NCBI GenBank assembly: GCA_014859445.1
Contig: JACUUC010000012.1
Span: 1 to 64,000, forward strand
Source: Bacterioplanes sp.
Lineage (GTDB): Bacteria > Pseudomonadota > Gammaproteobacteria > Pseudomonadales > Oceanobacteraceae
DNA length: 64,000 nt
Reading direction: 5' to 3'
The position numbers and the translations under genes are program-made. Below are positions 1-64,000 of this stretch, one piece after another. How positions within the stretch are numbered: the first letter of the stretch is position 1; every line of letters starts with the position of its first letter. The notes under the pieces were generated by a model. It worked only from the letters and a program-made list of their open reading frames with translations. It searched no databases and was not told the origin of the DNA.

Positions 1-54
1 GTTGACGATGGCCGTATTATCGCTGATTTCGGGAATTATTCAGAGTCTCCCTAA
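1..54 (+). CDS. C-terminal end of an unidentified gene (partial)
   Basis: The first reading frame is open from base 1 and ends with TAA at 52-54, giving a 17-residue tail that finishes SESP. It is on the same strand as the next gene and ends 130 bases before it. The fragment is too short to assign to a family. Bases 55-184 look non-coding. The call rests only on the open frame at the window edge. Confidence 0.35.
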   Translation, partial: VDDGRIIADFGNYSESP

Positions 55-184
55 ATATGGCTATATTCCTGTTGGGTTATTGAGAACCATGGCCCAGTGT
101 TTGGGTCTGACTGGATTAAACGCGAGTGCGTCTATATATTGGTTCTTTATATTACTTCTCTGTCTTCGTTGCTAGGATTGCTCA

Positions 185-691
185 ATGCTTACCTTGTTCG
201 CAAAATTACTGAAAGCGCTCAATTCAGAAACAGCGCCCGGGCAGATTGCTCTGGCCTTTGCTTTGGCTATGGTCGTGGGGTTGACACCGTTTTGGTCGCT
301 GCACAACCTGGTCGTGCTCTTGTTGGCATGCTTACTGCGCATTCATTTTGGCTCGTTTCTGGTGGGTATTGCACTATTCAGCATGGTCGCTTGGCTGGTT
401 GATCCCATTTCTTTGTGGTTGGGCGAAACACTGTTGCTTGCCCCTTCATTACAAGGGATGTGGACGTCTCTTTATCAAAGCCATTTTTGGCGAATCTCGG
501 GTTTCAATCATACGCTAACCTTGGGTGGTCTGGTGTTGTCGTTGTTAGCGTTTGTTCCGCTTGTGTGGGGTGTACGACAATTGGTTATTCAATATCGTGA
601 ACGTTTGTTGACCTGGGTAGAGACATTAAAAATTACCAAAATGTTAAAGGCGACTAAGTTCTTTTCTATCTATCAGCGGTTGATGGGGTAA
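185..691 (+). CDS. TIGR03546 family (DUF2062-like) inner-membrane protein
   Basis: A 168-residue hydrophobic protein that matches the TIGR03546 family of small membrane proteins of unknown function. The family hallmark GLTPFWSLHN lies at about residues 32-41. Hydrophobic stretches cover about residues 20-75 and 110-130, and the C-terminus is basic. The ATG at 185 has an AGGA about 8 bases upstream. The gene ends 2 bases before the TIGR03545 gene at 694, so the two are almost certainly co-transcribed, and the two families usually occur as a pair. No enzymatic residues are apparent. An overlapping frame at 97-402 is a shadow. The family call is firm; the role is unknown, and a part in envelope assembly or lipid handling is inference from the AsmA-like partner. 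Confidence 0.85.
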   Translation: MLTLFAKLLKALNSETAPGQIALAFALAMVVGLTPFWSLHNLVVLLLACLLRIHFGSFLVGIALFSMVAWLVDPISLWLGETLLLAPSLQGMWTSLYQSHFWRISGFNHTLTLGGLVLSLLAFVPLVWGVRQLVIQYRERLLTWVETLKITKMLKATKFFSIYQRLMG

Positions 692-693
692 TC

Positions 694-2526
694 ATGAAAC
701 AGTGGATTCGTTGGCCCGGGCTGATTGCGTTTATTATTATCGTTGCTTTATTGGTGGGCTTTTTTATTTTCGCTGCGGGGCCATTAGCCAAACGCACAAT
801 TGAGTCGTTGGGGGCTCAGGCGGCGGGTGCAAAAGTGGATGTTGAGCGGGTGGTGTTCACCCTCAGCCCGTTCGGCTTGATTGTGTATGATCTGCAAGTC
901 GCAGATGCTGATGAGCCGATGCAAAATGCGGTTCAGATTGAGCGAGCAGTGGCACGCATGGAATTTGCTCCTTTACTACAGGGTAAGCTGATTATTCATG
1001 ATTTACAGGTTGAACAAGTTCGCTTTAACACGCCTCGGGCCGTGTCGGGCGAGCTAGTTCGTGTACCAAAACGCACTGACAAAAAAACTAAAAAAGAAGA
1101 TTCTGAGGCATCGTCTTGGGCTGTCGATTTGCCCTCTTTCGATGATTTGTTGGCACGTCAATCGTTACAAACCGACCGTGCAACAGAGCAGGCGCAACAG
1201 TCGTTAACGGAGAGCCAACAGCGCCTTGACGCGGCGCGTAGCGCATTACCGAATGAGCAACGTGTGGCGGACTATGAGCAGCAGGTGCAGTCGATTTTTT
1301 CCGGTTCGATTGATTCTCTGGATGAGTTTCGTCGTCGTCAACAGGCCTTACGCGATGTGCAGCAACAGGTAAAAGCGGATCAAGACGCCATTCGAATGGC
1401 TCGCCAAGCGATTCAACAAAGCCAGCGAGAAATGAACGATGGCTTGTCGGCGTTGCGCGCGGCGCCTGTGGCCGACATGGCGCAGTTACGCAGTCAGTAT
1501 CAGCTGGATGGTGCTGGTGCAGCCAACATGAGTGCACTGTTGTTCGGTGAGCAGGCGGGTGAGTGGGCGCGTACGGCATTGCATTGGTACGAAAAAATTC
1601 GACCGTATTTGGCCTCGTCGGATTCCTCCAGTCAGGACGTGCAACGTGAGCGGCTGCAAGGACGTGACGTGCATTTTCAAAGTGATGATCCATGGCCACG
1701 GTTTTTGATTCGTCAGGCTCATGTCTCAATTCCATTGGAGCAAGGTTCGCTTGCGTTAGATGTGGTGGATATTACCCATCAACAGCGTGTGCTAAAGCGT
1801 CCTCTGCGAGCATGGTTGCGCAGTGAACAATTAGCCAACGCCGACTCGATTAAAGCCACCTTGGTCATCGATCACCGTCAATCCCCCACGAATGATTTGT
1901 TGGACGTGGCTATTAAAGACTATCGTCTCACCGATATGAATTTGGGCTTGGCAGGAGCCAAACTGAAGCAGGCTTTGGTGCAGGTGGATACGACCATCGT
2001 GGTGTTGTCTGATCAAATTGATGCGCAGTTGAAGGCAGTCGCACGTAACGCAACATTTCGTTCTGAGAACGACACTCAATTTGCTCGTGAGTTGAGTGCT
2101 GCATTGGCTGGAATTAATCAATTCACCGTGCAAGCGAGTGCGGAAGGTACCTTACGGCAGCCTCGAGTACAGCTCGGATCGGATTTGGATACGCAATTGC
2201 AGGCCGCATTTTCTCAGCGGTTACGTGAACAACAAGATCGCTTAGAGCGGCAGTTGCAGATGCACTTGAATCAGCAGGTAGCGGAGTATCGCCAACAGTA
2301 CGAATCTCAGTTGCAGCAGATCAAACGTTATGAGCAGCAATTTGTTGAATTGCAGCAGCGGTTTGCGTCGTTACAAGCACACGATTTGGGTGAATATGCG
2401 GATTATCAGCAACGTCAGGCGGAACAAAAAGCCAAAGCCGCGGAAGAAAAAGCGGCAGCGGAAGCTCGTGAGCGTCAGCGCGAATTGGAATCACAGGCGC
2501 GAGATCGGGTACGTAGACTGTTCTAG
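694..2526 (+). CDS. TIGR03545 family AsmA-like envelope protein
   Basis: A 610-residue protein anchored by one N-terminal membrane helix (about residues 7-29). The following segment (about 45-110) resembles the N-terminal region of AsmA/DUF748-like proteins, with a Val-Asp-Val strand, a LSPFGL turn and a LQVADAD strand. Two Gln/Arg-rich coiled-coil regions follow, at about 155-265 and 505-610. The protein should face the periplasm. It matches TIGR03545, a family of unknown function found next to TIGR03546, here 2 bases upstream. AsmA-like proteins such as TamB, YhdP and YdbH are linked to phospholipid movement between membranes, but whether this one shares that role is inference. A strong palindromic terminator follows at 2549-2586. 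Confidence 0.85.
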   Translation: MKQWIRWPGLIAFIIIVALLVGFFIFAAGPLAKRTIESLGAQAAGAKVDVERVVFTLSPFGLIVYDLQVADADEPMQNAVQIERAVARMEFAPLLQGKLIIHDLQVEQVRFNTPRAVSGELVRVPKRTDKKTKKEDSEASSWAVDLPSFDDLLARQSLQTDRATEQAQQSLTESQQRLDAARSALPNEQRVADYEQQVQSIFSGSIDSLDEFRRRQQALRDVQQQVKADQDAIRMARQAIQQSQREMNDGLSALRAAPVADMAQLRSQYQLDGAGAANMSALLFGEQAGEWARTALHWYEKIRPYLASSDSSSQDVQRERLQGRDVHFQSDDPWPRFLIRQAHVSIPLEQGSLALDVVDITHQQRVLKRPLRAWLRSEQLANADSIKATLVIDHRQSPTNDLLDVAIKDYRLTDMNLGLAGAKLKQALVQVDTTIVVLSDQIDAQLKAVARNATFRSENDTQFARELSAALAGINQFTVQASAEGTLRQPRVQLGSDLDTQLQAAFSQRLREQQDRLERQLQMHLNQQVAEYRQQYESQLQQIKRYEQQFVELQQRFASLQAHDLGEYADYQQRQAEQKAKAAEEKAAAEARERQRELESQARDRVRRLF

Positions 2527-2548
2527 CTCAGCCACCTTGCAGACGTTC

Positions 2549-2586
2549 AGCGAATGCCATGGCCATGGCATTCGCTTTTTTGTTTT
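2549..2586 (+). terminator. rho-independent terminator of the TIGR03546/TIGR03545 operon
   Basis: A perfect 28-base palindrome (2549-2576, two 14-base arms without a spacer) is followed directly by a run of T residues. It starts 22 bases after the TIGR03545 stop codon and points in the same direction. It also lies between the two convergent genes. Confidence 0.85.
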
Positions 2587-2596
2587 TACTTTGCGC

Positions 2597-3370
2597 TTAA
2601 AGCGGGCGATTAAGCCAACGAATCGACCACCCTGTGACAAATCGCGGTAGCCAGTCACTAAGGCGATGAGTCAAGGTAAAACGCCAGCCAACGGTACGAT
2701 GTAAGCGCGGTATTTCTAACTGCGCCATCACGCTGTCGGCTACTTGTTCTGCACTGATGTGGGTGCCCATGCGTTGCAGAATGGCCGGGGTATTTTTTTG
2801 CTCCGTGAGCATGGTGGTATTCACAAACGGCGGCATGATGTCGGTGACTCGAATAGCGAATGGTTGCCATTCGATGCTCAGTGCTTCGGTGAGTCCTTGC
2901 ACGGCAAATTTGGAGGCCGAATACACGGCCATATTGGGAATGCCGTAGGTGGCTGAGGCCGAACTCATGTTGATTACTTGAGCAAAGTCGGTTTGTTTTA
3001 GATAGGGAAATGCCGCTTGGCAACAATGGATCGTGCCCATCACGTTAATATCGATGATTTGCTGATGACGCTCAGCACTGATATCAGCAAAGGCATCGAT
3101 TTGTAAAATCCCTGCGCTATTAAACAAGAGATGCAATCGACCATCGTGCTGCTGCGCAAATGCATTCAGCACCTGTGTGACCTGTTGTGCGTCACGCACA
3201 TCCAATTGATAGCACTGCACTCGCTGTTTGTCCCAGTTGTCGCTCACTTGCTGTAAGCGCTCAATGTCCCAGTCGGCAAGGCCTAGCTTCCAGCCGCGTT
3301 GATGTAAGCGCTGTGCAGTGGCAAGACCAATACCCGAAGCTGCACCGGTGATAAAGGCGATATTAGCCAT
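2597..3370 (-). CDS. SDR family oxidoreductase
   Basis: A 257-residue classical short-chain dehydrogenase/reductase with a Rossmann fold. The cofactor motif TGAASGIG is at residues 8-15, NSAG at 84-87, a serine cluster at 136-139, and the catalytic Tyr150 and Lys154 in the YSASK motif. An acidic residue (D33) after the second strand suggests NAD rather than NADP preference. The substrate cannot be read from sequence. The gene stands alone on the minus strand between a convergent envelope operon and the protease gene transcribed in the same direction 122 bases upstream. The length is normal for the family. Confidence 0.9.
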   Translation of the reverse strand: MANIAFITGAASGIGLATAQRLHQRGWKLGLADWDIERLQQVSDNWDKQRVQCYQLDVRDAQQVTQVLNAFAQQHDGRLHLLFNSAGILQIDAFADISAERHQQIIDINVMGTIHCCQAAFPYLKQTDFAQVINMSSASATYGIPNMAVYSASKFAVQGLTEALSIEWQPFAIRVTDIMPPFVNTTMLTEQKNTPAILQRMGTHISAEQVADSVMAQLEIPRLHRTVGWRFTLTHRLSDWLPRFVTGWSIRWLNRPL

Positions 3371-3432
3371 AGTGTCGTCCTTACTGATTCTTGTTATTGG
3401 TAAGTGGTGTTCATCGTACCGGAGTGTAACGA

Positions 3433-3462
3433 GAATCTGACCGACGAGGGACGGTCAGATTC
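3433..3462 (-). terminator. hairpin after the protease gene
   Basis: Inverted repeat with 11-base arms (3433-3443 and 3452-3462) and an 8-base loop, lying 30 bases past the stop of the minus-strand protease gene and before the SDR gene. There is no clear T run after it on the minus strand, so it may be a weak terminator or an mRNA-stabilising hairpin. Confidence 0.5.
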
Positions 3463-3491
3463 GGACAACAGGCGTTCAATCCATCGTTCGA

Positions 3492-6326
3492 TCAGAGATC
3501 ATTGGGCAATGGCTTGGTGGGAAAGGCAGGAAGCTCAGCACGGTCGATGTCGTGCAACGGTTCTGCATTGGGAATCGTCCCACCTTGAGTGAAGACGATG
3601 TGTGGCAACGTTTGTTCAATCAGTGCGGCTTGGTACAACGTTTGTATTTCCGTTAAGGTCAAGCTGGAAACCTGTTGCGCAATGGCTTCGTTGGTGTCGA
3701 AATCGCTGCGTTGAACCTGCAAATCACGCCAGAAACGCATGGCTTTTTCACTCATGTTCTTTGCCGGTTCGCGTAAGGTATTCATCAAACCCTGTTGGAA
3801 GGCGGAGAAATCCTCTTCACTGAGTTGTGCCAGTTGTTGCGCATAGTCAGCAAAAAACTGTTCGCTATGGCGGCTGATGGCATCGGGCTTAGTTGTGGGT
3901 GATTGCACAATAAAGACTAAGCCAGGCACGGTTTGTTGTGGGAAACCACTGGCAAAAACGATGTAGCCAAGTTGTTTTTCGGTGCGCATGGTTTGGTAAT
4001 AGGGGGCACTGAGGATTTGTCCTAATAAGGCAAAGGCGGCGCGGGTACGGTCGTCGTTATCCTGCCCTTGAACATAGCGTGTGTAGGCTAAGTCGGGATG
4101 ACTCAGTCCCATATCATACTGGTAATGTCCCGCTGGAATACGCAGAACCTCGCGTTGCTGTACACCTTGTGCGGTAAACGTGAGGTGCGACTCGACCTGT
4201 TGTTGTATGGCGGTCACCGCGCTTTCAGGGAGGCGGCCATGAACATAGAGCTGCCCAGCCAATGGCTGTTGTAAACTCTGAATGTAGTGCTCTAGATCCT
4301 TGAGTGCGAGGTCGTTGAGTGCCGCGAGTAATGCTTGTTCATTAAAACTCGGTCGATACAACCATTGGCGTAGCTCACTCAATGTGCGTTCAAAGGGTTT
4401 GTTTTTCAATTGGTTTTCTAATTGACGTTGCAATGAGGCTCGGTAGCGTTGGAATTGCTGTTCCGTCACGGTGATGGCGTGCATTTCGTTCAATATACGA
4501 TCAAGTAGCACCGGTTGCTTGTCATAGTACCCACCGACCATGATTTGCAACCCGAGTTCGTTGGCACTGAGGTGGTAGTTTAAACCGGCCAGATGAGCGG
4601 GGTAGGTAAATGTATTGAGGGCTTCATTGACGCTGCGTGCATAAAGGTGCGCTAGCATCTGGTGTTGGGCCGTGACAGCATCACGGACGGTTTGCAACTG
4701 CAATAAAACCTGTGCTTTTGGTTGTGAAAATTGGTGCTCAGGATAAAACCAAACGGCTAAGCCACTTTGACTTGGTAAGGGCATGGGCGTTGCGGTTTGT
4801 TGATGCGGTTGTTGATCGAGTGAGCTAGGGATGAATGGGTTAGGCGTTGGCAACGACAGGGCCTGAGCTAATTCAGTGATATCCACATTGGCACGTTGAT
4901 AGGGACGGATTTTGATCGGTGTCCCGTACCAAGGATCCAATGTGTCGGTATTGACGTCGGGTGCAATTAAGGTTCGCAGCAGGTTGTTGGCATCGAGTTG
5001 CTGCAAGTAAGGCTGCCATTGTTCGGCGCTGATGGGTTCCCAGCGATAGTCACCATAGATAACGTCATGCGCAGGGTAATGTAATAAGTTAGTGCTGAGG
5101 CGTACCGCATAATCGGATAAACGACCTTGTTCTTTAAATCGAAAGCCAAGATCGGCGATGGCCTGCTGCTCGTTTATGATGTGAGCGGGGATTGCTGACG
5201 ATTTGATTTGCTCAATTTTCGCAAACAGCAATTCAGAGATTTGATCTATGTGCTGCAACCCGTCACGAGTCAGTTGGATTTGAACCATCAATGTGGCATC
5301 ACGTTCCGTGGAAAGTGCTTGTCCGGCACTGAGTCCTTCCGCCCAGCCTTGTTGCTTTAAGAGTGCGAGCAAGCTGCCGTCACCTTCATGCCCTAAAATG
5401 TGCGACAGCAATTGTATGGGTTTATGCGCATACAGCGACTGGGTTTCTGGCATGGGAAAGGTAAATTGCAGGCGTCGTAATTCTTTGATGGGTTGGATGG
5501 TCATGTCGAGCGGTAGTTGCTCGGCAATGAACAGCGGTTCGTTGTTGGCTTTTGGCGCGGTTTGTCGAACCGGTACGTCACTGAATTGTTGCTCTGCCCA
5601 TGTGCGGAGTTGCTCAAGGGGATGGTTTCCAGCAATCACGAGCGTCATTCGATCGGCGGAGTAGTGCTGATCATAAAACGCCAAAAGCTCGTCCCGAATA
5701 CGGCTATCGGGGCGGTCAGATAATGTATCTAGGTTGCCAGTTGAAAAAGACGCGTATGGATGGTTTGGGTTCATCGCTTGTTTTTCGGCCGAAAAAATAC
5801 GCCGTGAGTCGTCTTTTAATTTGGCGGTATATTCAGCATGTACGGCGTTGATTTCACGATCAACGTAGGCACTGTCAAAGGTCGGTGAGATAAAAAAGGG
5901 TGCAAATCGATCCAGGGCACCATCAAGCGCATTGTTGTTGATTTCAAAAAAATACGTGGTTTGACGGTGTGCCGTAAAGGCATTGTGAGAGCCACCGTGA
6001 CGGCTGATGAAGGCCTGATACTCACCCGCTTCAGGGTAACGTTCGGTGCCAAGAAACAGCATGTGTTCTAAAAAGTGGGCTAGTCCTTCACGTCCCTTTG
6101 GGTCATCACCACTGCCAACGGGCACCGTCATTGCGGCAGCGGCTTTGTCGGTGTTTGGGGTGTGAATCAACAAGGTTTTGATGCCATTGGGCAGCTCTAA
6201 ATACTGATATTGATACGGATCGGATGGACTGGTCAGTAGCGAGGGTTGTCCTTTAACAGGAAGCATAGAGTATCCAATAGCAGCGATGACGATGAGCAAA
6301 AAAATCCAATAGCGAGTAGAAAACAT
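3492..6326 (-). CDS. M16 family zinc metalloprotease (pitrilysin/insulinase type)
   Basis: A 944-residue protein with the organisation of protease III (PtrA). The inverted zinc site HFLEH is at residues 84-88, and Glu165, 77 residues after His88, fits the third zinc ligand spacing of pitrilysin. An N-terminal hydrophobic stretch (about residues 7-24) acts as a signal peptide or membrane anchor, so the enzyme should work in the periplasm on small peptides. The second half carries the usual inactive M16 repeats, including an RTEKQLGY-type motif near residue 780. No operon partners are obvious; the small gene at 6351-6611 lies just upstream on the same strand with a 24-base gap and may be co-transcribed. 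Confidence 0.92.
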   Translation of the reverse strand: MFSTRYWIFLLIVIAAIGYSMLPVKGQPSLLTSPSDPYQYQYLELPNGIKTLLIHTPNTDKAAAAMTVPVGSGDDPKGREGLAHFLEHMLFLGTERYPEAGEYQAFISRHGGSHNAFTAHRQTTYFFEINNNALDGALDRFAPFFISPTFDSAYVDREINAVHAEYTAKLKDDSRRIFSAEKQAMNPNHPYASFSTGNLDTLSDRPDSRIRDELLAFYDQHYSADRMTLVIAGNHPLEQLRTWAEQQFSDVPVRQTAPKANNEPLFIAEQLPLDMTIQPIKELRRLQFTFPMPETQSLYAHKPIQLLSHILGHEGDGSLLALLKQQGWAEGLSAGQALSTERDATLMVQIQLTRDGLQHIDQISELLFAKIEQIKSSAIPAHIINEQQAIADLGFRFKEQGRLSDYAVRLSTNLLHYPAHDVIYGDYRWEPISAEQWQPYLQQLDANNLLRTLIAPDVNTDTLDPWYGTPIKIRPYQRANVDITELAQALSLPTPNPFIPSSLDQQPHQQTATPMPLPSQSGLAVWFYPEHQFSQPKAQVLLQLQTVRDAVTAQHQMLAHLYARSVNEALNTFTYPAHLAGLNYHLSANELGLQIMVGGYYDKQPVLLDRILNEMHAITVTEQQFQRYRASLQRQLENQLKNKPFERTLSELRQWLYRPSFNEQALLAALNDLALKDLEHYIQSLQQPLAGQLYVHGRLPESAVTAIQQQVESHLTFTAQGVQQREVLRIPAGHYQYDMGLSHPDLAYTRYVQGQDNDDRTRAAFALLGQILSAPYYQTMRTEKQLGYIVFASGFPQQTVPGLVFIVQSPTTKPDAISRHSEQFFADYAQQLAQLSEEDFSAFQQGLMNTLREPAKNMSEKAMRFWRDLQVQRSDFDTNEAIAQQVSSLTLTEIQTLYQAALIEQTLPHIVFTQGGTIPNAEPLHDIDRAELPAFPTKPLPNDL

Positions 6327-6350
6327 GCCGACTCCTGAGCGTGTTGGGTG

Positions 6351-6611
6351 TTAGTGTGCGGTTCCGTTGGCTCTGAGGAATGCTTGTGCCTCCTCGAGGG
6401 TGTGTTGTTGTGGATCCAGTTGTTCTATTTGGTCGATTTTGGCCTGCATTTGTTCCATTTCGACCATCATTAATGCATGTTGCTGCTCAAAGGCTTGATC
6501 AATGGCTTGGTATAACTGCTTGATGGTGTCTTTTTCGCTGCTGGTTTGGTTTTGACGCAGGGTTTTTAAGCAAGCGAGGGCAATTTGGTGATACGCGTGG
6601 TCTTTGTTCAC
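6351..6611 (-). CDS. small coiled-coil hypothetical protein
   Basis: An 86-residue acidic, Gln-rich protein with a predicted helical segment rich in E, Q and M (about residues 40-75). I chose the GTG at 6611 because AGGAG lies 7 bases upstream (6619-6623). A longer open frame to 6770 would overlap the response regulator gene and has no ribosome site. It is the second gene of a minus-strand run from the response regulator (ends 6649) towards the M16 protease (starts 6326). No family was recognised; the good ribosome site and the tight spacing make it a likely real gene. Confidence 0.65.
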   Translation of the reverse strand: MNKDHAYHQIALACLKTLRQNQTSSEKDTIKQLYQAIDQAFEQQHALMMVEMEQMQAKIDQIEQLDPQQHTLEEAQAFLRANGTAH

Positions 6612-6648
6612 ATCAATACTCCTAGTAAAGGTGCCATCATACCGGATT

Positions 6649-8433
6649 TTAGGCGTACCAACACAATTGCTCGATTTGAATTTCGTTCGATAACATGCTG
6701 CCACTGAGCCATTCAACGTGGCTTTGATGAGCCGAAGCCAATGCTTCGGTACTGTGGATACTGGGGGCATAGATGGTCATGCCTTGATCATGGATGCGCT
6801 GTAGCAGACGTCGACTTTGTGCTAAGGATTTCTGTTGACGTAGTTGCAGCAAGAATTCAGCGGCTAAGCTGACGCCTTGGACGGGGAGTGCGGCGATTTG
6901 TCGAGAATTCAAAAAGCTACGGCCAAAATCCGTAATGAATAATTGACACTGATGTTCATGCAGTCGAGCACGCCATGCGATGTCTTGGGGCTCTTGGCTG
7001 ATGAGACATCCTTCACTGAGCATGATCATACAGTGTATGGCGTGTTGCTGACGTTGTTGCTTGAGGGCGCGTAAAAAATGATCGAGTGATTCAGGCCCAA
7101 CGTGCAAACAGTCGATCAGAATGGGGAGTGGTTGACGGCTTAGGGGTTGCCAGTGACGTTGAATTTGCGTTAACCATGCGAGCCAGTTATGCGGCGTTTT
7201 TAGCGGGGCTTTGAGTGCGACAATGTTCCCTGCTTGGTTGAATACGGGCAACACCCAATGCTGCTCTTCTTCGGGTTGGATTGCATCATGATCGCTCGTG
7301 CCTTGCGAGGGTATGGTCAATTTGGCTTTCTTTTGAATACCAAGGTGAGCCCTTAGCCATTCATGCCAGTCTGTCATCTCGGCTGGTTTTTCTTGGATAT
7401 GTAGTGTGGGTGTGAGTGCAAGCGTTTGTTGTTGGAAGTGCAGCGCATGGCTGAATTCTTGTTGAATGTCATGCATTAGCTCATGGCAGTAATGTGCATC
7501 CAGCGGTTGTGGTAACTGCAGAATAAACACATGCGGAGAGGGTGCGTAGAGCTCGAATTCATCGCCGCAGACCGTTTGAATACGCTCGTAGCAGAGAGCG
7601 GAGACGTCGTCGTTGTTGATGTCGTCCGCTGCGAACTCGATGATCAGCAGCTTGGGGGCACGAGCTTGATCCAGCTGATTGTAGGCACCATAACGATTCA
7701 TTTCGTGTTGTGGGTCGGGTTGTGTTTGCCCTGTTACGGCTTGGCAGAGCGCAACACGATAGTCATGGTTGAAGGCACTGATTGACATCCACACCGATTG
7801 TTTATCCTGCGCGTTGAGTAAATCAAATAAACCGAGCCAAGTGTGTTGTTGTTCGACTTGGCGAGTGACTTCGGTTTCGAGAGTGACTGGCATCGCACTG
7901 ATGGTTTGAGCAAATAAATTGAGTCCGAGCAGGTCACTTTCGGGTCGTTTGAGTAACTCACACAGCGGTTGGTTGACGAGTTTGATCACCCAGTTTTGAT
8001 CGGTCATCAACAGTGGCTGTTGTTGTTGGATCAGATGTTGTAAATGATGGGTTTGTTGCAGCAGCGAGTGTTGTTTCAGAGCCTCTTTGATTTCCAGTTG
8101 CAGTAAGACATTATCCCATGGCTTGGCAATGAACCGGTGAATATCACCGGCGCTCCACGCCGCACGAAGTTCGGCATAGTCCACCTGCCCAGAAAGCATT
8201 AAACGAAACGTCGTCGGTGAGTGAGTACGAACGTGTTGGCATAACTGTAAACCGTTCATGCCTGGCATTTGAAAGTCGGTAATTAATACATGTACGTCAT
8301 GCGTTTGTAGCAATTCAAGGGCTTGTTGGCTGTCGCTTGCTTCAAGCAAATGATAAGGCTCAAAGCGTAACATGCGCTTGATGGATTGTATGATCCCTTG
8401 CTCGTCATCTACGATCAGAATGGTCGAACTCAT
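6649..8433 (-). CDS. response regulator: REC-PAS-degenerate GGDEF/EAL
   Basis: A 594-residue protein starting at the ATG at 8433. The receiver domain (residues 5-115) has the acidic pair D9-D10, the phospho-acceptor D53 in the TDFQMPG motif and K104. It ends with DIHRFIAKPWD, typical of receivers linked to c-di-GMP output domains. A PAS-like region follows (about 130-210). The rest looks like a GGDEF-EAL tandem stripped of catalytic motifs: at the EAL position a DFGRSFLNSRQIAALP string mirrors the DFGTGYSSL..LP loop, but no EAL signature or metal ligands remain. It should be a non-catalytic signal receiver. It is divergent from the HTH/pseudo-receiver gene at 8613. A GTG at 8487 would add 18 residues but is a less likely start. 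Confidence 0.8.
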   Translation of the reverse strand: MSSTILIVDDEQGIIQSIKRMLRFEPYHLLEASDSQQALELLQTHDVHVLITDFQMPGMNGLQLCQHVRTHSPTTFRLMLSGQVDYAELRAAWSAGDIHRFIAKPWDNVLLQLEIKEALKQHSLLQQTHHLQHLIQQQQPLLMTDQNWVIKLVNQPLCELLKRPESDLLGLNLFAQTISAMPVTLETEVTRQVEQQHTWLGLFDLLNAQDKQSVWMSISAFNHDYRVALCQAVTGQTQPDPQHEMNRYGAYNQLDQARAPKLLIIEFAADDINNDDVSALCYERIQTVCGDEFELYAPSPHVFILQLPQPLDAHYCHELMHDIQQEFSHALHFQQQTLALTPTLHIQEKPAEMTDWHEWLRAHLGIQKKAKLTIPSQGTSDHDAIQPEEEQHWVLPVFNQAGNIVALKAPLKTPHNWLAWLTQIQRHWQPLSRQPLPILIDCLHVGPESLDHFLRALKQQRQQHAIHCMIMLSEGCLISQEPQDIAWRARLHEHQCQLFITDFGRSFLNSRQIAALPVQGVSLAAEFLLQLRQQKSLAQSRRLLQRIHDQGMTIYAPSIHSTEALASAHQSHVEWLSGSMLSNEIQIEQLCWYA

Positions 8434-8554
8434 GCCGTCAATCTCATTATTCTGGGTATGCCTAACTGTAGCATTCTGTGTTGGCACTGACTATGTTCGC
8501 GGAATGGCGCTGAATTCTGTTGCACAAAACAGAGGATAAAATGCAAATTCGCCC

Positions 8555-8581
8555 TTGCTTTGGCCATAAGCTATCTATACT
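8555..8581 (+). promoter_or_regulatory. candidate promoter of the HTH/pseudo-receiver gene
   Basis: TATACT at 8576-8581 fits a -10 element and TTGCTT at 8555-8560 a weak -35 with a short 15-base spacer. It lies 32 bases before the GTG start at 8613, in the 180-base region shared with the divergent response regulator gene. Confidence 0.35.
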
Positions 8582-8612
8582 GACTGTAGGTATTACAGAA
8601 TAGGATGGCGCG

Positions 8613-9149
8613 GTGAGGGAAAAACAAGCATTAACCACGGGCGAAGTGGCTAAGTATTGTGGTGTGAATTTCCGTACAGTGATTCGCTGGATCGAACGTG
8701 GCCATTTAGAGGCTTATAAGTTACCGGGACGCGGTGATAATCGTATTCCTATTGCCAGTTTTGTGGAGTTTTTAAACGGCAATAACATGCCGATTCCGGA
8801 GGAATTGCAGTGGGGTGGGCGTGTTTTGTTGTTGTTGGTGGATGATACGCAATTAGCGGCTGACGTTGCTGCGGCCGCACGTCGTCAAGGATGGGATGTG
8901 TTAATGACATCCGACCCTATTCAATTCGGGTTTTACATTGCCAGTCGGCAACCTGCCGCATTGGCGGTGAATCAGGCCGTTTCACAAGCCTCTGTTGAGC
9001 GTTTGTTGCGAGACAGTGATCAGCGCGACGTGCAGTGTTTTTCATTTATCACGACAGAGCAAGATGGTCATCGCGATGGTTGGTTAACGGTGACATGGCC
9101 AGAACAACAAGCGACTTTCTCGCAATTATTGACGCAAGAAAGTGCTTGA
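8613..9149 (+). CDS. helix-turn-helix protein with C-terminal pseudo-receiver
   Basis: A 178-residue protein from a GTG start. Residues 6-55 form an excisionase/MerR-like helix-turn-helix (TTGEVAKYCGVNFRTVIRWIERG) of the HTH_17 type, which should bind DNA. Residues about 68-170 read like a receiver fold (RVLLLLVDD as first strand), but at the phospho-acceptor position the third strand has ALAVNQ, without aspartate. It is therefore a pseudo-receiver that cannot be phosphorylated in the usual way. It is transcribed divergently from the receiver protein at 6649-8433, which suggests a functional pair, though this is inference. It ends 10 bases before the convergent hypothetical gene at 9159. Confidence 0.75.
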   Translation: MREKQALTTGEVAKYCGVNFRTVIRWIERGHLEAYKLPGRGDNRIPIASFVEFLNGNNMPIPEELQWGGRVLLLLVDDTQLAADVAAAARRQGWDVLMTSDPIQFGFYIASRQPAALAVNQAVSQASVERLLRDSDQRDVQCFSFITTEQDGHRDGWLTVTWPEQQATFSQLLTQESA

Positions 9150-9158
9150 TGCAATGAA

Positions 9159-9560
9159 TCACATTGGCAGGGCACTGCCGTAGGGGATGAAACGATTATC
9201 GGTACGGGCTTTGAGTGCGCGAATCACGTCCTTTTCAGGCAACTGTTGCTGCTTTTTTAAATATCGAAAAATCCAGATGGTTGGATTCTTGTCTTTTGCT
9301 TGCCACCCGGGCAATGTCATTTCGGCTACTGTATAAAACTCAGCTAGGGCCAATAGCGTACTTTGGTCGAATTGTGGTAGCACGGTTTGCCATTGCTCTT
9401 CCGATGCTTGAATCCATTGTTGGGCTTGCCGAAGTGTGTCAGCGGGTATCGTTAGCTCCGCAGCCCCTTGGTGGATTAAGGTTTGGCTGCTCTCGGCTAG
9501 CTGACGCAGAATATGTGGGTCTATTGCAGTTGGGCGATTAGGTTCCCATTGGTCAATCAT
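9159..9560 (-). CDS. hypothetical protein
   Basis: A 133-residue soluble protein with no signal peptide or membrane segment. It is rich in Gln and Trp and predicted largely helical. The ATG at 9560 has AGGTGAG a few bases upstream, which supports the start. It is convergent with the HTH gene and divergent from the acyltransferase at 9656. I do not recognise a named family and no catalytic pattern is visible. Codon use is like its neighbours. Confidence 0.7.
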   Translation of the reverse strand: MIDQWEPNRPTAIDPHILRQLAESSQTLIHQGAAELTIPADTLRQAQQWIQASEEQWQTVLPQFDQSTLLALAEFYTVAEMTLPGWQAKDKNPTIWIFRYLKKQQQLPEKDVIRALKARTDNRFIPYGSALPM

Positions 9561-9655
9561 CGATACTCACCTTGATCGTTGGCTAACGGTAATATCGCTA
9601 GGATATACTATTGTGCGTTGTTTCCGTACCTTCTTGTCTTGGCTATGTGAGTATT

Positions 9656-10801
9656 ATGACCGACCGTTATGCGGATATCCGCCCTTATCATGATGATGAG
9701 GTCGATGAGGTGCTGCAACGTTTGTTGCATTCGCGCCGCCTTTCTCAAGCCTTTGTTGCTCATCGTTTGCGTCGTGCACCGCGCTGGTTGCAGGGGTTGT
9801 TAGCAACGTGGTTGATGTCCCGTGTGCGCAAGCAATGCAGCGCAATTCACGATGTGGCGGGTTTTCAAGCTTGGTTAGAACGTCATGTGGATCATTTATT
9901 AAAACGCACGACAACGGGGATTGAGGTTCGTGGTATTGAGCGGCTGGATCCGACCCGGTCGTATCTTTGGTTATCGAATCATCGTGATATCGCCATGGAT
10001 CCCACGCTGATTAATTTTGCGTTGCATTCTCGTGGTTGGCCGACCAGTCGCATCGCAATTGGTGACAATTTGTTAGCCGATCCTGATATTGCCGATATCA
10101 TGCGATTGAATAAAAGTTTTGTGGTGAAGCGCAGTGTCAGTGGTCGACGAGAGAAGTTACAGGAGTTGACGCGCCTCTCGGAGTACATTCGGGAATCGCT
10201 GCAGCAAGGTCATTCTATCTGGATTGCACAACGAGAAGGTCGAGCAAAAGACAATCGTGATACAACCGACACGGCCGTCCTCAAAATGTTGGCATTGGCG
10301 GGGCGAGCGGAAAAATTGGATTTTTCGCACACCCTGTCCTCCATGCATCCAGTGCCTGTTTGTATTCAGTATGAGTGGGACCCGTGTGATGTATTGAAGG
10401 CGCAGGAGTTGGTGGCTCGTTCATCGGAACAACCCTACATAAAGCAGGCTGGAGAAGATATTCAGAGCATTGTGCAGGGTTTGGTTGGGCACAAGGGGAA
10501 GGTGGTTGTGTCGTTTGGCCAGCCTCTTGGTATCGAACAGATGACCGATGCGGCAACCATGGCGGCCGCCATTGATGCACAGATTGTGTCCATGACGGAA
10601 CACAACCCAGTACAGCAGGCGGCGTTGTCGTTGTTAACAACGCACTTTGGCTGGTCAGTTCATGCATCGGCGAACCCGCACTGTGCAGACGCTTTATGGC
10701 AACGAATTAGCGACCAATCACCCGCCGTACAGGAGCGCGTGTTAATGACTTATGCGGCTCCTTACTTATCGACGGATGAGGTCTCAACTACTGTTGATTG
10801 A
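9656..10801 (+). CDS. 1-acylglycerol-3-phosphate acyltransferase-like protein
   Basis: A 381-residue protein of the PlsC/LPLAT superfamily. The acyltransferase motif is NHRDIAMDP (His109 to Asp115), the variant seen in a subgroup of phosphate acyltransferases. The second conserved block (FVVKRS, then IAQREGRAKD) follows about 40-80 residues later. No membrane helix is evident, so it may be peripheral. I chose the ATG at 9656, because the upstream in-frame codons have no ribosome site. Its last 14 bases overlap the end of the convergent lipoprotein gene. A role in phospholipid or lipid-A-like acylation is inferred from family only; the substrate is unknown. Confidence 0.8.
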   Translation: MTDRYADIRPYHDDEVDEVLQRLLHSRRLSQAFVAHRLRRAPRWLQGLLATWLMSRVRKQCSAIHDVAGFQAWLERHVDHLLKRTTTGIEVRGIERLDPTRSYLWLSNHRDIAMDPTLINFALHSRGWPTSRIAIGDNLLADPDIADIMRLNKSFVVKRSVSGRREKLQELTRLSEYIRESLQQGHSIWIAQREGRAKDNRDTTDTAVLKMLALAGRAEKLDFSHTLSSMHPVPVCIQYEWDPCDVLKAQELVARSSEQPYIKQAGEDIQSIVQGLVGHKGKVVVSFGQPLGIEQMTDAATMAAAIDAQIVSMTEHNPVQQAALSLLTTHFGWSVHASANPHCADALWQRISDQSPAVQERVLMTYAAPYLSTDEVSTTVD

Positions 10802-11588
10802 TGATTTGGCTAATGCGGTATTGAGCTCTGGGTGCGATGGTCGCATTGGGAAACTCATTGGTGATTTGTCGAAAATAGCCAATGGCCTTACGTGGATCGT
10901 TGTAATCATTGTAAGGACTCATGAAAATGAGACCGAGTTGATACAGCGCTCGTGCACGCATGTCGTCTGATGACGCCGTATTCGCGTACAAAATCAAATA
11001 CACACGCTCGGCATCGTCAACACGACCATCCACGATAGCGCGTTCACTCATCGGGGTTAATTCACTATCAAAAGGGATGTCATTGCGCTTCAGTAGTTGA
11101 CTACGATCGACTTGTCGTAACAGTTGTTGTGCCGTGAGTTGCACCGGTTCTTTTTGGCGTTGATCTAAAATGGCCAAACGGTGTTCGATTTTCGTTTGTA
11201 ATAATGAGTTGGGAAAATCTTCTCGATGAATGAGTAAGTATTGGCGTGCTAACGCATCATTACGATCTTCATTGAAACGGTTCATATAGAGTAACGCCAT
11301 TTGGTACAGCGCTAACGAGCGCATGGCATCACTGAATTCAGGATTCTGGTAGCCTTTTTGGTAGGTGTCTGCGGCGACTTGAGTGCGACCACGCATGATG
11401 GCCTGCACCGAGAATGTCAGTAAGTCTGGCTCTTCTTGCAGTGCTGCAGCCGCGCGTACCTTGAGGTCTTCATCGTACATGGCGAGTTGATGGCTACCCG
11501 CCTCAACCACCAAGAGTGGGGTGGCCGCGGCACATCCTGTGAGACCTAATACGGCCACAAGCAAGGCAAAAGTATAGAATTTGATCAT
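10788..11588 (-). CDS. TPR-like lipoprotein
   Basis: A 266-residue protein with a lipoprotein signal peptide: a hydrophobic core and the lipobox LTGC ending in Cys19. The mature part carries several tetratricopeptide-like helical pairs, for example LALYQMALLYMNR near residue 93, ARALYQLGLIFMSPYND near 212 and RAQYRISQI at the end. The repeats suggest a scaffold on the periplasmic face of a membrane. The residue after Cys is Ala, so outer-membrane sorting is expected under the E. coli +2 rule. No operon partner is clear; the gene overlaps the convergent acyltransferase by 14 bases. Confidence 0.8.
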   Translation of the reverse strand: MIKFYTFALLVAVLGLTGCAAATPLLVVEAGSHQLAMYDEDLKVRAAAALQEEPDLLTFSVQAIMRGRTQVAADTYQKGYQNPEFSDAMRSLALYQMALLYMNRFNEDRNDALARQYLLIHREDFPNSLLQTKIEHRLAILDQRQKEPVQLTAQQLLRQVDRSQLLKRNDIPFDSELTPMSERAIVDGRVDDAERVYLILYANTASSDDMRARALYQLGLIFMSPYNDYNDPRKAIGYFRQITNEFPNATIAPRAQYRISQIINQQ

Positions 11589-11741
11589 AAGTCGATATCC
11601 CTGATCGGATGATTAATAGGTGGTGAGTGTTGTTATTGTGGTTAGTCTAGCGATCTAGATGTCGCTTGCAAAGGTAGCTGTGCGCCAGCTTTGAGCCAGC
11701 GCACTGAATTAGGGTGGAATTTTCAGGTGCAACGTCTGATA

Positions 11742-12605
11742 TTAGAGCAGTACTGCCGCAACGACACCAATCAAGCCACCTACGGCGGCACCGATCAGAG
11801 CGGCTTTAATGACCGCACGCTGTATAAATTGCTGGGCTTTTTTCTCTAATTGCACATTGCTGTCGGCCAGCGCCGCTTGTTGTTCGGCACGATGTGTTTT
11901 GACGATAGCGACCAAGTCATCGGCGGATTTTTTTATCAGTTTGTCAGCAACGGCGGCTGCCAAACGTTGGTTAAGCAATTGCGTTCGCTTGAACAATTGC
12001 TGAGCATCCAGTTGCTCAGTGAGGTTTGCCAGTTGTTGCTCTTGATGAGAAAGCAGCTGGCTACGAATTTGGTCCAGTTGATAAGACTGCTGAGCCTGCA
12101 GTTGTTGTGTGCTGCTGTCTAACCCCGCACTGACTTCTGCTTTTGCTTCGGCAATTGCAAGCTTCAGGTGTTTGCGTATCAGATGATCAACCTCGGCTAA
12201 CGCGATGGCGTTATTACTGTTCTCATCATTGGCAGCAGGTTCGTCGAGCGCTTGAATAACGGCCATGACGGCATCTTGATTGGCGGGTTTGGCTAACACG
12301 CCGTGAGCCCCGTGTGAGCGCGCCATGGTGATGTAGTCTTCACCTTCTTTAGAGGTGTACATGATGGTTGGAATCGTCGCGGTTTTGGGGTTAGCACGAA
12401 TCAGTTGGGTGGCTTCTAAACCATCCATTCCTGGCATCATGTGATCCATGAAAATCACATCGGGTTGGGTGGTTTCGAGAAACGTCAAAGCGGCCTCGGC
12501 GCTGTCAACGGTTTCGGTTTGTACATTCATTTTGGTTAATAAGCGTTGCAGCATGATGCGTGCAGATTTCGAGTCATCGACCACCAGTGCATGTTTAATA
12601 GACAT
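11742..12605 (-). CDS. receiver-domain protein with coiled coil and C-terminal membrane anchor
   Basis: A 287-residue protein starting at the ATG at 12605; an upstream in-frame ATG at 12665 lacks support. The receiver domain (residues 5-118) is intact: D10, D11, phospho-acceptor D54, the hydroxyl residues at T84/S85, and K106. A Gln/Ala-rich coiled coil follows (about 135-260), and the last about 22 residues form a Gly/Ala-rich hydrophobic helix reaching the C-terminus. There is no DNA-binding or catalytic output domain. It looks like a chemotaxis/PilG-type receiver tethered to the inner membrane. The divergent neighbour is FieF. Confidence 0.8.
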   Translation of the reverse strand: MSIKHALVVDDSKSARIMLQRLLTKMNVQTETVDSAEAALTFLETTQPDVIFMDHMMPGMDGLEATQLIRANPKTATIPTIMYTSKEGEDYITMARSHGAHGVLAKPANQDAVMAVIQALDEPAANDENSNNAIALAEVDHLIRKHLKLAIAEAKAEVSAGLDSSTQQLQAQQSYQLDQIRSQLLSHQEQQLANLTEQLDAQQLFKRTQLLNQRLAAAVADKLIKKSADDLVAIVKTHRAEQQAALADSNVQLEKKAQQFIQRAVIKAALIGAAVGGLIGVVAAVLL

Positions 12606-12796
12606 CGTAATAACTCGCTTCTTAATAGTTGCGCCAATAAGAGCAATTCCAATGCATAAGGTCAAGGTAAGTGGTATTTTTTTCCATTCATTTGGCCAAA
12701 ATTGTGGTATCCGTCACGTGCGGCGGGTTTCTACTGCGCTTCTTGCGCGCTCTGACTATAATGGCATGCAAACGAAATCAATTTACGGGGTTCTGT

Positions 12797-13657
12797 GTGA
12801 ACGAACATGCGATACACATAAAGCGCGCGGCTAACGCGTCGTTGCTGGTGGCGGTGACTTTGGTGCTGGCCAAACTGTTTGCGTGGTCGGCCAGCGATTC
12901 CGTCAGTGTGTTGTCGTCGTTACTCGACTCGGTGATGGACATTGCGGCCTCGTTAGTGAATTTCATTGCCGTTCGTTATGCATTGATTCCCGCGGACGAT
13001 GATCATCCGTTTGGACACACCAAGGCGGAAGGATTGGCTGCGTTGATTCAATCGGCGTTTATTTTGGGATCGACAGTCGCGTTGTTGTTGCACCTGCTTG
13101 ATCGTCTGGCCAATCCACAACCCTTACAAGCGTTGAGTTTCAGTATTACCATTATGCTGTTTTCGACCGTTTTAACCATACTGCTGGTGTTGTATCAGCG
13201 CTGGGTTTATCGAAAAACGCATTCCTTAGCGATTAAGTCGGATTCTGCCCATTACGTCAGTGATATCCTGACATCACTCGCCGTTGTGGTGGCCTTGCTG
13301 GCGGCCTTTTGGCATGTTCACTGGCTGGATCCTATTGTGGCGTTAGCCATTGCTGGTTTATTGCTGCGCAGTGTTTACGGCATTGTCAAAGATGCCTTGC
13401 AGGTCTTGATGGACGAATCACTGCCTGATGCCGACGAACAGCAGTTAGCGGCTCTCATTGCGGCAACGCCAGGTGTTAAGGGGTTCCACAATCTGAAAAC
13501 CCGTCAAGCCGGTAGTAAACAGTTTATTCAGCTGCATTTGGATTTGGACGGTCAACTCCCGTTGAAACAGGCACACGCCATTGGCGATGAAGTCGAACAG
13601 TCGATTTTGCAGGCTTTTCCTCGAGCAGAAATCTTGATTCATCACGATCCTGTGTAA
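12797..13657 (+). CDS. fieF: cation-efflux pump FieF-like (CDF family)
   Basis: A 286-residue cation diffusion facilitator that exports divalent metals (Fe2+/Zn2+ in E. coli FieF/YiiP) by proton antiport across the inner membrane. The transport-site ligands are in place: D44 and D48 in LDSVMD, H152 and D156 in HYVSD, each one residue off the E. coli numbering. The HPFGHTKAE motif follows the second helix, and a C-terminal cytoplasmic domain carries metal-bridging histidines. I chose the GTG at 12797 because it aligns with the E. coli start and has GGGG six bases upstream; an ATG at 12761 is possible. The next gene starts 4 bases after the stop. Confidence 0.9.
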   Translation: MNEHAIHIKRAANASLLVAVTLVLAKLFAWSASDSVSVLSSLLDSVMDIAASLVNFIAVRYALIPADDDHPFGHTKAEGLAALIQSAFILGSTVALLLHLLDRLANPQPLQALSFSITIMLFSTVLTILLVLYQRWVYRKTHSLAIKSDSAHYVSDILTSLAVVVALLAAFWHVHWLDPIVALAIAGLLLRSVYGIVKDALQVLMDESLPDADEQQLAALIAATPGVKGFHNLKTRQAGSKQFIQLHLDLDGQLPLKQAHAIGDEVEQSILQAFPRAEILIHHDPV

Positions 13658-13661
13658 CGCA

Positions 13662-14672
13662 ATGAAAGCGTTACGTTCGATTATGCTTGCCTCATGGTGT
13701 CTGATGGTCACCGAGTCGTCATTGGCGTTGATGGATCGGCCTTGGTGGGTGCAGCCGCTCGAATACGATTTGGCTGATGTCCCTGATCTTGACGTACCAC
13801 AAACCGATATTTTAACCAATCGTATTGATCGCTCTCGCACCGTTGTGGCTAAGTACTTGAATAATATGAGTGCGGGTCTTGACGGTTTTATGGTCGATGT
13901 TTTTTTTGGCGAGGAAGTTTTGCAAGATGAGGTCGGTGGTAGTCGTATCAAGTTGCGTTATGACCAACGTTATCAAGATGGACGTGACGCCATCTACAAT
14001 ACGAAGATCAGCGTCAATACGCATTTTCCGCACATCAGCGAGCGCATGCGATTATTGATTGAATCCGAGGAGGATGAGAACGCGGATGAGGGAACCTCAC
14101 CTCGCATTTCTGATAACTTGGAACGGCAGCGTTATTCGGCGGCATTGCGTGTTTTGTTGCGCAGTACTGAACGCTGGAAAACGGATGTGGATGTGGGCGT
14201 TCGTTGGCAGTTTCCACCCGATCCTTTTATCCAGTTCCGAGCGCGACGGTTTGATCAGTTTGGCCACTGGCGATTACGCACGACGCAAACTGTGTATTAT
14301 CGCGTGAGTGATGGCGCCGGAGAAAAAACGTCTTTGCAGTGGGATTATCCGTTGAATACCGAGGCGGTAGTGCGTTTAACACAGCAGGCTGAGTACCAAC
14401 TTGAGAAGGAATATTTCGAGTTAGGTTACAGTGCAGGCTTGTATCAAAAACTCAGTGGCAATCGAGCGATGTCCTATCAATTGAGTGCGTCAGGGGATTC
14501 CCAAGATCGCGCCAGCTTCTATCGATATCGTGCTGCGATACAGTACCGACAGCAAGTGTACCGTTCGTGGTTATTCTTTGATGTTATCCCTGAAGTTTTA
14601 TGGCAACGAGATTTGCAGTATCGAACAACGCCCGCTATCACCTTTCGCTTAGAAGCCCTGATTGCTCAGTAA
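13662..14672 (+). CDS. exported protein of unknown function
   Basis: A 336-residue protein with an N-terminal signal peptide ending around residue 22 (ESSLA). The mature part has many alternating hydrophobic/polar strands with aromatic residues (WKTDVDVGVRWQF, FIQFRARRF, AITFRLEA), the pattern of an outer-membrane beta-barrel or beta-rich periplasmic protein. It starts 4 bases after the fieF stop with no own ribosome site, so translation is probably coupled to fieF. No family was recognised. Its proximity suggests, but does not show, a link with metal export. Confidence 0.7.
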   Translation: MKALRSIMLASWCLMVTESSLALMDRPWWVQPLEYDLADVPDLDVPQTDILTNRIDRSRTVVAKYLNNMSAGLDGFMVDVFFGEEVLQDEVGGSRIKLRYDQRYQDGRDAIYNTKISVNTHFPHISERMRLLIESEEDENADEGTSPRISDNLERQRYSAALRVLLRSTERWKTDVDVGVRWQFPPDPFIQFRARRFDQFGHWRLRTTQTVYYRVSDGAGEKTSLQWDYPLNTEAVVRLTQQAEYQLEKEYFELGYSAGLYQKLSGNRAMSYQLSASGDSQDRASFYRYRAAIQYRQQVYRSWLFFDVIPEVLWQRDLQYRTTPAITFRLEALIAQ

Positions 14673-14753
14673 GTAAAATACACCGCTGTTATAGCCTGAT
14701 TGGACTATACTGACTTTGTGATAGGGTTATTTAATTATAAGAAGGAATGAGAT

Positions 14754-16001
14754 TTGTCATCAGATCATTCTCGGGTGTCGTTAGAGCAGGTTGAACAACA
14801 AATTCACGACATTTCTACGGTCTTAGCCGATAAGTCGCGACGCTTGCGCTTTCCTAAGCATTGGGAAAAAGAGTACTTAGAGGCCAGAGATCAGCGCTTT
14901 ATCGATGTTGATCTGAAAGTCATTGTCGGTGGCTTTCTGGTGTATGTGTTGTTTGGCTGGGCAGATTTCATGCTGGGTGGCAGCAGTGGTGCCTCAATAT
15001 TTGCTGCACGTGCGATGATTACGGCCGTGTTATTGCTGGGTTTATTTGCGTTGCCGAAAACACCTTGGCATGCTTTGATTGTGCCTGTAACCGCGGTTGG
15101 CATTGCGCTAGTGGGGCTATCGATTATTGTATTTTCGTTTTTTCTGGAAGGTTCTTCACGCTATGCCTATCACTTAGGGTTAATCCCTGTGCAGGTATTT
15201 GCCATGGTGTCGTTGCGTTTGAGTTATCGAGCGATGCTGGTCTCTTCGGTCATGGTGTTTGGGGTGTACGTTGCTACCATACCGTTTGCCGGTTCATTTT
15301 TTGACAGTGAAGTTGATCAAATACTGTCGGTGATGATGCCTCTTTTTGTGTTGTTCTGGTTGTTACTGATTGTGATGGGGGCCTTTTTGGCGTATGCCAT
15401 TGAAAATGCCGGACGCAGCGACTTTTTGAAAAACCGCCTGCTGGCTTTGGAAGCACAGCGATTGCATTATTTGACGGAGCGTTTGCATCACCTGTCGACA
15501 ACCGATCCGTTGACGGGATTGGCGAATCGTCGCCATTTTGAGTCTTGTTTTGATGAGGAATGGCGGCGCGCGTTGCGCCAGCAGCATAGCTTAGCGCTGT
15601 TGATGGTGGATGTGGATCATTTCAAGCAATACAACGATCGTTATGGGCATCAGCAAGGTGATGATTGTCTCATTGCTGTCACAGAGTGTTTGGCATCGTA
15701 TTGTCGTCGGGCGGGGGATGTGTGTGCGCGTTTTGGTGGCGAAGAGTTTATCATGCTGTTTCCTGACATGGATCTTACCGATGCGTCCATTTTGGCCGAT
15801 GAGATCCGTCAGCGTATTCAAGAATTAGGGATTGTTCATGAGGACAATGAGGTGTCTGTCGTTACGGTGAGTATTGGTGTCGCTGCGGGAGTTGTCCAGT
15901 CGCATCAGCATCCAGAGGAGTTGGTACGCTGTGCCGATCGACTGCTGTATGACGCCAAGGAATCTGGCCGTAATCAAGTCAAAACCGGCTTAATGCATTA
16001 A
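14754..16001 (+). CDS. membrane diguanylate cyclase
   Basis: A 415-residue protein that should make c-di-GMP. Six hydrophobic segments between about residues 55 and 215 form an integral membrane sensor. The GGDEF domain covers about 245-410, with DVDHF at 286-290 and the active-site GGEEF at 328-332. The allosteric inhibition site RAGD (319-322) is intact, five residues before GGEEF, so product feedback is expected. I chose the TTG start at 14754: AAGGA lies 7 bases upstream, while the nearby ATG at 14747 is in another frame and soon hits a stop. The gene stands alone; its stop codon lies in a palindrome (15985-16006). Confidence 0.88.
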   Translation: MSSDHSRVSLEQVEQQIHDISTVLADKSRRLRFPKHWEKEYLEARDQRFIDVDLKVIVGGFLVYVLFGWADFMLGGSSGASIFAARAMITAVLLLGLFALPKTPWHALIVPVTAVGIALVGLSIIVFSFFLEGSSRYAYHLGLIPVQVFAMVSLRLSYRAMLVSSVMVFGVYVATIPFAGSFFDSEVDQILSVMMPLFVLFWLLLIVMGAFLAYAIENAGRSDFLKNRLLALEAQRLHYLTERLHHLSTTDPLTGLANRRHFESCFDEEWRRALRQQHSLALLMVDVDHFKQYNDRYGHQQGDDCLIAVTECLASYCRRAGDVCARFGGEEFIMLFPDMDLTDASILADEIRQRIQELGIVHEDNEVSVVTVSIGVAAGVVQSHQHPEELVRCADRLLYDAKESGRNQVKTGLMH

Positions 16002-16006
16002 GCCGG
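15981..16006 (-). terminator. terminator of the broken acyltransferase, inside the cyclase gene end
   Basis: A perfect 22-base palindrome (15985-16006) spans the stop codon of the diguanylate cyclase. On the minus strand it is followed by TTTT (15984-15981). It therefore fits a terminator for the minus-strand gene ending at 16023; on the plus strand no T run follows. Confidence 0.65.
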
Positions 16007-16022
16007 AGTCGTGCTTCGATGG

Positions 16023-16903
16023 TTATTGATTATGATGAAGCGCATGTAGGCGCGCGTCTTTGTGTTGCCAAAGCTCCTGCACCCATTGTTGAAACTGCTC
16101 ACGGTATTGAGCGTCATGCTCGTAATCGCCATGACGTAGCTCGTCGGGGATGGGTTTTTCTTCCACAATGACCTGACAGCGTGTCATCTTGCCTTGTAAA
16201 AAATCCCAATAACTCGGTATGCCATCTGGGTAGTAGATGGTGACATCGAGTATGGAACGAAATTGATCGCCCATGGCGTTCATCGCAAAAGCCATGCCCC
16301 CAGCTTTGGGTTTTAATAGATACTGAAAAGGCGATTGTTGCTGCGCGTGTTTGCTGGGCGTAAAACGTGTCCCTTCGAGAAAATTCATCACACTGGTTGG
16401 CATATCTTTGAACTTCTCACAGGCTTTGCGTGTGGTTTCAATATCCTTGCCTTTCATTTCTGGGTGTTTTTCTAGGTAGGCTTTGCTATAGCGTTTCATG
16501 AATGGGAAATCGAGAGCCCACCAAGCAGCACCCATGATAGGCACCTTGATCAGTTCTTGCTTTAAGAAAAACTTAAGCAGCGGAATTCGACCGTTGAGTG
16601 TGTGCTGCAGCACCATGATATCCACCCAGGATTGGTGATTACTGACGACAAAGTACCAGCCATTGCGATCAATTGCTCAGGCAGCTCGATCGACCAGTCC
16701 ATGCGCTGAGTTAGTCGCATCCAAAGTGAGTTGCCACTTACCCAGCTGTTGGCAATGAACACCAATATGTGGGTAATGACACGTCGTACTGCTGGAATAG
16801 GAATAATGATTTTCAGAAACGTGAACGTAAATAAGAAAATCGCAGTAATAAGAATATTGCCGACCAGTAAAATACTGGCCAGAGTTCCGATGAGTAATGG
16901 CAT
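16023..16903 (-). pseudogene. frameshifted acyltransferase (PlsC family, YihG-like)
   Basis: Two overlapping minus-strand frames together make one acyltransferase of about 293 residues. The first (from ATG at 16903) codes for the N-terminal membrane segment up to LPEQ. The second holds the catalytic NHQSWVD motif followed by DIMVLQHTLNGRIPLLKFF and the FLEGTRFT motif. The frame changes at about 16668-16680, where one A seems to be missing: restoring it would read LPEQIDRNGWYFVVSNHQSW without interruption. The combined length of 881 bases is one base short of whole codons. The homologue would acylate lysophosphatidate-type substrates. It may be a recent mutation or a sequencing error; the rest of both frames is intact. 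Confidence 0.8.
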
Positions 16904-16919
16904 AAATAATCCGCTAACG

Positions 16920-19034
16920 TTATTGTTTTAATGCTTGCGCTTGGATGGCCGTGAGCGCAATGGTATAGACGATGTCTTCTACCAATGCACCGCGTGAAAG
17001 ATCGTTCACCGGTTTGGCTAAGCCTTGCAACATGGGGCCAATACTAATCACATTCGCACTTCGTTGCACGGCTTTGTAGGTTGTATTGCCGGTGTTTAAG
17101 TCGGGAAAGACCAACACGGTGGCGTGACCGGCCACTGGACTATTTGGGGCTTTGCTGGACGCGACACTGGCGGTTGTCGCCGCGTCGTATTGTAGCGGGC
17201 CGTCAACCAGTAAATCGGGGCGTAATTGCCGTACCAATTCCGTTGCTTGACGCACCTTAACCACATCGGCACCACTACCCGATTCGCCCGTGCTGTAACT
17301 GAGCATGGCAATTTTGGGTTGTATGCCCATTGCTTTGGCCGAATCGGCACTTTGAATGGCGATGTCAGCAAGCTCTTCGGCATTCGGATCTGGGTTGACG
17401 GCACAGTCTCCGTACACCAGCACTTGATCGGGTAGTCCCATGAAAAACACGGATGAGACTAATTTTGCATTGGGTGCGGTTTTGATGAGCTGTAACGCCG
17501 GACGAATGGTGTTGGCGGTGGTATGAATGGCCCCCGACACTAAGCCATCGACATGATCCAATGCCAGCATCATGGTGCCTAACACCACGTTGTCTTCCAG
17601 TTGAGCCAGCGCCATGGGTTCTGTCAGCTGTTTGTGCTTACGCAGCTCAACCATGCCGGCAACATACTGTTCTCGCGTGTCGGCAGGATCGATAATTTGT
17701 AAGTCATCGGGCAAGGTGATCTCTTGGGCGAGTGCAACTTGCTCAATCGCCTCTCGTCGTCCAAGTAGCACGCATTGGGCAATGCCTCTTTCTTGGCAAA
17801 TGGATGCTGCTTGGATAGTGCGCGGTTCTTCACCTTCAGGTAGAACGATCCGTTGGAGCTGACTACGCGCTCGTGCCACCAATTGGTATCGAAAAGCCGC
17901 TGGGCTGAGACGTGAGGCGTGAGGCGCACCGAAGCGTTTAAGCATCAGTTCGGCATCTACGTGGCTGGCGACGCTTTCCATGATTTGTTGCACACGATCA
18001 ACGTCATCAATGGATACGTGGGTGTCCATATCAGCGAGCATGCGTACGGTACTGAACGTGTCTAAGTCGGTATGAAGAACGGGAACGCCGGTGTGCAATG
18101 CACGCTGACACAAATGGGTGATACTGCTGTTGGGTTGAAACCCACTGGTCAATAGTAATCCAGCCAGGGGCGTACCATTTAAGGCCGCCATCGCGGTGGC
18201 TAAAATGATGTCGTCGCGGTCACCCGGGGTGACGACTAAGGTGCCAGGCCGCAAACTGTCGATCACATTAGGGAGGGTGCGGGCACACACCGCCACGCGC
18301 AAGACACGACGAGTATGTAGCTCGCCTTCATGAAGGGTCTTGGCATTCACGGCACGAGCAATGTCCAGCATGCGAGGGCTGATCAGTTCGGCTTGCCACG
18401 GAATCACGCCGAGAATCGGGCAGTCTCGCAATTGCAGGCTCTGGCATTGTTCGAGTGTGCAGTGGTGATCGAGGGCGTCGTTGTTCGCGTCACCGGATAA
18501 AATGCCGGTTTGATGCGTCGGGCCGCCGACTTTGTTGATTAAGCAGCCCATTAGGTTCCCTTTACTGCCGCCAAATAACCCCATTTGTAACTTCAGTTCA
18601 TTGCGCACTTGGTCGAGTGAACGTGCTTGGCCATTGCTGACCAGCAGTACATCGGCATTCAGTGCTTTAGCAATTTCGGCGTTGATTTTGGCGGTATAGG
18701 GTTCGCTGCGATCAGGCACGAGACCCTCAATCAGAACCACATCGCAATCGTGCGCCACTTGATCGTGCAAGGCGACAACGTCTTCCAGCACACGATCAAG
18801 CATTCCTTCACTGATTAAATGTTGAACGTGGTTAAGGTGCATGGGTTTGGGCGTGTTTAATTGCAACACGGCTTTGACCAAATGACTGGAACGTTCGTTA
18901 TTGGCATAGTGCGGTGCCACCGGTTTGACAAACCCCACCTTCAGACCTTGTGCATCCAATGCTCTAATGAGGCCGAGACTGATGGTGGTTAAGCCGGTTT
19001 TCAATCCCGTTGGTGCGATAAAAATATTAATCAT
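16920..19034 (-). CDS. pta: phosphate acetyltransferase
   Basis: A 704-residue long-form phosphotransacetylase, close in length to the E. coli enzyme. It interconverts acetyl-CoA and acetyl phosphate. The N-terminal third is the BioD-like P-loop region (FIAPTGLKTG at residues 4-13), the middle is a DRTGG-like domain, and the C-terminal about 330 residues are the catalytic PTA domain, ending in a normal tail. The start ATG at 19034 overlaps the ackA stop by 8 bases, so the two are translated together as ackA-pta. Acetyl phosphate from this pathway can feed response regulators. Confidence 0.97.
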   Translation of the reverse strand: MINIFIAPTGLKTGLTTISLGLIRALDAQGLKVGFVKPVAPHYANNERSSHLVKAVLQLNTPKPMHLNHVQHLISEGMLDRVLEDVVALHDQVAHDCDVVLIEGLVPDRSEPYTAKINAEIAKALNADVLLVSNGQARSLDQVRNELKLQMGLFGGSKGNLMGCLINKVGGPTHQTGILSGDANNDALDHHCTLEQCQSLQLRDCPILGVIPWQAELISPRMLDIARAVNAKTLHEGELHTRRVLRVAVCARTLPNVIDSLRPGTLVVTPGDRDDIILATAMAALNGTPLAGLLLTSGFQPNSSITHLCQRALHTGVPVLHTDLDTFSTVRMLADMDTHVSIDDVDRVQQIMESVASHVDAELMLKRFGAPHASRLSPAAFRYQLVARARSQLQRIVLPEGEEPRTIQAASICQERGIAQCVLLGRREAIEQVALAQEITLPDDLQIIDPADTREQYVAGMVELRKHKQLTEPMALAQLEDNVVLGTMMLALDHVDGLVSGAIHTTANTIRPALQLIKTAPNAKLVSSVFFMGLPDQVLVYGDCAVNPDPNAEELADIAIQSADSAKAMGIQPKIAMLSYSTGESGSGADVVKVRQATELVRQLRPDLLVDGPLQYDAATTASVASSKAPNSPVAGHATVLVFPDLNTGNTTYKAVQRSANVISIGPMLQGLAKPVNDLSRGALVEDIVYTIALTAIQAQALKQ

Positions 19035-20211
19035 GTTGGATTAATTCCAGAGTATCTTGAGCAATCATGGCTTCTTCGTCGGTAGCAACTACCATGACCA
19101 ATGGTGCGCCACGTTGGCTAATACGCCCCATGTCATCGCCGTGTTGTTGATTGAGCGTATCGTCGAGGCGGAATTGAATGAATTTCCATGCGGCAATGAT
19201 CCGTTGGCGAATCATGGCGGAATTTTCACCGATTCCTCCGGTAAAAATCACCGCATCGATAGTCGGTAATGACGCTGATAATGCCGCAAATTGACGTGCG
19301 ACGCGAAAGCAAAACACATCAATCGCTCGTTTGGCGGCCAAGTCTCCTTCGGCTTCGGCTTGCAGTAGGGTTCGCATATCGTTACTCAGCTTCGATAACC
19401 CTTTTAAGCCACTTTGCCGGTTTAAGGCATCCATACTGTCGGCCAGTGAGTAGCCGCGACTACGCTGCATGTGTTCGATTAATCCTGGATCAATATCGCC
19501 ACTGCGAGTACCCATAACCAGCCCTTCTAAGGGTGTTAATCCCATGGAGCTGTCAACCGATTCCCCATGCGCTACCGCACAGGCGCTACAGCCATTGCCT
19601 AAATGGGCAATCACGAAGTAGCAATCGCTTTGTGCTTTGTTCAGGCGACGTGCGGCTTCGGTGGTGACAAAACGATAGCTAGTACCATGGAATCCGTAAC
19701 GTCGAACGCCATCTTGCTCATACCAATCGTAAGGAACGCCGTACAAATAAGCGGCTGCTGGTATGGTTTGATGGAAGGCCGTGTCAAACACGGCGACTTG
19801 CGGCAACTGTGGCCAAATTGTTTGGGTTAAACGAATACCGAGTACATTCACTGGGTTGTGTAACGGAGCAAGTGCGGATAAATCGTCCAATGCTTGAATG
19901 CTGGTCTCATCGAGAAGGGTGCTGGCATGGTAGCGCTCACCACCATGCACGACTCGATGGCCAATACCTTGCAGCTGTTCTAGCCAAGGCTGGCTGTGTT
20001 CCGTAAAGCACTCTAGTGCCGCTTGGTGATCGGCATTGGCGGGTAGTGATACAGTGTGATTCAGTTCACCACGAATCTTGAGCAGCGGTGCTTGCTCTCC
20101 CAGTCGCTCGGCGAGGGCCGTAATCAACGGCTGCTTAGGGTTGCTTACGGGGTAGAGTGCAAATTTGATCGATGAACTGCCACAATTAATAACAAGAATA
20201 GAGTCGGTCAC
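19027..20211 (-). CDS. ackA: acetate kinase
   Basis: A 394-residue acetate kinase catalysing acetyl phosphate + ADP to acetate + ATP. The N-terminal signature LVINCGSSSIKF and the internal motifs TRSGDIDPG and FTGGIGENS are present. I chose the GTG at 20211 because GGAAGG lies 4 bases upstream; the ATG at 20223 has no ribosome site and would add four residues. It is the first gene of ackA-pta. The PilZ gene upstream on the same strand ends 50 bases before it, so it may share a transcript with bax-pilZ. Confidence 0.96.
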   Translation of the reverse strand: MTDSILVINCGSSSIKFALYPVSNPKQPLITALAERLGEQAPLLKIRGELNHTVSLPANADHQAALECFTEHSQPWLEQLQGIGHRVVHGGERYHASTLLDETSIQALDDLSALAPLHNPVNVLGIRLTQTIWPQLPQVAVFDTAFHQTIPAAAYLYGVPYDWYEQDGVRRYGFHGTSYRFVTTEAARRLNKAQSDCYFVIAHLGNGCSACAVAHGESVDSSMGLTPLEGLVMGTRSGDIDPGLIEHMQRSRGYSLADSMDALNRQSGLKGLSKLSNDMRTLLQAEAEGDLAAKRAIDVFCFRVARQFAALSASLPTIDAVIFTGGIGENSAMIRQRIIAAWKFIQFRLDDTLNQQHGDDMGRISQRGAPLVMVVATDEEAMIAQDTLELIQHD

Positions 20212-20261
20212 AATGCCTTCCATGTAATCAGTTAGGCGCTAAAAGGTCGCGCGTTGGCGGA

Positions 20262-20639
20262 TCAAGTCGAGATCGCATTGGGTTTTAGACTACGCTCCAA
20301 ATGTTGCAAAATGCTGTATGCACTGCGACTACTGGAATCGGGTAGCTTGCCCATGGCGAATTTGATGCCGTATAGGTATTCGTGTTCCTGCTGTTCTACT
20401 CGGGCGACAATCGCTGGAACGTCCAATAGTCGATGGTTGCTGTTTTCTAGTGTGAGTAGCAGTTGAGTGCCTTCTTTCATTTTCATGGTGGTACGAATCG
20501 CCATGCCGCCGGCGGCAAAATCCAAGGCAAAGGCATCGTGATAGCGCCGTTCACGTCCCCACCAATGACAACGACAAAACAATACCCGCAGTGGGGCGGC
20601 GGTAAATCTCTTGCGGTAACGACGCTCAACGGTTGTCAT
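20262..20639 (-). CDS. PilZ domain protein
   Basis: A 125-residue protein made of one PilZ domain, a c-di-GMP binding fold. The RxxxR motif is R7-R11 (RYRKR) and the second motif is DFAAGG at 40-45, in which Ala replaces the usual Ser of (D/N)xSxxG. Binding is therefore likely but not certain. No output domain is attached. The gene starts 6 bases after the stop of the Bax-like lipoprotein gene, so they probably share an operon. The window also holds a diguanylate cyclase and an EAL phosphodiesterase that could supply or remove its ligand. Confidence 0.85.
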   Translation of the reverse strand: MTTVERRYRKRFTAAPLRVLFCRCHWWGRERRYHDAFALDFAAGGMAIRTTMKMKEGTQLLLTLENSNHRLLDVPAIVARVEQQEHEYLYGIKFAMGKLPDSSSRSAYSILQHLERSLKPNAIST

Positions 20640-20645
20640 GAAGAT

Positions 20646-21443
20646 TTACTCTGTGGCCTGTGCAGACGGAGGTATGTCAAAACGTTCAAGTTGATTGAAG
20701 CGAATCATACTGCGTATTTCTTCAATGTATTCTTCGCCACGTTCGGAGTAGCGAATCAAGCCCGCAGCCAAGTGATGTCCTGTCGCATAGCCATTGCTGT
20801 CGATTTCATCCTCACGCAGTTGTCTCAAATCGACATAACTCCAGTGTGAATTCAGATTACGCACATAGCTGCGAACGGAATGCAGTGGGGTAGCAAATTT
20901 GGCCACCTCGTGAATCTGTCCTTCGCCACGACCTTGTGGTACTAAGCCGCATCCCTTACGGAAACACCACTGACCAAATAAGTTATTTCCTTGCACGGCA
21001 AAGCGCGACGTTCCCCAAGCGGATTCATTGGCGGCTTGAGCTAAGATCAGCGAAGTAGGCACTGGGCGCACTTGATGCAATAGCTGCGTCATCAGCAGCT
21101 TGCCTTCTGCCTCTTCAATGCTGTATTTCTTACCTAATGCTTGCAGTTTTTCTTGGTCGGTATTGGTCAGTTTCGGGTAGCGTGCTTGCGCCGATAAAAT
21201 ATACTGGCGCTCTTGTGCAATTTCATAATTTACTTGTTCGATCAGTGGCAGCAAATAATTGAAAAAGGCGTCTTTTTTTGCATTAACGTCGGTATACACT
21301 GAGAAATCAGGTAAGGTTTTGTGTGTTTTTTTCAGTTCGGCAAGTTGATTGCTCGCGTTGCTGTCGGTTGTTGATTCACGGTCGCAGCCTGTGATGAAGA
21401 GTGCTGCAAATAATGTCATTAAAAAGAAAATGCGCATAAACAA
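20646..21443 (-). CDS. bax: Bax-like glucosaminidase-domain lipoprotein
   Basis: A 265-residue protein with a lipoprotein signal (lipobox FITGC, Cys20) followed by a glucosaminidase (GH73-like/Bax) domain. The likely catalytic Glu140 sits in QAANESAWGTSRF, and the family pattern NNLFGQWCF..GCG follows at about 153-166. It should act on peptidoglycan or be tethered close to it. Family members are often annotated as Bax or FlgJ-like proteins. The stop lies 6 bases before the PilZ gene. The first ATG at 21443 and an ATG at 21437 are both possible starts. Confidence 0.88.
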   Translation of the reverse strand: MFMRIFFLMTLFAALFITGCDRESTTDSNASNQLAELKKTHKTLPDFSVYTDVNAKKDAFFNYLLPLIEQVNYEIAQERQYILSAQARYPKLTNTDQEKLQALGKKYSIEEAEGKLLMTQLLHQVRPVPTSLILAQAANESAWGTSRFAVQGNNLFGQWCFRKGCGLVPQGRGEGQIHEVAKFATPLHSVRSYVRNLNSHWSYVDLRQLREDEIDSNGYATGHHLAAGLIRYSERGEEYIEEIRSMIRFNQLERFDIPPSAQATE

Positions 21444-21539
21444 AGTCGCCTTGTTATTAACAGTGAATTTATTATAGCCAAATCATGGGCTAAGGGGTAT
21501 GACCCCCTCTAGAGATATTGGCGACGACAGGTGACTGTG

Positions 21540-21872
21540 TTATTGACCGCTTAAACTGACTGTGAACTGATTGAGTAGTGTATTGAGACGAGTTGAGGTT
21601 TGTTGACGACGTGTCAATTGCCCCGCTACTTGCTGAAATTCAGATAGGGTTTGTTTTAACACATTGTGGTTGGTGGAGATCACTTCGTAAGGATAGTGAT
21701 GATCTTGCACGCTGATTTTCAATAATTCCATGTATTCGGCATTGAGTGATTGCAATACGTTGAACACATGGTCCTTGTCGCTCAGTGTCGAGGCTTCCCA
21801 GTAAGTATCTTCCAAGGCTTGCAGTAAGTCCCAAACCAGTTCGCAAGCTTGACTAATGCTGATCGTGCTCAT
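21540..21872 (-). CDS. small hypothetical helical protein
   Basis: A 110-residue soluble protein, predicted all helical, with no signal peptide. The start ATG at 21872 has AGAGG about 5 bases upstream. It is rich in Leu, Gln and Thr, and contains a Trp-rich patch near the N-terminus (LVWDLLQALEDTYWEAS). No family was recognised. It lies between the Bax-like gene and the DUF4442 gene, all on the minus strand, with gaps of 96 and 69 bases. Confidence 0.65.
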   Translation of the reverse strand: MSTISISQACELVWDLLQALEDTYWEASTLSDKDHVFNVLQSLNAEYMELLKISVQDHHYPYEVISTNHNVLKQTLSEFQQVAGQLTRRQQTSTRLNTLLNQFTVSLSGQ

Positions 21873-21941
21873 AATGGCCTCTTAATGATGATTTCTAACA
21901 TTAAGGCTAGCAGAGTGGTGCCAAAAAGCACGTTGCTTAGG

Positions 21942-22430
21942 TCAAGATTTTGTTCGTTTACGGCGTATGTACAGTGTTTTTTTCGCGGTTGCGATCAATT
22001 CACCCTGTTCATCAACAATGGCTACTTCGTATGTGGGGAGGTATTTTTCACCGTGCTCTGTGTGCTTTTTAATCTCATTCAGCATGGCGTCGGTGACAAC
22101 AAAGTTTGCCGTCACCGTTCCTTTTCCTGGTTTGACGAAGTCAATGTCCGCACTGGCATCCCAGACAATGTAGTCTTTTCCTAAGCTGTTCATGAGCAGC
22201 AGCATATAGAATGGATCGATCATGGCGAATAAACTACCGCCAAAGTGCGTTCCCACATAATTTCGGTTGTACCAGCGTAACCGCAATTCGACGGTCGCTT
22301 CGCGAAAATCTTTGGCTAGGTAGCGAACACGGATTCCGGCCCCGAGGTAAGGGCCATAAAAATTCATAATCCGGCGTAGGCCGGACGCTGAGTTAATCCA
22401 GTGTTGTATGCGTTTGATCATGGATGGCAA
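21942..22430 (-). CDS. DUF4442 hotdog-fold protein
   Basis: A 162-residue protein of the DUF4442 family, related to hotdog thioesterases such as the YiiD C-terminal domain. The family-typical segment NRNYVGTHFGGSLFAMIDP lies at about residues 54-72, and strands WDASADIDFVKPG and YEVAIVDEQGELIATAKK complete the fold. No catalytic acid or nucleophile can be assigned with confidence. It is in the same direction as the OlsB-like acyltransferase upstream (30-base gap), which suggests a role around acyl chains, but this is inference. Confidence 0.85.
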   Translation of the reverse strand: MPSMIKRIQHWINSASGLRRIMNFYGPYLGAGIRVRYLAKDFREATVELRLRWYNRNYVGTHFGGSLFAMIDPFYMLLLMNSLGKDYIVWDASADIDFVKPGKGTVTANFVVTDAMLNEIKKHTEHGEKYLPTYEVAIVDEQGELIATAKKTLYIRRKRTKS

Positions 22431-22459
22431 GCTTCTGTCGGGTGAGCGTGAGGTGTCAA

Positions 22460-23230
22460 TTAGCCCTGCGTTTTCACAAAATGACGTAAATAACGCTGAT
22501 TCATGTCGCCGCTGGCCATTAAAATTAGCGCATCCGCTACGTTAAAGTCTTTGTCGTAGAAAGGTTCACCGCACACTTTTAAACCAATTCGTAGGTAGGC
22601 TTTGAGCAGTGGTGGAATGAGCTTTTTGCCATCTAAATTCACCTGAGTGCGTGGTAGATGAACTTTCGGTTCTGCGCGCAAATGCTCTGGTGTGAAATGG
22701 TGCTCGCGTAAATAATCGACAATCGCAATCGCTTGAGAATAACCGCCTTGCAAAGGAATACTGGCACAGCCCATCAAGTAGTCAACTTGATTGGCGGCCA
22801 TGTATTGGGCAATGCCTGACCACAGTAAGCCAATGACGGCACCACTGCGAAATTCGGGATCGACACAGGTTCGGCCAATTTCCATGTATTTTTTGCCAGG
22901 CAAGATGACGTTGCTGAGATCAAACTCGGTTTCCGAGTAAAAACCACCGGTAAGTGACACCATGTCGCTGGTTAAAATACGGCTATAACCGACAACTTGA
23001 TCGGCAATCACATCTTTAACAATGAGGTGTAAACAGATATCGTCAAAGCGGTCTTTGTCGAGACCTTGTTCAGCATTGGGGAGTTTTGCGCCCATGCCTT
23101 CAGCAAAAACACGATAGCGCAAACGCATCGCCATCTCGATTTCCGTGGGATCTTGTGTGATACGAGCAATCAACGGTGATTCGTTATTATTTTCTTGTTG
23201 ATGTTGAGCAGTGACTGGCTGCATGGTCAA
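22460..23230 (-). CDS. GNAT-family N-acyltransferase, OlsB-like
   Basis: A 256-residue protein of the PF13444 acetyltransferase type, the family of OlsB (ornithine N-acyltransferase, first step of ornithine-lipid synthesis) and of homoserine-lactone-synthase-like GNATs. Motifs include the N-terminal RYRVFAEGMG, the EIGRTCVDPEFRSGAV block and the C-terminal region PPLLKAYLRIGLKVCGEP. Length matches Pseudomonas OlsB. The usual partner OlsA, a PlsC-type O-acyltransferase, is not adjacent; the closest PlsC genes are at 9.7 kb and the frameshifted one at 16 kb. The following gene is DUF4442. Whether the product is an ornithine lipid is inference. Confidence 0.8.
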   Translation of the reverse strand: MTMQPVTAQHQQENNNESPLIARITQDPTEIEMAMRLRYRVFAEGMGAKLPNAEQGLDKDRFDDICLHLIVKDVIADQVVGYSRILTSDMVSLTGGFYSETEFDLSNVILPGKKYMEIGRTCVDPEFRSGAVIGLLWSGIAQYMAANQVDYLMGCASIPLQGGYSQAIAIVDYLREHHFTPEHLRAEPKVHLPRTQVNLDGKKLIPPLLKAYLRIGLKVCGEPFYDKDFNVADALILMASGDMNQRYLRHFVKTQG

Positions 23231-23334
23231 TCCTATATGAAGTTTTGCGTCACCCTACGTCGAGCGCATGACATTTACATGACAATGCCGACTTTCGTTC
23301 AATGAGGCGCTATCCTAAGGGAGGGGAGGTAAAT

Positions 23335-23964
23335 ATGAAACCTTTGATTGTTACATTTTTCTTACTAATGTCAGGATATTCACTTGCGCAACCGACATTA
23401 TCGGCGGCTGAGGCGCAGCGTATCATTGACCATGCGTTGCAACAGCAGCCGCAACTTTGGTTGCCTTTCGATATTCCCTATCGTGTTGATCGAGCGGATC
23501 GAAGCACGGAGGCGCAGTTTCTTGAGGCATTGTTCGATCATGGCTTATTGCAACGAGACGCGGAAATGCGAATGCGCACGTTGACCGTTAATGGTCGTGA
23601 GCGGCGTCAGGTGGTGGCGGAATGGGTATACGATTATCCAGCGGCCGCTCCTCATCGTGGTACAGGGTTTTACTATGGACGCGCACGGCTGAAGCACATT
23701 GTCGATTTGTCGGTGCCGTACTTGGTCGGGCAGTATTATTACGTTGAGGCGTTTATTCAATGGTATGTCGATGATCAGCAAGCGTGGATTGATGATCCAT
23801 TGTTTGAGGCGGCACGAACCTTGCGTCGCACGCGGGAGTCGTTCGCCAAACCCTTTGAGCGTCGAGTGTTTTTGATGCATGACGGTGTGTCGTGGAGTTT
23901 TTGGCATGGCCGTCCTGGCGAATTGCGTCAGTCGATGCCAGATCAGCCCAGTTTTCGTCGCTAA
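23335..23964 (+). CDS. secreted hypothetical protein
   Basis: A 209-residue protein with a signal peptide (residues 1-17, ending SLAQ). I chose the ATG at 23335 because a strong GGGGAGG lies 5-10 bases upstream. The mature part is rich in Arg, Tyr and Trp, with strand-like segments such as GTGFYYGRARLKHIV and RVFLMHDGVSWSFWHG. It should be exported to the periplasm. No family was recognised. It is convergent with the thioredoxin-like gene 14 bases away and is not in an operon with any named gene. Confidence 0.75.
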   Translation: MKPLIVTFFLLMSGYSLAQPTLSAAEAQRIIDHALQQQPQLWLPFDIPYRVDRADRSTEAQFLEALFDHGLLQRDAEMRMRTLTVNGRERRQVVAEWVYDYPAAAPHRGTGFYYGRARLKHIVDLSVPYLVGQYYYVEAFIQWYVDDQQAWIDDPLFEAARTLRRTRESFAKPFERRVFLMHDGVSWSFWHGRPGELRQSMPDQPSFRR

Positions 23965-23977
23965 CGCATGTCGCTGA

Positions 23978-24475
23978 TCACAGTCGTGTGCGCAGCCACA
24001 AGCCGGGTGGTGTGCTAACGCCTCGATCGCGATGCTGAATTTTGCCCATCTCATCAATAACGTAATAGGTGGGATAGGCGTCTACAGTCAGTGTTTGTGC
24101 TAGCGCGGAGTCGGCAAGCAAAACCTGTCCTTGAAAGCCCACATCATTAATAAACTGGCTGACTTCTTCTGTGTTTTGCCAATCGAAAGCCAACACAATG
24201 ACGCGCACATCGTCGTGTTGAATGAGATTTAGGCCGGGCATGCTGATACGGCAAACGCCACACCAGGGGGCGAAGGCGTAGATAAGGGTGCGCCGACTGT
24301 CGTGCCAGTCAATCTGTTGAGCGTTGCCTTGTAAGTCTGGCAAAGACAGGGGCGCCAGTTCTGTTCCTTTCTCCAGTAAGTGACGATTCAACCAAAGGCT
24401 GATCGCCACAATGATGCACAGGATCACCACCCATTCGATGGTGGTTTTAAACGGTTTTGAGGGTTTAAATGGCAC
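23978..24475 (-). CDS. membrane-anchored thioredoxin-like protein (TlpA/ScsD type)
   Basis: A 165-residue protein with one N-terminal membrane helix (about residues 14-30) and a thioredoxin fold with the redox motif CGVC (Cys72-Cys75). The cis-proline pattern DAYPTYYVID follows. It should face the periplasm and act in disulfide exchange. I chose the GTG at 24475, the first start after the membrane topology makes sense; it overlaps the hemN stop by 11 bases, so the two are probably translated together. A longer frame reaching 24598 would lie within hemN and lacks a ribosome site. The exact start is uncertain. Confidence 0.75.
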   Translation of the reverse strand: MPFKPSKPFKTTIEWVVILCIIVAISLWLNRHLLEKGTELAPLSLPDLQGNAQQIDWHDSRRTLIYAFAPWCGVCRISMPGLNLIQHDDVRVIVLAFDWQNTEEVSQFINDVGFQGQVLLADSALAQTLTVDAYPTYYVIDEMGKIQHRDRGVSTPPGLWLRTRL

Positions 24476-25844
24476 GTGAAAATCGCTGTTGTTGATGCTC
24501 GGATAAGTAGCGGTCAAAGGCCATGCACGCATTGCGAACCAGTAATCGTCCCTTATCGGTAACGTGCAATGTATGCCCTTGCCATGCCAGCAAACCATCG
24601 GTCAGCATGGGTTTGAGTTCGGCAATACTATCGGCTAAATACACTCGGCTGTCGATGCCAAATTCGTCATTTAAGTCAGATAGGTTGATGGCTAAATGAC
24701 ACAACAATTCCGTAATGACTTTGCGCCGGATTTTGTCATCCAACGTCAGTTGTCGTTGTTTTAAGTTAGGCAGCTGTTGTTGATTGAGGGCGTGCTCATA
24801 GGCATCAACGGTGACCTGATTTTGTAGGTAGTAATCGCCAATTTGACTAATAGAGGACACGCCAAGACCAATTAAGTCACAGTCACTGTGCGTGGTATAG
24901 CCCTGAAAGTTACGATGCAGTCGACCTTGTTGTTGCAATTGCGCTAACTCGTCGGTCGGCAAAGCAAAGTGATCCATGCCAACGTAGTGATAGCCTGCTT
25001 CTCCCAATTGTTGAATGCAGCGGCCTAAAATGGCGAGTTTGGTGCTGGCATCTGGTAGGTCGTCGGCTTGAATACGACGCTGTGGTTTAAAGCGTTCTGG
25101 CAGATGCGCGTAATTAAATACCGACAAACGATCGGGTGTGAGCTCAATGATGGTATTGAGTGTTCGACTGAAGCCATCCAGCGTTTGTAGAGGGAGGCCG
25201 TAGATGAGATCCATGTTGATGGAGTGGAAGCCCAGTGAGCGTGCTTCCGTCATTACAGCTCGAATCATACTTTCTGGTTGTATGCGATTCACCGCAGCTT
25301 GTACATCTGGATCAAGATCTTGTACGCCAAAACTGATGCGATTAAATCCTTCGGCTCGTAGCATGCTCAGCGTGTTGTGGCGTAATTCTCTCGGATCGAT
25401 TTCAATGGAAAAATCCGCTTTGCTGTTTTCGCTAAAGGTAAAGTGCCGTCGTAAAAAAGCCATCAGCTCTTGCAATTGCTCATCACTTAGAAACGTCGGT
25501 GTGCCGCCACCAAAATGCAATTGATTGACAAGGCCGCCACCCAATAAGGCGCTTTTTTTGGCGATTTCGTCTTTTAATAATCGCAAATAAGGCTCGGCTT
25601 GTTCGCGACGCTTGGTGACGATCTTGTTGCAGCCGCAGTAGTAGCAGACGTGTGCGCAAAATGGGATGTGCACATACAAGGACAGCGGACGTGTCGCAAC
25701 GCGTTCGGCATACGCTTGGCGTTCTATGTGGTCGTCAGCAACGGTCAAGAAATCCACAGCGGTTGGGTAGGATGTATAGCGTGGGCCCGGGCGGTTATAT
25801 CGTTGAATCAGCAGTGGATCCCAGTTTAACGCGTCGTGAGTCAT
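24465..25844 (-). CDS. hemN: oxygen-independent coproporphyrinogen III oxidase
   Basis: A 459-residue radical-SAM enzyme, the same length as E. coli HemN (457). The [4Fe-4S] ligands C63, C67 and C70 are in CAHVCYYCGC, with the extra C72 typical of true HemN. The conserved GGGTPTFL motif follows. It makes protoporphyrinogen IX under low oxygen, supplying heme to the cytochrome genes nearby. It is co-directional with the overlapping thioredoxin-like gene and divergent from the TetR gene. A candidate FNR/Anr-like box lies 62-75 bases upstream. Confidence 0.95.
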   Translation of the reverse strand: MTHDALNWDPLLIQRYNRPGPRYTSYPTAVDFLTVADDHIERQAYAERVATRPLSLYVHIPFCAHVCYYCGCNKIVTKRREQAEPYLRLLKDEIAKKSALLGGGLVNQLHFGGGTPTFLSDEQLQELMAFLRRHFTFSENSKADFSIEIDPRELRHNTLSMLRAEGFNRISFGVQDLDPDVQAAVNRIQPESMIRAVMTEARSLGFHSINMDLIYGLPLQTLDGFSRTLNTIIELTPDRLSVFNYAHLPERFKPQRRIQADDLPDASTKLAILGRCIQQLGEAGYHYVGMDHFALPTDELAQLQQQGRLHRNFQGYTTHSDCDLIGLGVSSISQIGDYYLQNQVTVDAYEHALNQQQLPNLKQRQLTLDDKIRRKVITELLCHLAINLSDLNDEFGIDSRVYLADSIAELKPMLTDGLLAWQGHTLHVTDKGRLLVRNACMAFDRYLSEHQQQRFSRAI

Positions 25845-25905
25845 GGCTCGATACCTTGCAAATCGTATAGACCATCGAGTGTAAGGTGAATTGTCGGCAC
25901 GCGTT

Positions 25906-25919
25906 TTGCGTCATATCAA
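25906..25919 (-). promoter_or_regulatory. candidate FNR/Anr-like box upstream of hemN
   Basis: The 14-base site (plus strand TTGCG-TCAT-ATCAA) fits the FNR consensus TTGAT-N4-ATCAA at 8 of 10 positions. One half-site is exact and the other is degenerate. It lies 62 bases upstream of the hemN start, a reasonable position for oxygen control of this gene, but the match is imperfect. Confidence 0.35.
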
Positions 25920-26082
25920 CGAAATGGTGATTGCGGGTTGGAATGGCGGTCTTGTCAAAAAACGGTCATACCGCGTATTTACTCTAGTTGTTAGGCTGAA
26001 TCGCTTGATTTTAGCCAGTATTCGTCGTTTTATGACATTGCCTATGTCGTTCGGCTTACCCACAAAAAGCTAAGGAGAGCCT

Positions 26083-26760
26083 GTGCCAAAAAAACCATTC
26101 AGTGCGGAAGAGATTACCGCGCAATGTCACCGTATTATGGACAGTGCCGCGACCGTTACGGCCAATGTTGGCTTTCATCATTTGTCGATGCGTAACATGG
26201 CGCTTGAGTTGGGAATGACAGCGAGCAATATCTATAACTATTTTCCCAGTAAAGAACGGCTTTTTTTGCAGACTCGACTGCGTGGTTTTGAATTGTTATT
26301 AGGGCAGATGAAGCACGCCATACCAAGTGCAGAAATGCCCATGGCTGAAACGTCATCGACACTGCATGAATTTGCCAATCATCTGATTGCTTTTGCTCAA
26401 CGTCATCCCGGTTATTATCAGTTGATGTTTCAGCCGCCCATTTTGACCACTCTGATTGAGCACGAAGACGACCAGCGAATTGCTTGGCAAATTGAGCGCC
26501 GTATGTCTGAGTGGCAAGAGCATGTGTCTTCGTTGCTGTTGGATGCGTTGCCCCGATGGCGTCTGGTTTCGGCCGTACAGCAGCAGCGGGCCGTGCTGTT
26601 TATGGTGTCGTCACTGCATGGCTTGATTGATGCCTATCGTCATCGAGCCTTAACGGAGTTGTTGCAGGGGGTTGAGTTAATTCCACAGGATGTTGTCGCC
26701 GAACACGTTGCTTGGCTATTGCAGGGCTTGCAGCAATCCTCGTCGGTCACGTCGTTGTAG
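26083..26760 (+). CDS. TetR family transcriptional regulator
   Basis: A 225-residue TetR-type regulator. The N-terminal helix-turn-helix spans about residues 12-60, with the recognition part LGMTASNIYNYFPSKERLF typical of the family. The C-terminal ligand domain (about 75-215) is helical and contains the WHG-like repressor region. The GTG at 26083 has AAGGAGAG a few bases upstream. It is divergent from hemN and its 3' end overlaps the flhB-like gene by 14 bases. The ligand and targets are unknown. Confidence 0.9.
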   Translation: MPKKPFSAEEITAQCHRIMDSAATVTANVGFHHLSMRNMALELGMTASNIYNYFPSKERLFLQTRLRGFELLLGQMKHAIPSAEMPMAETSSTLHEFANHLIAFAQRHPGYYQLMFQPPILTTLIEHEDDQRIAWQIERRMSEWQEHVSSLLLDALPRWRLVSAVQQQRAVLFMVSSLHGLIDAYRHRALTELLQGVELIPQDVVAEHVAWLLQGLQQSSSVTSL

Positions 26761-27037
26761 AATAGGGCGTTTTACCCTCAAGGGCGTACACAAACGATAA
26801 AATTTCCGCAATGACTTGATATAAGTTTTGCGGGATTTCCTCTCCCAATTCGAGTTGGCCTAGCCACGCTACTAGGCTGGCATTTTCATAAATCGGTACT
26901 TGATGAGCGATGGCAAGTTGAATGATTGCCTGCGCAAGCTCATCTTGGCCCTTTGCACTCAGCGTGGGGGCTTTTTCTCCGTCGTAATGTAAAGCGACGG
27001 CGGCAGTTGCATTCAGTAACGTATCTGGAATGCTCAT
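26747..27037 (-). CDS. FlhB-like C-terminal domain protein
   Basis: A 96-residue protein matching only the cytoplasmic C-terminal domain of FlhB/YscU, the switch of type III export. It has the motifs AVALHYDG, ELAQAI, VPIYENASLVAWL, and LGEEIPQNLYQVIAEILSFVY. It lacks the membrane part, and at the place of the NPTH autocleavage site it has NATA, so self-cleavage is not expected. The ATG overlaps the stop of the fliK-like gene by four bases (ATGA), showing translational coupling. The same fliK-flhB-like pair sits beside ccm genes in Pseudomonas. Its function is not established. Confidence 0.85.
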   Translation of the reverse strand: MSIPDTLLNATAAVALHYDGEKAPTLSAKGQDELAQAIIQLAIAHQVPIYENASLVAWLGQLELGEEIPQNLYQVIAEILSFVYALEGKTPYSTTT

Positions 27038-28746
27038 GTGTGTACGTCCACTAAGTGATGTTCGATACGATTTTGCTGCTGTATGGGCAACTGACCGTGT
27101 CGAACCTGAAGTTGCTGAACATCCACCCCCATGGCCTGTAAACGCGACTTTAAGGGTTGGAGTGCCGCGTTGAGTGCTGCCAAACTGCTGGCATTTTTAG
27201 ACCAGAATGTGGCGGCCAGCGTCGGCAAACGAAGATCAAGCTCCACATCCAAGGGTCCCAATCGTTGCAAGTCAAAATGCAGATTTAAGCGCCAACGCAC
27301 TTGCTTAGACGACGATGGGGTTGTTGATGTGTCTTCATCCGCTTGCCGTTGTATGCGTGTTTCCCGCCATTGCTCACCATCGCGCCATAGCAGCGTCGTT
27401 TGCCACTGTGTCTGGTCGACGTCACGTTGCAATGCCTGATGTTGTTCAAGTTCAATCGTGGCAAGCAGGGTTTGTAATTGCAGCAATCCTTCTGGGCGAG
27501 AACCCATGTGTGTTTGTAGCTGTTGCAGCAAAATAGGCGACGGACTTGGTGGCTGACTATGGGGCGTCAATGATTGTTGCCAGCGATGAATGGCATGGGC
27601 AAGCATCGCCTTGGTGTCACGTAACAGTGTTGCGACGCCTTCTTCGACGACGGCGGTTGGTGCAGTGGGCGGCGATGCATTGAGGGATGCGTCACTTCGG
27701 TGTGCTTCTGGTGCGGCAGGGTTTGCTTTCGCCGTGAGTTGCATGGCGGTGGCATTCAGCTGCTGTTTCACTCGTTGCAGGATGGGCAAAACGTCGGTTT
27801 GTTGTAACGTTGTGGCTTCTGCTGGCCTTGTTGTTGATGGCGCCGATGTTGATGTGCTTGGGGTGTTGGGTCGTTGCCATAAAGCCTGAAACGTTTTCTG
27901 AAACGTGGTTTGAATGGCGTTGGGGAGTGTGCTGGCGAGCGCACTGGCCGTCGCAGGCAATGATTGCTGAACGCGTTGCAGCAGTTGTTGCTCATAAAAT
28001 AAACCGGATTGCTGCAACATGGCGCGAACACTGTCTGCGGTTAACGCACTGGGGCGTTGTTGTAAGTAGTTCTGAATAATGGTGCGTACGTCGAGCGGAA
28101 CCGCTTTGCTATGACTGAGTGTGAGTAAAGCCTCGCTGAGCTTGTGTGTGTGAGGGGCGACATCGGGTCTGGCGCGTAACGAGGCGCTGGTGGTCAACGC
28201 ATCTTGATACGTGTGGCGAATGACAAGGTCTTGTTCGCTGCGTTGTGGATTGAGTATGTGTCGACTGATTAACCACTCTTGCATGGCTTGGGCTAATGGT
28301 GCTTGTGCGAACGGTAGTGACTTCGATGGGTTGGTGCTTTCGCCAGCCAGCTGAATGAGTCGTGTTAAGCCACTGTGAATGGCTTGGGTCAGTGGTGGAT
28401 GGATCTCGTTAGAGGCTATGGCGCTGGACGAGCTAAGAACGGTTACCCGGAACTTCCCATCACTGTCTGTGTCCAGCTGAAGGGTTAATACATCGCCTTT
28501 GGCGTGATGGCGAGGCGATTCAACCACGAGTGTTTGGTTGTCTTGTGTCAGTGTCAGTCGATAGCCGGAATCTGTTTTTTCGCTGAGTTGTACGCTGGCC
28601 TGAAAAACCTGTTGTGTCGACGACCCACGACTCTCGGCCTGCACCGTGTTGAAACCAGCGCGCTGAAGGGTGTTGCTCGACAATAATGGGATGAAGTCAG
28701 TAGACATATTCTTGATATCGGCCAAGGTTTCAGCATCTTTATTCAT
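27034..28746 (-). CDS. FliK-like flagellar hook-length control protein
   Basis: A protein of about 570 residues (ATG at 28746; an ATG at 28707 is also possible). The long Gln/Thr/Ala-rich N-terminal two thirds are low complexity. The C-terminal about 90 residues match the Flg_hook domain, with LGPLDVELDLRLPTLAATF and the closing MGVDVQQLQVRHG. No other flagellar genes are in the window, so this is an isolated copy. It is followed by an overlapping FlhB-like gene and is divergent from ccmA. A role in type III substrate control is inferred from the domain. Confidence 0.8.
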   Translation of the reverse strand: MNKDAETLADIKNMSTDFIPLLSSNTLQRAGFNTVQAESRGSSTQQVFQASVQLSEKTDSGYRLTLTQDNQTLVVESPRHHAKGDVLTLQLDTDSDGKFRVTVLSSSSAIASNEIHPPLTQAIHSGLTRLIQLAGESTNPSKSLPFAQAPLAQAMQEWLISRHILNPQRSEQDLVIRHTYQDALTTSASLRARPDVAPHTHKLSEALLTLSHSKAVPLDVRTIIQNYLQQRPSALTADSVRAMLQQSGLFYEQQLLQRVQQSLPATASALASTLPNAIQTTFQKTFQALWQRPNTPSTSTSAPSTTRPAEATTLQQTDVLPILQRVKQQLNATAMQLTAKANPAAPEAHRSDASLNASPPTAPTAVVEEGVATLLRDTKAMLAHAIHRWQQSLTPHSQPPSPSPILLQQLQTHMGSRPEGLLQLQTLLATIELEQHQALQRDVDQTQWQTTLLWRDGEQWRETRIQRQADEDTSTTPSSSKQVRWRLNLHFDLQRLGPLDVELDLRLPTLAATFWSKNASSLAALNAALQPLKSRLQAMGVDVQQLQVRHGQLPIQQQNRIEHHLVDVHT

Positions 28747-28786
28747 AATAGAGATCTGACAGCCGCACGCAAAGGTTGTTTTTGTA

Positions 28787-28792
28787 TATAAT
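28787..28792 (+). promoter_or_regulatory. candidate -10 element of the ccm operon
   Basis: A perfect TATAAT lies 40 bases past the start of the divergent fliK-like gene and 35 bases before a GTG that could start CcmA (or 89 bases before the ATG at 28881). No good -35 was found at 16-18 bases, so it may need an activator. Confidence 0.4.
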
Positions 28793-28880
28793 GCCGCGGC
28801 TTCATTCGTATCGACTAGGTGGTAATGTGACCGAGCAGCAGACTGTAGACCATAAAATCTCGCCACCGGACGGACCGCGC

Positions 28881-29519
28881 ATGGCCAGCATTCAGTTGCA
28901 GGCGCAGCAGTTGTATTGTGAGCGCGATGATCGCGTATTGTTTGATCACTTGGATGTGTCGCTGGGTAACGGTGAATTAGTACAGATCAGTGGCCCTAAT
29001 GGCGCTGGTAAGACCACGTTGCTGCGTTTATTAGCCGGTTTAAATCAAGATTTTGATGGTGATGTGTTATGGCATCAGCAGCCGTTAAGATCGGTGTATG
29101 CGGAGTATGCGCAACAGCGTTTGTTCATGGGGCACTTGTCCGCAGTGAAAAAAGCGCTGACGCCGATTGAGAACTTGCGCTGGTTAACCAGCGGCTGGTC
29201 GGTTCCAGAAGACGCCTTATGGGAGGCGTTGACAGAAGTGAAACTGGCTGGGTATGAAGAGACGTTATGCCAGCAGTTGTCGGCAGGACAGCAGCGGCGT
29301 GTTGCCTTAGCGCGTTTGTGTGTTACCCCAGCGCCGTTGTGGATTCTTGATGAACCTTTTACAGCGCTCGATGTCCATGGGGTGTCGTGGTTAGAAACGC
29401 AACTTCAGCAGCACGTTGAACGGGGTGGTTCGGTATTGATTACCAGTCATCATGCGTTGCAAAGCATTCCTTCGTTACGTCAATTGCAATTGGGTGTCAC
29501 AAGGGAGTTTGAGCAATGA
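28881..29519 (+). CDS. ccmA: heme exporter ATP-binding subunit CcmA
   Basis: A 212-residue ABC ATPase that powers release of heme-loaded CcmE during cytochrome c maturation. The Walker A is GPNGAGKT (38-45), the signature LSAGQQRR precedes Walker B LWILDEP, and the rest matches the short CcmA form. I chose the ATG at 28881 because the length then fits CcmA homologues; a GTG at 28827 with AGGTGG 4 bases upstream would add 18 residues and is a serious alternative. It is the first gene of ccmABCDEFGHI; ccmB starts 4 bases inside its end. Confidence 0.92.
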   Translation: MASIQLQAQQLYCERDDRVLFDHLDVSLGNGELVQISGPNGAGKTTLLRLLAGLNQDFDGDVLWHQQPLRSVYAEYAQQRLFMGHLSAVKKALTPIENLRWLTSGWSVPEDALWEALTEVKLAGYEETLCQQLSAGQQRRVALARLCVTPAPLWILDEPFTALDVHGVSWLETQLQQHVERGGSVLITSHHALQSIPSLRQLQLGVTREFEQ

Positions 29520-30184
29520 GTTTGACGCGCGCAACGCTACGCCGCGATTTCATTTTAGTGGCTCGCAACCCTGGAGAGTGGCTGAATCCGCTGATGTTTT
29601 TCTTGATGGTCGCGGCGATGTTTCCGTTGGCGGTAGATCAAGACCCTCGCTTTCTCGCCAAAATCGCTGGCGGTGTTATTTGGGTCTCTGCGCTTCTGGC
29701 AACCCTGTTGTCACTGGATGCCTTATTCAAAATGGATGTGGATGATGGCTCGCTAGAGCAATGGCTGGCGTCGGGTGAATCGATGTTTGCGATGGCGCTT
29801 GGCAAGGCATTGGTGCACTGGTGTGTGAGTGGTTTGCCACTGACCCTGATGTCGCCCTTATTGGCGATGATGTTGGCGTTACCGGACGATGCCTATGCCG
29901 CGTTGTTTTACAGTTTGGCGATTGGAACGCCCATCTTAAGTTTGTTGGGTGCCGTGGGCGCGGCACTGACGGCTGGATTACGCAGTGGTGGCTTATTATT
30001 AAGCTTGCTGATTTTGCCGCTGTACGTACCGGTACTGATTTTTGCATCCAGTGCCGTTTATCACGCAGGATTGGGCATGCCGTATGCCGGTCAGTTGGGT
30101 TTTTTGGGTGCTATGTTGGCATTAGCGGTGTGTTTTACACCCTTGGCCGTTGCAGCAGCATTGAAGTTAAATTTATCGCGGTAA
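29516..30184 (+). CDS. ccmB: heme exporter membrane protein CcmB
   Basis: A 222-residue membrane protein with six hydrophobic segments, typical of CcmB. It is the permease partner of CcmA and CcmC and overlaps the ccmA stop by four bases. The first residues include the characteristic RRDFILVARNP. It sits in the inner membrane and helps release holo-CcmE. No own regulatory signal is seen; expression must come from the ccm promoter. Confidence 0.95.
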   Translation: MSLTRATLRRDFILVARNPGEWLNPLMFFLMVAAMFPLAVDQDPRFLAKIAGGVIWVSALLATLLSLDALFKMDVDDGSLEQWLASGESMFAMALGKALVHWCVSGLPLTLMSPLLAMMLALPDDAYAALFYSLAIGTPILSLLGAVGAALTAGLRSGGLLLSLLILPLYVPVLIFASSAVYHAGLGMPYAGQLGFLGAMLALAVCFTPLAVAAALKLNLSR

Positions 30185-30191
30185 ACAACGT

Positions 30192-30938
30192 ATGTGGCAG
30201 TGGATAACTCGCTTGTATCATCAATTGGGCTCACCCAAATGGTTCATGCAATTAACGGATAAATGGTTGCCTTGGTTAATCGCCGTGACGGCGCTGGGTG
30301 GGCTGTATGGGTTGGTGAATGGCTTGCTGTTTGCCCCTGTGGATTATCAGCAAGGCAACAGTTATCGCATAATTTATATTCATGTGCCGGCCGCGTTGGT
30401 GGCGCAAAGCGCGTTTGTGATGATGGCCATTGCTGGGGCTGTGTATCTGGTGTGGCGAATAAAAATGGCGGCTTGGGTGGCGAAAGCGATTGCACCAATC
30501 GGTGCCAGCTTCTGTTTGATCGCGCTGTTCACAGGGGCTATTTGGGGTAAGCCGACGTGGGGAACCTACTGGATTTGGGATGCCCGTTTAACCTCCATGC
30601 TGCTACTGTTGTTTTTGTATTTTGGTGTGATGGCGCTGCAAAAAGCCATTGAGTCAGAAGAAATGAGTTATCGTGCTGCCGCCATTTTATCATTGGTTGG
30701 CGTGGTGAATATTCCTATCATTAAGTATTCGGTGAATTGGTGGAATACCTTGCATCAGCCCGCGACATTGAAGTTGACCGAAAAGCCGACCATGCACATT
30801 GATATGTTGATTCCATTGCTGGTGATGATTGCAACGACTTATGTGTTGCTTGCCATCCTAGTGATATTACGTACCCGCAACGAGATTTTATGGCATGAGC
30901 GTAAAAGCAAGTGGCTAAAACAGCGTCTGGAGTCCTAA
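30192..30938 (+). CDS. ccmC: heme handling protein CcmC
   Basis: A 248-residue membrane protein of the heme-handling family. The tryptophan-rich WWD motif is recognisable as WGTYWIWDARLTS at about residues 119-131, and the conserved histidines in IHVPAAL and SVNWWNTLHQP flank it. It loads heme onto CcmE in the periplasm. It starts 8 bases after the ccmB stop and its stop overlaps the ccmD start (TAATG). Confidence 0.96.
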   Translation: MWQWITRLYHQLGSPKWFMQLTDKWLPWLIAVTALGGLYGLVNGLLFAPVDYQQGNSYRIIYIHVPAALVAQSAFVMMAIAGAVYLVWRIKMAAWVAKAIAPIGASFCLIALFTGAIWGKPTWGTYWIWDARLTSMLLLLFLYFGVMALQKAIESEEMSYRAAAILSLVGVVNIPIIKYSVNWWNTLHQPATLKLTEKPTMHIDMLIPLLVMIATTYVLLAILVILRTRNEILWHERKSKWLKQRLES

Positions 30939-31108
30939 TGCAATTTGATTCGTTTTCTGAGTTTATCGCCATGGGCAAACACGGTTATTACGTTTGGCTG
31001 GCTTATGGTTTAACCGCTGTTGTGGTGCTGGCCAATGTGGTTCAGCCCATTTGGCAGCGTCGCAATCTATTGAAAATGTACGCGCAGCAACAGCGCCGGG
31101 AGAAGTAA
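30938..31108 (+). CDS. ccmD: heme exporter small subunit CcmD
   Basis: A 56-residue protein with a single membrane helix (about residues 17-36) and a basic C-terminal tail, as in CcmD, which stabilises the CcmABC complex with holo-CcmE. It starts in the TAATG overlap with ccmC and ends 3 bases before ccmE. The family pattern GKHGYYVWLAYG is present. It is easily missed because a longer frame (30911) also exists. Confidence 0.9.
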   Translation: MQFDSFSEFIAMGKHGYYVWLAYGLTAVVVLANVVQPIWQRRNLLKMYAQQQRREK

Positions 31109-31111
31109 ACG

Positions 31112-31573
31112 ATGCACCCTAAACGTAAGCAACGATTGTCATTGATCCTGTTCATGGTGGTTGGCGTCAGCATCGCGGTTGGGCTTCTGATGTACTCGTT
31201 GAGTCAGAATATCAATTTGTTTTACACACCAACACAAATCGCCGATGGCGAGGTGCCGATAGGTCAAACCATTCGAGCCGGTGGTTTGGTGGTGGCGGGC
31301 AGTGTGGAACGCGAAGAACACGGTTTGGGGGTCACCTTCAAAGTGACCGATGGTTTTGCGGAAGTGCCTATCTATTTTGATGGCATTTTGCCGGATCTGT
31401 TTCGTGAAGGACAGGGCATTGTTGCTTTAGTTCGCATGAATGAGGCGGGGTTGTTGGTGGCATCAGAAGTGTTGGCGAAACACGATGAGGTGTATATGCC
31501 ACCGGAAGTGCAAGATGCGCTCGATCAAGCTCACTCGCGTGGCAAAGAAGCACTGTATGAGGCTCGCTATTAA
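31112..31573 (+). CDS. ccmE: heme chaperone CcmE
   Basis: A 153-residue periplasmic heme chaperone anchored by one N-terminal helix (about residues 9-29). The covalent heme site is His124 in the motif [11 protein letters not shown], with Tyr128 as the axial ligand; this corresponds to H130 and Y134 in E. coli CcmE. The OB-fold strands are well conserved ([21 protein letters not shown]). It passes heme to CcmF. It lies 3 bases after ccmD and 1 base before ccmF. Confidence 0.96.
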
Positions 31574-31574
31574 T

Positions 31575-33551
31575 ATGAATATCGTCTATGCAATGATGCC
31601 CGAGCTGGGACAGTTAGCCCTGATTATGGCGTTAATCGCAGCTGTTTTTCAGGTCATTATTCCAACTATTGGTCTGTATCGTCGACAAGGCTGGTTGATG
31701 GCGTATGCACGCCCGCTGGCATCGGGGCAGGCAATTTTCTTACTGATTTCATGGTTGGCGCTGACCATTTCCTTCGTGATCGATGATTTCTCGGTGGCGT
31801 ACGTTGCGAATAACAGCAACACCGCTTTACCAACGGCGTATAAAATCAGCGCGGTTTGGGGTGCGCATGAAGGATCTTTGTTGCTGTGGGTAGCCATGCT
31901 GGGCTGTTGGGGTATGGCCGTTGCTTGGTTTAGTAAAACCTTGCCGTTGGATATGGTTGCTCGTGTGTTGGCTATCATGGGATTGGTGTCCATTGGCTTT
32001 ATCTTATTTACGGTCGAAACGTCCAATCCGTTTGAGCGTAATCTGCCATCGCAGCCATTGGACGGTAAAGATCTCAATCCGTTATTGCAAGATTTTGGTT
32101 TGATCGTTCATCCGCCGACATTGTATATGGGCTATGTTGGTCTGTCGGTGGTGTTTGCATTTGCTTTGGCGGCACTGTTGGGTGGACGTTTGGATGCGGC
32201 CTGGGCACGTTGGTCTCGTCCGTGGACAACGGCGGCTTGGGTCTTTCTGACCATTGGTATTGCTTTAGGTAGCTGGTGGGCGTATTACGAATTGGGCTGG
32301 GGTGGCTGGTGGTTCTGGGACCCCGTTGAAAATGCCTCATTGATGCCTTGGTTAGTGGCAACGGCATTAATGCACTCTCTCGCCGTGACGGAAAAGCGCG
32401 GTTTGTTTAAAAGTTGGACCGTGTTGTTGGCCATTTTCGCTTTCTCACTCAGTTTATTGGGTACCTTCTTGGTTCGTTCTGGCGTGTTAACGTCGGTGCA
32501 CGCATTTGCCTCTGATCCTGAGCGTGGTTTGTTCTTATTGATTTTGTTAGGCATTACCGTTGGTGGATCACTGCTGTTGTATGCTTTACGAGCGCCGCAG
32601 GTGAATTCGGTAGGCCGTTATGATTGGATTTCTCGTGAAACGGGTTTGCTCATTAATAATCTGTTTCTGATCGTTGCTACTCTAGCTGTGCTACTCGGCA
32701 CCTTGTATCCATTGGTCATTGATTTCTTTGGTATGGGGAAAATTTCGGTCGGGCCGGCTTGGTTCAACTTGATGTTTGTGCCGTTGACGTTGGCGTTGGC
32801 CTTAGTGATGGCCAGTGGCACTATTGCGCGTTGGAAGAGTGATTCGCTCAATCGAATTTGGCAAGAGCAGCAATGGGCTTGGTGGGCGGCGGTTGTCTTT
32901 GCCATTGTGATGCCTTTGCTGTTGTCCGGCCCTTGGCATTGGCAGGTTATGTTGGGCTTGGGCGTCAGTATTTGGCTCGCCCTTGCCATGTTTTTGGATG
33001 TGTGGCGTAAAGCACGAGGACAGTGGCGAAAAATACCCAGTCTGGGTTTGAGCTATCACGGTATGGTGCTGGCCCACTTGGGTATGGCCATTACCATCGT
33101 TGGCGTGACCATGGTGTCGCATTACAGCATTGAAAAATCGGTACGAATGGCGCCCGGTGATAGTGCCTACTTGGGTGATTACCGCTTTGAGTTCAGTCGT
33201 GCGGGTCAAATTGATGGGCCGAATTTTGTGTCTCAAGCGGCGCAGTTTGATGTGTATAAGGGGGAGCGCCTGATCTCGCAATTATTGACAGAAAAGCGTC
33301 AGTACACCGTGAGTGGATCGATCATGACCGAAGCCGCTATTGATGTCAGCTTATGGCGTGATTTGTATGTCTCCATGGGCGAGCCATTACCCAATGGTGC
33401 TTGGGGGATGCGTATTCAAGTAAAACCCTTTATGCGTTGGGTGTGGCTTGGCGCCATTTTTATGTCCATTGGTGGTGTATTGGCCATGCTGGATAAACGC
33501 TATCGCCGACAAAAGAAAATACCCAGTCGTGTGTTAGGAGCGAACGCATGA
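31575..33551 (+). CDS. ccmF: heme lyase subunit CcmF
   Basis: A protein of about 658 residues with many membrane helices that attaches heme to apocytochrome c. The WWD heme-binding motif (WGGWWFWDPVEN) is at about residues 240-251, and conserved histidines flank it. I chose the ATG at 31575 directly after the ccmE stop; ATGs at 31593 and 31596 (MMPELG) align with the E. coli start and are equally possible. The next gene, ccmG, overlaps by 4 bases. Confidence 0.95.
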   Translation: MNIVYAMMPELGQLALIMALIAAVFQVIIPTIGLYRRQGWLMAYARPLASGQAIFLLISWLALTISFVIDDFSVAYVANNSNTALPTAYKISAVWGAHEGSLLLWVAMLGCWGMAVAWFSKTLPLDMVARVLAIMGLVSIGFILFTVETSNPFERNLPSQPLDGKDLNPLLQDFGLIVHPPTLYMGYVGLSVVFAFALAALLGGRLDAAWARWSRPWTTAAWVFLTIGIALGSWWAYYELGWGGWWFWDPVENASLMPWLVATALMHSLAVTEKRGLFKSWTVLLAIFAFSLSLLGTFLVRSGVLTSVHAFASDPERGLFLLILLGITVGGSLLLYALRAPQVNSVGRYDWISRETGLLINNLFLIVATLAVLLGTLYPLVIDFFGMGKISVGPAWFNLMFVPLTLALALVMASGTIARWKSDSLNRIWQEQQWAWWAAVVFAIVMPLLLSGPWHWQVMLGLGVSIWLALAMFLDVWRKARGQWRKIPSLGLSYHGMVLAHLGMAITIVGVTMVSHYSIEKSVRMAPGDSAYLGDYRFEFSRAGQIDGPNFVSQAAQFDVYKGERLISQLLTEKRQYTVSGSIMTEAAIDVSLWRDLYVSMGEPLPNGAWGMRIQVKPFMRWVWLGAIFMSIGGVLAMLDKRYRRQKKIPSRVLGANA

Positions 33552-34072
33552 GGCCGCTGTTGTTTGTTCCGTTACTGATTTTTGTCGCGATGGCGGTGTT
33601 GTTTTGGATTGGCTTAGGCATTGAAGACAAAACGTCATTACCGTCTCCGCTGATCAATCAACCATTCCCCGCGTTTGAAACCTTGTCACTTGAGCGCGGG
33701 GAAAGCATTACGGCCGCGTCGTTGACCAACAATGAACCCACCCTAGTCAATGTGTGGGCGACTTGGTGTCCTACCTGTAAGGCTGAACACGCCTTTCTCA
33801 ATGATTTGGCCAAGCAAGGCGTACGTATCATCGGTATCAATTATAAAGATGACGATTACAAGGCGCGCCAATGGTTATTGGCTTACGGCAATCCCTACGT
33901 TTGGAATGTGCCAGATCCGGATGGTCGACTTGGTCTGGAGCTCGGGGTGTACGGTGCGCCTGAAACCTTCTTGCTCGATGCGGATGGCGTTATTCGTGCG
34001 AAACACATTGGTGATCTAAATGATCGGGTGTGGGAGCGACTTGGGCAGCAATATGAGGCACTAAAACGATGA
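33548..34072 (+). CDS. ccmG: thiol:disulfide interchange protein CcmG/DsbE
   Basis: A 174-residue membrane-anchored thioredoxin with the active site WCPTC (Cys74, Cys77) and a cis-proline pattern at YGAPETF. It reduces the apocytochrome or CcmH cysteines in the periplasm. One N-terminal helix (about residues 5-24) is the anchor. It overlaps both ccmF and ccmH by 4 bases. Length is typical. Confidence 0.96.
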   Translation: MRPLLFVPLLIFVAMAVLFWIGLGIEDKTSLPSPLINQPFPAFETLSLERGESITAASLTNNEPTLVNVWATWCPTCKAEHAFLNDLAKQGVRIIGINYKDDDYKARQWLLAYGNPYVWNVPDPDGRLGLELGVYGAPETFLLDADGVIRAKHIGDLNDRVWERLGQQYEALKR

Positions 34073-34533
34073 AATGGTTGTTGATGGGGTTCGTTCTTTT
34101 CGTGAGCAGTGTGACCTTGGCAATGGTCGATGGTCATAAATACACCTTTGATGACCCGTATGAGGCCGATCGGTTTCGTCAGTTGGCAGAAGAGCTGCGC
34201 TGCCCCAAGTGTCAAAACCAAAATATTGCCGACTCCGATGCGCCGATTGCGACGGATATGCGTGACCTGGTTTATGAAATGATCAATGAAGGCCAATCAA
34301 ACCATGAGATTGTCGACTTTTTGATCGCGCGTTATGGTGACTTTGTTACCTACACTCCGCCATTTCGGTTAAGCACTTTTTTACTCTGGTTTGGACCGTT
34401 TTTGTTATTTGTGTTTGGTGTGGTGCTAATCATCGGCATTCGCCGTAATCAAACGCTACCTCGTCAGGCCGGTTTGAGTGACGACGAGCGTGAAAAACTA
34501 CATGCGATTTTAGAAAAGGCTAAGCAATCATGA
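34069..34533 (+). CDS. ccmH: cytochrome c maturation protein CcmH
   Basis: A 154-residue protein with a signal peptide, the redox motif LRCPKCQ (Cys45, Cys48) and a C-terminal membrane helix (about 103-124). This is the short CcmH/CycL form; the TPR part is encoded separately by ccmI, as in Pseudomonas. It reduces the heme-binding cysteines of apocytochrome c. It overlaps ccmG and ccmI by 4 bases each. Confidence 0.95.
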   Translation: MKWLLMGFVLFVSSVTLAMVDGHKYTFDDPYEADRFRQLAEELRCPKCQNQNIADSDAPIATDMRDLVYEMINEGQSNHEIVDFLIARYGDFVTYTPPFRLSTFLLWFGPFLLFVFGVVLIIGIRRNQTLPRQAGLSDDEREKLHAILEKAKQS

Positions 34534-35765
34534 TGTTAACTTTATGGCTTTTGGCCCTGCTGCTGTTGATTTTACCGATGATCGGTTTGTTGTTGTGGCC
34601 CGTGCGTTTTCAATTGAAAGCAGCCAGCAATGAGCAATCGGATGAGAACCTTCGTCTGTATCAAGAGCGCTGTGAAGAATTGAACCAGGCGGCGCTGCCT
34701 GATGAGCAAAAAGCGGCACTGCAAGTAGAGCTGGATCGCGAGTTCTTAGCCAATACCGACCAAGTCGCCACATTGAATGCGAGCTCATCGTCATCCGTTC
34801 GCTGGGGCGTGAGTGGTGCGCTCATGGTGCTTATGTTGGTCATGCTGATCCTGTTGTATCAGCGTTGGGGGGCGAGCAACGAATTGGCCGTAACCGAATT
34901 ATTACAGCAATCCGCACAGCGCGAGTTGAGTGAGCAAGAGACTCAAACATTGTACCAGCGCGTTGTTCGTGCCAGTGAGAAACAGCCTCATAATATCGAG
35001 TGGTCCTACATTCAAGCGCGTATGCTGCAAGAGCAGGGTGATTATGCTCAGTCGGCCAGTATCTTTGCCGATTTATTGATGGTCATTCCGGAGGAGTCCG
35101 AAGCGGATCGTGCGGCACTGTTGAGTATGCTCGCGCAAAGTCGTTTTTTTGCCGCAGAACAGCAAGCCTCAGATGACATTTATCAGTTGTTGGTGGAATC
35201 CATCACATTAAATCCACAGGACCGACAAACGTTGGGTATGGCTGGCATTATGGCCTTTGAGCTGGGCTACTACTCGGCGACCATCGATCATTTAGGTCAG
35301 TTATGGCGTAGTTTACCGGCTGGAGGTGAAAGCCAAGCGTTGCAAGGTGTTATTTTGCGTGCCGCTGAAGAGCTGGAAACACAAGGTGAAGCCGTTGACT
35401 TGAGTTGGATGCAGCGTGCGCAATTAACCATCGAGGTTGATATCGACGACACAATTCGCCAACAGGTGGCTGATGATGCGGTCATTTTCGTGTTTGCTCG
35501 CGCGTTGGAAGGGCCACCGATGCCCTTGGCGGCACAACGCTTAACCGTGGGAGAGTTGCCCATCACGGTTGTCTTAGATGATCGTATGTCGATGGTGGAT
35601 GGTCTGTACTTGTCCAGTGTGGATGAGGTGATGGTGTTTGCGCGCCTATCACGCTCTGGCCAACCAACCGCATCAGCGGATGATTGGCAGGCCAGTTTTG
35701 GTCCGGTTTCCGTACGTCATAAAGAGGACATTGTGCTGCACATTGAGCACAGCGTGGCCCCCTAA
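34530..35765 (+). CDS. ccmI: cytochrome c maturation TPR protein CcmI
   Basis: A 411-residue protein with two membrane helices (about residues 3-22 and 87-108) and a periplasmic TPR domain (about 130-290) that binds apocytochrome tails. The C-terminal strand-rich part (RQQVADDAVIFVFARALEGP) is the usual CcmI ending. It closes the ccm operon; a hairpin lies at 35790-35816. No unusual feature is seen. Confidence 0.92.
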   Translation: MMLTLWLLALLLLILPMIGLLLWPVRFQLKAASNEQSDENLRLYQERCEELNQAALPDEQKAALQVELDREFLANTDQVATLNASSSSSVRWGVSGALMVLMLVMLILLYQRWGASNELAVTELLQQSAQRELSEQETQTLYQRVVRASEKQPHNIEWSYIQARMLQEQGDYAQSASIFADLLMVIPEESEADRAALLSMLAQSRFFAAEQQASDDIYQLLVESITLNPQDRQTLGMAGIMAFELGYYSATIDHLGQLWRSLPAGGESQALQGVILRAAEELETQGEAVDLSWMQRAQLTIEVDIDDTIRQQVADDAVIFVFARALEGPPMPLAAQRLTVGELPITVVLDDRMSMVDGLYLSSVDEVMVFARLSRSGQPTASADDWQASFGPVSVRHKEDIVLHIEHSVAP

Positions 35766-35789
35766 TGCGAGTTGCGTGACGTCGCTGAA

Positions 35790-35816
35790 CAAGGCCGTGT
35801 GGAGCACACAGCCTTG
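35790..35816 (+). terminator. hairpin at the end of the ccm operon
   Basis: Inverted repeat (six, then five paired bases around one mismatch, three-base loop) 25 bases past the ccmI stop. It is not followed by a T run, so termination strength is uncertain. The convergent DUF2804 gene ends 23 bases further on. Confidence 0.4.
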
Positions 35817-35838
35817 AACGAACACCGCGCTAGGTGGG

Positions 35839-36858
35839 TTACCACTTAGCGTAGTGATCTTCGCTAAATCCCCATTCTCCGTCTAAACGGATGACCTCAT
35901 TCGGCAGATGAATCTCGCCATAATAACGGCCAAAATGCTGAGTAAAGTTGGATGCGATGACGCCACCGTTGATTTTCTCTCGGCGCTGTCCTTGTGGTTC
36001 AAAATGCAGTCGGATGATGCCATCGTTTGAGGTCATCGCCCACGCGTGCTTTGGCTGGTAGCGATCAAACTGGAAATCCACCATATCAATTTTAATCAGC
36101 CGACCATCCAACCAAAGTGCATTTTCGCTAAATCCTGTTTCGTTGACGCCAGCGGCCAAATTAAAGCCCAAACGACGGCCGTCGGGTAAAAAACACGATA
36201 AGCTGCCCCAATTCCAAAAGGTTTCGCGGCGCATATAACCCGCTGTCCAATCAACACTGGCGAGTGCCTTGAGTTGGTGTAAATCGTACTGTCGATTTTG
36301 CCAATGCAATTGACCATTGCAAACGAGTGCATTGGATTTTTGCGTGAACACCCAACCTTGATAGCCAGCTCGTGTGCAAATCGCTAAGGGTTGATAGGAG
36401 GTGGACTCATCAATGGTCGCCGATAATTGAAGCGATGTTAACTGTACATCGACACTGCGCACGCCCGGTCGTGATGTTGCACGAATCGTGACGGACTGAC
36501 GTCCTTTGCGAAAACTGGCACTGCCTTGATTCGGTTGCGTGTCAATGTGAGTGCCGCGCGCGAACGGTTGCAAAAAACTGAATTCTTCAAAGGTATTGGT
36601 GACCACATCGTAGCAGTAGACAAACGCATTGCTGACTAATTTTAAATCGACAATGGCAATGCCGATCAGCAGGCTTGGACTGGTGATGCCAATGAATTGG
36701 AACTGATTGAATTTGACGCGTTTGGCCAGGGCACCTAAGCGTTTATCCATGGCATTGCGTAAGTCGTAATCGCGGTAATTAATGTCGTCAATACCGTCTT
36801 CAAATACGCCGAACGAGGGTTGACCTTGGGCGTTTATTAATTGTTGTTTGCGCGCCAT
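35839..36858 (-). CDS. DUF2804 domain protein
   Basis: A 339-residue soluble protein of the DUF2804 family, which spans almost its whole length. The family is rich in beta strands and Trp/Phe residues (for example TFWNWGSLSCFLPDGRRLGFNLAAGVNE at two thirds of the length). The ATG at 36858 has AGGA 7 bases upstream. The function is unknown; there is no signal peptide. It stands alone, convergent with ccm and in the same direction as the porin gene, which ends in a terminator between them. Confidence 0.88.
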   Translation of the reverse strand: MARKQQLINAQGQPSFGVFEDGIDDINYRDYDLRNAMDKRLGALAKRVKFNQFQFIGITSPSLLIGIAIVDLKLVSNAFVYCYDVVTNTFEEFSFLQPFARGTHIDTQPNQGSASFRKGRQSVTIRATSRPGVRSVDVQLTSLQLSATIDESTSYQPLAICTRAGYQGWVFTQKSNALVCNGQLHWQNRQYDLHQLKALASVDWTAGYMRRETFWNWGSLSCFLPDGRRLGFNLAAGVNETGFSENALWLDGRLIKIDMVDFQFDRYQPKHAWAMTSNDGIIRLHFEPQGQRREKINGGVIASNFTQHFGRYYGEIHLPNEVIRLDGEWGFSEDHYAKW

Positions 36859-36920
36859 TTTAGATCCTTGTGGGTGAATGCGCGCTCATTGTGCTGGCTG
36901 TTTGGGCTAGGGTCAATGCA

Positions 36921-36944
36921 TAAAAAAGCCCCGCAGAGCGGGGC
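36921..36944 (-). terminator. rho-independent terminator of the porin gene
   Basis: Seven-base GC arms (36928-36934 and 36938-36944) with a 3-base loop, followed on the minus strand by a run of T residues. It lies 24 bases past the stop of the porin gene. Confidence 0.9.
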
Positions 36945-36967
36945 AAAAGGATGAACACGGTGATGAT

Positions 36968-38152
36968 TTAGAAGGTATAGCGGGCGGTGAAGTGCAGGCG
37001 ATTCATGCTACCATCAAGGCCTGCAACGACGTTATTACTGGCGTCAAGACTCGAATCCATCTCACGTTTTGCATGACTGTACTCAACACCATAAGTTATT
37101 TCTTTGCTAGGGGAGTACATCAGATTAATACGAGCACTGTTGGATTTTTCAGTCAGGCCTGTATTTTTTTCACCATAATCCGCGTCCAGCATGGAATAGG
37201 CGATGGTGCTGCGCAGCTGCGGTGTCCAGAAGTGACGATAGGCAACAAAGGCTGCAGTCACGTCGGTGGCTTCGATATCACCGCTGATTTTAATTTTATT
37301 ATTTATTTCAACAGTAGTAGCTACCGCATCGGCTGCCGCACTCAAACCGACATAGCGCCCCAATTGGCCGTGCGCTACGCTGAATTTCAAATCGTTACGG
37401 CCGAGTTGTAGCATGCCCGCCACATTAACGCCGAAGCCGGTGGCGTCTTTGCTGTTTCCTGTGGTGGTGTTTTGCGTGCGTAACTGACGGCCCAAGGCGG
37501 CGACACTGAAGTTGTGATCACCGGCTTTGATATTGTAGCGCGCTACGACATCGGGTACGGTGTTGTCGTCGGTTACATTACCTGCGGCGCTGCCATTCAA
37601 TGTTGTTTCTGGGTTCTCTAAGGCCAGTTGCAGGTTGCCCATGGTGTAACGTACCAAAGGCTGGCGCATGAATACGGTGCCTTCCGACACACCGACAAAG
37701 TCAACGGTTTCTGGTAAGGCACCCACGTTCATAAAGGTCGACCAGGTTTGACCCACTGTAAGGTTGTTGTAGCTAAAAAAGGCGTGTCGCAAACGCGGGC
37801 TGTATCCATTGGTTATGCGTTCGTCACCTTGTGCCGAGCCCAAAAAGTCCATTTCAATGAACGAGGTTAACTTTTCGCCATTGTCTAACGTAGTAACGGC
37901 CTTCAAATTGAAACGCGACGATTTGGCGTGCATATCAAAACTTTCGGTGCCGTTTGCAGCACCGGTCGGAATGGTGGAGGGTACATAAAAGTCGCGGCCA
38001 AGTCCTGCTGCCGCCATATCACCATCTTTGTATTCGCTGTAGGCCGCATCGAATTTGATGTAGCCGCCGTAGCTGAATTCGGTGTTAGCGGCCTGTACGG
38101 CAAAAGGCAAGGCACTGATCAAGAACAGTGCTGGGGTTTTAGTCATCCGCAT
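36968..38152 (-). CDS. DcaP-like outer-membrane porin
   Basis: A 394-residue outer-membrane porin with a signal peptide (residues 1-21, cut after VQA) and a beta-barrel ending in ...LHFTARYTF, the aromatic C-terminal sorting signal. The N-terminal region EFSYGGYIKFDAAYSEYKDGD and the LRHAFFSYNNLTVGQTWSTFMN block are typical of the DcaP family, trimeric porins that pass organic acids. Divergent from acs with 222 bases between them, it may supply acetate or other carboxylates across the outer membrane. The substrate is inferred from context. Confidence 0.85.
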   Translation of the reverse strand: MRMTKTPALFLISALPFAVQAANTEFSYGGYIKFDAAYSEYKDGDMAAAGLGRDFYVPSTIPTGAANGTESFDMHAKSSRFNLKAVTTLDNGEKLTSFIEMDFLGSAQGDERITNGYSPRLRHAFFSYNNLTVGQTWSTFMNVGALPETVDFVGVSEGTVFMRQPLVRYTMGNLQLALENPETTLNGSAAGNVTDDNTVPDVVARYNIKAGDHNFSVAALGRQLRTQNTTTGNSKDATGFGVNVAGMLQLGRNDLKFSVAHGQLGRYVGLSAAADAVATTVEINNKIKISGDIEATDVTAAFVAYRHFWTPQLRSTIAYSMLDADYGEKNTGLTEKSNSARINLMYSPSKEITYGVEYSHAKREMDSSLDASNNVVAGLDGSMNRLHFTARYTF

Positions 38153-38277
38153 CGGTATTACTCCGTTTATGATTGTTTTTGCACTATGGGTGAGCTTTGG
38201 CCTGTTTAGAAATTAGCCAATGGTCGTACTGGTGTGCAACAAAGGCATGAAAATTCCGCCCGTCAGTGGCTGAATAG

Positions 38278-38289
38278 ACCATTGTCTAA
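38278..38289 (+). promoter_or_regulatory. candidate regulator site upstream of acs, shared with actP
   Basis: The 12-base string ACCATTGTCTAA, 86-97 bases upstream of the acs start, matches a string upstream of the DUF4212-actP genes (54446-54457 on the minus strand) at 10 of 12 positions. CrbR, encoded next to acs, is known to activate acs and acetate uptake genes, so a CrbR site is possible. The match could be chance. Confidence 0.3.
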
Positions 38290-38374
38290 TGTCGAGCGCG
38301 GCAATATGTGACCAATATGAATAACAACAAGGTCGCATGATCAATAACGCGGCTCGATAGCAAAGGGGAACACC

Positions 38375-40327
38375 ATGAGTGAGCAAAAAGTATATCCAAT
38401 TAAACCAGAGTTCGCTGACTCGGCTTGGATCGATAACGAAAAATACCTGCAAATGTATCAGCAGTCGGTCATCAATCCGGATGGTTTTTGGCGCGAACAA
38501 GGCATGCAGCGTTTAGATTGGATGAAGCCATTTACCAAAGTGCGTAACGTGTCGTTTGACGATCACCACGTTGATATTCGTTGGTATGAAGACGGTACTT
38601 TGAATGCCTCTGTCAATTGCTTGGATCGTCATTTGGCGACGCGCGCAGATCAAACGGCCATCATTTGGGAAGGCGACGATCCGAACGAATCCAAGCACAT
38701 TACCTATCGTGAGCTGCATGAGCAGGTCTCTCGTTTTGCCAATGCGTTGCGTGGTCAAGGTGTTCGTCGGGGTGATGTGGTGTGTATTTACATGCCCATG
38801 ATTCCTGAAACGGCGGTGGCCATGTTGGCCTGTACGCGCATTGGTGCCATTCACTCGGTGGTGTTCGGTGGTTTCTCGCCCGATGCATTGGCTAACCGGA
38901 TTGAAGACAGTAACGCCAAGGTGGTGATTACTGCCGATGAGGGCTTACGTGGTGGCAAACGTGTGCCACTCAAAGCCAATGTCGATGAAGCACTAACGCA
39001 CCCCAGCATTCGTAGCCTCGAAAAGGTGATTGTGGTGAAACGCACTGGTGGCGATGTGGCTTGGCACAGTGCGCGTGATGTGTGGTACGAAGATTTGGTG
39101 GCATTGGCATCGGCCAATTGTCCTGCAGAAGAAATGAATGCGGAAGACCCGTTGTTCACGCTTTACACATCGGGTTCGACCGGAAAGCCGAAAGGGGTGG
39201 TTCACACTACCGGTGGGTATCTGGTGTGGGCGTCGATTACCCATCAATATGTGTTTGATTATCACGATGGTGATATTTACTGGTGTACGGCAGACGTGGG
39301 TTGGATTACCGGACACACCTATTTATTGTACGGTCCGTTATTGAATGGCGGTATTACCTTGATGTGTGAAGGGGTGCCTAATTACCCAAGCATCAATCGC
39401 GTGTCGCAGATCATTGATAAGCATCAAGTGAATATTTTATACACGGCACCAACCGCCATTCGTTCGTTGATGGCGGAAGGCCGCGCGGCCATTGAGTCGA
39501 CCCATCGTGAATCGCTACGTTTGTTGGGTTCGGTCGGTGAACCGATTAACCCAGAGGCGTGGGAATGGTATTACCGGACGGTGGGTGAAGAGCGTTGCCC
39601 CATTGTCGATACGTGGTGGCAAACCGAGACGGGTGGCATCATGATTACGCCATTACCCGGTGCCACAGCGACCAAACCGGGTTCGGCAACGCGTCCTTTC
39701 TTCGGTGTGCAGCCTGCATTGGTAGACAATGCCGGTATGTTGCTGGACGGTGCCACCGAAGGCAATTTGGTGATTATTGACAGTTGGCCTGGTCAAGCCA
39801 GAACCGTTTATGGTGATCATGAGCGTTTTGTGCAAACCTACTTCTCGACTTTCCGTGGAATGTATTTTACCGGTGACGGTGCGCGTCGTGATGAGGATGG
39901 TTACTACTGGATTACGGGTCGTGTGGATGACGTCATTAACGTGTCGGGTCACCGCATGGGAACAGCCGAAGTCGAAAGCTCATTAGTGGCGCATCCGAAA
40001 GTGGCTGAGGCGGCGGTGGTCGGCTACCCGCACGACATTAAAGGTCAGGGCATTTATGTCTATGTGACCCTTAACGCGGGTGAGGAATCGAGTGAGGAGT
40101 TGGTGAAAGAGTTGCGTAACTGGGTGCGCAGCGAGATTGGCCCTGTGGCAACACCGGACTTGATTCAAATTACACCAGGACTGCCAAAAACGCGCTCAGG
40201 CAAAATCATGCGCCGTATCTTGCGTAAAATTGCCGCCAATGAGCATGACGCCTTGGGGGATATTTCAACCCTTGCTGATCCTGCGGTGGTGGATGCCTTG
40301 GTGTCGAATCGCCTTAATCGCAGCTAA
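38375..40327 (+). CDS. acs: acetyl-CoA synthetase
   Basis: A 650-residue AMP-forming acetyl-CoA synthetase that activates acetate at low concentration. It has the phosphate-binding loop [11 protein letters not shown], the WWQTETGG motif and the C-terminal [15 protein letters not shown] in which Lys610 is the residue acetylated in homologues (K609 in E. coli and Salmonella). The ATG has AAGGGGA upstream. It lies beside the CrbR/CrbS genes that control acs in Vibrio and Pseudomonas, and is divergent from a porin gene. A strong terminator follows. Reverse control by lysine acetylation is known for the family. Confidence 0.98.
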
Positions 40328-40358
40328 TACCGATGGACATCGGTTAGTGAGCATAAAG

Positions 40359-40393
40359 AAAACCACTTAAGGACAACCCTTAAGTGGTTTTTT
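40359..40393 (+). terminator. rho-independent terminator of acs
   Basis: Fourteen-base perfect arms (40359-40372 and 40377-40390) with a 4-base loop, ending in a T run, 32 bases after the acs stop. Confidence 0.9.
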
Positions 40394-40425
40394 GCTTTGT
40401 CTGTGCCAAAATAATAACCAAACAT

Positions 40426-40440
40426 CCCCCAGTTCGGGGG
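40426..40440 (+). promoter_or_regulatory. small GC hairpin in the crbR leader
   Basis: CCCCC and GGGGG arms with a 5-base loop lie 29 bases before the crbR start. A GGAG ribosome site follows at 40459-40462. It could be a leader hairpin or an extra terminator; there is no T run. Confidence 0.35.
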
Positions 40441-40468
40441 CTAGTTCGTCATTGCCATGGAGTAACGT

Positions 40469-41140
40469 ATGCAATTGGCTCAAAAAATAATTATTGCGGA
40501 TGATCACCCTCTGTTTCGTACCGCTCTGCAACAAGCGGTAAAGCAAATTGTGGCCGATGTGGTCATTGAGCAAGCAGAGTCCTTACCCGAGTTACAAGGG
40601 GTGGTGGAGCAGCACAAAGACGCCGATTTGATTTTACTGGATTTGCAGATGCCGGGCGCCCATGGTTTTTCTGGCTTGGTGTATTTACGTGCCCATCATC
40701 CGGAAATACCGGTGATTGTGGTATCGGCTTGTGAAGATCCGGCTATCATGTGTCAGGCCATTGATCACAAAGCGTCAGGCTATATCGTCAAGTCGTCGTC
40801 ATTGGATGACATTTCACAGGCCATTGCCAGTGTCTTACAGGGGGACTTGTATTTGCCCGATGTGGCTCGCCGCTATCAACACCAGCCCAATACCCTTGCC
40901 TTGGATTTGGCGGAGCGACTGGCCAGTCTGACGCCACAACAGCATCGTGTGCTGATTATGATGACAGAAGGGTTGCTGAATAAACAAATCGCGTACGATT
41001 TGGACGTCAGCGAGGCCACCATTAAGGCCCATGTGACGGCTATTTTCCGCAAGCTTGGGGTTCGTACCCGTACGCAGGCGGTGATTGCGGTGCAAAGTAT
41101 GGACTTTGATCGTGTTGATAGCAGTGCCGAGTCGTCGTAA
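40469..41140 (+). CDS. crbR: LuxR-type response regulator, CrbR-like
   Basis: A 223-residue response regulator. The receiver (about residues 5-120) has D11/D12, phospho-acceptor D58 in LLDLQMPG and the usual Lys. The LuxR helix-turn-helix spans about 150-205 (LNKQIAYDLDVSEATIKAHV). The GGAG at 40459 fixes the start. It lies between acs and crbS, the arrangement of the CrbS/CrbR acetate system; CrbR is known to activate acs and related acetate genes. The receiver of CrbS is encoded convergently 26 bases away. Confidence 0.88.
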   Translation: MQLAQKIIIADDHPLFRTALQQAVKQIVADVVIEQAESLPELQGVVEQHKDADLILLDLQMPGAHGFSGLVYLRAHHPEIPVIVVSACEDPAIMCQAIDHKASGYIVKSSSLDDISQAIASVLQGDLYLPDVARRYQHQPNTLALDLAERLASLTPQQHRVLIMMTEGLLNKQIAYDLDVSEATIKAHVTAIFRKLGVRTRTQAVIAVQSMDFDRVDSSAESS

Positions 41141-41166
41141 AACATACAATGACAGGAAATACGCTG

Positions 41167-44100
41167 TCACGTTGAGTTTGTTTTTTGTGCGGCAACCAGT
41201 TGTCGCATGAGGGCCCGCAATGCGGCTGGTCTGACGGGTTTACTTAAGAAGTAATACCCCAACTCACGCGCCTGTTCCGCGACTTCGGGACGCGGATCGG
41301 CGGAAATCAAAATGCCGGGCAGGCTGGGCTGTTGAAAGCGCTCACGCAGCGCATTCATCACATCTAACCCTGTCATATCATGATCCAGCTGATAATCGGC
41401 CAGCATGATATCCGGTTGCATTGGTACGCGTGCGGCTTCGTCTTCGTTCTTACACGCCGTGACTTGGCATTGCCAGCTGCTGAGTAGTGCATTCATGCCG
41501 GCTAACACATCGGCATCATTATCAATACAGAACGCCTGTACGCCGTTGAATCCCGCTTGATTGTTCGGTTGTGCTGAGGTTGGTGCGCTGTTGTTACTGT
41601 CGGCAACGTGCGTCGGTGCACAACACAGTGGAAGGGTAATTTGGAAGCGAGTGCCATTGCCAGGCCAAGAATCCACGGACACCTGGTGGTTCATTTTCTT
41701 CGCCATGCGCTCGACAATGGCTAAGCCTAATCCCAAACCGTTGCTGTCTTGCTTGGTGTGTTCCAAACGTTTGAATTCGGCAAAAATGTCACGCAGTTTC
41801 GATTTGGGAATGCCCGGCCCGGTATCCCACACCTCGATACAGAGGTGCTCTCCGCGACGGCGGCAACCGAGTAAAATACCACCATGTTCGGTATAGCGGA
41901 CGGCATTGCTCAGTAGGTTTTGAATCATGCGTCGTAACCAATGGCTGTCGCTGGTAACCCATAAATCACAATCGCGTACGGTCATGCTCAGGCCTTTATC
42001 GGCGGCCAGTGCAGTAAATTCATCGCGCAACGGCTTCAACACTTGCCGTAAATTGACGGGTTGCATCTTCGGTTCCATGATGCCGGCATCCAGCTTGGAA
42101 ATTTCCACCAGTAACGACAGCACTTCTTCGGCCGATTGCAATGCGCCTTCTAAGTGTGTGAGTAACCCCACTTGTTGGCTATTCAGTGATTGCTGGGCCA
42201 GTGTGGCGGCAAACAGTTTTGCCGCGTTGAGCGGCTGCATTAAGTCGTGCCCCGTGGCGGCCAGAAAACGGGTTTTACTGGTATTGGCGGCGATCAGCTG
42301 CGACGTTAGGGAATCGAGCTCTTGGCTGCTGGCCTCGACTTTGCGTTCGAGGGTAATGTTGGCTTCTTTCAGTGCTTGTTGCGCGCGTCGATACCCCGTG
42401 ATGTCGGTAAAACTGGTGACAAAGCCGCCGTCGGGCATGGGATGTCCCTGCATGGAGATGACCGTGCCATTGGGCATTTCGCGTTCAAAGTGGTGCGCTG
42501 AGCCGTTGCGTAAAAAATGCATACGTCGATTCACTTGCCGCTCAATATCGCCTTCGCCACAAAATCCCCGCTGTACGTTAAAGCGAATGATGTCTTCAAT
42601 CGGTGTACCGACTTTGATGAGGGCTTTGGGGTAATCGAACAGGGTTAGATAGCGTTGATTCCAGGCCACCAGATTGAGATGGCGATCGACCACACTGACA
42701 CCTTGTTGCAAATTTTCCACGACGGCTTGCAGCTGTTCACGACTCATGGCAAACGCTTGGCTGGCTTCACTGGCGATGAACGCCAAATCGCGGATTTGTA
42801 TTTGTTCACCACCCAGTAAGGTGTTGAAAATGACCTTGGCCGAAGAAAAGCCAACTACGGAGGCCAGTAGGGTTTCGGCTTCGTGAATCAGGGTATGGCT
42901 GGCATGGCTGTGGCTGAGTTGTATGCCATGTAGCGCCTGATATTTGCGAAAGAACTCTTGTGTTTTTTGACTGCCGAGAATGCGTTCTAGTACCACTTGA
43001 ATATCGTCGACCTTGCAACTGAGGTGGCTGTCGAGCGGACTGTTGGTGATGACTCGGGTACTGGTGAAGTCACTGGCCAACATGCGTTCACGAACACTGG
43101 TGTTGGTGGTGACTGAGAAAAAGATAAAGCAGGAGATATTCACCGCCAAACTCAACAAAACGTTCACACTAAAACTGTCGAGGTCAACGCCCATTAAGGG
43201 GCTGCTGGCACTGCTCATGGCCGCAACGGTTTGCGTTAAGATCGGTAGCATGAGTGTGTAGAACCAGACAAAGGTACCGGCCAAAATACCGGCCATGGCA
43301 CCTTGACGATTGGCACCTTGCCAGAGCAAGCCGCCAATAAGTGGTGGTGCGAACTGTGCCACTACGGCAAACGACAATAAGCCGATGGCAGCCAGCGATT
43401 CGAACTCACCGGCCGCACGGTAAAACAAGTAAGATGCCAACATCATCGCGATGATGACCAAGCGTCTTACCGTCAGTACCACGGTACGAATGCGCGTTGA
43501 TTGTTGCATTTCTTTCGCGGACATCGAACGATGAAATAACGCCGGCAAAATGATTTCGTTCGATACCATAATGCTGATGGCAATGGTGGCGACAATGATC
43601 ATACCAGTCGCTGCACTGGCGCCGCCAATGAAGGCAATCATTGCCAATGTTTCACGTTCAAACGACACCGGCAAGCTCAGCACATAGGTGTCAGGGGCAA
43701 AACCCAAATCGCGCATGAATAAATCGCCACTGAGCGCAATTGGGATCACGAAAAACATCAAAATGATGAGATAGAGCGGGAATAGCCAACGCGCTGTACG
43801 CAAATGTCGTACGGACTCATTTTCCACAATGCCCACTTGAAATTGTCGTGGCAGACACAGCATGGCAAACCCTGCGAGTAGGGTTTGTAATAAAAATGAC
43901 ACTGAAATTAATGGCGAGGTAAATAACACATGATCGGGTAATTGCTGCTGGCCCAGTGATATCCAAGCAAAGGGGGTTTCATAAAGACTGGTCATCACCC
44001 AGATGCCAATAATGGCCAAGGCCAACAATTTGACAACCGATTCGAAAGCAATGGCCAAAATCATCCCAGGGTGCTGCTCACTGGCGTCAATATTGCGCGT

Positions 44101-44640
44101 ACCAAAAATGATCACGAATACCGCCATGGCCGCACTGATGTAGAACGCCGTATCGTGCCAAAAGGGCATGGCAGTGAGGGTTTGGCTTGGGTTGAGGCTG
44201 GTTGCTAATTCAAACGTCGTGGCAATGGCTTTCAGTTGCAAGGCGATGTACGGAATGACCCCTAAAATGGCAACGAGTGTGACGAGTACGGCGAGTGTTT
44301 GATCGCGGCCATAGCGTGTGGCAATGAAGTCGGCAATGGAGGTTAAACGCTTCTCTTTGGCAATGCGGATGATCTTGCCAAACATGCGCCAAAACACGGT
44401 AATAAAAATGATAGGCCCCAAATAAATGGCCAAAAAATCCCAGCCATTGGTGGCGGCTTGCCCCACCGCACCATAAAACGTCCAGGAGGTGCAGTACACC
44501 GCCAACGATAGGCTGTAAACCAAGCCACTGCGATGTAATGGCCGTTGTTGTGCCGCTCGACGATCGCCATACCATGCGATAAAAAACAGAGAGCCGATAT
44601 ACAGTACCGAGATGGAGATCAGTTGCCAGGCAGAAATCAT
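41167..44640 (-). CDS. crbS: SSS-type hybrid sensor histidine kinase, CrbS-like
   Basis: A protein of about 1156 residues (ATG at 44640; an upstream ATG at 44676 is also possible). Residues 1-500 form a sodium-solute-symporter-like membrane domain with about 13 helices. A STAC-like linker (about 525-640), a PAS domain (about 640-755), a HisKA/HATPase kinase with His798 in AATGHDLMQPLN and the N, G1 and G2 boxes, and a C-terminal receiver with phospho-acceptor D1082 follow. This is the CrbS (MxtR) design, a sensor of acetate that works through CrbR. It is divergent from the DUF294 gene. Confidence 0.92.
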   Translation of the reverse strand: MISAWQLISISVLYIGSLFFIAWYGDRRAAQQRPLHRSGLVYSLSLAVYCTSWTFYGAVGQAATNGWDFLAIYLGPIIFITVFWRMFGKIIRIAKEKRLTSIADFIATRYGRDQTLAVLVTLVAILGVIPYIALQLKAIATTFELATSLNPSQTLTAMPFWHDTAFYISAAMAVFVIIFGTRNIDASEQHPGMILAIAFESVVKLLALAIIGIWVMTSLYETPFAWISLGQQQLPDHVLFTSPLISVSFLLQTLLAGFAMLCLPRQFQVGIVENESVRHLRTARWLFPLYLIILMFFVIPIALSGDLFMRDLGFAPDTYVLSLPVSFERETLAMIAFIGGASAATGMIIVATIAISIMVSNEIILPALFHRSMSAKEMQQSTRIRTVVLTVRRLVIIAMMLASYLFYRAAGEFESLAAIGLLSFAVVAQFAPPLIGGLLWQGANRQGAMAGILAGTFVWFYTLMLPILTQTVAAMSSASSPLMGVDLDSFSVNVLLSLAVNISCFIFFSVTTNTSVRERMLASDFTSTRVITNSPLDSHLSCKVDDIQVVLERILGSQKTQEFFRKYQALHGIQLSHSHASHTLIHEAETLLASVVGFSSAKVIFNTLLGGEQIQIRDLAFIASEASQAFAMSREQLQAVVENLQQGVSVVDRHLNLVAWNQRYLTLFDYPKALIKVGTPIEDIIRFNVQRGFCGEGDIERQVNRRMHFLRNGSAHHFEREMPNGTVISMQGHPMPDGGFVTSFTDITGYRRAQQALKEANITLERKVEASSQELDSLTSQLIAANTSKTRFLAATGHDLMQPLNAAKLFAATLAQQSLNSQQVGLLTHLEGALQSAEEVLSLLVEISKLDAGIMEPKMQPVNLRQVLKPLRDEFTALAADKGLSMTVRDCDLWVTSDSHWLRRMIQNLLSNAVRYTEHGGILLGCRRRGEHLCIEVWDTGPGIPKSKLRDIFAEFKRLEHTKQDSNGLGLGLAIVERMAKKMNHQVSVDSWPGNGTRFQITLPLCCAPTHVADSNNSAPTSAQPNNQAGFNGVQAFCIDNDADVLAGMNALLSSWQCQVTACKNEDEAARVPMQPDIMLADYQLDHDMTGLDVMNALRERFQQPSLPGILISADPRPEVAEQARELGYYFLSKPVRPAALRALMRQLVAAQKTNST

Positions 44641-44780
44641 GACGTAGCCTATGTGTTTTTTGCGTAAGCTTAGCATGGAACCTAGTTTCTGGCGTTGACT
44701 CTACAACTATCGTCGCACTAGGGTTTCAAGCTGGGTATCGCTATGCTGATGTGTGAATTATTTCTGTTGAGACGCTGACC

Positions 44781-46583
44781 ATGACCATCCAAATCGACCT
44801 CAGTCAGCCACCCTTCAGCTTACTAAGCAATGATCTTCTTAGCTGGCTGACGCAACGCTTGGATTTGGTGTTTTTTCCTGCGGGGGCTGAAATCATTGCC
44901 GCAGGCAGTGAGTCACCTGGGTTATTCATTGTTTATAAAGGGGTCGTCGAAGAAACCGATGCGAGCGGTGAGCGCGTGTACGCTCAATACGCCCATGAAG
45001 ATTTGTTTGATGTTCGCGCCGTGCTGGAATCCACGTGTAAACATCGCTACGTCGCCTTGCAAGAAACACTCTGTTATTTACTCAAAGCCGCGGATTTTAT
45101 TCGCTTGTTGGATCAATCGACCGACTTCTCCGTGTATTTTCGTCCCGATTTGGCTGCCAAACAGTCGTTGATTGATGAGAAAGAAGGCAGTGTGGCTGAG
45201 TTTATTTTGGCGCGCATTGATGAAGAAACACTCCGCCCACCCTTGTACGTCACCGGACAAACCAACTTGAAGCGTGTGGCGCAGTTGATGGATGAACGCA
45301 ATTCCGATGTGGTGTTGGTTCGTACGGCAAGGGGCGTCGGGATTGTCACGGGGACCGACTTGCTAAAAGCCACTTTACTGGGCGATTTTACCAAGCAAAG
45401 TAAGGTATCGGAGATCGGTCAATTTGAGCTGATTACGGTTGAATATGGCGATTTCTTATTTAATGCCTTGCTGAAGATGACGCAACATCACATTGAACGT
45501 GTGGTGGTCATGCGTGACGGTGACATTGTCGGCTTGCTTGAGCTGACCGATATGCTCAGTGTGTTTTCGACACACTCGCATGTCATTGCCATGCGCATCG
45601 AACAAGCCAAAACCTTAGATGATTTAACCATCGCAGCACAGCGTTTGCAGTCGTTGATCGAAACCTTATCTGAGCAAGGCGTGAAAATGCAGGCCATGAT
45701 GGAGCTGATTACACGATTAAATCGACGTGTGATGCAGCGCGCGTTTGAGCTCATTTTTCCGAAACGCTTGCAGCAGTCGTGTTGCATTTTGGTACTGGGT
45801 AGCGAGGGGCGAGGTGAGCAAATTTTAAAAACCGATCAAGACAATGCGGTGATCTACAAACACGAACATGAGCTCGAAGCCATTCGCCCATTTTTGCAAC
45901 AACTGCATCAAGCCTTATTGAGTTTTGGCTATCCTCCCTGCCCAGGTGGGGTCATGTTCACCAATGATGCGTGGATTCACAGCGTTGAGGGTTGGCAACA
46001 GAAAATTCAACGTTGGTTAACCGCTGGTACGCCAGATGCCATGATGAATATGGCCATTATGATGGATGCGGAGCCGGTGAGTGGCGATGCGGAACTCTTT
46101 TTGCCGGTTAAACATGCGTGGCAGCGGCCAGAATTACGGTCCAGTATGACCTCCGCTTGGTTTGCTAAGTCGGCCTTGCAATTCAATACCCCATTGACGT
46201 TTTTAGGCAAAATTCGTGAGGAACATGGTCATATTGACATCAAAAAAGGGGGGATTTTCCCCATTGTTCATGGCGTGCGCACCTTGGCCTTTGAATTTGG
46301 CATTGACGACTGCAATACCCTAAAGCGATTACAGCATTTACAGGCATTGAATGTGTTGCATGACGAGGTCGTGCAGGGGTTAACCGATGCCTTATTGTTG
46401 TTTTTACGCATTCGTTTACGCCAGCAATTGCAGCAATCTGCGGTTGATAATCCTGGGTTGAATCAACAGCTGTCGTTGGCGTCGATGCGCAGTGTGGATC
46501 GCAGCTTATTGCGTCATGCTTTACATCGGGTGAAAAAGTTTAAACAGTTGTTGATCAATCATTATCACTTAGAGAACTTTTAA
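44781..46583 (+). CDS. DUF294 nucleotidyltransferase-like protein with cNMP and CBS domains
   Basis: A 600-residue cytoplasmic protein with four parts: a cyclic-nucleotide-binding-like domain (about residues 15-125), two CBS domains (about 155-265), the DUF294 nucleotidyltransferase domain with the GSEGRGEQ..TDQDNA motif (340-356), and a C-terminal substrate-binding domain (about 480-600). Relatives stand beside acs in many gammaproteobacteria, and a role in acetate metabolism control is proposed for them. Its stop overlaps the exonuclease start (TAATG). The nucleotide sensed and the target modified are unknown. Confidence 0.88.
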   Translation: MTIQIDLSQPPFSLLSNDLLSWLTQRLDLVFFPAGAEIIAAGSESPGLFIVYKGVVEETDASGERVYAQYAHEDLFDVRAVLESTCKHRYVALQETLCYLLKAADFIRLLDQSTDFSVYFRPDLAAKQSLIDEKEGSVAEFILARIDEETLRPPLYVTGQTNLKRVAQLMDERNSDVVLVRTARGVGIVTGTDLLKATLLGDFTKQSKVSEIGQFELITVEYGDFLFNALLKMTQHHIERVVVMRDGDIVGLLELTDMLSVFSTHSHVIAMRIEQAKTLDDLTIAAQRLQSLIETLSEQGVKMQAMMELITRLNRRVMQRAFELIFPKRLQQSCCILVLGSEGRGEQILKTDQDNAVIYKHEHELEAIRPFLQQLHQALLSFGYPPCPGGVMFTNDAWIHSVEGWQQKIQRWLTAGTPDAMMNMAIMMDAEPVSGDAELFLPVKHAWQRPELRSSMTSAWFAKSALQFNTPLTFLGKIREEHGHIDIKKGGIFPIVHGVRTLAFEFGIDDCNTLKRLQHLQALNVLHDEVVQGLTDALLLFLRIRLRQQLQQSAVDNPGLNQQLSLASMRSVDRSLLRHALHRVKKFKQLLINHYHLENF

Positions 46584-47212
46584 TGCTGCCGTTATGGGTT
46601 CGTCGTCATTTACCGGGTTTTCAAGCGCCACCGGAACGCTGGCAGCACATGATGCACAGCTACCATGGTGATGAAGTGGTGGTATTGGATTGTGAAACCA
46701 GTCGCTTTGATAAAAAGCAGGGTGAACTATTGAGTGTCGCCGCGGTGATCGTGAAAGGCAAACACATCATGTTGTCAAAAGCACTGGATTTAACCATTCG
46801 GTCGGCAGCCGTTACGGATGCGCAAGCCGTGAAAGTCCATTTTTTACGTCAGGAAGATCGACTGCATGGGGTGTCTACCGCGGAAGCGATAGAACGGTTG
46901 TTGGATTTCATTGGCAATCGTCCCATCTGTGGGTTCTACATTGAATACGACCGCGCCATTTTGAATCGCTATATTCAGGAACTCTATCAATTCCAACTCT
47001 ACAATCGGTTTATCGACGTGTCCGAGTTGTATGCTCGGCTCTCTCGGAAAAAACACCCCGAATCGGAATTGGATTTGACCTTCGAAGGCTTAGCCGCCGG
47101 TTTGGATGTACCCATTATTGATCGGCACACAGCGCTAGGCGATGTCATTTCGACGGCGCTGATGTACGTTAAATTGAGCGAGTTTGGCTTAAAAGAGATC
47201 GCGCATGGATAA
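46583..47212 (+). CDS. DnaQ-like 3'-5' exonuclease
   Basis: A 209-residue DEDDh exonuclease. Exo I is LDCETS (Asp36, Glu38), Exo II includes Asp123 in GFYIEYDRAIL, and Exo III is DRHTALGD (His182, Asp187), so all catalytic positions are present. It is translationally coupled to the DUF294 gene, a pair often found next to acs. The length is that of a stand-alone exonuclease, not of a polymerase epsilon subunit. Its substrate is unknown; degradation of small RNA or a modified nucleic acid is possible. Confidence 0.88.
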   Translation: MLPLWVRRHLPGFQAPPERWQHMMHSYHGDEVVVLDCETSRFDKKQGELLSVAAVIVKGKHIMLSKALDLTIRSAAVTDAQAVKVHFLRQEDRLHGVSTAEAIERLLDFIGNRPICGFYIEYDRAILNRYIQELYQFQLYNRFIDVSELYARLSRKKHPESELDLTFEGLAAGLDVPIIDRHTALGDVISTALMYVKLSEFGLKEIAHG

Positions 47213-47288
47213 CATTGACGATTTTCATACTCGGTATTGATAAAAATTGCGCTATGCTGATACGAGTTGTTGAAAAGAGAGTGTTAGC

Positions 47289-47981
47289 ATGTCAGCCGTG
47301 ATGCCCATTTTTTTCCGAATGTCATTGACCGCCATGTTGACTTTGGCTGTCAGCTTGTTGGGACTGTTGTTGAGTTCAAATGCATGGTCGCAGTGGCTAA
47401 CGGTTGTCGATCAGCATGGTGATCCTGTCGCGCAGGCGATTGTGACCTTTGTGGGTGTTCCATCACCAATCGATGTCAGTCAATTGGCCGTTGTTGATCA
47501 AGTCGAGCAACAATTTTCTCCGCAACAGCGGGTCATTGCCCCTGGGCAGCGCGTGTCTTTTCCCAATAGCGATAATATTCGCCATCATGTGTATTCCTTT
47601 TCAACACCTAAGGTCTTTGAAATCCGTTTGTACGCCGATACGCCCGAAGCGCCCATTCTGTTTGATCAAGCGGGTGTGGTGGTGTTGGGGTGTAACATTC
47701 ATGACAACATGATTGGTCACTTGTACATCAGTGCGGATTTGAGTCTGATCACGGATGATCTTGGTCGAGTGTTGTTGCCTGACGGCGCGAACGATATCTA
47801 TTTATGGCATACGCGATATCAATTGGATGATGAGCAGCGTTTGTTGGTCCGCGCCTCTCAGTGGCAATCGTCGGTGTCTGACTCGCCCAGTGTACGTTTG
47901 CCCTTAGCCGTGCCCCTTGCAAGGGACAAGCAAATGACACCGACATCCGGTTTTGGCAATCATTTCCGGATGGGACATTGA
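47289..47981 (+). CDS. cupredoxin-like periplasmic protein (methylamine-utilisation type)
   Basis: A 230-residue exported protein with a signal peptide (residues 1-35, cut near AWSQ). The mature part is a cupredoxin fold with a complete type-1 copper set: a His in the NSDNIRHHVYSFS segment, then Cys, His and Met in GCNIHDNMIGHLYI. Proteins of this kind are usually labelled methylamine utilisation protein, but no methylamine genes are near. The N-terminal part resembles a carboxypeptidase-regulatory-like strand set (VVDQHGDPVAQAIVTF). It starts a four-gene operon and is 4 bases from the EAL gene. It should carry electrons or bind copper in the periplasm. Confidence 0.8.
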   Translation: MSAVMPIFFRMSLTAMLTLAVSLLGLLLSSNAWSQWLTVVDQHGDPVAQAIVTFVGVPSPIDVSQLAVVDQVEQQFSPQQRVIAPGQRVSFPNSDNIRHHVYSFSTPKVFEIRLYADTPEAPILFDQAGVVVLGCNIHDNMIGHLYISADLSLITDDLGRVLLPDGANDIYLWHTRYQLDDEQRLLVRASQWQSSVSDSPSVRLPLAVPLARDKQMTPTSGFGNHFRMGH

Positions 47982-47984
47982 TCC

Positions 47985-50354
47985 ATGCTGTGGCGTTTAT
48001 TGCGAAGTTTTCGCGCTCAAATTCTGGCGTTTGCATTGGCCATGGTGTTGTTGGCCACGATATCCATTTTGGTGTTGGTGTTTTTGAATACCGCGCGTTC
48101 CTTTCAACTGCAAGCGAATAGCAATATTGATCAAGCCTTACAAGTCTTTGAGCAACGTCTTTCTAGCCGAGAGCAGCAGTTGGAAATCAGTGCGGCGGTA
48201 CTGGTTGCTGATTTCGGTTTTAAGCAGGCGCTCAGCAGTCGCGATCAAGCGACGATTGTCAGCGCATTGAATAATCAAGGTGCGCGAATTCAAGCGGATC
48301 TGATGTTTACCTTAAATCTACAGGGCGACGTGACGGCCAGTAGTCGTGATCAGGTGAACGACAAAATTTCCGTGTCGATGGCGGAATTGATGCAATCGGT
48401 GAGCAATCGCACTTCCTTCTCTCAATTTGAATTGCTGCCATCTGGTTTGTATTTGGTGGTGTATTTGCCCGTGCGGGCGCCGTCGATTATTGGCTTCGTG
48501 GGGGTCGGATTCCAAATGAATGACACCGTACTCGCCAATATCAGTGCGTCGGATGAGGTCGGCGGTACGTTGTTGTTTCAGCGAGACGTCGCAACCGATG
48601 CCAGTGAGCGCCTCGTTTTGGCCAGTTCTTGGCGTCCAGCGTTGGCGCTTGAGCAGTTGCAAATACAACAGACGTTGAGTTATTGGCCTTGGTTGATGGG
48701 TTTTCAAGACAACCAACGATATTTAAATCGTGACGTGTTGTTGTGGGAAAACGCACATCAGGCGGCATGGATGGTGATTTCCGTGGACGTACAGCCGTTA
48801 TACGAACGTTTTGCTGCACTGCGTGATCGGATTCTATTGGTCAGTGCGATGTTGATACTGATCACGGTACTCGGTAGTTTTGCCATTGCCAGTGGTCTGA
48901 CCGTGCCGCTGCAATCGTTAGTGTATAGTGCGCGTTTGATCGCTCGTGGTCAGTACGATCAATTGCCGGAACGTAGCTTGTTTAATCGGGATATCTCCTT
49001 GTTGAATCGCGCTTTTCGTGCGATGGCGAGAGATTTACAAATACGTGAACACAAAATCGTGTATCAAAACCGTCATGACGTGTTAACGGGATTACTGAAT
49101 CGAGACAGTTTTCAAACCGAGTTAAAAGAGATCATACATAGTCAGGCCGCCTTTTTATTATTTACTTTCAATATGGTTCGGTTTCGCAGTGTGAATGACA
49201 CGCTGGGGCCCGATATTGCTGATGCGTGCTTACAGGTATTTGCCAAGCGACTGCGTTTGTTTCCGGGTTTGCAGTTTGCGGCTCGTTTAGGAGTGGATGA
49301 ATTTTCTGGCATCGTGTTGGTATCGGATACGCAGCTGCCAGCAACGATTTGCCAGCAGTTAGTGCAAGAACTGACACGGCCCATGGTATTGGGTGAAGTG
49401 GAAGTAACACCTGAGATTCGTATGGGCTATACCCACGAAATGGCTTTCCATGAAGATCTACGTACATTGACGCGACGTACGAATATTGCTTTGGAATATG
49501 CTCGGCAACACCATCTCGCGTGTTTTGGCTACCAAGACGGGATGGATAATGCCTATTTGCAGCGTTTAGAGATCATTAAATCGTTGAAATACGCGTTGCA
49601 AGCCAATGACCAGCAGCTGCAAATGTACTACCAGCCGAAAATGGAACTGGCCAGTGGTCATATTACGCAAGCGGAGGCACTCATTCGCTGGCAGCATCCT
49701 GTGGATGGTTTTATGGCGCCAGATATGTTCATTGAGCTGGCCGAGCAAGCAGGCTTTATTGAAGAAGTGACCCGCTGGGTGGTACAACGGGTATTGCATG
49801 ATTTGCAGCAGCTACGAGATGAGGGGCATGCGCTACAGATCGCCATCAATTTATCAGCACAGGATGTGAGTAACCACGAGTTGATGCAATGGTTGCAGGT
49901 ACAGCTTATTCAAGCCGGATTGAGCTCCGCTGATTTGTGCTTGGAATTAACCGAACGTGATGTCACGGCCGATGAAGGTGCTATTTGTACTTCGCTACAG
50001 TGGTTGCAAGAACAAGGGTTCACCATTGCGCTGGACGACTACGGTGTCGGGTATTCGGCGTTGTCTCGATTAGCTACGTTGCCCGTAGACGAAATTAAAA
50101 TCGATAAAAGCTTTGTGCTCGATTTAGCCACCAATGACAGCCATCGTATTATTGTCGAATCGACCATTTTTATGGCGCATAAGTTGAATCTCAGTGTCGT
50201 AGCCGAAGGGGTGGAAGATGCCGATGCGCAAGCGTGGTTAGGCACCCATCAATGCGATGCGATTCAAGGTTACCATTTGGCTCGTCCGATGCCGTTGGCG
50301 ACGTTTATGACGTGGTTGGCCGAATATTCATTACCCCAACAGGAGCGTGTCTAA
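47985..50354 (+). CDS. membrane c-di-GMP phosphodiesterase with periplasmic sensor
   Basis: A 789-residue protein. Two membrane helices (about residues 12-34 and 283-303) frame a periplasmic Cache-like sensor of about 245 residues. A HAMP domain (about 304-356), a GGDEF domain with the altered site GVDEF (436-440) and an EAL domain (about 530-785) follow. The EAL residues needed for catalysis are present: EAL at 564-566, the LELTE, LDDYG, IKIDKS, VAEGVE and QGYHLARP motifs. It should hydrolyse c-di-GMP in response to a periplasmic signal. It overlaps the DUF3034 gene by one base (TAATG). Confidence 0.9.
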   Translation: MLWRLLRSFRAQILAFALAMVLLATISILVLVFLNTARSFQLQANSNIDQALQVFEQRLSSREQQLEISAAVLVADFGFKQALSSRDQATIVSALNNQGARIQADLMFTLNLQGDVTASSRDQVNDKISVSMAELMQSVSNRTSFSQFELLPSGLYLVVYLPVRAPSIIGFVGVGFQMNDTVLANISASDEVGGTLLFQRDVATDASERLVLASSWRPALALEQLQIQQTLSYWPWLMGFQDNQRYLNRDVLLWENAHQAAWMVISVDVQPLYERFAALRDRILLVSAMLILITVLGSFAIASGLTVPLQSLVYSARLIARGQYDQLPERSLFNRDISLLNRAFRAMARDLQIREHKIVYQNRHDVLTGLLNRDSFQTELKEIIHSQAAFLLFTFNMVRFRSVNDTLGPDIADACLQVFAKRLRLFPGLQFAARLGVDEFSGIVLVSDTQLPATICQQLVQELTRPMVLGEVEVTPEIRMGYTHEMAFHEDLRTLTRRTNIALEYARQHHLACFGYQDGMDNAYLQRLEIIKSLKYALQANDQQLQMYYQPKMELASGHITQAEALIRWQHPVDGFMAPDMFIELAEQAGFIEEVTRWVVQRVLHDLQQLRDEGHALQIAINLSAQDVSNHELMQWLQVQLIQAGLSSADLCLELTERDVTADEGAICTSLQWLQEQGFTIALDDYGVGYSALSRLATLPVDEIKIDKSFVLDLATNDSHRIIVESTIFMAHKLNLSVVAEGVEDADAQAWLGTHQCDAIQGYHLARPMPLATFMTWLAEYSLPQQERV

Positions 50355-51205
50355 TGCCGCCGTTTGTAAAGCGATACCAGATGTTGATTGTTCTGTTTAC
50401 TGCGCTATTCAGTGTCAATGCCGTCGCTGGCAGTCAGTTGTTGGCAACGGGCGGTGTGACCCAAGTGGAGGGCAGTGCTGGTGGTGGATTGGTTCCTTGG
50501 GCGGTGATTGCCGGTTATGGAGATGCTAATGAATACAGCTCTGGTGCATTTACCACGCAAGTGGATTTGGCTGATTTTCGTTTACACAGTGTCGGTGCTT
50601 ATGCGTCTTGGGATAATCGCTGGGAATTATCCGCTAGCCAGCAGCGCTTTACCGTTAAGCAAACCGATGTGGTGCTGCGCCAAGAAGTGTATGGCGTGAA
50701 AGCGCGAATAGCGGGTGATGTACTTTATGGCCCTGGACCACAGTGGTCGTTGGGAGTGCAGTACAAACGCTTATTGGATGACGCGGTGGCACAGTCACTA
50801 TCGGCCGATAAAACCCATGCCGACCTGGATGTGTATTTGGCGGCGAGTCAAATACATTTGGCCGCGTTTGCGGGGTATAACGTGATGTGGAATGCCACGT
50901 TGCGCGCCAGTCGTGCCAATCAATTAGGCTTTTTGGGCTACGGCGGTGACGAACAGCAACGTCATCAGTCATTGCTCGAGGTATCGGCTCTCATGTTAGT
51001 CCGGCCCGACCTAGCCATCGGTGTTGAGTATCGACAAAAACCCGATAATTTGTCGGCCATTAAAGAAGATGATTGGTACGATGTGTTTGTCGCTTGGTTT
51101 CCGAATAAGCACGTCAGTGTGACCGCCGCTTGGGCGCATACAGGGCGCATCGCGGGTAGTGATAAGCAGGAAGGTATGTACTGGTCGTTAGCGACTTTCT
51201 TTTAA
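50354..51205 (+). CDS. DUF3034 family outer-membrane-like protein
   Basis: A 283-residue exported protein of the DUF3034 family. A signal peptide covers about residues 1-24 (cut near VAGS). Alternating strands and a closing SLATFF with terminal Phe indicate an outer-membrane beta barrel. The ATG at 50354 overlaps the previous stop (TAATG) and has AGGAG 8 bases upstream; the longer frame from 50234 lies within the phosphodiesterase gene. The family function is unknown. Confidence 0.88.
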   Translation: MPPFVKRYQMLIVLFTALFSVNAVAGSQLLATGGVTQVEGSAGGGLVPWAVIAGYGDANEYSSGAFTTQVDLADFRLHSVGAYASWDNRWELSASQQRFTVKQTDVVLRQEVYGVKARIAGDVLYGPGPQWSLGVQYKRLLDDAVAQSLSADKTHADLDVYLAASQIHLAAFAGYNVMWNATLRASRANQLGFLGYGGDEQQRHQSLLEVSALMLVRPDLAIGVEYRQKPDNLSAIKEDDWYDVFVAWFPNKHVSVTAAWAHTGRIAGSDKQEGMYWSLATFF

Positions 51206-51224
51206 TTCGGTCTGGGGAGATGAG

Positions 51225-51650
51225 ATGAAATCGTCCTTGCTGTCTTGTGGTGTGCTGTTATCGAGTGCGCTGTTGTTGTCGCTACCTGTTCATAGTCAGT
51301 CTTTGTATGAGCGCTTAGGTGGGGAGGCGGGTATGCTGGCCATCACCAATGCCTTTATCGAGGAAATCAGTTTTGATGCGATGGTTTATCCTTACTTTCG
51401 TACGTCGGATATTGGCCGATTTCAGGCCAAGTTCAGTGAGCAATTGTGCGTTGCCGTCAATGGACCTTGCGAATACACGGGGGATTCGATGTTACTGGTA
51501 CACCGTGGCATGGGTATTGATGAAGCGGCATTCAATAGGACGGTTGAATTGTTGCAAGCAGCGATGACGCGAGAAGGCGTTCATCATACCGATCAGAATC
51601 GTATCTTGAAGCAATTTGCGCCGATGCGCGCTGATATTATCCATCAATGA
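51225..51650 (+). CDS. exported group 1 truncated hemoglobin
   Basis: A 141-residue protein with a signal peptide (residues 1-24, hydrophobic core then PVHSQS) and a truncated-hemoglobin domain. It begins LYERLGGEAG, the usual N-terminal hallmark, and the proximal heme ligand is His93 in LLVHRGMGI. It should bind heme in the periplasm and could react with O2 or NO. Export of such a hemoglobin is unusual. It is the last gene of the operon that starts at 47289, 19 bases after the DUF3034 stop. Confidence 0.88.
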   Translation: MKSSLLSCGVLLSSALLLSLPVHSQSLYERLGGEAGMLAITNAFIEEISFDAMVYPYFRTSDIGRFQAKFSEQLCVAVNGPCEYTGDSMLLVHRGMGIDEAAFNRTVELLQAAMTREGVHHTDQNRILKQFAPMRADIIHQ

Positions 51651-51672
51651 TGGGGGATTAGCCCATCGGCAC

Positions 51673-51696
51673 AGAAGGGTTTTTTCTGACCCTTCT
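51673..51696 (+). other. hairpin after the truncated hemoglobin gene
   Basis: Eight-base arms around an 8-base T-rich loop, 22 bases after the stop. No T run follows on either strand, so it is at best a weak terminator between this operon and the convergent gene ending at 51754. Confidence 0.4.
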
Positions 51697-51753
51697 CATG
51701 TGCGTCTGCTGTTCTTTGTTGCTGTCTGCTTAGCCATTATCGTTAAGTGGACG

Positions 51754-52266
51754 TTAGCGTGGGCATACTTCATTGATTAGGCGGTCCTGCGCATGTAACA
51801 CGCGGCGCTGTGCTAAATCGGCTTGTCCTTGTAAATCGGTCGGAATCAATTCTAACGTGCTGCAATTCAACACATAGGCTTGCTTGCTCAAACGATCAAC
51901 ATGCTGCTTTTCAAACCGGTACAGAATAAACCGTGCAACGGTGGTGTGTTCATTGAGGCGTTGCTGTGCAATGGCGTTGCTATCCAGTACGGTGAAAGCG
52001 GTAATCATGGGGAAGGTGTGCGTCCATGGTCGCCAAGCATTCGGAGTGGTTTCTGTGGCGACGACCACCGACTCGGCGGGCAAACGCTGCTGTTGATGAT
52101 CAAACCACGCGTATTCCCAACTGATTTGATACCCCAACATACCCGCTCCGGCAAACACGGGGATGATCCATTTTGGCAATAAGTTGCCTGTGATCTTGCG
52201 TAAAATTAAGGCGATACCTGCGGCACCAAGGCCAGCCGCAATCATGGCAATGATAGTCCAAATCAT
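51754..52266 (-). CDS. membrane-anchored hypothetical protein
   Basis: A 170-residue protein with two hydrophobic segments near the N-terminus (about residues 2-22 and 32-48) and a periplasmic or cytoplasmic C-terminal domain with Cys residues (NCSTLELI and EVCPR). The ATG at 52266 has AGGAAA 8-9 bases upstream. It is downstream of actP in the same direction but separated by hairpins. I do not recognise a named family. Confidence 0.7.
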   Translation of the reverse strand: MIWTIIAMIAAGLGAAGIALILRKITGNLLPKWIIPVFAGAGMLGYQISWEYAWFDHQQQRLPAESVVVATETTPNAWRPWTHTFPMITAFTVLDSNAIAQQRLNEHTTVARFILYRFEKQHVDRLSKQAYVLNCSTLELIPTDLQGQADLAQRRVLHAQDRLINEVCPR

Positions 52267-52288
52267 AAGCGAGTTTCCTAACGTAAAG

Positions 52289-52307
52289 AGGCCTCATGAT
52301 GAGGCCT
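52289..52307 (-). other. hairpin between actP and the downstream gene
   Basis: An inverted repeat with 8-base arms and a 3-base loop just after the actP terminator and 23 bases before the 170-residue gene start. It could be a second terminator or part of that gene's leader. Confidence 0.4.
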
Positions 52308-52314
52308 AAGTAGC

Positions 52315-52344
52315 AAAAAGACCACAAGTGCTAGCACCTGTGGT
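52315..52344 (-). terminator. rho-independent terminator of the actP operon
   Basis: An inverted repeat of about 24 bases (52321-52344) is followed on the minus strand by a T run (52320-52316). It lies 9 bases past the actP stop codon. Confidence 0.8.
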
Positions 52345-52352
52345 TTCGCTTA

Positions 52353-54119
52353 TTAGTGATCAATTGCGCCGCCAGCCCCTTTTGGCGTACGAACACTCTC
52401 AACCAGATCTTGAATGTCTTGTGGTGGTTCTTCTGTGCTTAACGACACCGCATAAGCCACGGTAAAGTTAATCATGGCACCCACTGCACCGAAGGACAGA
52501 GGTGAAATTCCGAACAACCAGTTATCAGGCGTATTAGCCAGCATGTTGGTGCCTGGAATGAACAACCAGCCAAGGTAGGTGAAGATGTACAGCAAGGTTG
52601 AAATCAAACCTGCCAACATGCCCGCGACGGCTCCTTTGCTGTTTACGCGCTTGGAAAAGATGCCCATCATCAATGCAGGGAAGATGGAAGACGCCGCCAA
52701 GCCGAAGGCCAATGCCACGGTTTGTGCTGCAAATCCGGGTGGATTCAGACCGAGGTAAGTTGCAACCAAGATTGCCACCGCCATCGAGCTTCGAGCCGCC
52801 AATAACTCACCTTTCTCGCTGATGTCAGGCTTGATCATGGTTTTGATCAAGTCATGGCTCACCGCCGAAGAAATAGCTAAGAGTAGACCCGCAGCGGTTG
52901 ATAGTGCGGCCGCAATACCACCGGCGGCAATCAAACCGATAACCCAACCTGGTAGTTGCGCAATCTCTGGATTCGCCAATACCATGATGTCGTTGTTCAC
53001 GGTCAGCTCACTGCCATTCCAACCACGCTCTGTGGCAATGGGGGCAAAGTCGGCGTTTTTATCATTGTACATTTGAATGCGGCCATCGTTGTTTTTGTCT
53101 TCAAAACGAACCAGACCAGTTTCTTCCCACGTTTTCATCCATTCTGGACGCTCAGCGTATTCCAAAGCAGGTGCTGACGTACCTTCTGGGTAAACGGTGT
53201 TAATTAAGTTTAAACGTGCCATAGACGCAACCGCAGGCGCAGTCAGGTACAAGGCGGCAATAAACACCAAAGCCCAACCCGCAGACCAGCGTGCGTCAGC
53301 CACTTTCGGTACGGTGAAGAAGCGAATGATCACGTGCGGTAAGCCAGCGGTACCAATCATCAGAGATAAGGTAAACAGCAACATATTGAGTTTGTTTTCA
53401 ACATCCGCGGTGTAGTCGCGGAAACCCAAATCAGCAACGACTTCGTTCAGTTTGGTAAGAAGTGGTACGCCCGACTCAACGTGCGTTCCGAACATACCAA
53501 ACATAGGAATTGGGTTACCGGTCAGTTGCAACGAAATGAACACGGCAGGAATGGTGTAGGCAATGATCAGTACCACGTATTGTGCAACCTGCGTGTAGGT
53601 AATGCCTTTCATACCACCGACAACGGCGTAAACGAATACCACCGCAGCGGCAATCCAAATACCAGCGGTACTGCTGACTTCTAAGAAGCGAGAGAAGGCA
53701 ACACCCGCACCGGTCATTTGACCAATTACGTAGGTGACCGAGGCAATGATCAAACAAATGACCGCTACCAGACGAGCACTTTTGCTGTAAAAACGGTCAC
53801 CGATGAAATCGGGCACGGTAAACTTACCAAATTTACGCAGGTAAGGTGCCAGCAATAACGCCAGTAACACGTAACCACCGGTCCAGCCCATTAAGAACGA
53901 TGAGTTGACGTAACCGACCGACAACAGACCCGCCATCGAGATAAACGAAGCGGCTGACATCCAGTCGGCAGCGGTTGCCATGCCGTTGGCAACGGGGTGA
54001 ACACCGCCACCTGCCACATAGTATTCTTTCGTTGATCCGGCACGTGCCCAGATGGCAATACCGAAATACAGCGCAAATGACGCGCCGACAAAGATTAGGT
54101 TAATCGCAAATTGACTCAT
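52353..54119 (-). CDS. actP: acetate/cation symporter ActP-like (SSS family)
   Basis: A 588-residue sodium:solute symporter with about 13 membrane helices, the ActP type of high-affinity acetate uptake. Residues 36-60 (AGGGVHPVANGMATAADWMSAASF) and 250-275 are family-typical. A hydrophilic insertion between helices (about 320-360) contains an EF-hand-like loop (D341, N343, D345, G346, I348). It follows the small DUF4212 protein with a 3-base gap. Together with acs and CrbS/CrbR nearby, acetate is the most likely substrate, though other short carboxylates are possible. Confidence 0.9.
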   Translation of the reverse strand: MSQFAINLIFVGASFALYFGIAIWARAGSTKEYYVAGGGVHPVANGMATAADWMSAASFISMAGLLSVGYVNSSFLMGWTGGYVLLALLLAPYLRKFGKFTVPDFIGDRFYSKSARLVAVICLIIASVTYVIGQMTGAGVAFSRFLEVSSTAGIWIAAAVVFVYAVVGGMKGITYTQVAQYVVLIIAYTIPAVFISLQLTGNPIPMFGMFGTHVESGVPLLTKLNEVVADLGFRDYTADVENKLNMLLFTLSLMIGTAGLPHVIIRFFTVPKVADARWSAGWALVFIAALYLTAPAVASMARLNLINTVYPEGTSAPALEYAERPEWMKTWEETGLVRFEDKNNDGRIQMYNDKNADFAPIATERGWNGSELTVNNDIMVLANPEIAQLPGWVIGLIAAGGIAAALSTAAGLLLAISSAVSHDLIKTMIKPDISEKGELLAARSSMAVAILVATYLGLNPPGFAAQTVALAFGLAASSIFPALMMGIFSKRVNSKGAVAGMLAGLISTLLYIFTYLGWLFIPGTNMLANTPDNWLFGISPLSFGAVGAMINFTVAYAVSLSTEEPPQDIQDLVESVRTPKGAGGAIDH

Positions 54120-54122
54120 GGC

Positions 54123-54383
54123 TTACTCCTCGACACCGAATTCTTTATCGAGTTTGTTCATTCGCCACGCGTAGTGAAAAATGATCGCGATAAACGTAAT
54201 GATGGAACCTTGCTGGGCAAACCAAAAGCCTAAGTCTGCGCCACCCACGGCGATACCCGACAGCATAGGTCGTAAGATGATACCGAAGCCATAAGAGACC
54301 AGCGCCCAGACCACGAGACTGCCAAGAATTAAACGTACATTGGCCCGCCAATAGGCGGCTGCGTTCGTTTTATCTGTATCCAT
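54123..54383 (-). CDS. DUF4212 small subunit of SSS symporter
   Basis: An 86-residue membrane protein with two hydrophobic helices (about residues 16-35 and 47-73), matching the DUF4212/TIGR03647 family that accompanies some SSS symporters. The start has AGGAAGGG upstream. It is 3 bases before the actP start, so the pair is one transcript. Its exact role is unknown; it may stabilise or regulate the transporter. Confidence 0.9.
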   Translation of the reverse strand: MDTDKTNAAAYWRANVRLILGSLVVWALVSYGFGIILRPMLSGIAVGGADLGFWFAQQGSIITFIAIIFHYAWRMNKLDKEFGVEE

Positions 54384-54703
54384 AACCCTTCCTCATTTTT
54401 ATAGTTGACCTAACCAAGCTAGGTGAGTGCCAGCAATTACAGAAGATAGACATTGGTAGTAGGGGTTGGTTATGCCCTGTTATTTTCATTAAAAAACTAT
54501 AAAAAACAAATGGTTAGGGTATTAATTCAGTGTTCTTTTTAATCCGCTGAACGACCAAGGTAGTAGTTGCTGGCAGTCTGTCTATGACCTCGGATGGCCT
54601 TAAATGACGTTAATGATCGTGTCACATTCTGTTACATTGATGGCCTTTTCGTACAATAATCGTGATCCATTCGCGCCATACCATTTTTGTCAGAGGGTTC
54701 GTC
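54384..54703. promoter_or_regulatory. 320-base control region of DUF4212-actP and DUF2147 gene
   Basis: No gene is seen. The region is AT-rich in the middle (about 54481-54540) and must hold divergent promoters. A candidate shared site is at 54446-54457. I could not define -35/-10 boxes with confidence. Confidence 0.6.
54446..54457 (-). promoter_or_regulatory. candidate regulator site upstream of DUF4212-actP, shared with acs
   Basis: On the minus strand ACCAATGTCTAT, 63 bases upstream of the DUF4212 start, matches the string at 38278-38289 upstream of acs at 10 of 12 positions. Both genes serve acetate uptake, so a common regulator such as CrbR is plausible. Confidence 0.3.
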
Positions 54704-55183
54704 ATGACACATTTCACATTGTCCGTGGCCTTAACGGTAACGCTGTTTTCGGGTTCTGTTTATGCGGCAAGCCAAGATCGAGTCACAGGCTTGTGGCAAA
54801 CCGTGGATGATAAGACGGGGGAGGCAGCCAGTATTGTCCATATTCATGTGGCTGATGCGGGTGAGTTGAGGGGCACCATCAAAACCTTGCTACGATCAGA
54901 AGATCAAGGCAAAGTCTGTGACCTTTGTCCGGATGCGTTTTATAACCAGCCTATCGAGGGGTTAACCTTTATGTGGGGTTTGCAGCCCAGCCAATCTGGT
55001 GCGTGGCAAGGTGGGCGAATTTTAGATCCGGAAAGTGGTTCTATCTATCGTTCTCAGCTGACCGTGTCTGACGATGGTCAAACCATTACGGTGCGTGGTT
55101 ATATAGGGGTATCTTGGTTAGGGCGTAGTCAGCAATGGCAACGCGTCGAGCAAGGTGATGCGCTACACGCCAGTAGCGATTAA
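54704..55183 (+). CDS. DUF2147 exported protein
   Basis: A 159-residue protein with a signal peptide (residues 1-20) and a DUF2147 domain: GLWQTVDDKTGEAASIVHI at the start and the two-Cys motif CDLC (VCDLCPD) in the middle, as in this family of periplasmic lipocalin-like proteins. The ATG at 54704 has AGAGGG upstream; a longer frame from 54662 is less likely. The function is unknown. Its neighbour downstream is dgt, 35 bases away. Confidence 0.88.
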   Translation: MTHFTLSVALTVTLFSGSVYAASQDRVTGLWQTVDDKTGEAASIVHIHVADAGELRGTIKTLLRSEDQGKVCDLCPDAFYNQPIEGLTFMWGLQPSQSGAWQGGRILDPESGSIYRSQLTVSDDGQTITVRGYIGVSWLGRSQQWQRVEQGDALHASSD

Positions 55184-55218
55184 TGATAGGTGACGATACC
55201 GTTTATAAAGGATGAGAC

Positions 55219-56565
55219 ATGATTAATAGCATGAACTGGGAGCAATTATTATCACCTTTGCGGTATGGGGATGATGGTTCATCCAATGCCATTGAATTAG
55301 GTCGTAGTCCCTTCCATAAAGATTACGATCGGATTATTTTTTCATCGGCGTTTCGTCGTTTGGATCGTAAAACACAAGTTCATCCTTTGTCTGAAAATGA
55401 TCACGTGCACAGCCGCTTAACCCACAGTTTGGAGGTCGGTTGTGTGGGGCGTTCGTTAGGAACGCGAGTGGGGCGAGCCTTGGCGAATCGACTGCCGGAA
55501 AAAGTCGATGCCAGTGATGTCGGCGCGTTAGTTCAAGCCGCCTGTTTAGCGCATGATATTGGCAATCCACCGTTTGGACATACCGGCGAAGATGCGATTC
55601 GTCATTGGTGGCGAGCCCCCGAAAATGCGCATTTTCTTGACGGTTTGAGTGCATTGGAACAAGCCGACTTACAAACCTTCGAGGGGAATGCGCAAGGTTT
55701 TCGTATTGTCACTCAGGTTGAGTCTCATCGTTTTCAGGGTGGAATGCGCTTAACGTACGGTACCTTAGGTGCTTTTTTGAAGTACCCGTGGACGGTGGAT
55801 TACGTTCAGCGTGGCGAAGCGAAAAAATTTGGCTGCTATCAAACAGAGCTTCCGATCATGCGTCAATTGGCGGAGAGTTTGGGATTGTTGGAAGTGAGCC
55901 AAAATCGGTGGTGTCGTCATCCTTTGGTGTATCTGCTCGAGGCTGCGGATGATATTTGCTACGGTCTGATTGATCTTGAAGATGGTATCGAGATGGGCTT
56001 GTTGCAGTATGTCGAAGTCGAGGTGTTGTTACAGCCTTTGTTCGGATCGCAATGGGTATTGATCAAGCCTCAGTTGGAGCAGGCCGATAATTTACGGCGA
56101 CGTCTACAATCATTGCGAGGACTTGCCATGGAGGTGTTGGTCAATGCGATTTGTCAGGCGTTTCTCGAACAGGAACAACGTATGTTGACTGGTCAGCTGA
56201 CCGGCGATTTGATTGATTACTGCCCTGTGGTTGTGCGTGATGTGGTGCAGCAGGCTAAGGACATGGCGCGCGAACGTATTTTTAAAGACAGTCGGAAGTT
56301 AGCAATAGAAATTGGTTCGTATTCGACCTTATCCATTTTGCTCGAAGGTTTTTTAGGCGCGGTTCGTGAGCGCGTTTTGGATGGCCGCGCCACGTTTCGT
56401 AATCAGCGGGTGTTAGAGTTGATGGGCAAGTCGGCCCCGCAAAATGATTGGACATTGTATGAGGCTTACATGCGGGCGTTGGATTTTGTTTCCGGGATGA
56501 CCGATAACTACGCCGCGCACATAGCACAGCAATTTTCTGGCTACCAACCGCCTGCTCGGAATTGA
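55219..56565 (+). CDS. dgt: dGTP triphosphohydrolase
   Basis: A 448-residue HD-domain enzyme that cleaves dGTP to deoxyguanosine and triphosphate. The HD metal site is His69 (SRLTHSLEV), His112-Asp113 (LAHDIGNPPFGH) and a distal Asp in EAADDICYGLIDLEDG. It starts with the family pattern YGDDGSSNAIELGRSPFHKDYDRI. It is a moderately short Dgt. The gene is in a co-directional run with the DUF2147 gene and lepB but separate from them. Confidence 0.92.
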   Translation: MINSMNWEQLLSPLRYGDDGSSNAIELGRSPFHKDYDRIIFSSAFRRLDRKTQVHPLSENDHVHSRLTHSLEVGCVGRSLGTRVGRALANRLPEKVDASDVGALVQAACLAHDIGNPPFGHTGEDAIRHWWRAPENAHFLDGLSALEQADLQTFEGNAQGFRIVTQVESHRFQGGMRLTYGTLGAFLKYPWTVDYVQRGEAKKFGCYQTELPIMRQLAESLGLLEVSQNRWCRHPLVYLLEAADDICYGLIDLEDGIEMGLLQYVEVEVLLQPLFGSQWVLIKPQLEQADNLRRRLQSLRGLAMEVLVNAICQAFLEQEQRMLTGQLTGDLIDYCPVVVRDVVQQAKDMARERIFKDSRKLAIEIGSYSTLSILLEGFLGAVRERVLDGRATFRNQRVLELMGKSAPQNDWTLYEAYMRALDFVSGMTDNYAAHIAQQFSGYQPPARN

Positions 56566-56640
56566 GTTCCCTAACTACTCGCTATCTGTCCGGCTGGCGC
56601 GTAAAATTGCGCACTTATGGACTAATAACTAAGTGACGAT

Positions 56641-57471
56641 ATGAATATTGATTTTCCCTTGATTCTGCTGGTGGCGACGTTTTTGACGGGTGCCGTGGTG
56701 TTACTCGATCGTTTCTGGTTGGCACAACGTCGCCAGTTGCAAGCGCAACGCTTGGCGGCTCAGGGTGCTTATGAGGATGACGTTAATGCAGCGGTTAAAG
56801 AATCCTTTTGGGTAGAACAATCTAAGTCCTTTTTCCCCGTATTGGCCATTGTGTTTGTTTTGCGCTCTTTTATTGCGGAGCCATTCCAAATACCGTCGGG
56901 TTCGATGGAACCTGGATTGATTCCCGGTGATTTTATTTTAGTGAGCAAGTTTCATTTTGGTTTGCGGATGCCCGTATGGGGACAGACTCTAGTGCCGATT
57001 CAGCAGCCACAGCGTGGAGATGTCATGGTGTTTTTTCCACCGGATGATCCACGATATTTTATTAAGCGTGTGATTGGTTTGCCGGGTGATCAGGTACGCT
57101 ATCGTGATCGTCAACTGTGGATTAATGGTGAGCGTGTTAGTACGTCTGTGTTAGGTGGCGAGCCTCGCCATGCACCAACACGAGTGGTTGCTGAAGAGCA
57201 GTTTGATGCCGCCAAGGCTACGGTGCAATGGGTTACTGCATTGGATTATCAAACTCAGCAGCCCGTGCTGTGGGCAGGCCCTGAGGGCGAGTGGCAAGTG
57301 CCAGACGGCCATTATTTTACGATGGGGGATAATCGTGGAAATAGTGCCGATAGCCGCAGTTGGGGAATGGTGCCAGAGCGTAATGTGGTTGGCAAAGCCG
57401 TGGCTATTTGGATGCACTGGGATAGTTGGGGTAGTTTACCGTCTTTCAAGCGTAATGGTTGGATCGATTAA
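56641..57471 (+). CDS. lepB: signal peptidase I
   Basis: A 276-residue leader peptidase with two N-terminal hydrophobic segments (about residues 5-23 and 64-78), the catalytic Ser88 in the PSGSMEPG motif and Lys142 in FIKRVIGLPGD, and the C-terminal box GDNRGNSADSRSWG. It cleaves signal peptides in the periplasm. In most relatives lepB lies with lepA, rnc and era; here it is between dgt and a small ORF, so it may be a second or relocated copy. A TAATG overlap leads into the next ORF. Confidence 0.93.
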   Translation: MNIDFPLILLVATFLTGAVVLLDRFWLAQRRQLQAQRLAAQGAYEDDVNAAVKESFWVEQSKSFFPVLAIVFVLRSFIAEPFQIPSGSMEPGLIPGDFILVSKFHFGLRMPVWGQTLVPIQQPQRGDVMVFFPPDDPRYFIKRVIGLPGDQVRYRDRQLWINGERVSTSVLGGEPRHAPTRVVAEEQFDAAKATVQWVTALDYQTQQPVLWAGPEGEWQVPDGHYFTMGDNRGNSADSRSWGMVPERNVVGKAVAIWMHWDSWGSLPSFKRNGWID

Positions 57472-57575
57472 TGGCGCCCAAGTCATCGTGTAGAGCTTGT
57501 CTGATCAGTCGCTGGGCGTTGGTGTTGTCGCTACTCGTGTTGATGGCGAGTGTTGTCTGGTTGCAGCACCCTTAA
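57471..57575 (+). CDS. 34-residue candidate membrane microprotein
   Basis: A short ORF whose ATG overlaps the lepB stop (TAATG). It codes for a basic N-terminus with two Cys, a hydrophobic helix of about 17 residues (WALVLSLLVLMASVVWL) and a short tail. The overlap suggests translational coupling and a single-span membrane protein. It has no own ribosome site and no known relatives that I can recall, so it is only a candidate. Confidence 0.4.
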   Translation: MAPKSSCRACLISRWALVLSLLVLMASVVWLQHP

Positions 57576-57651
57576 GTCAATGGGTTGAATACCTATAAAA
57601 AATACGGTTTTTGACCTTTTGGTGCTTTCTTTTTTTATAATTAGGCTTACA

Positions 57652-58047
57652 ATGCCTCGCTTTCAAACGTCAATGCCGAACATTGTTATGATGAGTCTGA
57701 CCAGACAGTTGAAAGGGAAAGCACTGAATATTATTGATCGCGTATTGCCTGTGAAGCCGGTTGAGCGCAGCCTCAGCGAACAGTTGCAATTGAATCGCGA
57801 GTCGCGCCGCATGCAGTTGTATTTTTGCCGTACCTGCCCTTCGTCCATTGCCGTTAAGCGATATTGCGAAAAATTAGGTTTGCGTGTGGTTGAGAAAGAT
57901 GTGGTGCGCGTGAGTGCCTATCGCAATGAGTTGGTCTGTGGCGGCGGTGAGCCGAAAGTTCCTTGTTTGAAAATCGACGACGAGCAGGGTGGTCGTTGGT
58001 TATACAGCTCGGATGCGATTATGAGGTATTTAAACCAACGCTTTTAA
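57652..58047 (+). CDS. glutaredoxin/GST N-terminal domain-like protein
   Basis: A protein of about 131 residues with a thioredoxin-fold domain. The motif YFCRTCPSS (Cys59, Cys62) is a CxxC glutaredoxin-like site, followed by the cis-proline pattern EPKVPCLKID and the DAIMRYL end of the GST N-terminal domain. The N-terminal 45 residues are unlike glutaredoxins. The start is uncertain: ATGs at 57652, 57673, 57688 and 57691 are possible and none has a clear ribosome site. Confidence 0.75.
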   Translation: MPRFQTSMPNIVMMSLTRQLKGKALNIIDRVLPVKPVERSLSEQLQLNRESRRMQLYFCRTCPSSIAVKRYCEKLGLRVVEKDVVRVSAYRNELVCGGGEPKVPCLKIDDEQGGRWLYSSDAIMRYLNQRF

Positions 58048-58124
58048 TCGACATCTGACTTAATTCCCCCTTTGTTTCAGCCATCTGTTTGTTATGCTCT
58101 CCCTTTTCGTTGAGAGTGCTTCGT

Positions 58125-59099
58125 ATGCCAATCATTTCGTCCAGTTATCAAGCGCCATTGGCGTTGCGTAATGGCTATGTACAAAGCATTTATCCAACGC
58201 TATTTCGCTCGTTAGACATTTCCGACTTACAGCGTGAGCGCATTGAGACGAGTGATGGTGATTTCTTGGATTTGGATTGGTATCGACAAGGCAGTCAAGA
58301 TTTAGTCATTGTCTCTCATGGTTTGGAGGGCCACTCCCGACGCCCGTATGTACTGGGAATCATGCAAGAAGCGCATCGTGTTGGCTGGGATTCACTGAGT
58401 TGGAATTTTCGAACGTGCAGTGGAACCCCCAACCGTTTGCCACGCACGTATCACAGTGCGGCAACCGATGATTTGCATCGCGTCGTTGCCTATGCCCATC
58501 AGCAAGGGTATCGGCGTATCCATTTGGTGGGTTTTTCCATGGGCGGCAACTTGAGCTTGGTGTATGCCAGCCGTGATCGCGCTTGGCTGCCCAGCAGCGT
58601 AGTAGGCATGGTGGTGTTTTCTGTCCCTTGTGATTTACGCGCCAGTGCCTATGCTTTGGCAAAACGTCGTAACCGGATTTTTATGTGGCGTTTTTTGCGA
58701 GATTTAAAAGTCAAAATGGCCACGAAATCGGCTCAGTATCCTGAGCTGGTGTCACTGGATGGTTACGATCAAATTCGAACCTTTCGTGAGTTTGATGATC
58801 GCTATACTGCCCCTCTGCATGGCTTTCGGGATGCACATGATTATTGGCAGCAGGCTAGCGCAGGACAATATTTACACGAGTTGGCGATTCCTACCTTGAT
58901 CGTGAATGCCCTTGACGACCCATTTCTAGCGCCATCGTGTTACCCGCAAGAACAGGCCCGTGTTTCTTCTCGTTTGTGGTTGGAGATGCCAAAACACGGT
59001 GGTCATGTGGGATTTGTGACACGAAGTGGCGATGGTCACTATTGGTCTGAGCGCAGAGCTCTGGCGTTTTTACAGGCACTCGATCACTCGAGCGAGTGA
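58125..59099 (+). CDS. yheT: YheT-like alpha/beta hydrolase
   Basis: A 324-residue hydrolase of the YheT family. The nucleophile is Ser138 in GFSMGGN, the acid is in NALDDPF and the His in KHGGHVGF. The N-terminal part (NGYVQSIYPTLFR) is family-typical. The ATG at 58125 is preferred over 58089. It may be an esterase; the substrate is not known. The gene's stop codon lies in the palindrome at 59081-59102. Confidence 0.9.
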   Translation: MPIISSSYQAPLALRNGYVQSIYPTLFRSLDISDLQRERIETSDGDFLDLDWYRQGSQDLVIVSHGLEGHSRRPYVLGIMQEAHRVGWDSLSWNFRTCSGTPNRLPRTYHSAATDDLHRVVAYAHQQGYRRIHLVGFSMGGNLSLVYASRDRAWLPSSVVGMVVFSVPCDLRASAYALAKRRNRIFMWRFLRDLKVKMATKSAQYPELVSLDGYDQIRTFREFDDRYTAPLHGFRDAHDYWQQASAGQYLHELAIPTLIVNALDDPFLAPSCYPQEQARVSSRLWLEMPKHGGHVGFVTRSGDGHYWSERRALAFLQALDHSSE

Positions 59100-59102
59100 T
59101 CG
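59081..59102. terminator. palindrome at the end of yheT
   Basis: Ten-base perfect arms with a 2-base centre span the yheT stop codon. The AraC gene ends 19 bases further in the opposite direction. No T run follows on either strand, so termination is possible but unproven. Confidence 0.45.
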
Positions 59103-59120
59103 GAAGTTGCCGCGATGTCA

Positions 59121-60173
59121 CTAACCGTTGACGACGCGTAATACGGGCGTTACACGGTGATCAAGGCGAAATTGTGCTGGGCTTTGTTGCATCTCTTTGA
59201 TGAAAATACGGTCGAGAGTGCGACGTCCGGAAAGACCAATGGACAAGGCAATCTGTTCGATGTTTTCATCGGTGTTGATGAGCATGCTTTTAGCGGTTTC
59301 AATACGAACGTGGGTGACAATTTGCTTTAATGACGTTGCTTCACGATGCAGGTGGCGGTTAAGCGTTCGTGCTGAGATATGGAAATAGTCAGCCACTTCT
59401 TGTTGGTTCGCGTTCATGCGAATTTTTTGTTGCATCAGTGCTTTGCGAATGCGTTCGGCCAGAGAGCCTGAGCGCGCTAATTTACGATACTGCTCCTCAA
59501 CTTCGCGCTTCATCATGTTCAGAATGTGAGGGTTGGTATTGTGTAAGCCTTCATCTAACCATTTGCTATGAAACTGGATTGAGCATTCATCGCTATTAAA
59601 CTGGATCTGAGTCGACCACGCTTGCTCGTATTGTTGGCTGTATTGTGTGGCTGGGAATGGTAACGCAATTTGGTTGATTTGCATTTCTTTACCACACAGT
59701 TGTTTCAACCAATTGAGCAATGTACTGATGATGATTTCAGTACGATGACGCTGGGTGGACAAGATGGCATTATCGGCCACTGGCAACTTGACTTTGATGA
59801 CGTTGTCACGTGTGCGTGTTACTTGGACTTCAAGTTGGCTACAGAGTAATGTCGAAAACTTTTCGAGGTAATACAGTGCTTCGCGCAGTGTGTTGCAACA
59901 CAAGAATAAGTGCTGCAACTGACAACTGGTGTGTGCATTGAATTTGTGTGCAGGCTGAACGCATAAGGATTCATTATGGGCGGACTGAATCAAACGAGTA
60001 ATGAGAAAATCCGCGTCGTCCGCATTGATGCGTCCATCGGGATCTCGCAGTTGCTTAAAGACGCGCTGTATCGCACCGGAGTCATCCAAGCTTTCGTCAA
60101 AAAACTGTGGCCCAACGACTTCGAGTAACGGGCGAATCAGTGCCGTAGATAAGTAGCCTTGTTCTGTATTCAT
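59121..60173 (-). CDS. AraC family transcriptional regulator
   Basis: A 350-residue regulator from the ATG at 60173 (an in-frame ATG at 60182 adds three residues). The C-terminal AraC DNA-binding domain (about residues 240-340) has both helix-turn-helices, NQQEVADYFHISARTLNRHL and ENIEQIALSIGLSGRRTLDRIF. The N-terminal ligand domain (about 10-215) is of the arabinose-binding-like type with several Cys. Its upstream region carries two inverted repeats (60251-60284). Ligand and targets are unknown. Confidence 0.88.
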   Translation of the reverse strand: MNTEQGYLSTALIRPLLEVVGPQFFDESLDDSGAIQRVFKQLRDPDGRINADDADFLITRLIQSAHNESLCVQPAHKFNAHTSCQLQHLFLCCNTLREALYYLEKFSTLLCSQLEVQVTRTRDNVIKVKLPVADNAILSTQRHRTEIIISTLLNWLKQLCGKEMQINQIALPFPATQYSQQYEQAWSTQIQFNSDECSIQFHSKWLDEGLHNTNPHILNMMKREVEEQYRKLARSGSLAERIRKALMQQKIRMNANQQEVADYFHISARTLNRHLHREATSLKQIVTHVRIETAKSMLINTDENIEQIALSIGLSGRRTLDRIFIKEMQQSPAQFRLDHRVTPVLRVVNG

Positions 60174-60182
60174 AAGCGCCAT

Positions 60183-60730
60183 GAGAGTTCTTAGTTAAGC
60201 CAGTGTCATCATCCATGCTGATTCATGATGCCAAATCACGATACGCAGCGTTGGTATGATAAACCAATGTGACAAAATTTGTCAGCTCGGCCATGGTTAA
60301 TGGAATAACATAGCAAGAGACGTAAGTCGTACATGCCAGTCGTATTTCGTTGTTGTTGTTTAAACAATAGGACGAGAATAAATGCGTTGTACAGATAAAT
60401 AGCATCAATCTAGTCATTTCTGGTTAGTTATTAGACAATAATTGCAGAGCATTGTCATAAGTAATCTTAGAAAGTGGGAGCTGGATCACATTTATATTGA
60501 TAAAAATAGCATGATGTTGGCCGGAAAAGAAAAGTCAGTTTTTCTGGCTGGCGCATTTTGTGTGATTGAATCCAGCGGGATGTTGTGGGGTGTGTTGTTA
60601 AGCCATCTTGATTGTTGTTTTTACACGACAAATAGTCTGTGAAATGGATCATGATTTCGGGCTTTATAGGGTTTTTTGTTATTGAATTTGTGGTAAGTTA
60701 TGTATCTCTTATAACTTTGAGTAATATAGA
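60183..60730. other. AT-rich non-coding stretch upstream of an AraC gene
   Basis: No convincing gene. The frames on either strand (66 and 61 residues at 60442-60652) lack ribosome sites and known similarity. The DNA is visibly more AT-rich than its neighbours. It must hold the promoters of the AraC gene and of the STAS-like gene. Confidence 0.6.
60251..60284. promoter_or_regulatory. two inverted repeats upstream of the AraC gene
   Basis: TTGGT-N7-ACCAA at 60251-60267 and a 15-base palindrome with central A (TGACAAAATTTGTCA) at 60270-60284, starting 78 bases upstream of the start codon. They are operator candidates for the AraC protein or another regulator. Confidence 0.4.
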
Positions 60731-61129
60731 TTGTTTGGTGTTACTTCTGCACGTAAGCCGACAACTTGGATTGGTTCCGATGGTGTGATTTATCACGACC
60801 TGACTGGATTCAGCCGCTTGAGCTTAGAATTGGTTAAGTATCTCTATAGCCAGCGCTTACGTTTGTCGGCCAAGGGGCCGCATCGTGTGGTTGTTTTGGC
60901 ACCCGATATTTTGACGGTGGAGTTTGAAGTGCAATTGTTTGCTTCAAATCCCGCCATGCTTCGCAGTGTTGCGGCCATGGCGATTGTGGGGCAGGCGTTT
61001 ATGGTGCGACATTTAACCTCGATGTTCCTTTCTTACCACGCACCAGGCTATCCGGTGCGCTTATTTGATAGCATTCATGATGCCACTGAGTGGTTGCAGG
61101 GCCAGCCGATTCAGCAGCAACTGGGCTAA
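60731..61129 (+). CDS. STAS/SpoIIAA-like small protein
   Basis: A 132-residue soluble protein whose layout resembles SpoIIAA-like/DUF7793 proteins: a strand-rich first half, a helix with ...VGQAFMVRHLTSMFLSYHAPGYPVRLF and a closing DATEWLQ helix. The TTG at 60731 is the only plausible start and has no good ribosome site. Its 3' end overlaps the convergent MaoC gene by 4 bases. It stands alone, flanked by AraC regulators. The assignment is from overall pattern, not from conserved residues. Confidence 0.55.
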   Translation: MFGVTSARKPTTWIGSDGVIYHDLTGFSRLSLELVKYLYSQRLRLSAKGPHRVVVLAPDILTVEFEVQLFASNPAMLRSVAAMAIVGQAFMVRHLTSMFLSYHAPGYPVRLFDSIHDATEWLQGQPIQQQLG

Positions 61130-62004
61130 TAAGGTGTCAATGTTCCTCTGGCGTGTACACGCTGATTGTCTATAGCTCGAATGTCAAATTCAGTGATCTG
61201 TTGTTCATTGATTTGATAGTGCAGATCGACTTGATTCGGTAAAAAAATGGGTTGTTTGAAGGCAATGTCTAATGTGCCGCTATTCGTATGGCTACACAGC
61301 GCTGCCGCCACTCTCGCCATGCTCCACATGCCGTGAGCAATATGGCGCTTAAAGCCAAATAGCTTGGCACTGAATGCAAACAAGTGGATGGGATTTGAGT
61401 CGCCGGAGATGCTGGCATAACGTCGACCTAAATCACGGCCAAGCGTCCAGCGCTCGGTATGACGATAGGATGGTAATGCTGGCGTTAAGGCGGTTTTGTC
61501 AATGGTTGCTGTGTGTGTCTGAGGCTTGGCTTTTCGTGCCAACATCACACTGGATTCTTGCCAGATGATGTCACCTGCGCGACTGATGTCCGTTTGTATG
61601 GAAAACTCGATTCCTCGTGGAGTCTCTACGCAGTCACTCAGGTAACAATGCACATCGAGTGGCTCTTCGATCCGAATGGGACGATGTTGTTGAATGCGAT
61701 TGCGTATGTGTACTAATCCCATGACATTGAGGGGGAATTGATGATGTAGCATCAGTTCCATGTGGAGTGAAAACGCCATCAGATGGGGGTAGCTGATGGG
61801 TAGGTATGGGCTGTGTTGATCAAATCCACAAATCCGAGCATAGCGTATGACATCACGCCGTCTGGCTTGTTGGTTGACTAAAAAGGCATTCAGCGGTGGC
61901 AGTTCGGGCTGAGGTTGTGTGTTGGTTTTACGGCGCAAGGCACGCAGGTATTGTAGCCACTGCTGTGGTGGTTCGCGGTAATCTAGACGAATCGCGGAAG
62001 ACAT
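61126..62004 (-). CDS. MaoC-like hydratase
   Basis: A 292-residue protein with a MaoC/hotdog hydratase domain in its second half. The hydratase motif SGDSNPIH holds Asp202 and His207, and GFKRHIAHGMW follows. The N-terminal half is a second hotdog-like domain. It should hydrate an enoyl-thioester such as enoyl-CoA; its substrate is unknown. It is divergent from an AraC gene 206 bases away, which may regulate it. Confidence 0.88.
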   Translation of the reverse strand: MSSAIRLDYREPPQQWLQYLRALRRKTNTQPQPELPPLNAFLVNQQARRRDVIRYARICGFDQHSPYLPISYPHLMAFSLHMELMLHHQFPLNVMGLVHIRNRIQQHRPIRIEEPLDVHCYLSDCVETPRGIEFSIQTDISRAGDIIWQESSVMLARKAKPQTHTATIDKTALTPALPSYRHTERWTLGRDLGRRYASISGDSNPIHLFAFSAKLFGFKRHIAHGMWSMARVAAALCSHTNSGTLDIAFKQPIFLPNQVDLHYQINEQQITEFDIRAIDNQRVHARGTLTPY

Positions 62005-62210
62005 AGCACATATTCCATTGGGGGCGACATTGGAGGAAAGAGGTCAGTGTAAGAGGGGCGTGGCGGCCTCTCATTGGCGCAGGATTCGCGATGATTCGTC
62101 AGTTGGGTCAATCGGAGCTTGCGTCACCATGATGATCTGGCAAAATCAGTCAACGTTATCTCATCGTCAAATAGAATAATGACAGACAACCATAGGATGA
62201 TTGACTCACC

Positions 62211-63233
62211 ATGTCTTCAAACATAGCCGAACTGCAAGATTCTAGCGTGATGGTACAAATGGCGTACCAAGCCATGTTGGCCATGGGCGTGGACACGGCG
62301 ACCGTGTTGTCTCGTATGGGAATCACGCCAGCTATGTTGCACGATCGCCATGCGCGTACCCCACACGATGCCCAATTGCTGTTTTGGTCCGTCTTGGAAG
62401 AGGTGACGCAGGATCCGGATGTGGGTTTGCATCTGGGTGAGAACATGCCCGTTTATCAGGGACAGGTGTTGCAGTATTTGTTTTTGTCCAGTGCGACATT
62501 TGGTGACGGTTTATCGCGCGCCCTGAATTATCAACGTTTGTTAAGTGATGCATCGCAGGCTTCGATGGGAGAAGAGGGCGGTATGGCGTATCTTCATGTT
62601 GATTCGCTCAGTCCGAATGTCATGGGGTTGCGGCATTTAAATGAATGCATGGTGTTGGGGCTAATCTCTTTTTTTCGCTACGTCACGGATCAGGCATTCG
62701 TCCCAGCTAAAATAGAGTTCAGTCATGCCAGTGGAGGTTCAGCACAAGAGCATGAACGTATTTTTGCTTGTCCTGTGCACTTTGGTTGTGAGCAAACACG
62801 GCTGTATTTTGATGCCAAGGTGTTGCAACTGCCTTCCTCTCATGCCGAACCCGAGTTATTGCAACTGCATGAGAAATTAGCCAGTGAGCACGTTGCAAAA
62901 TTAGAACGACAGGATGTTGTGGCGCGTGTTTATCGCGTGCTGGGTGAGATTTTGGAGACGGGTGAGGTAACCTTGGATCAGGTTGCAGCACGGTTGGCGA
63001 TGAAGCCACGAACCTTGCGAACGCGATTGGCCGAAGCGGATACCAATTTCAATCAGTTGTTGGCTAACTACCGCTGCAATTTGGCTAAGCGGCTGTTGAC
63101 ACAAACGCATGAAAGTATTGATGAAATTGTCTATTTGACGGGATTTTCAGAGCCGAGTACGTTTTATCGCGCGTTTAAGCGTTGGACGCAGATGACGCCC
63201 ATCGAATATCGTCAACGACGGCATCGTTCCTGA
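62211..63233 (+). CDS. AraC family regulator with arabinose-binding-like domain
   Basis: A 340-residue AraC-type regulator of the PF12625 (OruR/ArgR-like) kind. The N-terminal domain (about residues 15-200) contains LFWSVLEEVTQDPDVGLHLGE, typical of this group. The C-terminal helix-turn-helix pair is at about 240-335 (TLDQVAARLAMKPRTLRTRL and DEIVYLTGFSEPSTFYRAFKRW). It is divergent from the MaoC hydratase and may control it. The ATG at 62211 has an AGGA somewhat far upstream. Confidence 0.9.
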   Translation: MSSNIAELQDSSVMVQMAYQAMLAMGVDTATVLSRMGITPAMLHDRHARTPHDAQLLFWSVLEEVTQDPDVGLHLGENMPVYQGQVLQYLFLSSATFGDGLSRALNYQRLLSDASQASMGEEGGMAYLHVDSLSPNVMGLRHLNECMVLGLISFFRYVTDQAFVPAKIEFSHASGGSAQEHERIFACPVHFGCEQTRLYFDAKVLQLPSSHAEPELLQLHEKLASEHVAKLERQDVVARVYRVLGEILETGEVTLDQVAARLAMKPRTLRTRLAEADTNFNQLLANYRCNLAKRLLTQTHESIDEIVYLTGFSEPSTFYRAFKRWTQMTPIEYRQRRHRS

Positions 63234-63325
63234 ACGACCCCTTCATGGGTATTCTTCCGCGGCTGATCAACATTCAAGTACTGGCCATCATGGCCGATAA
63301 CGAATGCATGAGAGGAGTGTGACTT

Positions 63326-64000
63326 ATGGCTATTTTATTACCCCCTAATTCGTTGTTGAGCCCAACCAGTTCCCGTCCAACACCGTCGGTTTCTGCCACG
63401 GCTAGTCGCGGTTTGAGCCCCGAAGGCGTTGCCCAAAAACAAGTCAGTGGGGCTCTGGTACAGGGGCCACGACAAAGCGCGGAGACGACCGCAAAAAATA
63501 TATTGCAGCACGTTCAGCGAGGATTGGAGCAATTGCGTTCGCAGGGCGCCAACTCCGAGCGACTGCAGCAGCGTTTAGAGGCTGCAAAACAAGGCATTGA
63601 AAAAGGGTATGCCGAGGCTCAGAGTATGCTCAAAGGTATGGGCTTGTTGGATGATGACTTACAGGCGGATATCGATGCTGGTCGAGCGTTGGTTGATCAA
63701 GGACTGACGCAATTGTTAGCACCGAAGTCATCCGAACCCAGTGTGTTTACTATGCAGTCCAGTTTGCGCGTACAAAATGCCTTGAGTTTGGAGGTGATGA
63801 CGCGTGATGGCGATCGTGTCAATGTGCAATTCATTCAGTCTGTTGCCGCTCAAAGTCAACAAGAACCTGGATTTCAACGCTCACAAGTGGAGCGCCAACA
63901 AGGTTGGCAAATGACGGTCGAAGGGGAGTTGAGTGACGCTGAGCGCAATGCTTTAGGTTCGTTACTGGATGATGTTCAGCGGTTAAGTGACACGTTTTTT
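63326..64000 (+). CDS. DUF5610 domain protein (partial, runs off the window)
   Basis: The gene begins at the ATG at 63326 with AGAGGAG about 9 bases upstream and stays open to the end of the window (225 codons seen). The N-terminal 35 residues are low complexity. Residues about 50-130 match DUF5610: SAETTAKNILQHVQRGLEQL, then RLQQRLEAAKQGIEKGYAEA, then ADIDAGRALVDQGLTQLL. The family function is unknown. It is co-directional with the AraC gene. Confidence 0.75.
   Translation, partial: MAILLPPNSLLSPTSSRPTPSVSATASRGLSPEGVAQKQVSGALVQGPRQSAETTAKNILQHVQRGLEQLRSQGANSERLQQRLEAAKQGIEKGYAEAQSMLKGMGLLDDDLQADIDAGRALVDQGLTQLLAPKSSEPSVFTMQSSLRVQNALSLEVMTRDGDRVNVQFIQSVAAQSQQEPGFQRSQVERQQGWQMTVEGELSDAERNALGSLLDDVQRLSDTFF

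Follow-up and report, generated by a model that had tools for sequence, protein, structure and literature searches.

A gene for a predicted secreted cupredoxin is linked to Cache receptors with several outputs and, in one version, to DUF3034 and an exported globin

In the window analysed here, the whole 64,000-nucleotide stretch of a Bacterioplanes contig, a cassette of four genes encodes a predicted periplasmic cupredoxin (CUP), an inner-membrane EAL receptor with a Cache sensor, a DUF3034 protein and an exported truncated globin (GLB). The association of these four families is real and goes beyond chance. As a new finding, we report that CUP also stands next to Cache receptors of other output types at loci lacking DUF3034. 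We put forward that the four genes form one trans-envelope signalling unit, in which the copper protein would, we infer, contact the Cache receptor and report redox, nitric oxide (NO) or copper state to it; in our judgement this reading stands an even chance of being right.

The cassette lies on the forward strand. It begins with CUP (47289..47981), which carries a signal peptide and, according to profile search, an AF2 model and alignment, is a periplasmic cupredoxin inserted in a carboxypeptidase-regulatory-like domain. Next comes the inner-membrane receptor (47985..50354), whose arrangement of TM, dCache_3, TM, HAMP, degenerate GGDEF and EAL was derived from Pfam, alignment and hydrophobic segments. 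It is followed by DUF3034 (50354..51205), a predicted 12-stranded outer-membrane beta-barrel (PF11231, structure model), and by GLB (51225..51650), an exported group 1-like truncated globin (PF01152, alignment, N-terminal leader). The ORF coordinates give gaps of 3, -1 and 19 bases on one strand, and the DUF3034 start ATG sits within a TAATG overlapping the receptor stop; the layout given in the original prediction was thus correct in order, strand, coordinates and gaps. Profiles and models also uphold its naming of the parts as a cupredoxin-like protein, a membrane EAL protein with a periplasmic sensor, a DUF3034 barrel and a signal-bearing truncated hemoglobin. A scan for promoters and terminators gave counts no higher than in shuffled sequence. 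Consensus patterns for FNR/Anr, CueR, Fur, sigma-54, NsrR and NorR matched upstream of CUP at no more than 2 of 74 loci, against 0-2 matches in the control of one random stretch per locus.

CUP alone scored above the cut-off of no Pfam family and matched no NCBIfam family. Among 41 family members searched, 15 matched CarboxypepD_reg in Pfam, and neither database showed a model dedicated to the family; neither yielded a YfiR or solute-binding-protein match for CUP or these members. The AlphaFold2 model (pLDDT 89.6) best fits cupredoxins (4hcg_B, VIA Z 12.1, rmsd 1.7 over 85 residues), with VIA Z above 10 for 50 rows among the matches listed, and by this model the fold is that of a cupredoxin. 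The predicted type-1 copper ligands are H99, C135, H138 and M141. His99 is kept in all 76 aligned CUP sequences and Cys135, His138 and Met141 in 75 of them, the sole exception being the gap row L059, where the gene is split into two ORFs; all four ligands are intact in 71/71 CUP sequences, including loci with other receptor outputs. CUP is therefore predicted, from its residues, to be a secreted copper-binding protein with an intact type-1 site. Amicyanin has a ligand loop of the C-x2-H-x2-M type, and CUP shares with amicyanin, pseudoazurin and plastocyanin the fold and the His plus C-x2-H-x2-M ligands. Unlike these proteins, CUP is inserted in a CarboxypepD_reg-like domain and encoded with a sensory receptor, and its cassette in the window is without an electron-transfer enzyme.

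The receptor matches EAL (1.4e-69), GGDEF (8.7e-20) and dCache_3 (7.7e-13; 49 bits against a cut-off of 25.7), with HAMP below cut-off. Its dCache_3 domain lies between hydrophobic segments at residues 8-38 and 276-309, so the presumed periplasmic part spans about 240 residues. The EAL residues E564, N622, E654, D684, D685, K705 and E741 are present in 100% of 70 receptors; the output thus keeps all catalytic residues and is a predicted c-di-GMP phosphodiesterase. The GGDEF motif of the window receptor reads RLGVDEF, which departs from an intact GG(D/E)EF; GGDEF is present in a minority of the 70 rows. The DUF3034 protein matches PF11231 (4e-98, 328.5 bits), and its model predicts an outer-membrane beta-barrel of 12 strands. 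The EG..GGG..PW segment conserved at the N-terminus falls in a low-confidence region of this model. Among solved structures it resembles FapF most closely (VIA Z 20.0, rmsd 2.9 over 219 residues); KdgM-like barrels match too, the copper transporter PcoB reaching only Z 12.8, and barrels of many functions fit the model in VIA. The literature found mentions DUF3034 by name only in passing.

Group 1 truncated hemoglobins (TrHbN) are usually cytoplasmic. GLB (PF01152, 1.8e-14) has a hydrophobic leader at its N-terminus, read in the window as a plain signal peptide; most relatives are predicted lipoproteins, and about 95% of 81 GLB rows have Cys at the lipobox column. The cytoplasmic location that would have counted against the original prediction is thus not what we found: by N-terminal sequence the hemoglobin is exported, mostly as a lipoprotein. 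The proximal His93 (F8) is kept in 81/81 and 29/29 rows, and the distal pocket is apolar (Ile45/Phe66/Phe70). Tyr B10 occurs in 0/81 and 0/29 cassette globins against 11/11 non-cassette globins, whose distal pockets have Tyr/Gln, these being the 11 of 30 control globins that reached at least 25 bits with the cassette profile; the remainder, including the second globin of the window genome (L001, 16 bits), were left out as unalignable. GLB shares with TrHbN the sequence family and the proximal His, and differs in being exported, in lacking Tyr B10 and Gln E7/E11, and in the conserved Cys pair (Cys75/Cys82 in the window) of cassette globins. With its proximal His, exported GLB is predicted to bind heme; it has no polar distal residues. 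In ordinary TrHbs, Tyr B10 and Gln E11 play a role in NO dioxygenation. The apolar pocket makes O2 less likely as the GLB signal, and also disfavours O2 storage or a classical NO dioxygenase activity.

The four families were next traced across genomes, where at least 545 loci were confirmed. GLB is present at 80/80 named DUF3034 loci. A script counted all four families in order at 66 of the 80, or 68 when L079 and L097, both mislabelled by overlapping ORFs, are added. Across 38 sequence groups the four cassette families occur in 35-38, the next commonest neighbour family in 6. Four-gene order is spread over the Gammaproteobacteria and rearranged in other classes of the phylum: the CUP-receptor pair is divergent from DUF3034-GLB in L182, L193, L194, L195, L196 and L197, and L044 and L047 have other gene orders with linkage kept. 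Two observations speak against the signalling-unit reading, namely CUP-DUF3034-GLB without a receptor at 7 of the 80 named loci, and receptor-DUF3034-GLB without a recognised CUP at L085 and L096. Rare joint occurrence was the other outcome that would have told against the original prediction; since the families do occur together, the residues are kept and GLB is exported, it is partly supported, having passed these checks as far as sequence can tell.

Beyond the DUF3034 loci, a Cache receptor lies within 2.5 kb of CUP at 49/58 strong loci, and at 0/196 more distant control ORFs. A 75.8-bit CUP match interrupted by a stop in frame (G137) lay outside this survey, as did all weaker class matches. 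GLB accompanies DUF3034 at 29/29 strong CUP loci and is absent at the other 29, 21 of which keep the receptor; the globin is thus restricted to the DUF3034 version of the module. The outputs beside CUP include adenylate/guanylate cyclase (L132, L136, L137, L168, L184), histidine kinase (L133) and Ser/Thr kinase (L140-L143, L203). In L136 and L137 a CXXCH-HAMP protein stands beside the CUP-cyclase pair, with no recognised globin; the profile search, PF11845 included, gave this partner only a HAMP match (E 0.001), and CXXCH is found in both. No receptor was found nearby at L162, L169, L172, L180 and L183, which have a presumed porin, nor at four further strong CUP loci, and among 13 CUP loci of weaker score the same proximity test left 7 without one; these loci, too, weigh against the signalling-unit reading. 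Two other presumed barrel families (410-aa and 300-aa) occur near CUP elsewhere; they are so called because of a leader and the residues at their C-terminus, plus, for one of the two, an OMP_b-brl match under the threshold. Their homology to DUF3034 was rejected (hhalign probability 1-3%), and their profiles matched no convincing solved structure. The presumed outer-membrane barrel thus appears exchangeable among CUP loci, a point absent from the original prediction, which was likewise silent on the wider CUP-receptor module, its exchangeable outputs and the restriction of the globin to the DUF3034 version. Distant CUP relatives adjoin cytochrome c (L145, Pfam) or proteins that seem to resemble MauG in sequence (L146, L204).

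In the mechanism that we propose, CUP would act as a diffusible partner that provides the Cache receptor with its input. The DUF3034 barrel and the globin, on the outer-membrane side, would set its copper-loaded or redox state, and this state would alter contact with the Cache domain and so switch c-di-GMP hydrolysis. As the likeliest cue we favour NO, or a redox change coupled to it, acting on the heme of the globin; copper would come second. Lineages with another output would use this cupredoxin-Cache input to drive a cyclase, histidine kinase or Ser/Thr kinase; their presumed barrels differ or none is recognised, and the globin is missing. Whether this extends to a general architecture of Proteobacteria, with a periplasmic cupredoxin as exchangeable co-receptor for multi-output Cache receptors, fed by exchangeable barrels and, with DUF3034, by a lipid-anchored NO/redox-sensing hemoglobin, is a tentative suggestion that we consider possible and somewhat doubtful. 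Partial correlation of evolutionary distances over 67 loci speaks against a CUP-Cache pairing, with no special link between the two (0.06, 95% interval -0.05 to 0.16). CUP gave 0.28 with DUF3034 and 0.24 with GLB; in favour of the proposal, its distance correlation with the EAL domain is weakly positive (0.19).

The correlation with GLB fits an alternative scenario, in our view unlikely, of a periplasmic redox pair: the cupredoxin would pass electrons to the globin for NO reduction or oxidation, or for peroxide removal near the outer membrane, and the receptor would only be co-expressed to tune lifestyle, without being switched by CUP. The cupredoxin fold with its type-1 ligands, the seven named loci without a receptor and the cytochrome c or MauG-like neighbours of distant CUP relatives point the same way. 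Such a pair is, however, hard to reconcile with the 29 strong CUP loci that lack GLB, 21 of them with a receptor, and with a distal pocket devoid of the Tyr B10 and Gln E11 of ordinary TrHbs. Copper or heme supply, with DUF3034 as pore, CUP and GLB as periplasmic carriers and the receptor sensing the loaded carrier to steer attachment, would suit the layout of barrel, metal carrier and receptor. It also resembles the P. aeruginosa PA14 CHASE4 receptors, of which PMC13277305 reports copper binding for one and heme binding for another. Yet no uptake family was found among the four window proteins in Pfam or NCBIfam, DUF3034 resembles FapF and KdgM-like barrels more than PcoB, and Fur- or CueR-like sites are not enriched upstream of CUP, so we regard supply as rather improbable.

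The match to FapF and the conserved N-terminal segment would instead suit DUF3034 as an export or display channel carrying GLB or CUP to the surface or matrix, with the receptor monitoring secretion. To this we assign little probability: barrels of many functions match DUF3034, GLB is predicted to be lipid-anchored in most relatives, and the two presumed barrel families near CUP elsewhere have no detectable similarity to DUF3034. If the genes shared no function, their synteny would be due to chance or hitch-hiking, a view that could draw on the wider gene order common to close relatives (L029, L032-L035), but beyond 6 of the 38 groups only the four cassette families recur, and their linkage persists through rearrangement; this explanation is strongly disfavoured and very improbable.

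Among systems with which the proposed signalling unit can be compared, NspS is a periplasmic binding protein. YfiBNR has an outer-membrane or periplasmic protein acting on an inner-membrane c-di-GMP enzyme (PMC4887326). NspS-MbaA, a system named in PMC8967002, couples an extracytoplasmic partner to an inner-membrane c-di-GMP receptor. Both have the layout proposed for the cassette, with an outer-membrane or periplasmic protein acting upon an inner-membrane GGDEF/EAL receptor; the cassette differs in that the partner is a cupredoxin rather than YfiR or a solute-binding protein, in outputs beyond c-di-GMP, and in the additional barrel and globin. The P. aeruginosa CHASE4 GGDEF-EAL receptors PA14_53310 and PA14_37690 tie periplasmic heme or copper sensing to c-di-GMP, according to PMC13277305. 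There the receptor domain binds the ligand, whereas the cassette has separate predicted copper and heme proteins beside a dCache_3 receptor. NO-sensor properties are reported in PMC12889525 for Cache proteins that carry CXXCH and are fused to signalling modules. These sCache_heme (DUF3365/Tll0287) proteins couple extracytoplasmic heme to signalling, as proposed for the cassette, but hold a c-type heme within the receptor, in contrast to the separate globin of the window. RbdA is the topic of PMC11372557, the possibly defective text of PMC8846402 yielded no passage on copper, cupredoxin, hemoglobin, YfiR or NspS, and the passages from PMC6637768, PMC3770913 and PMC11102522 had no bearing on the cassette. 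We recognised no publication on the four-gene cassette in the parts of non-subscription papers and a minority of preprints that the search covered.

If true, our proposal would give a function to DUF3034, to a cupredoxin family for which Pfam and NCBIfam gave no dedicated model and to exported hemoglobins, and would add the pairing of a copper protein with a receptor to the ways in which bacteria read their exterior. How NO or the redox state of the envelope might make cells leave a biofilm is a question to which the c-di-GMP version is relevant. Since the outputs exchange and the cupredoxin-Cache input stays, clean domain-swap tests are feasible.

The acetate island in which the original prediction placed the cassette stands as a local feature and is incidental in the wider set, where such neighbours occur in at most 6 of 38 groups. 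Five loci, L029 and L032-L035, repeat it with DUF294 on the upstream side and an ActP relative at 69-71% identity; four of the five also carry the exonuclease label.

All four genes lie on the forward strand between 47289 and 51650, spaced by 3, -1 and 19 bases, bearing out the single-direction arrangement of the original prediction. The first, CUP (47289..47981), encodes a 230-aa protein with a leader peptide and a cupredoxin domain flanked by carboxypeptidase-regulatory-like strands. Plastocyanins, amicyanins and other cupredoxins align to residues about 30-116 of its AF2 model (pLDDT 89.6) with Z of 10-12 in structure comparison, upholding the earlier cupredoxin-like call; among 41 family members, CarboxypepD_reg is matched in 15 and Cupredoxin_1 in 4. 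The 789-aa receptor (47985..50354) has the layout TM-dCache_3-TM-HAMP-GGDEF-EAL, with the HAMP match under cut-off and GVDEF at the GGDEF motif, and its EAL residues E564, N622, E654, D684, D685, K705 and E741 show no variation among 70 sequences. DUF3034 (50354..51205, 283 aa) is predicted to form a 12-strand barrel (pLDDT 82.5; below 50 for the first 22 model residues), with FapF as top structural match (Z 20.0). The 141-aa GLB (51225..51650) carries a leader ahead of a truncated-globin sequence of group 1-like type, in keeping with the predicted signal-peptide-bearing hemoglobin. Between GLB and actP lies a reverse-strand 170-aa ORF (51754-52266) with a hydrophobic start and no Pfam or NCBIfam match.

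These genes very probably constitute a unit of joint function. The ordered co-occurrence of the four families, a check proposed with the original prediction, was found by script in 66 of 80 named DUF3034 loci (the best 80 of at least 545 confirmed); L079 and L097, mislabelled by the script (overlapping or fused ORFs), are two further full cassettes. Within these best 80, GLB is always present, the receptor is missing in seven, a recognised CUP in two, and three have DUF3034-GLB alone, two of them close to a contig end. Clustering the loci by DUF3034 at 70% identity gives 38 groups: all 38 contain GLB, 37 DUF3034 (the fused one of L097 left uncounted), 36 CUP and 35 the receptor, the commonest neighbour family outside the cassette reaching 6. 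DUF3034 is found in 15/274 gammaproteobacterial genomes and 11/35 relatives, the window's own genome being counted in both. In the class sample, globins scoring 100 bits or more against the cassette profile were counted as cassette-type. Each of the 10 genomes whose DUF3034 is typical (316 bits or more) has such a globin, as do 3 of the 259 that lack DUF3034; the 5 genomes whose DUF3034 is divergent or partial have none. Linkage also persists through rearrangement, which argues for joint function: inserted genes, mostly on the opposite strand, part CUP-receptor from DUF3034-GLB in L062:3247-7514 and L076:3562-7592 with the halves still near, and the two pairs are divergent in six genomes of other classes (L182, L193, L194, L195, L196, L197). 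In Xanthomonas phaseoli ATCC 49119 (L097:5592-8813), receptor and DUF3034 form one 1073-aa ORF, via fusion or frameshift; in one genome (L039/L003), EAL and DUF3034 genes are split into several ORFs (decay or assembly error).

Helix positions of the cassette globins were labelled by alignment to 1dlw and follow its numbering. All 81 have F8 His, Cys75 and Cys82, together with Leu/Ile/Val (one Thr) at B10, Phe/Leu at E7 and Leu/Phe/Ile/Met at E11; a further 29 concur, with one Asn at B10, two being identical to rows of the 81-set and other organisms possibly overlapping too. The 11 alignable non-cassette globins have Tyr B10 (11/11), Gln E7 (10/11) and Gln E11 (10/11), and none has both Cys. 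A pocket as apolar as that of the cassette globins would be expected to bind NO or CO in preference to forming a stable O2 complex. Lys E10, present in 46/81 and hence not universal, could be a heme ligand by analogy with THB1, where Lys plays that role. The lipobox column has Cys in about 95% of cassette globins, and 67 of 80 relatives fit the strict pattern (a false match in the window excluded); an ordinary leader takes its place in the window protein and in L052, L053 and L055, the named loci most closely related to it.

The CUP profile is matched in 56/274 class genomes (E 1e-6) and 57/398 genomes of Pseudomonadota (E 1e-12). We annotated 71 CUP neighbourhoods, comprising 56 of 63 phylum matches (the window, three already in the earlier set and three at or below 66.8 bits were left out) and 15 class matches picked for no adjoining DUF3034; the set omits earlier full-cassette class loci, so its proportions differ from natural ones. 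Among the 58 strong loci (CUP at least 140 bits), 28 combine Cache-GGDEF-EAL with DUF3034 and GLB, eight Cache-EAL with a 410-aa presumed porin, two Cache-EAL with a 300-aa presumed barrel, and five Cache-EAL with no recognised barrel. Cache-cyclase accompanies a 300-aa presumed barrel in three and a CXXCH-HAMP protein in two of one genus, and Cache-histidine kinase a porin in one. The receptor is absent from five with a presumed porin and one with DUF3034 and GLB; one has a barrel only and two none of these partners. The 13 weaker loci adjoin a Cache-Ser/Thr kinase (five), another receptor, a hybrid kinase (one), or no partner by this test (seven, of which L205 is nevertheless near a PAS hybrid kinase). 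Cache detection here partly used these same receptors as queries, and independent support comes from Pfam, which gave output domains in L132, L133, L136, L137, L140-L143, L168, L184 and L203, the Cache match being under cut-off in L133 (dCache_3, 20.9 bits), L141 and L143 (dCache_1) and over it in the others. As a control, 196 ORFs (at least 150 aa, more than 3 kb from CUP) yielded no Cache match. All 71 CUP retain the four copper ligands. CUP thus appears to be a shared input partner whose output can be swapped, and DUF3034 with GLB is one outer-envelope version of the system, GLB being present in 29/29 strong loci with DUF3034 versus 0/29 without. L162, L169, L172, L180 and L183, with the 410-aa presumed porin and no receptor within 2.5 kb, are possible minimal CUP-barrel pairs. 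In L145, L146 and L204, distant CUP relatives have a cytochrome c or a MauG-like protein as neighbour; contexts of this type may be the origin of the 'methylamine utilization' label attached to such cupredoxins.

An extracytoplasmic partner with a c-di-GMP receptor is an already known layout; the literature search brought up no cupredoxin partner, output-class exchange or exported globin. Most likely, barrel and globin would set the copper-loaded or redox state of CUP at the outer membrane, CUP would convey it to the Cache receptor, and the receptor would then tune c-di-GMP hydrolysis. That CUP is the receptor's input is an even call. Against it, distance comparison gave no CUP-Cache coevolution (0.06), the correlations being 0.28 for CUP-DUF3034, 0.24 for CUP-GLB and 0.19 for CUP-EAL domain; the absence of a receptor beside CUP at some loci and the lack of regulatory-site support upstream of CUP in 74 loci also count against the mechanism. 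NO is a first guess at the cue, and a doubtful one, made because of the GLB pocket and the CXXCH-HAMP protein of the cyclase version. The latter, third gene of CUP-Cache-cyclase operons in one genus (L136:6970-8271, L137:7655-8953), has a hydrophobic N-terminus, no recognised output domain and no PF11845 match by Pfam, and is possibly a c-heme sensor partner; it resembles the sCache_heme proteins described as NO-responsive (PMC12889525).

A second DUF3034 context is seen in L048, L049 and L050, where a divergent DUF3034 without CUP or GLB lies near a PAS-sigma54 activator-Fis regulator (assigned by Pfam in L048 and L050). Thirteen plasmid records carry DUF3034 (Caballeronia 9, Novosphingobium 3, Paraburkholderia 1).
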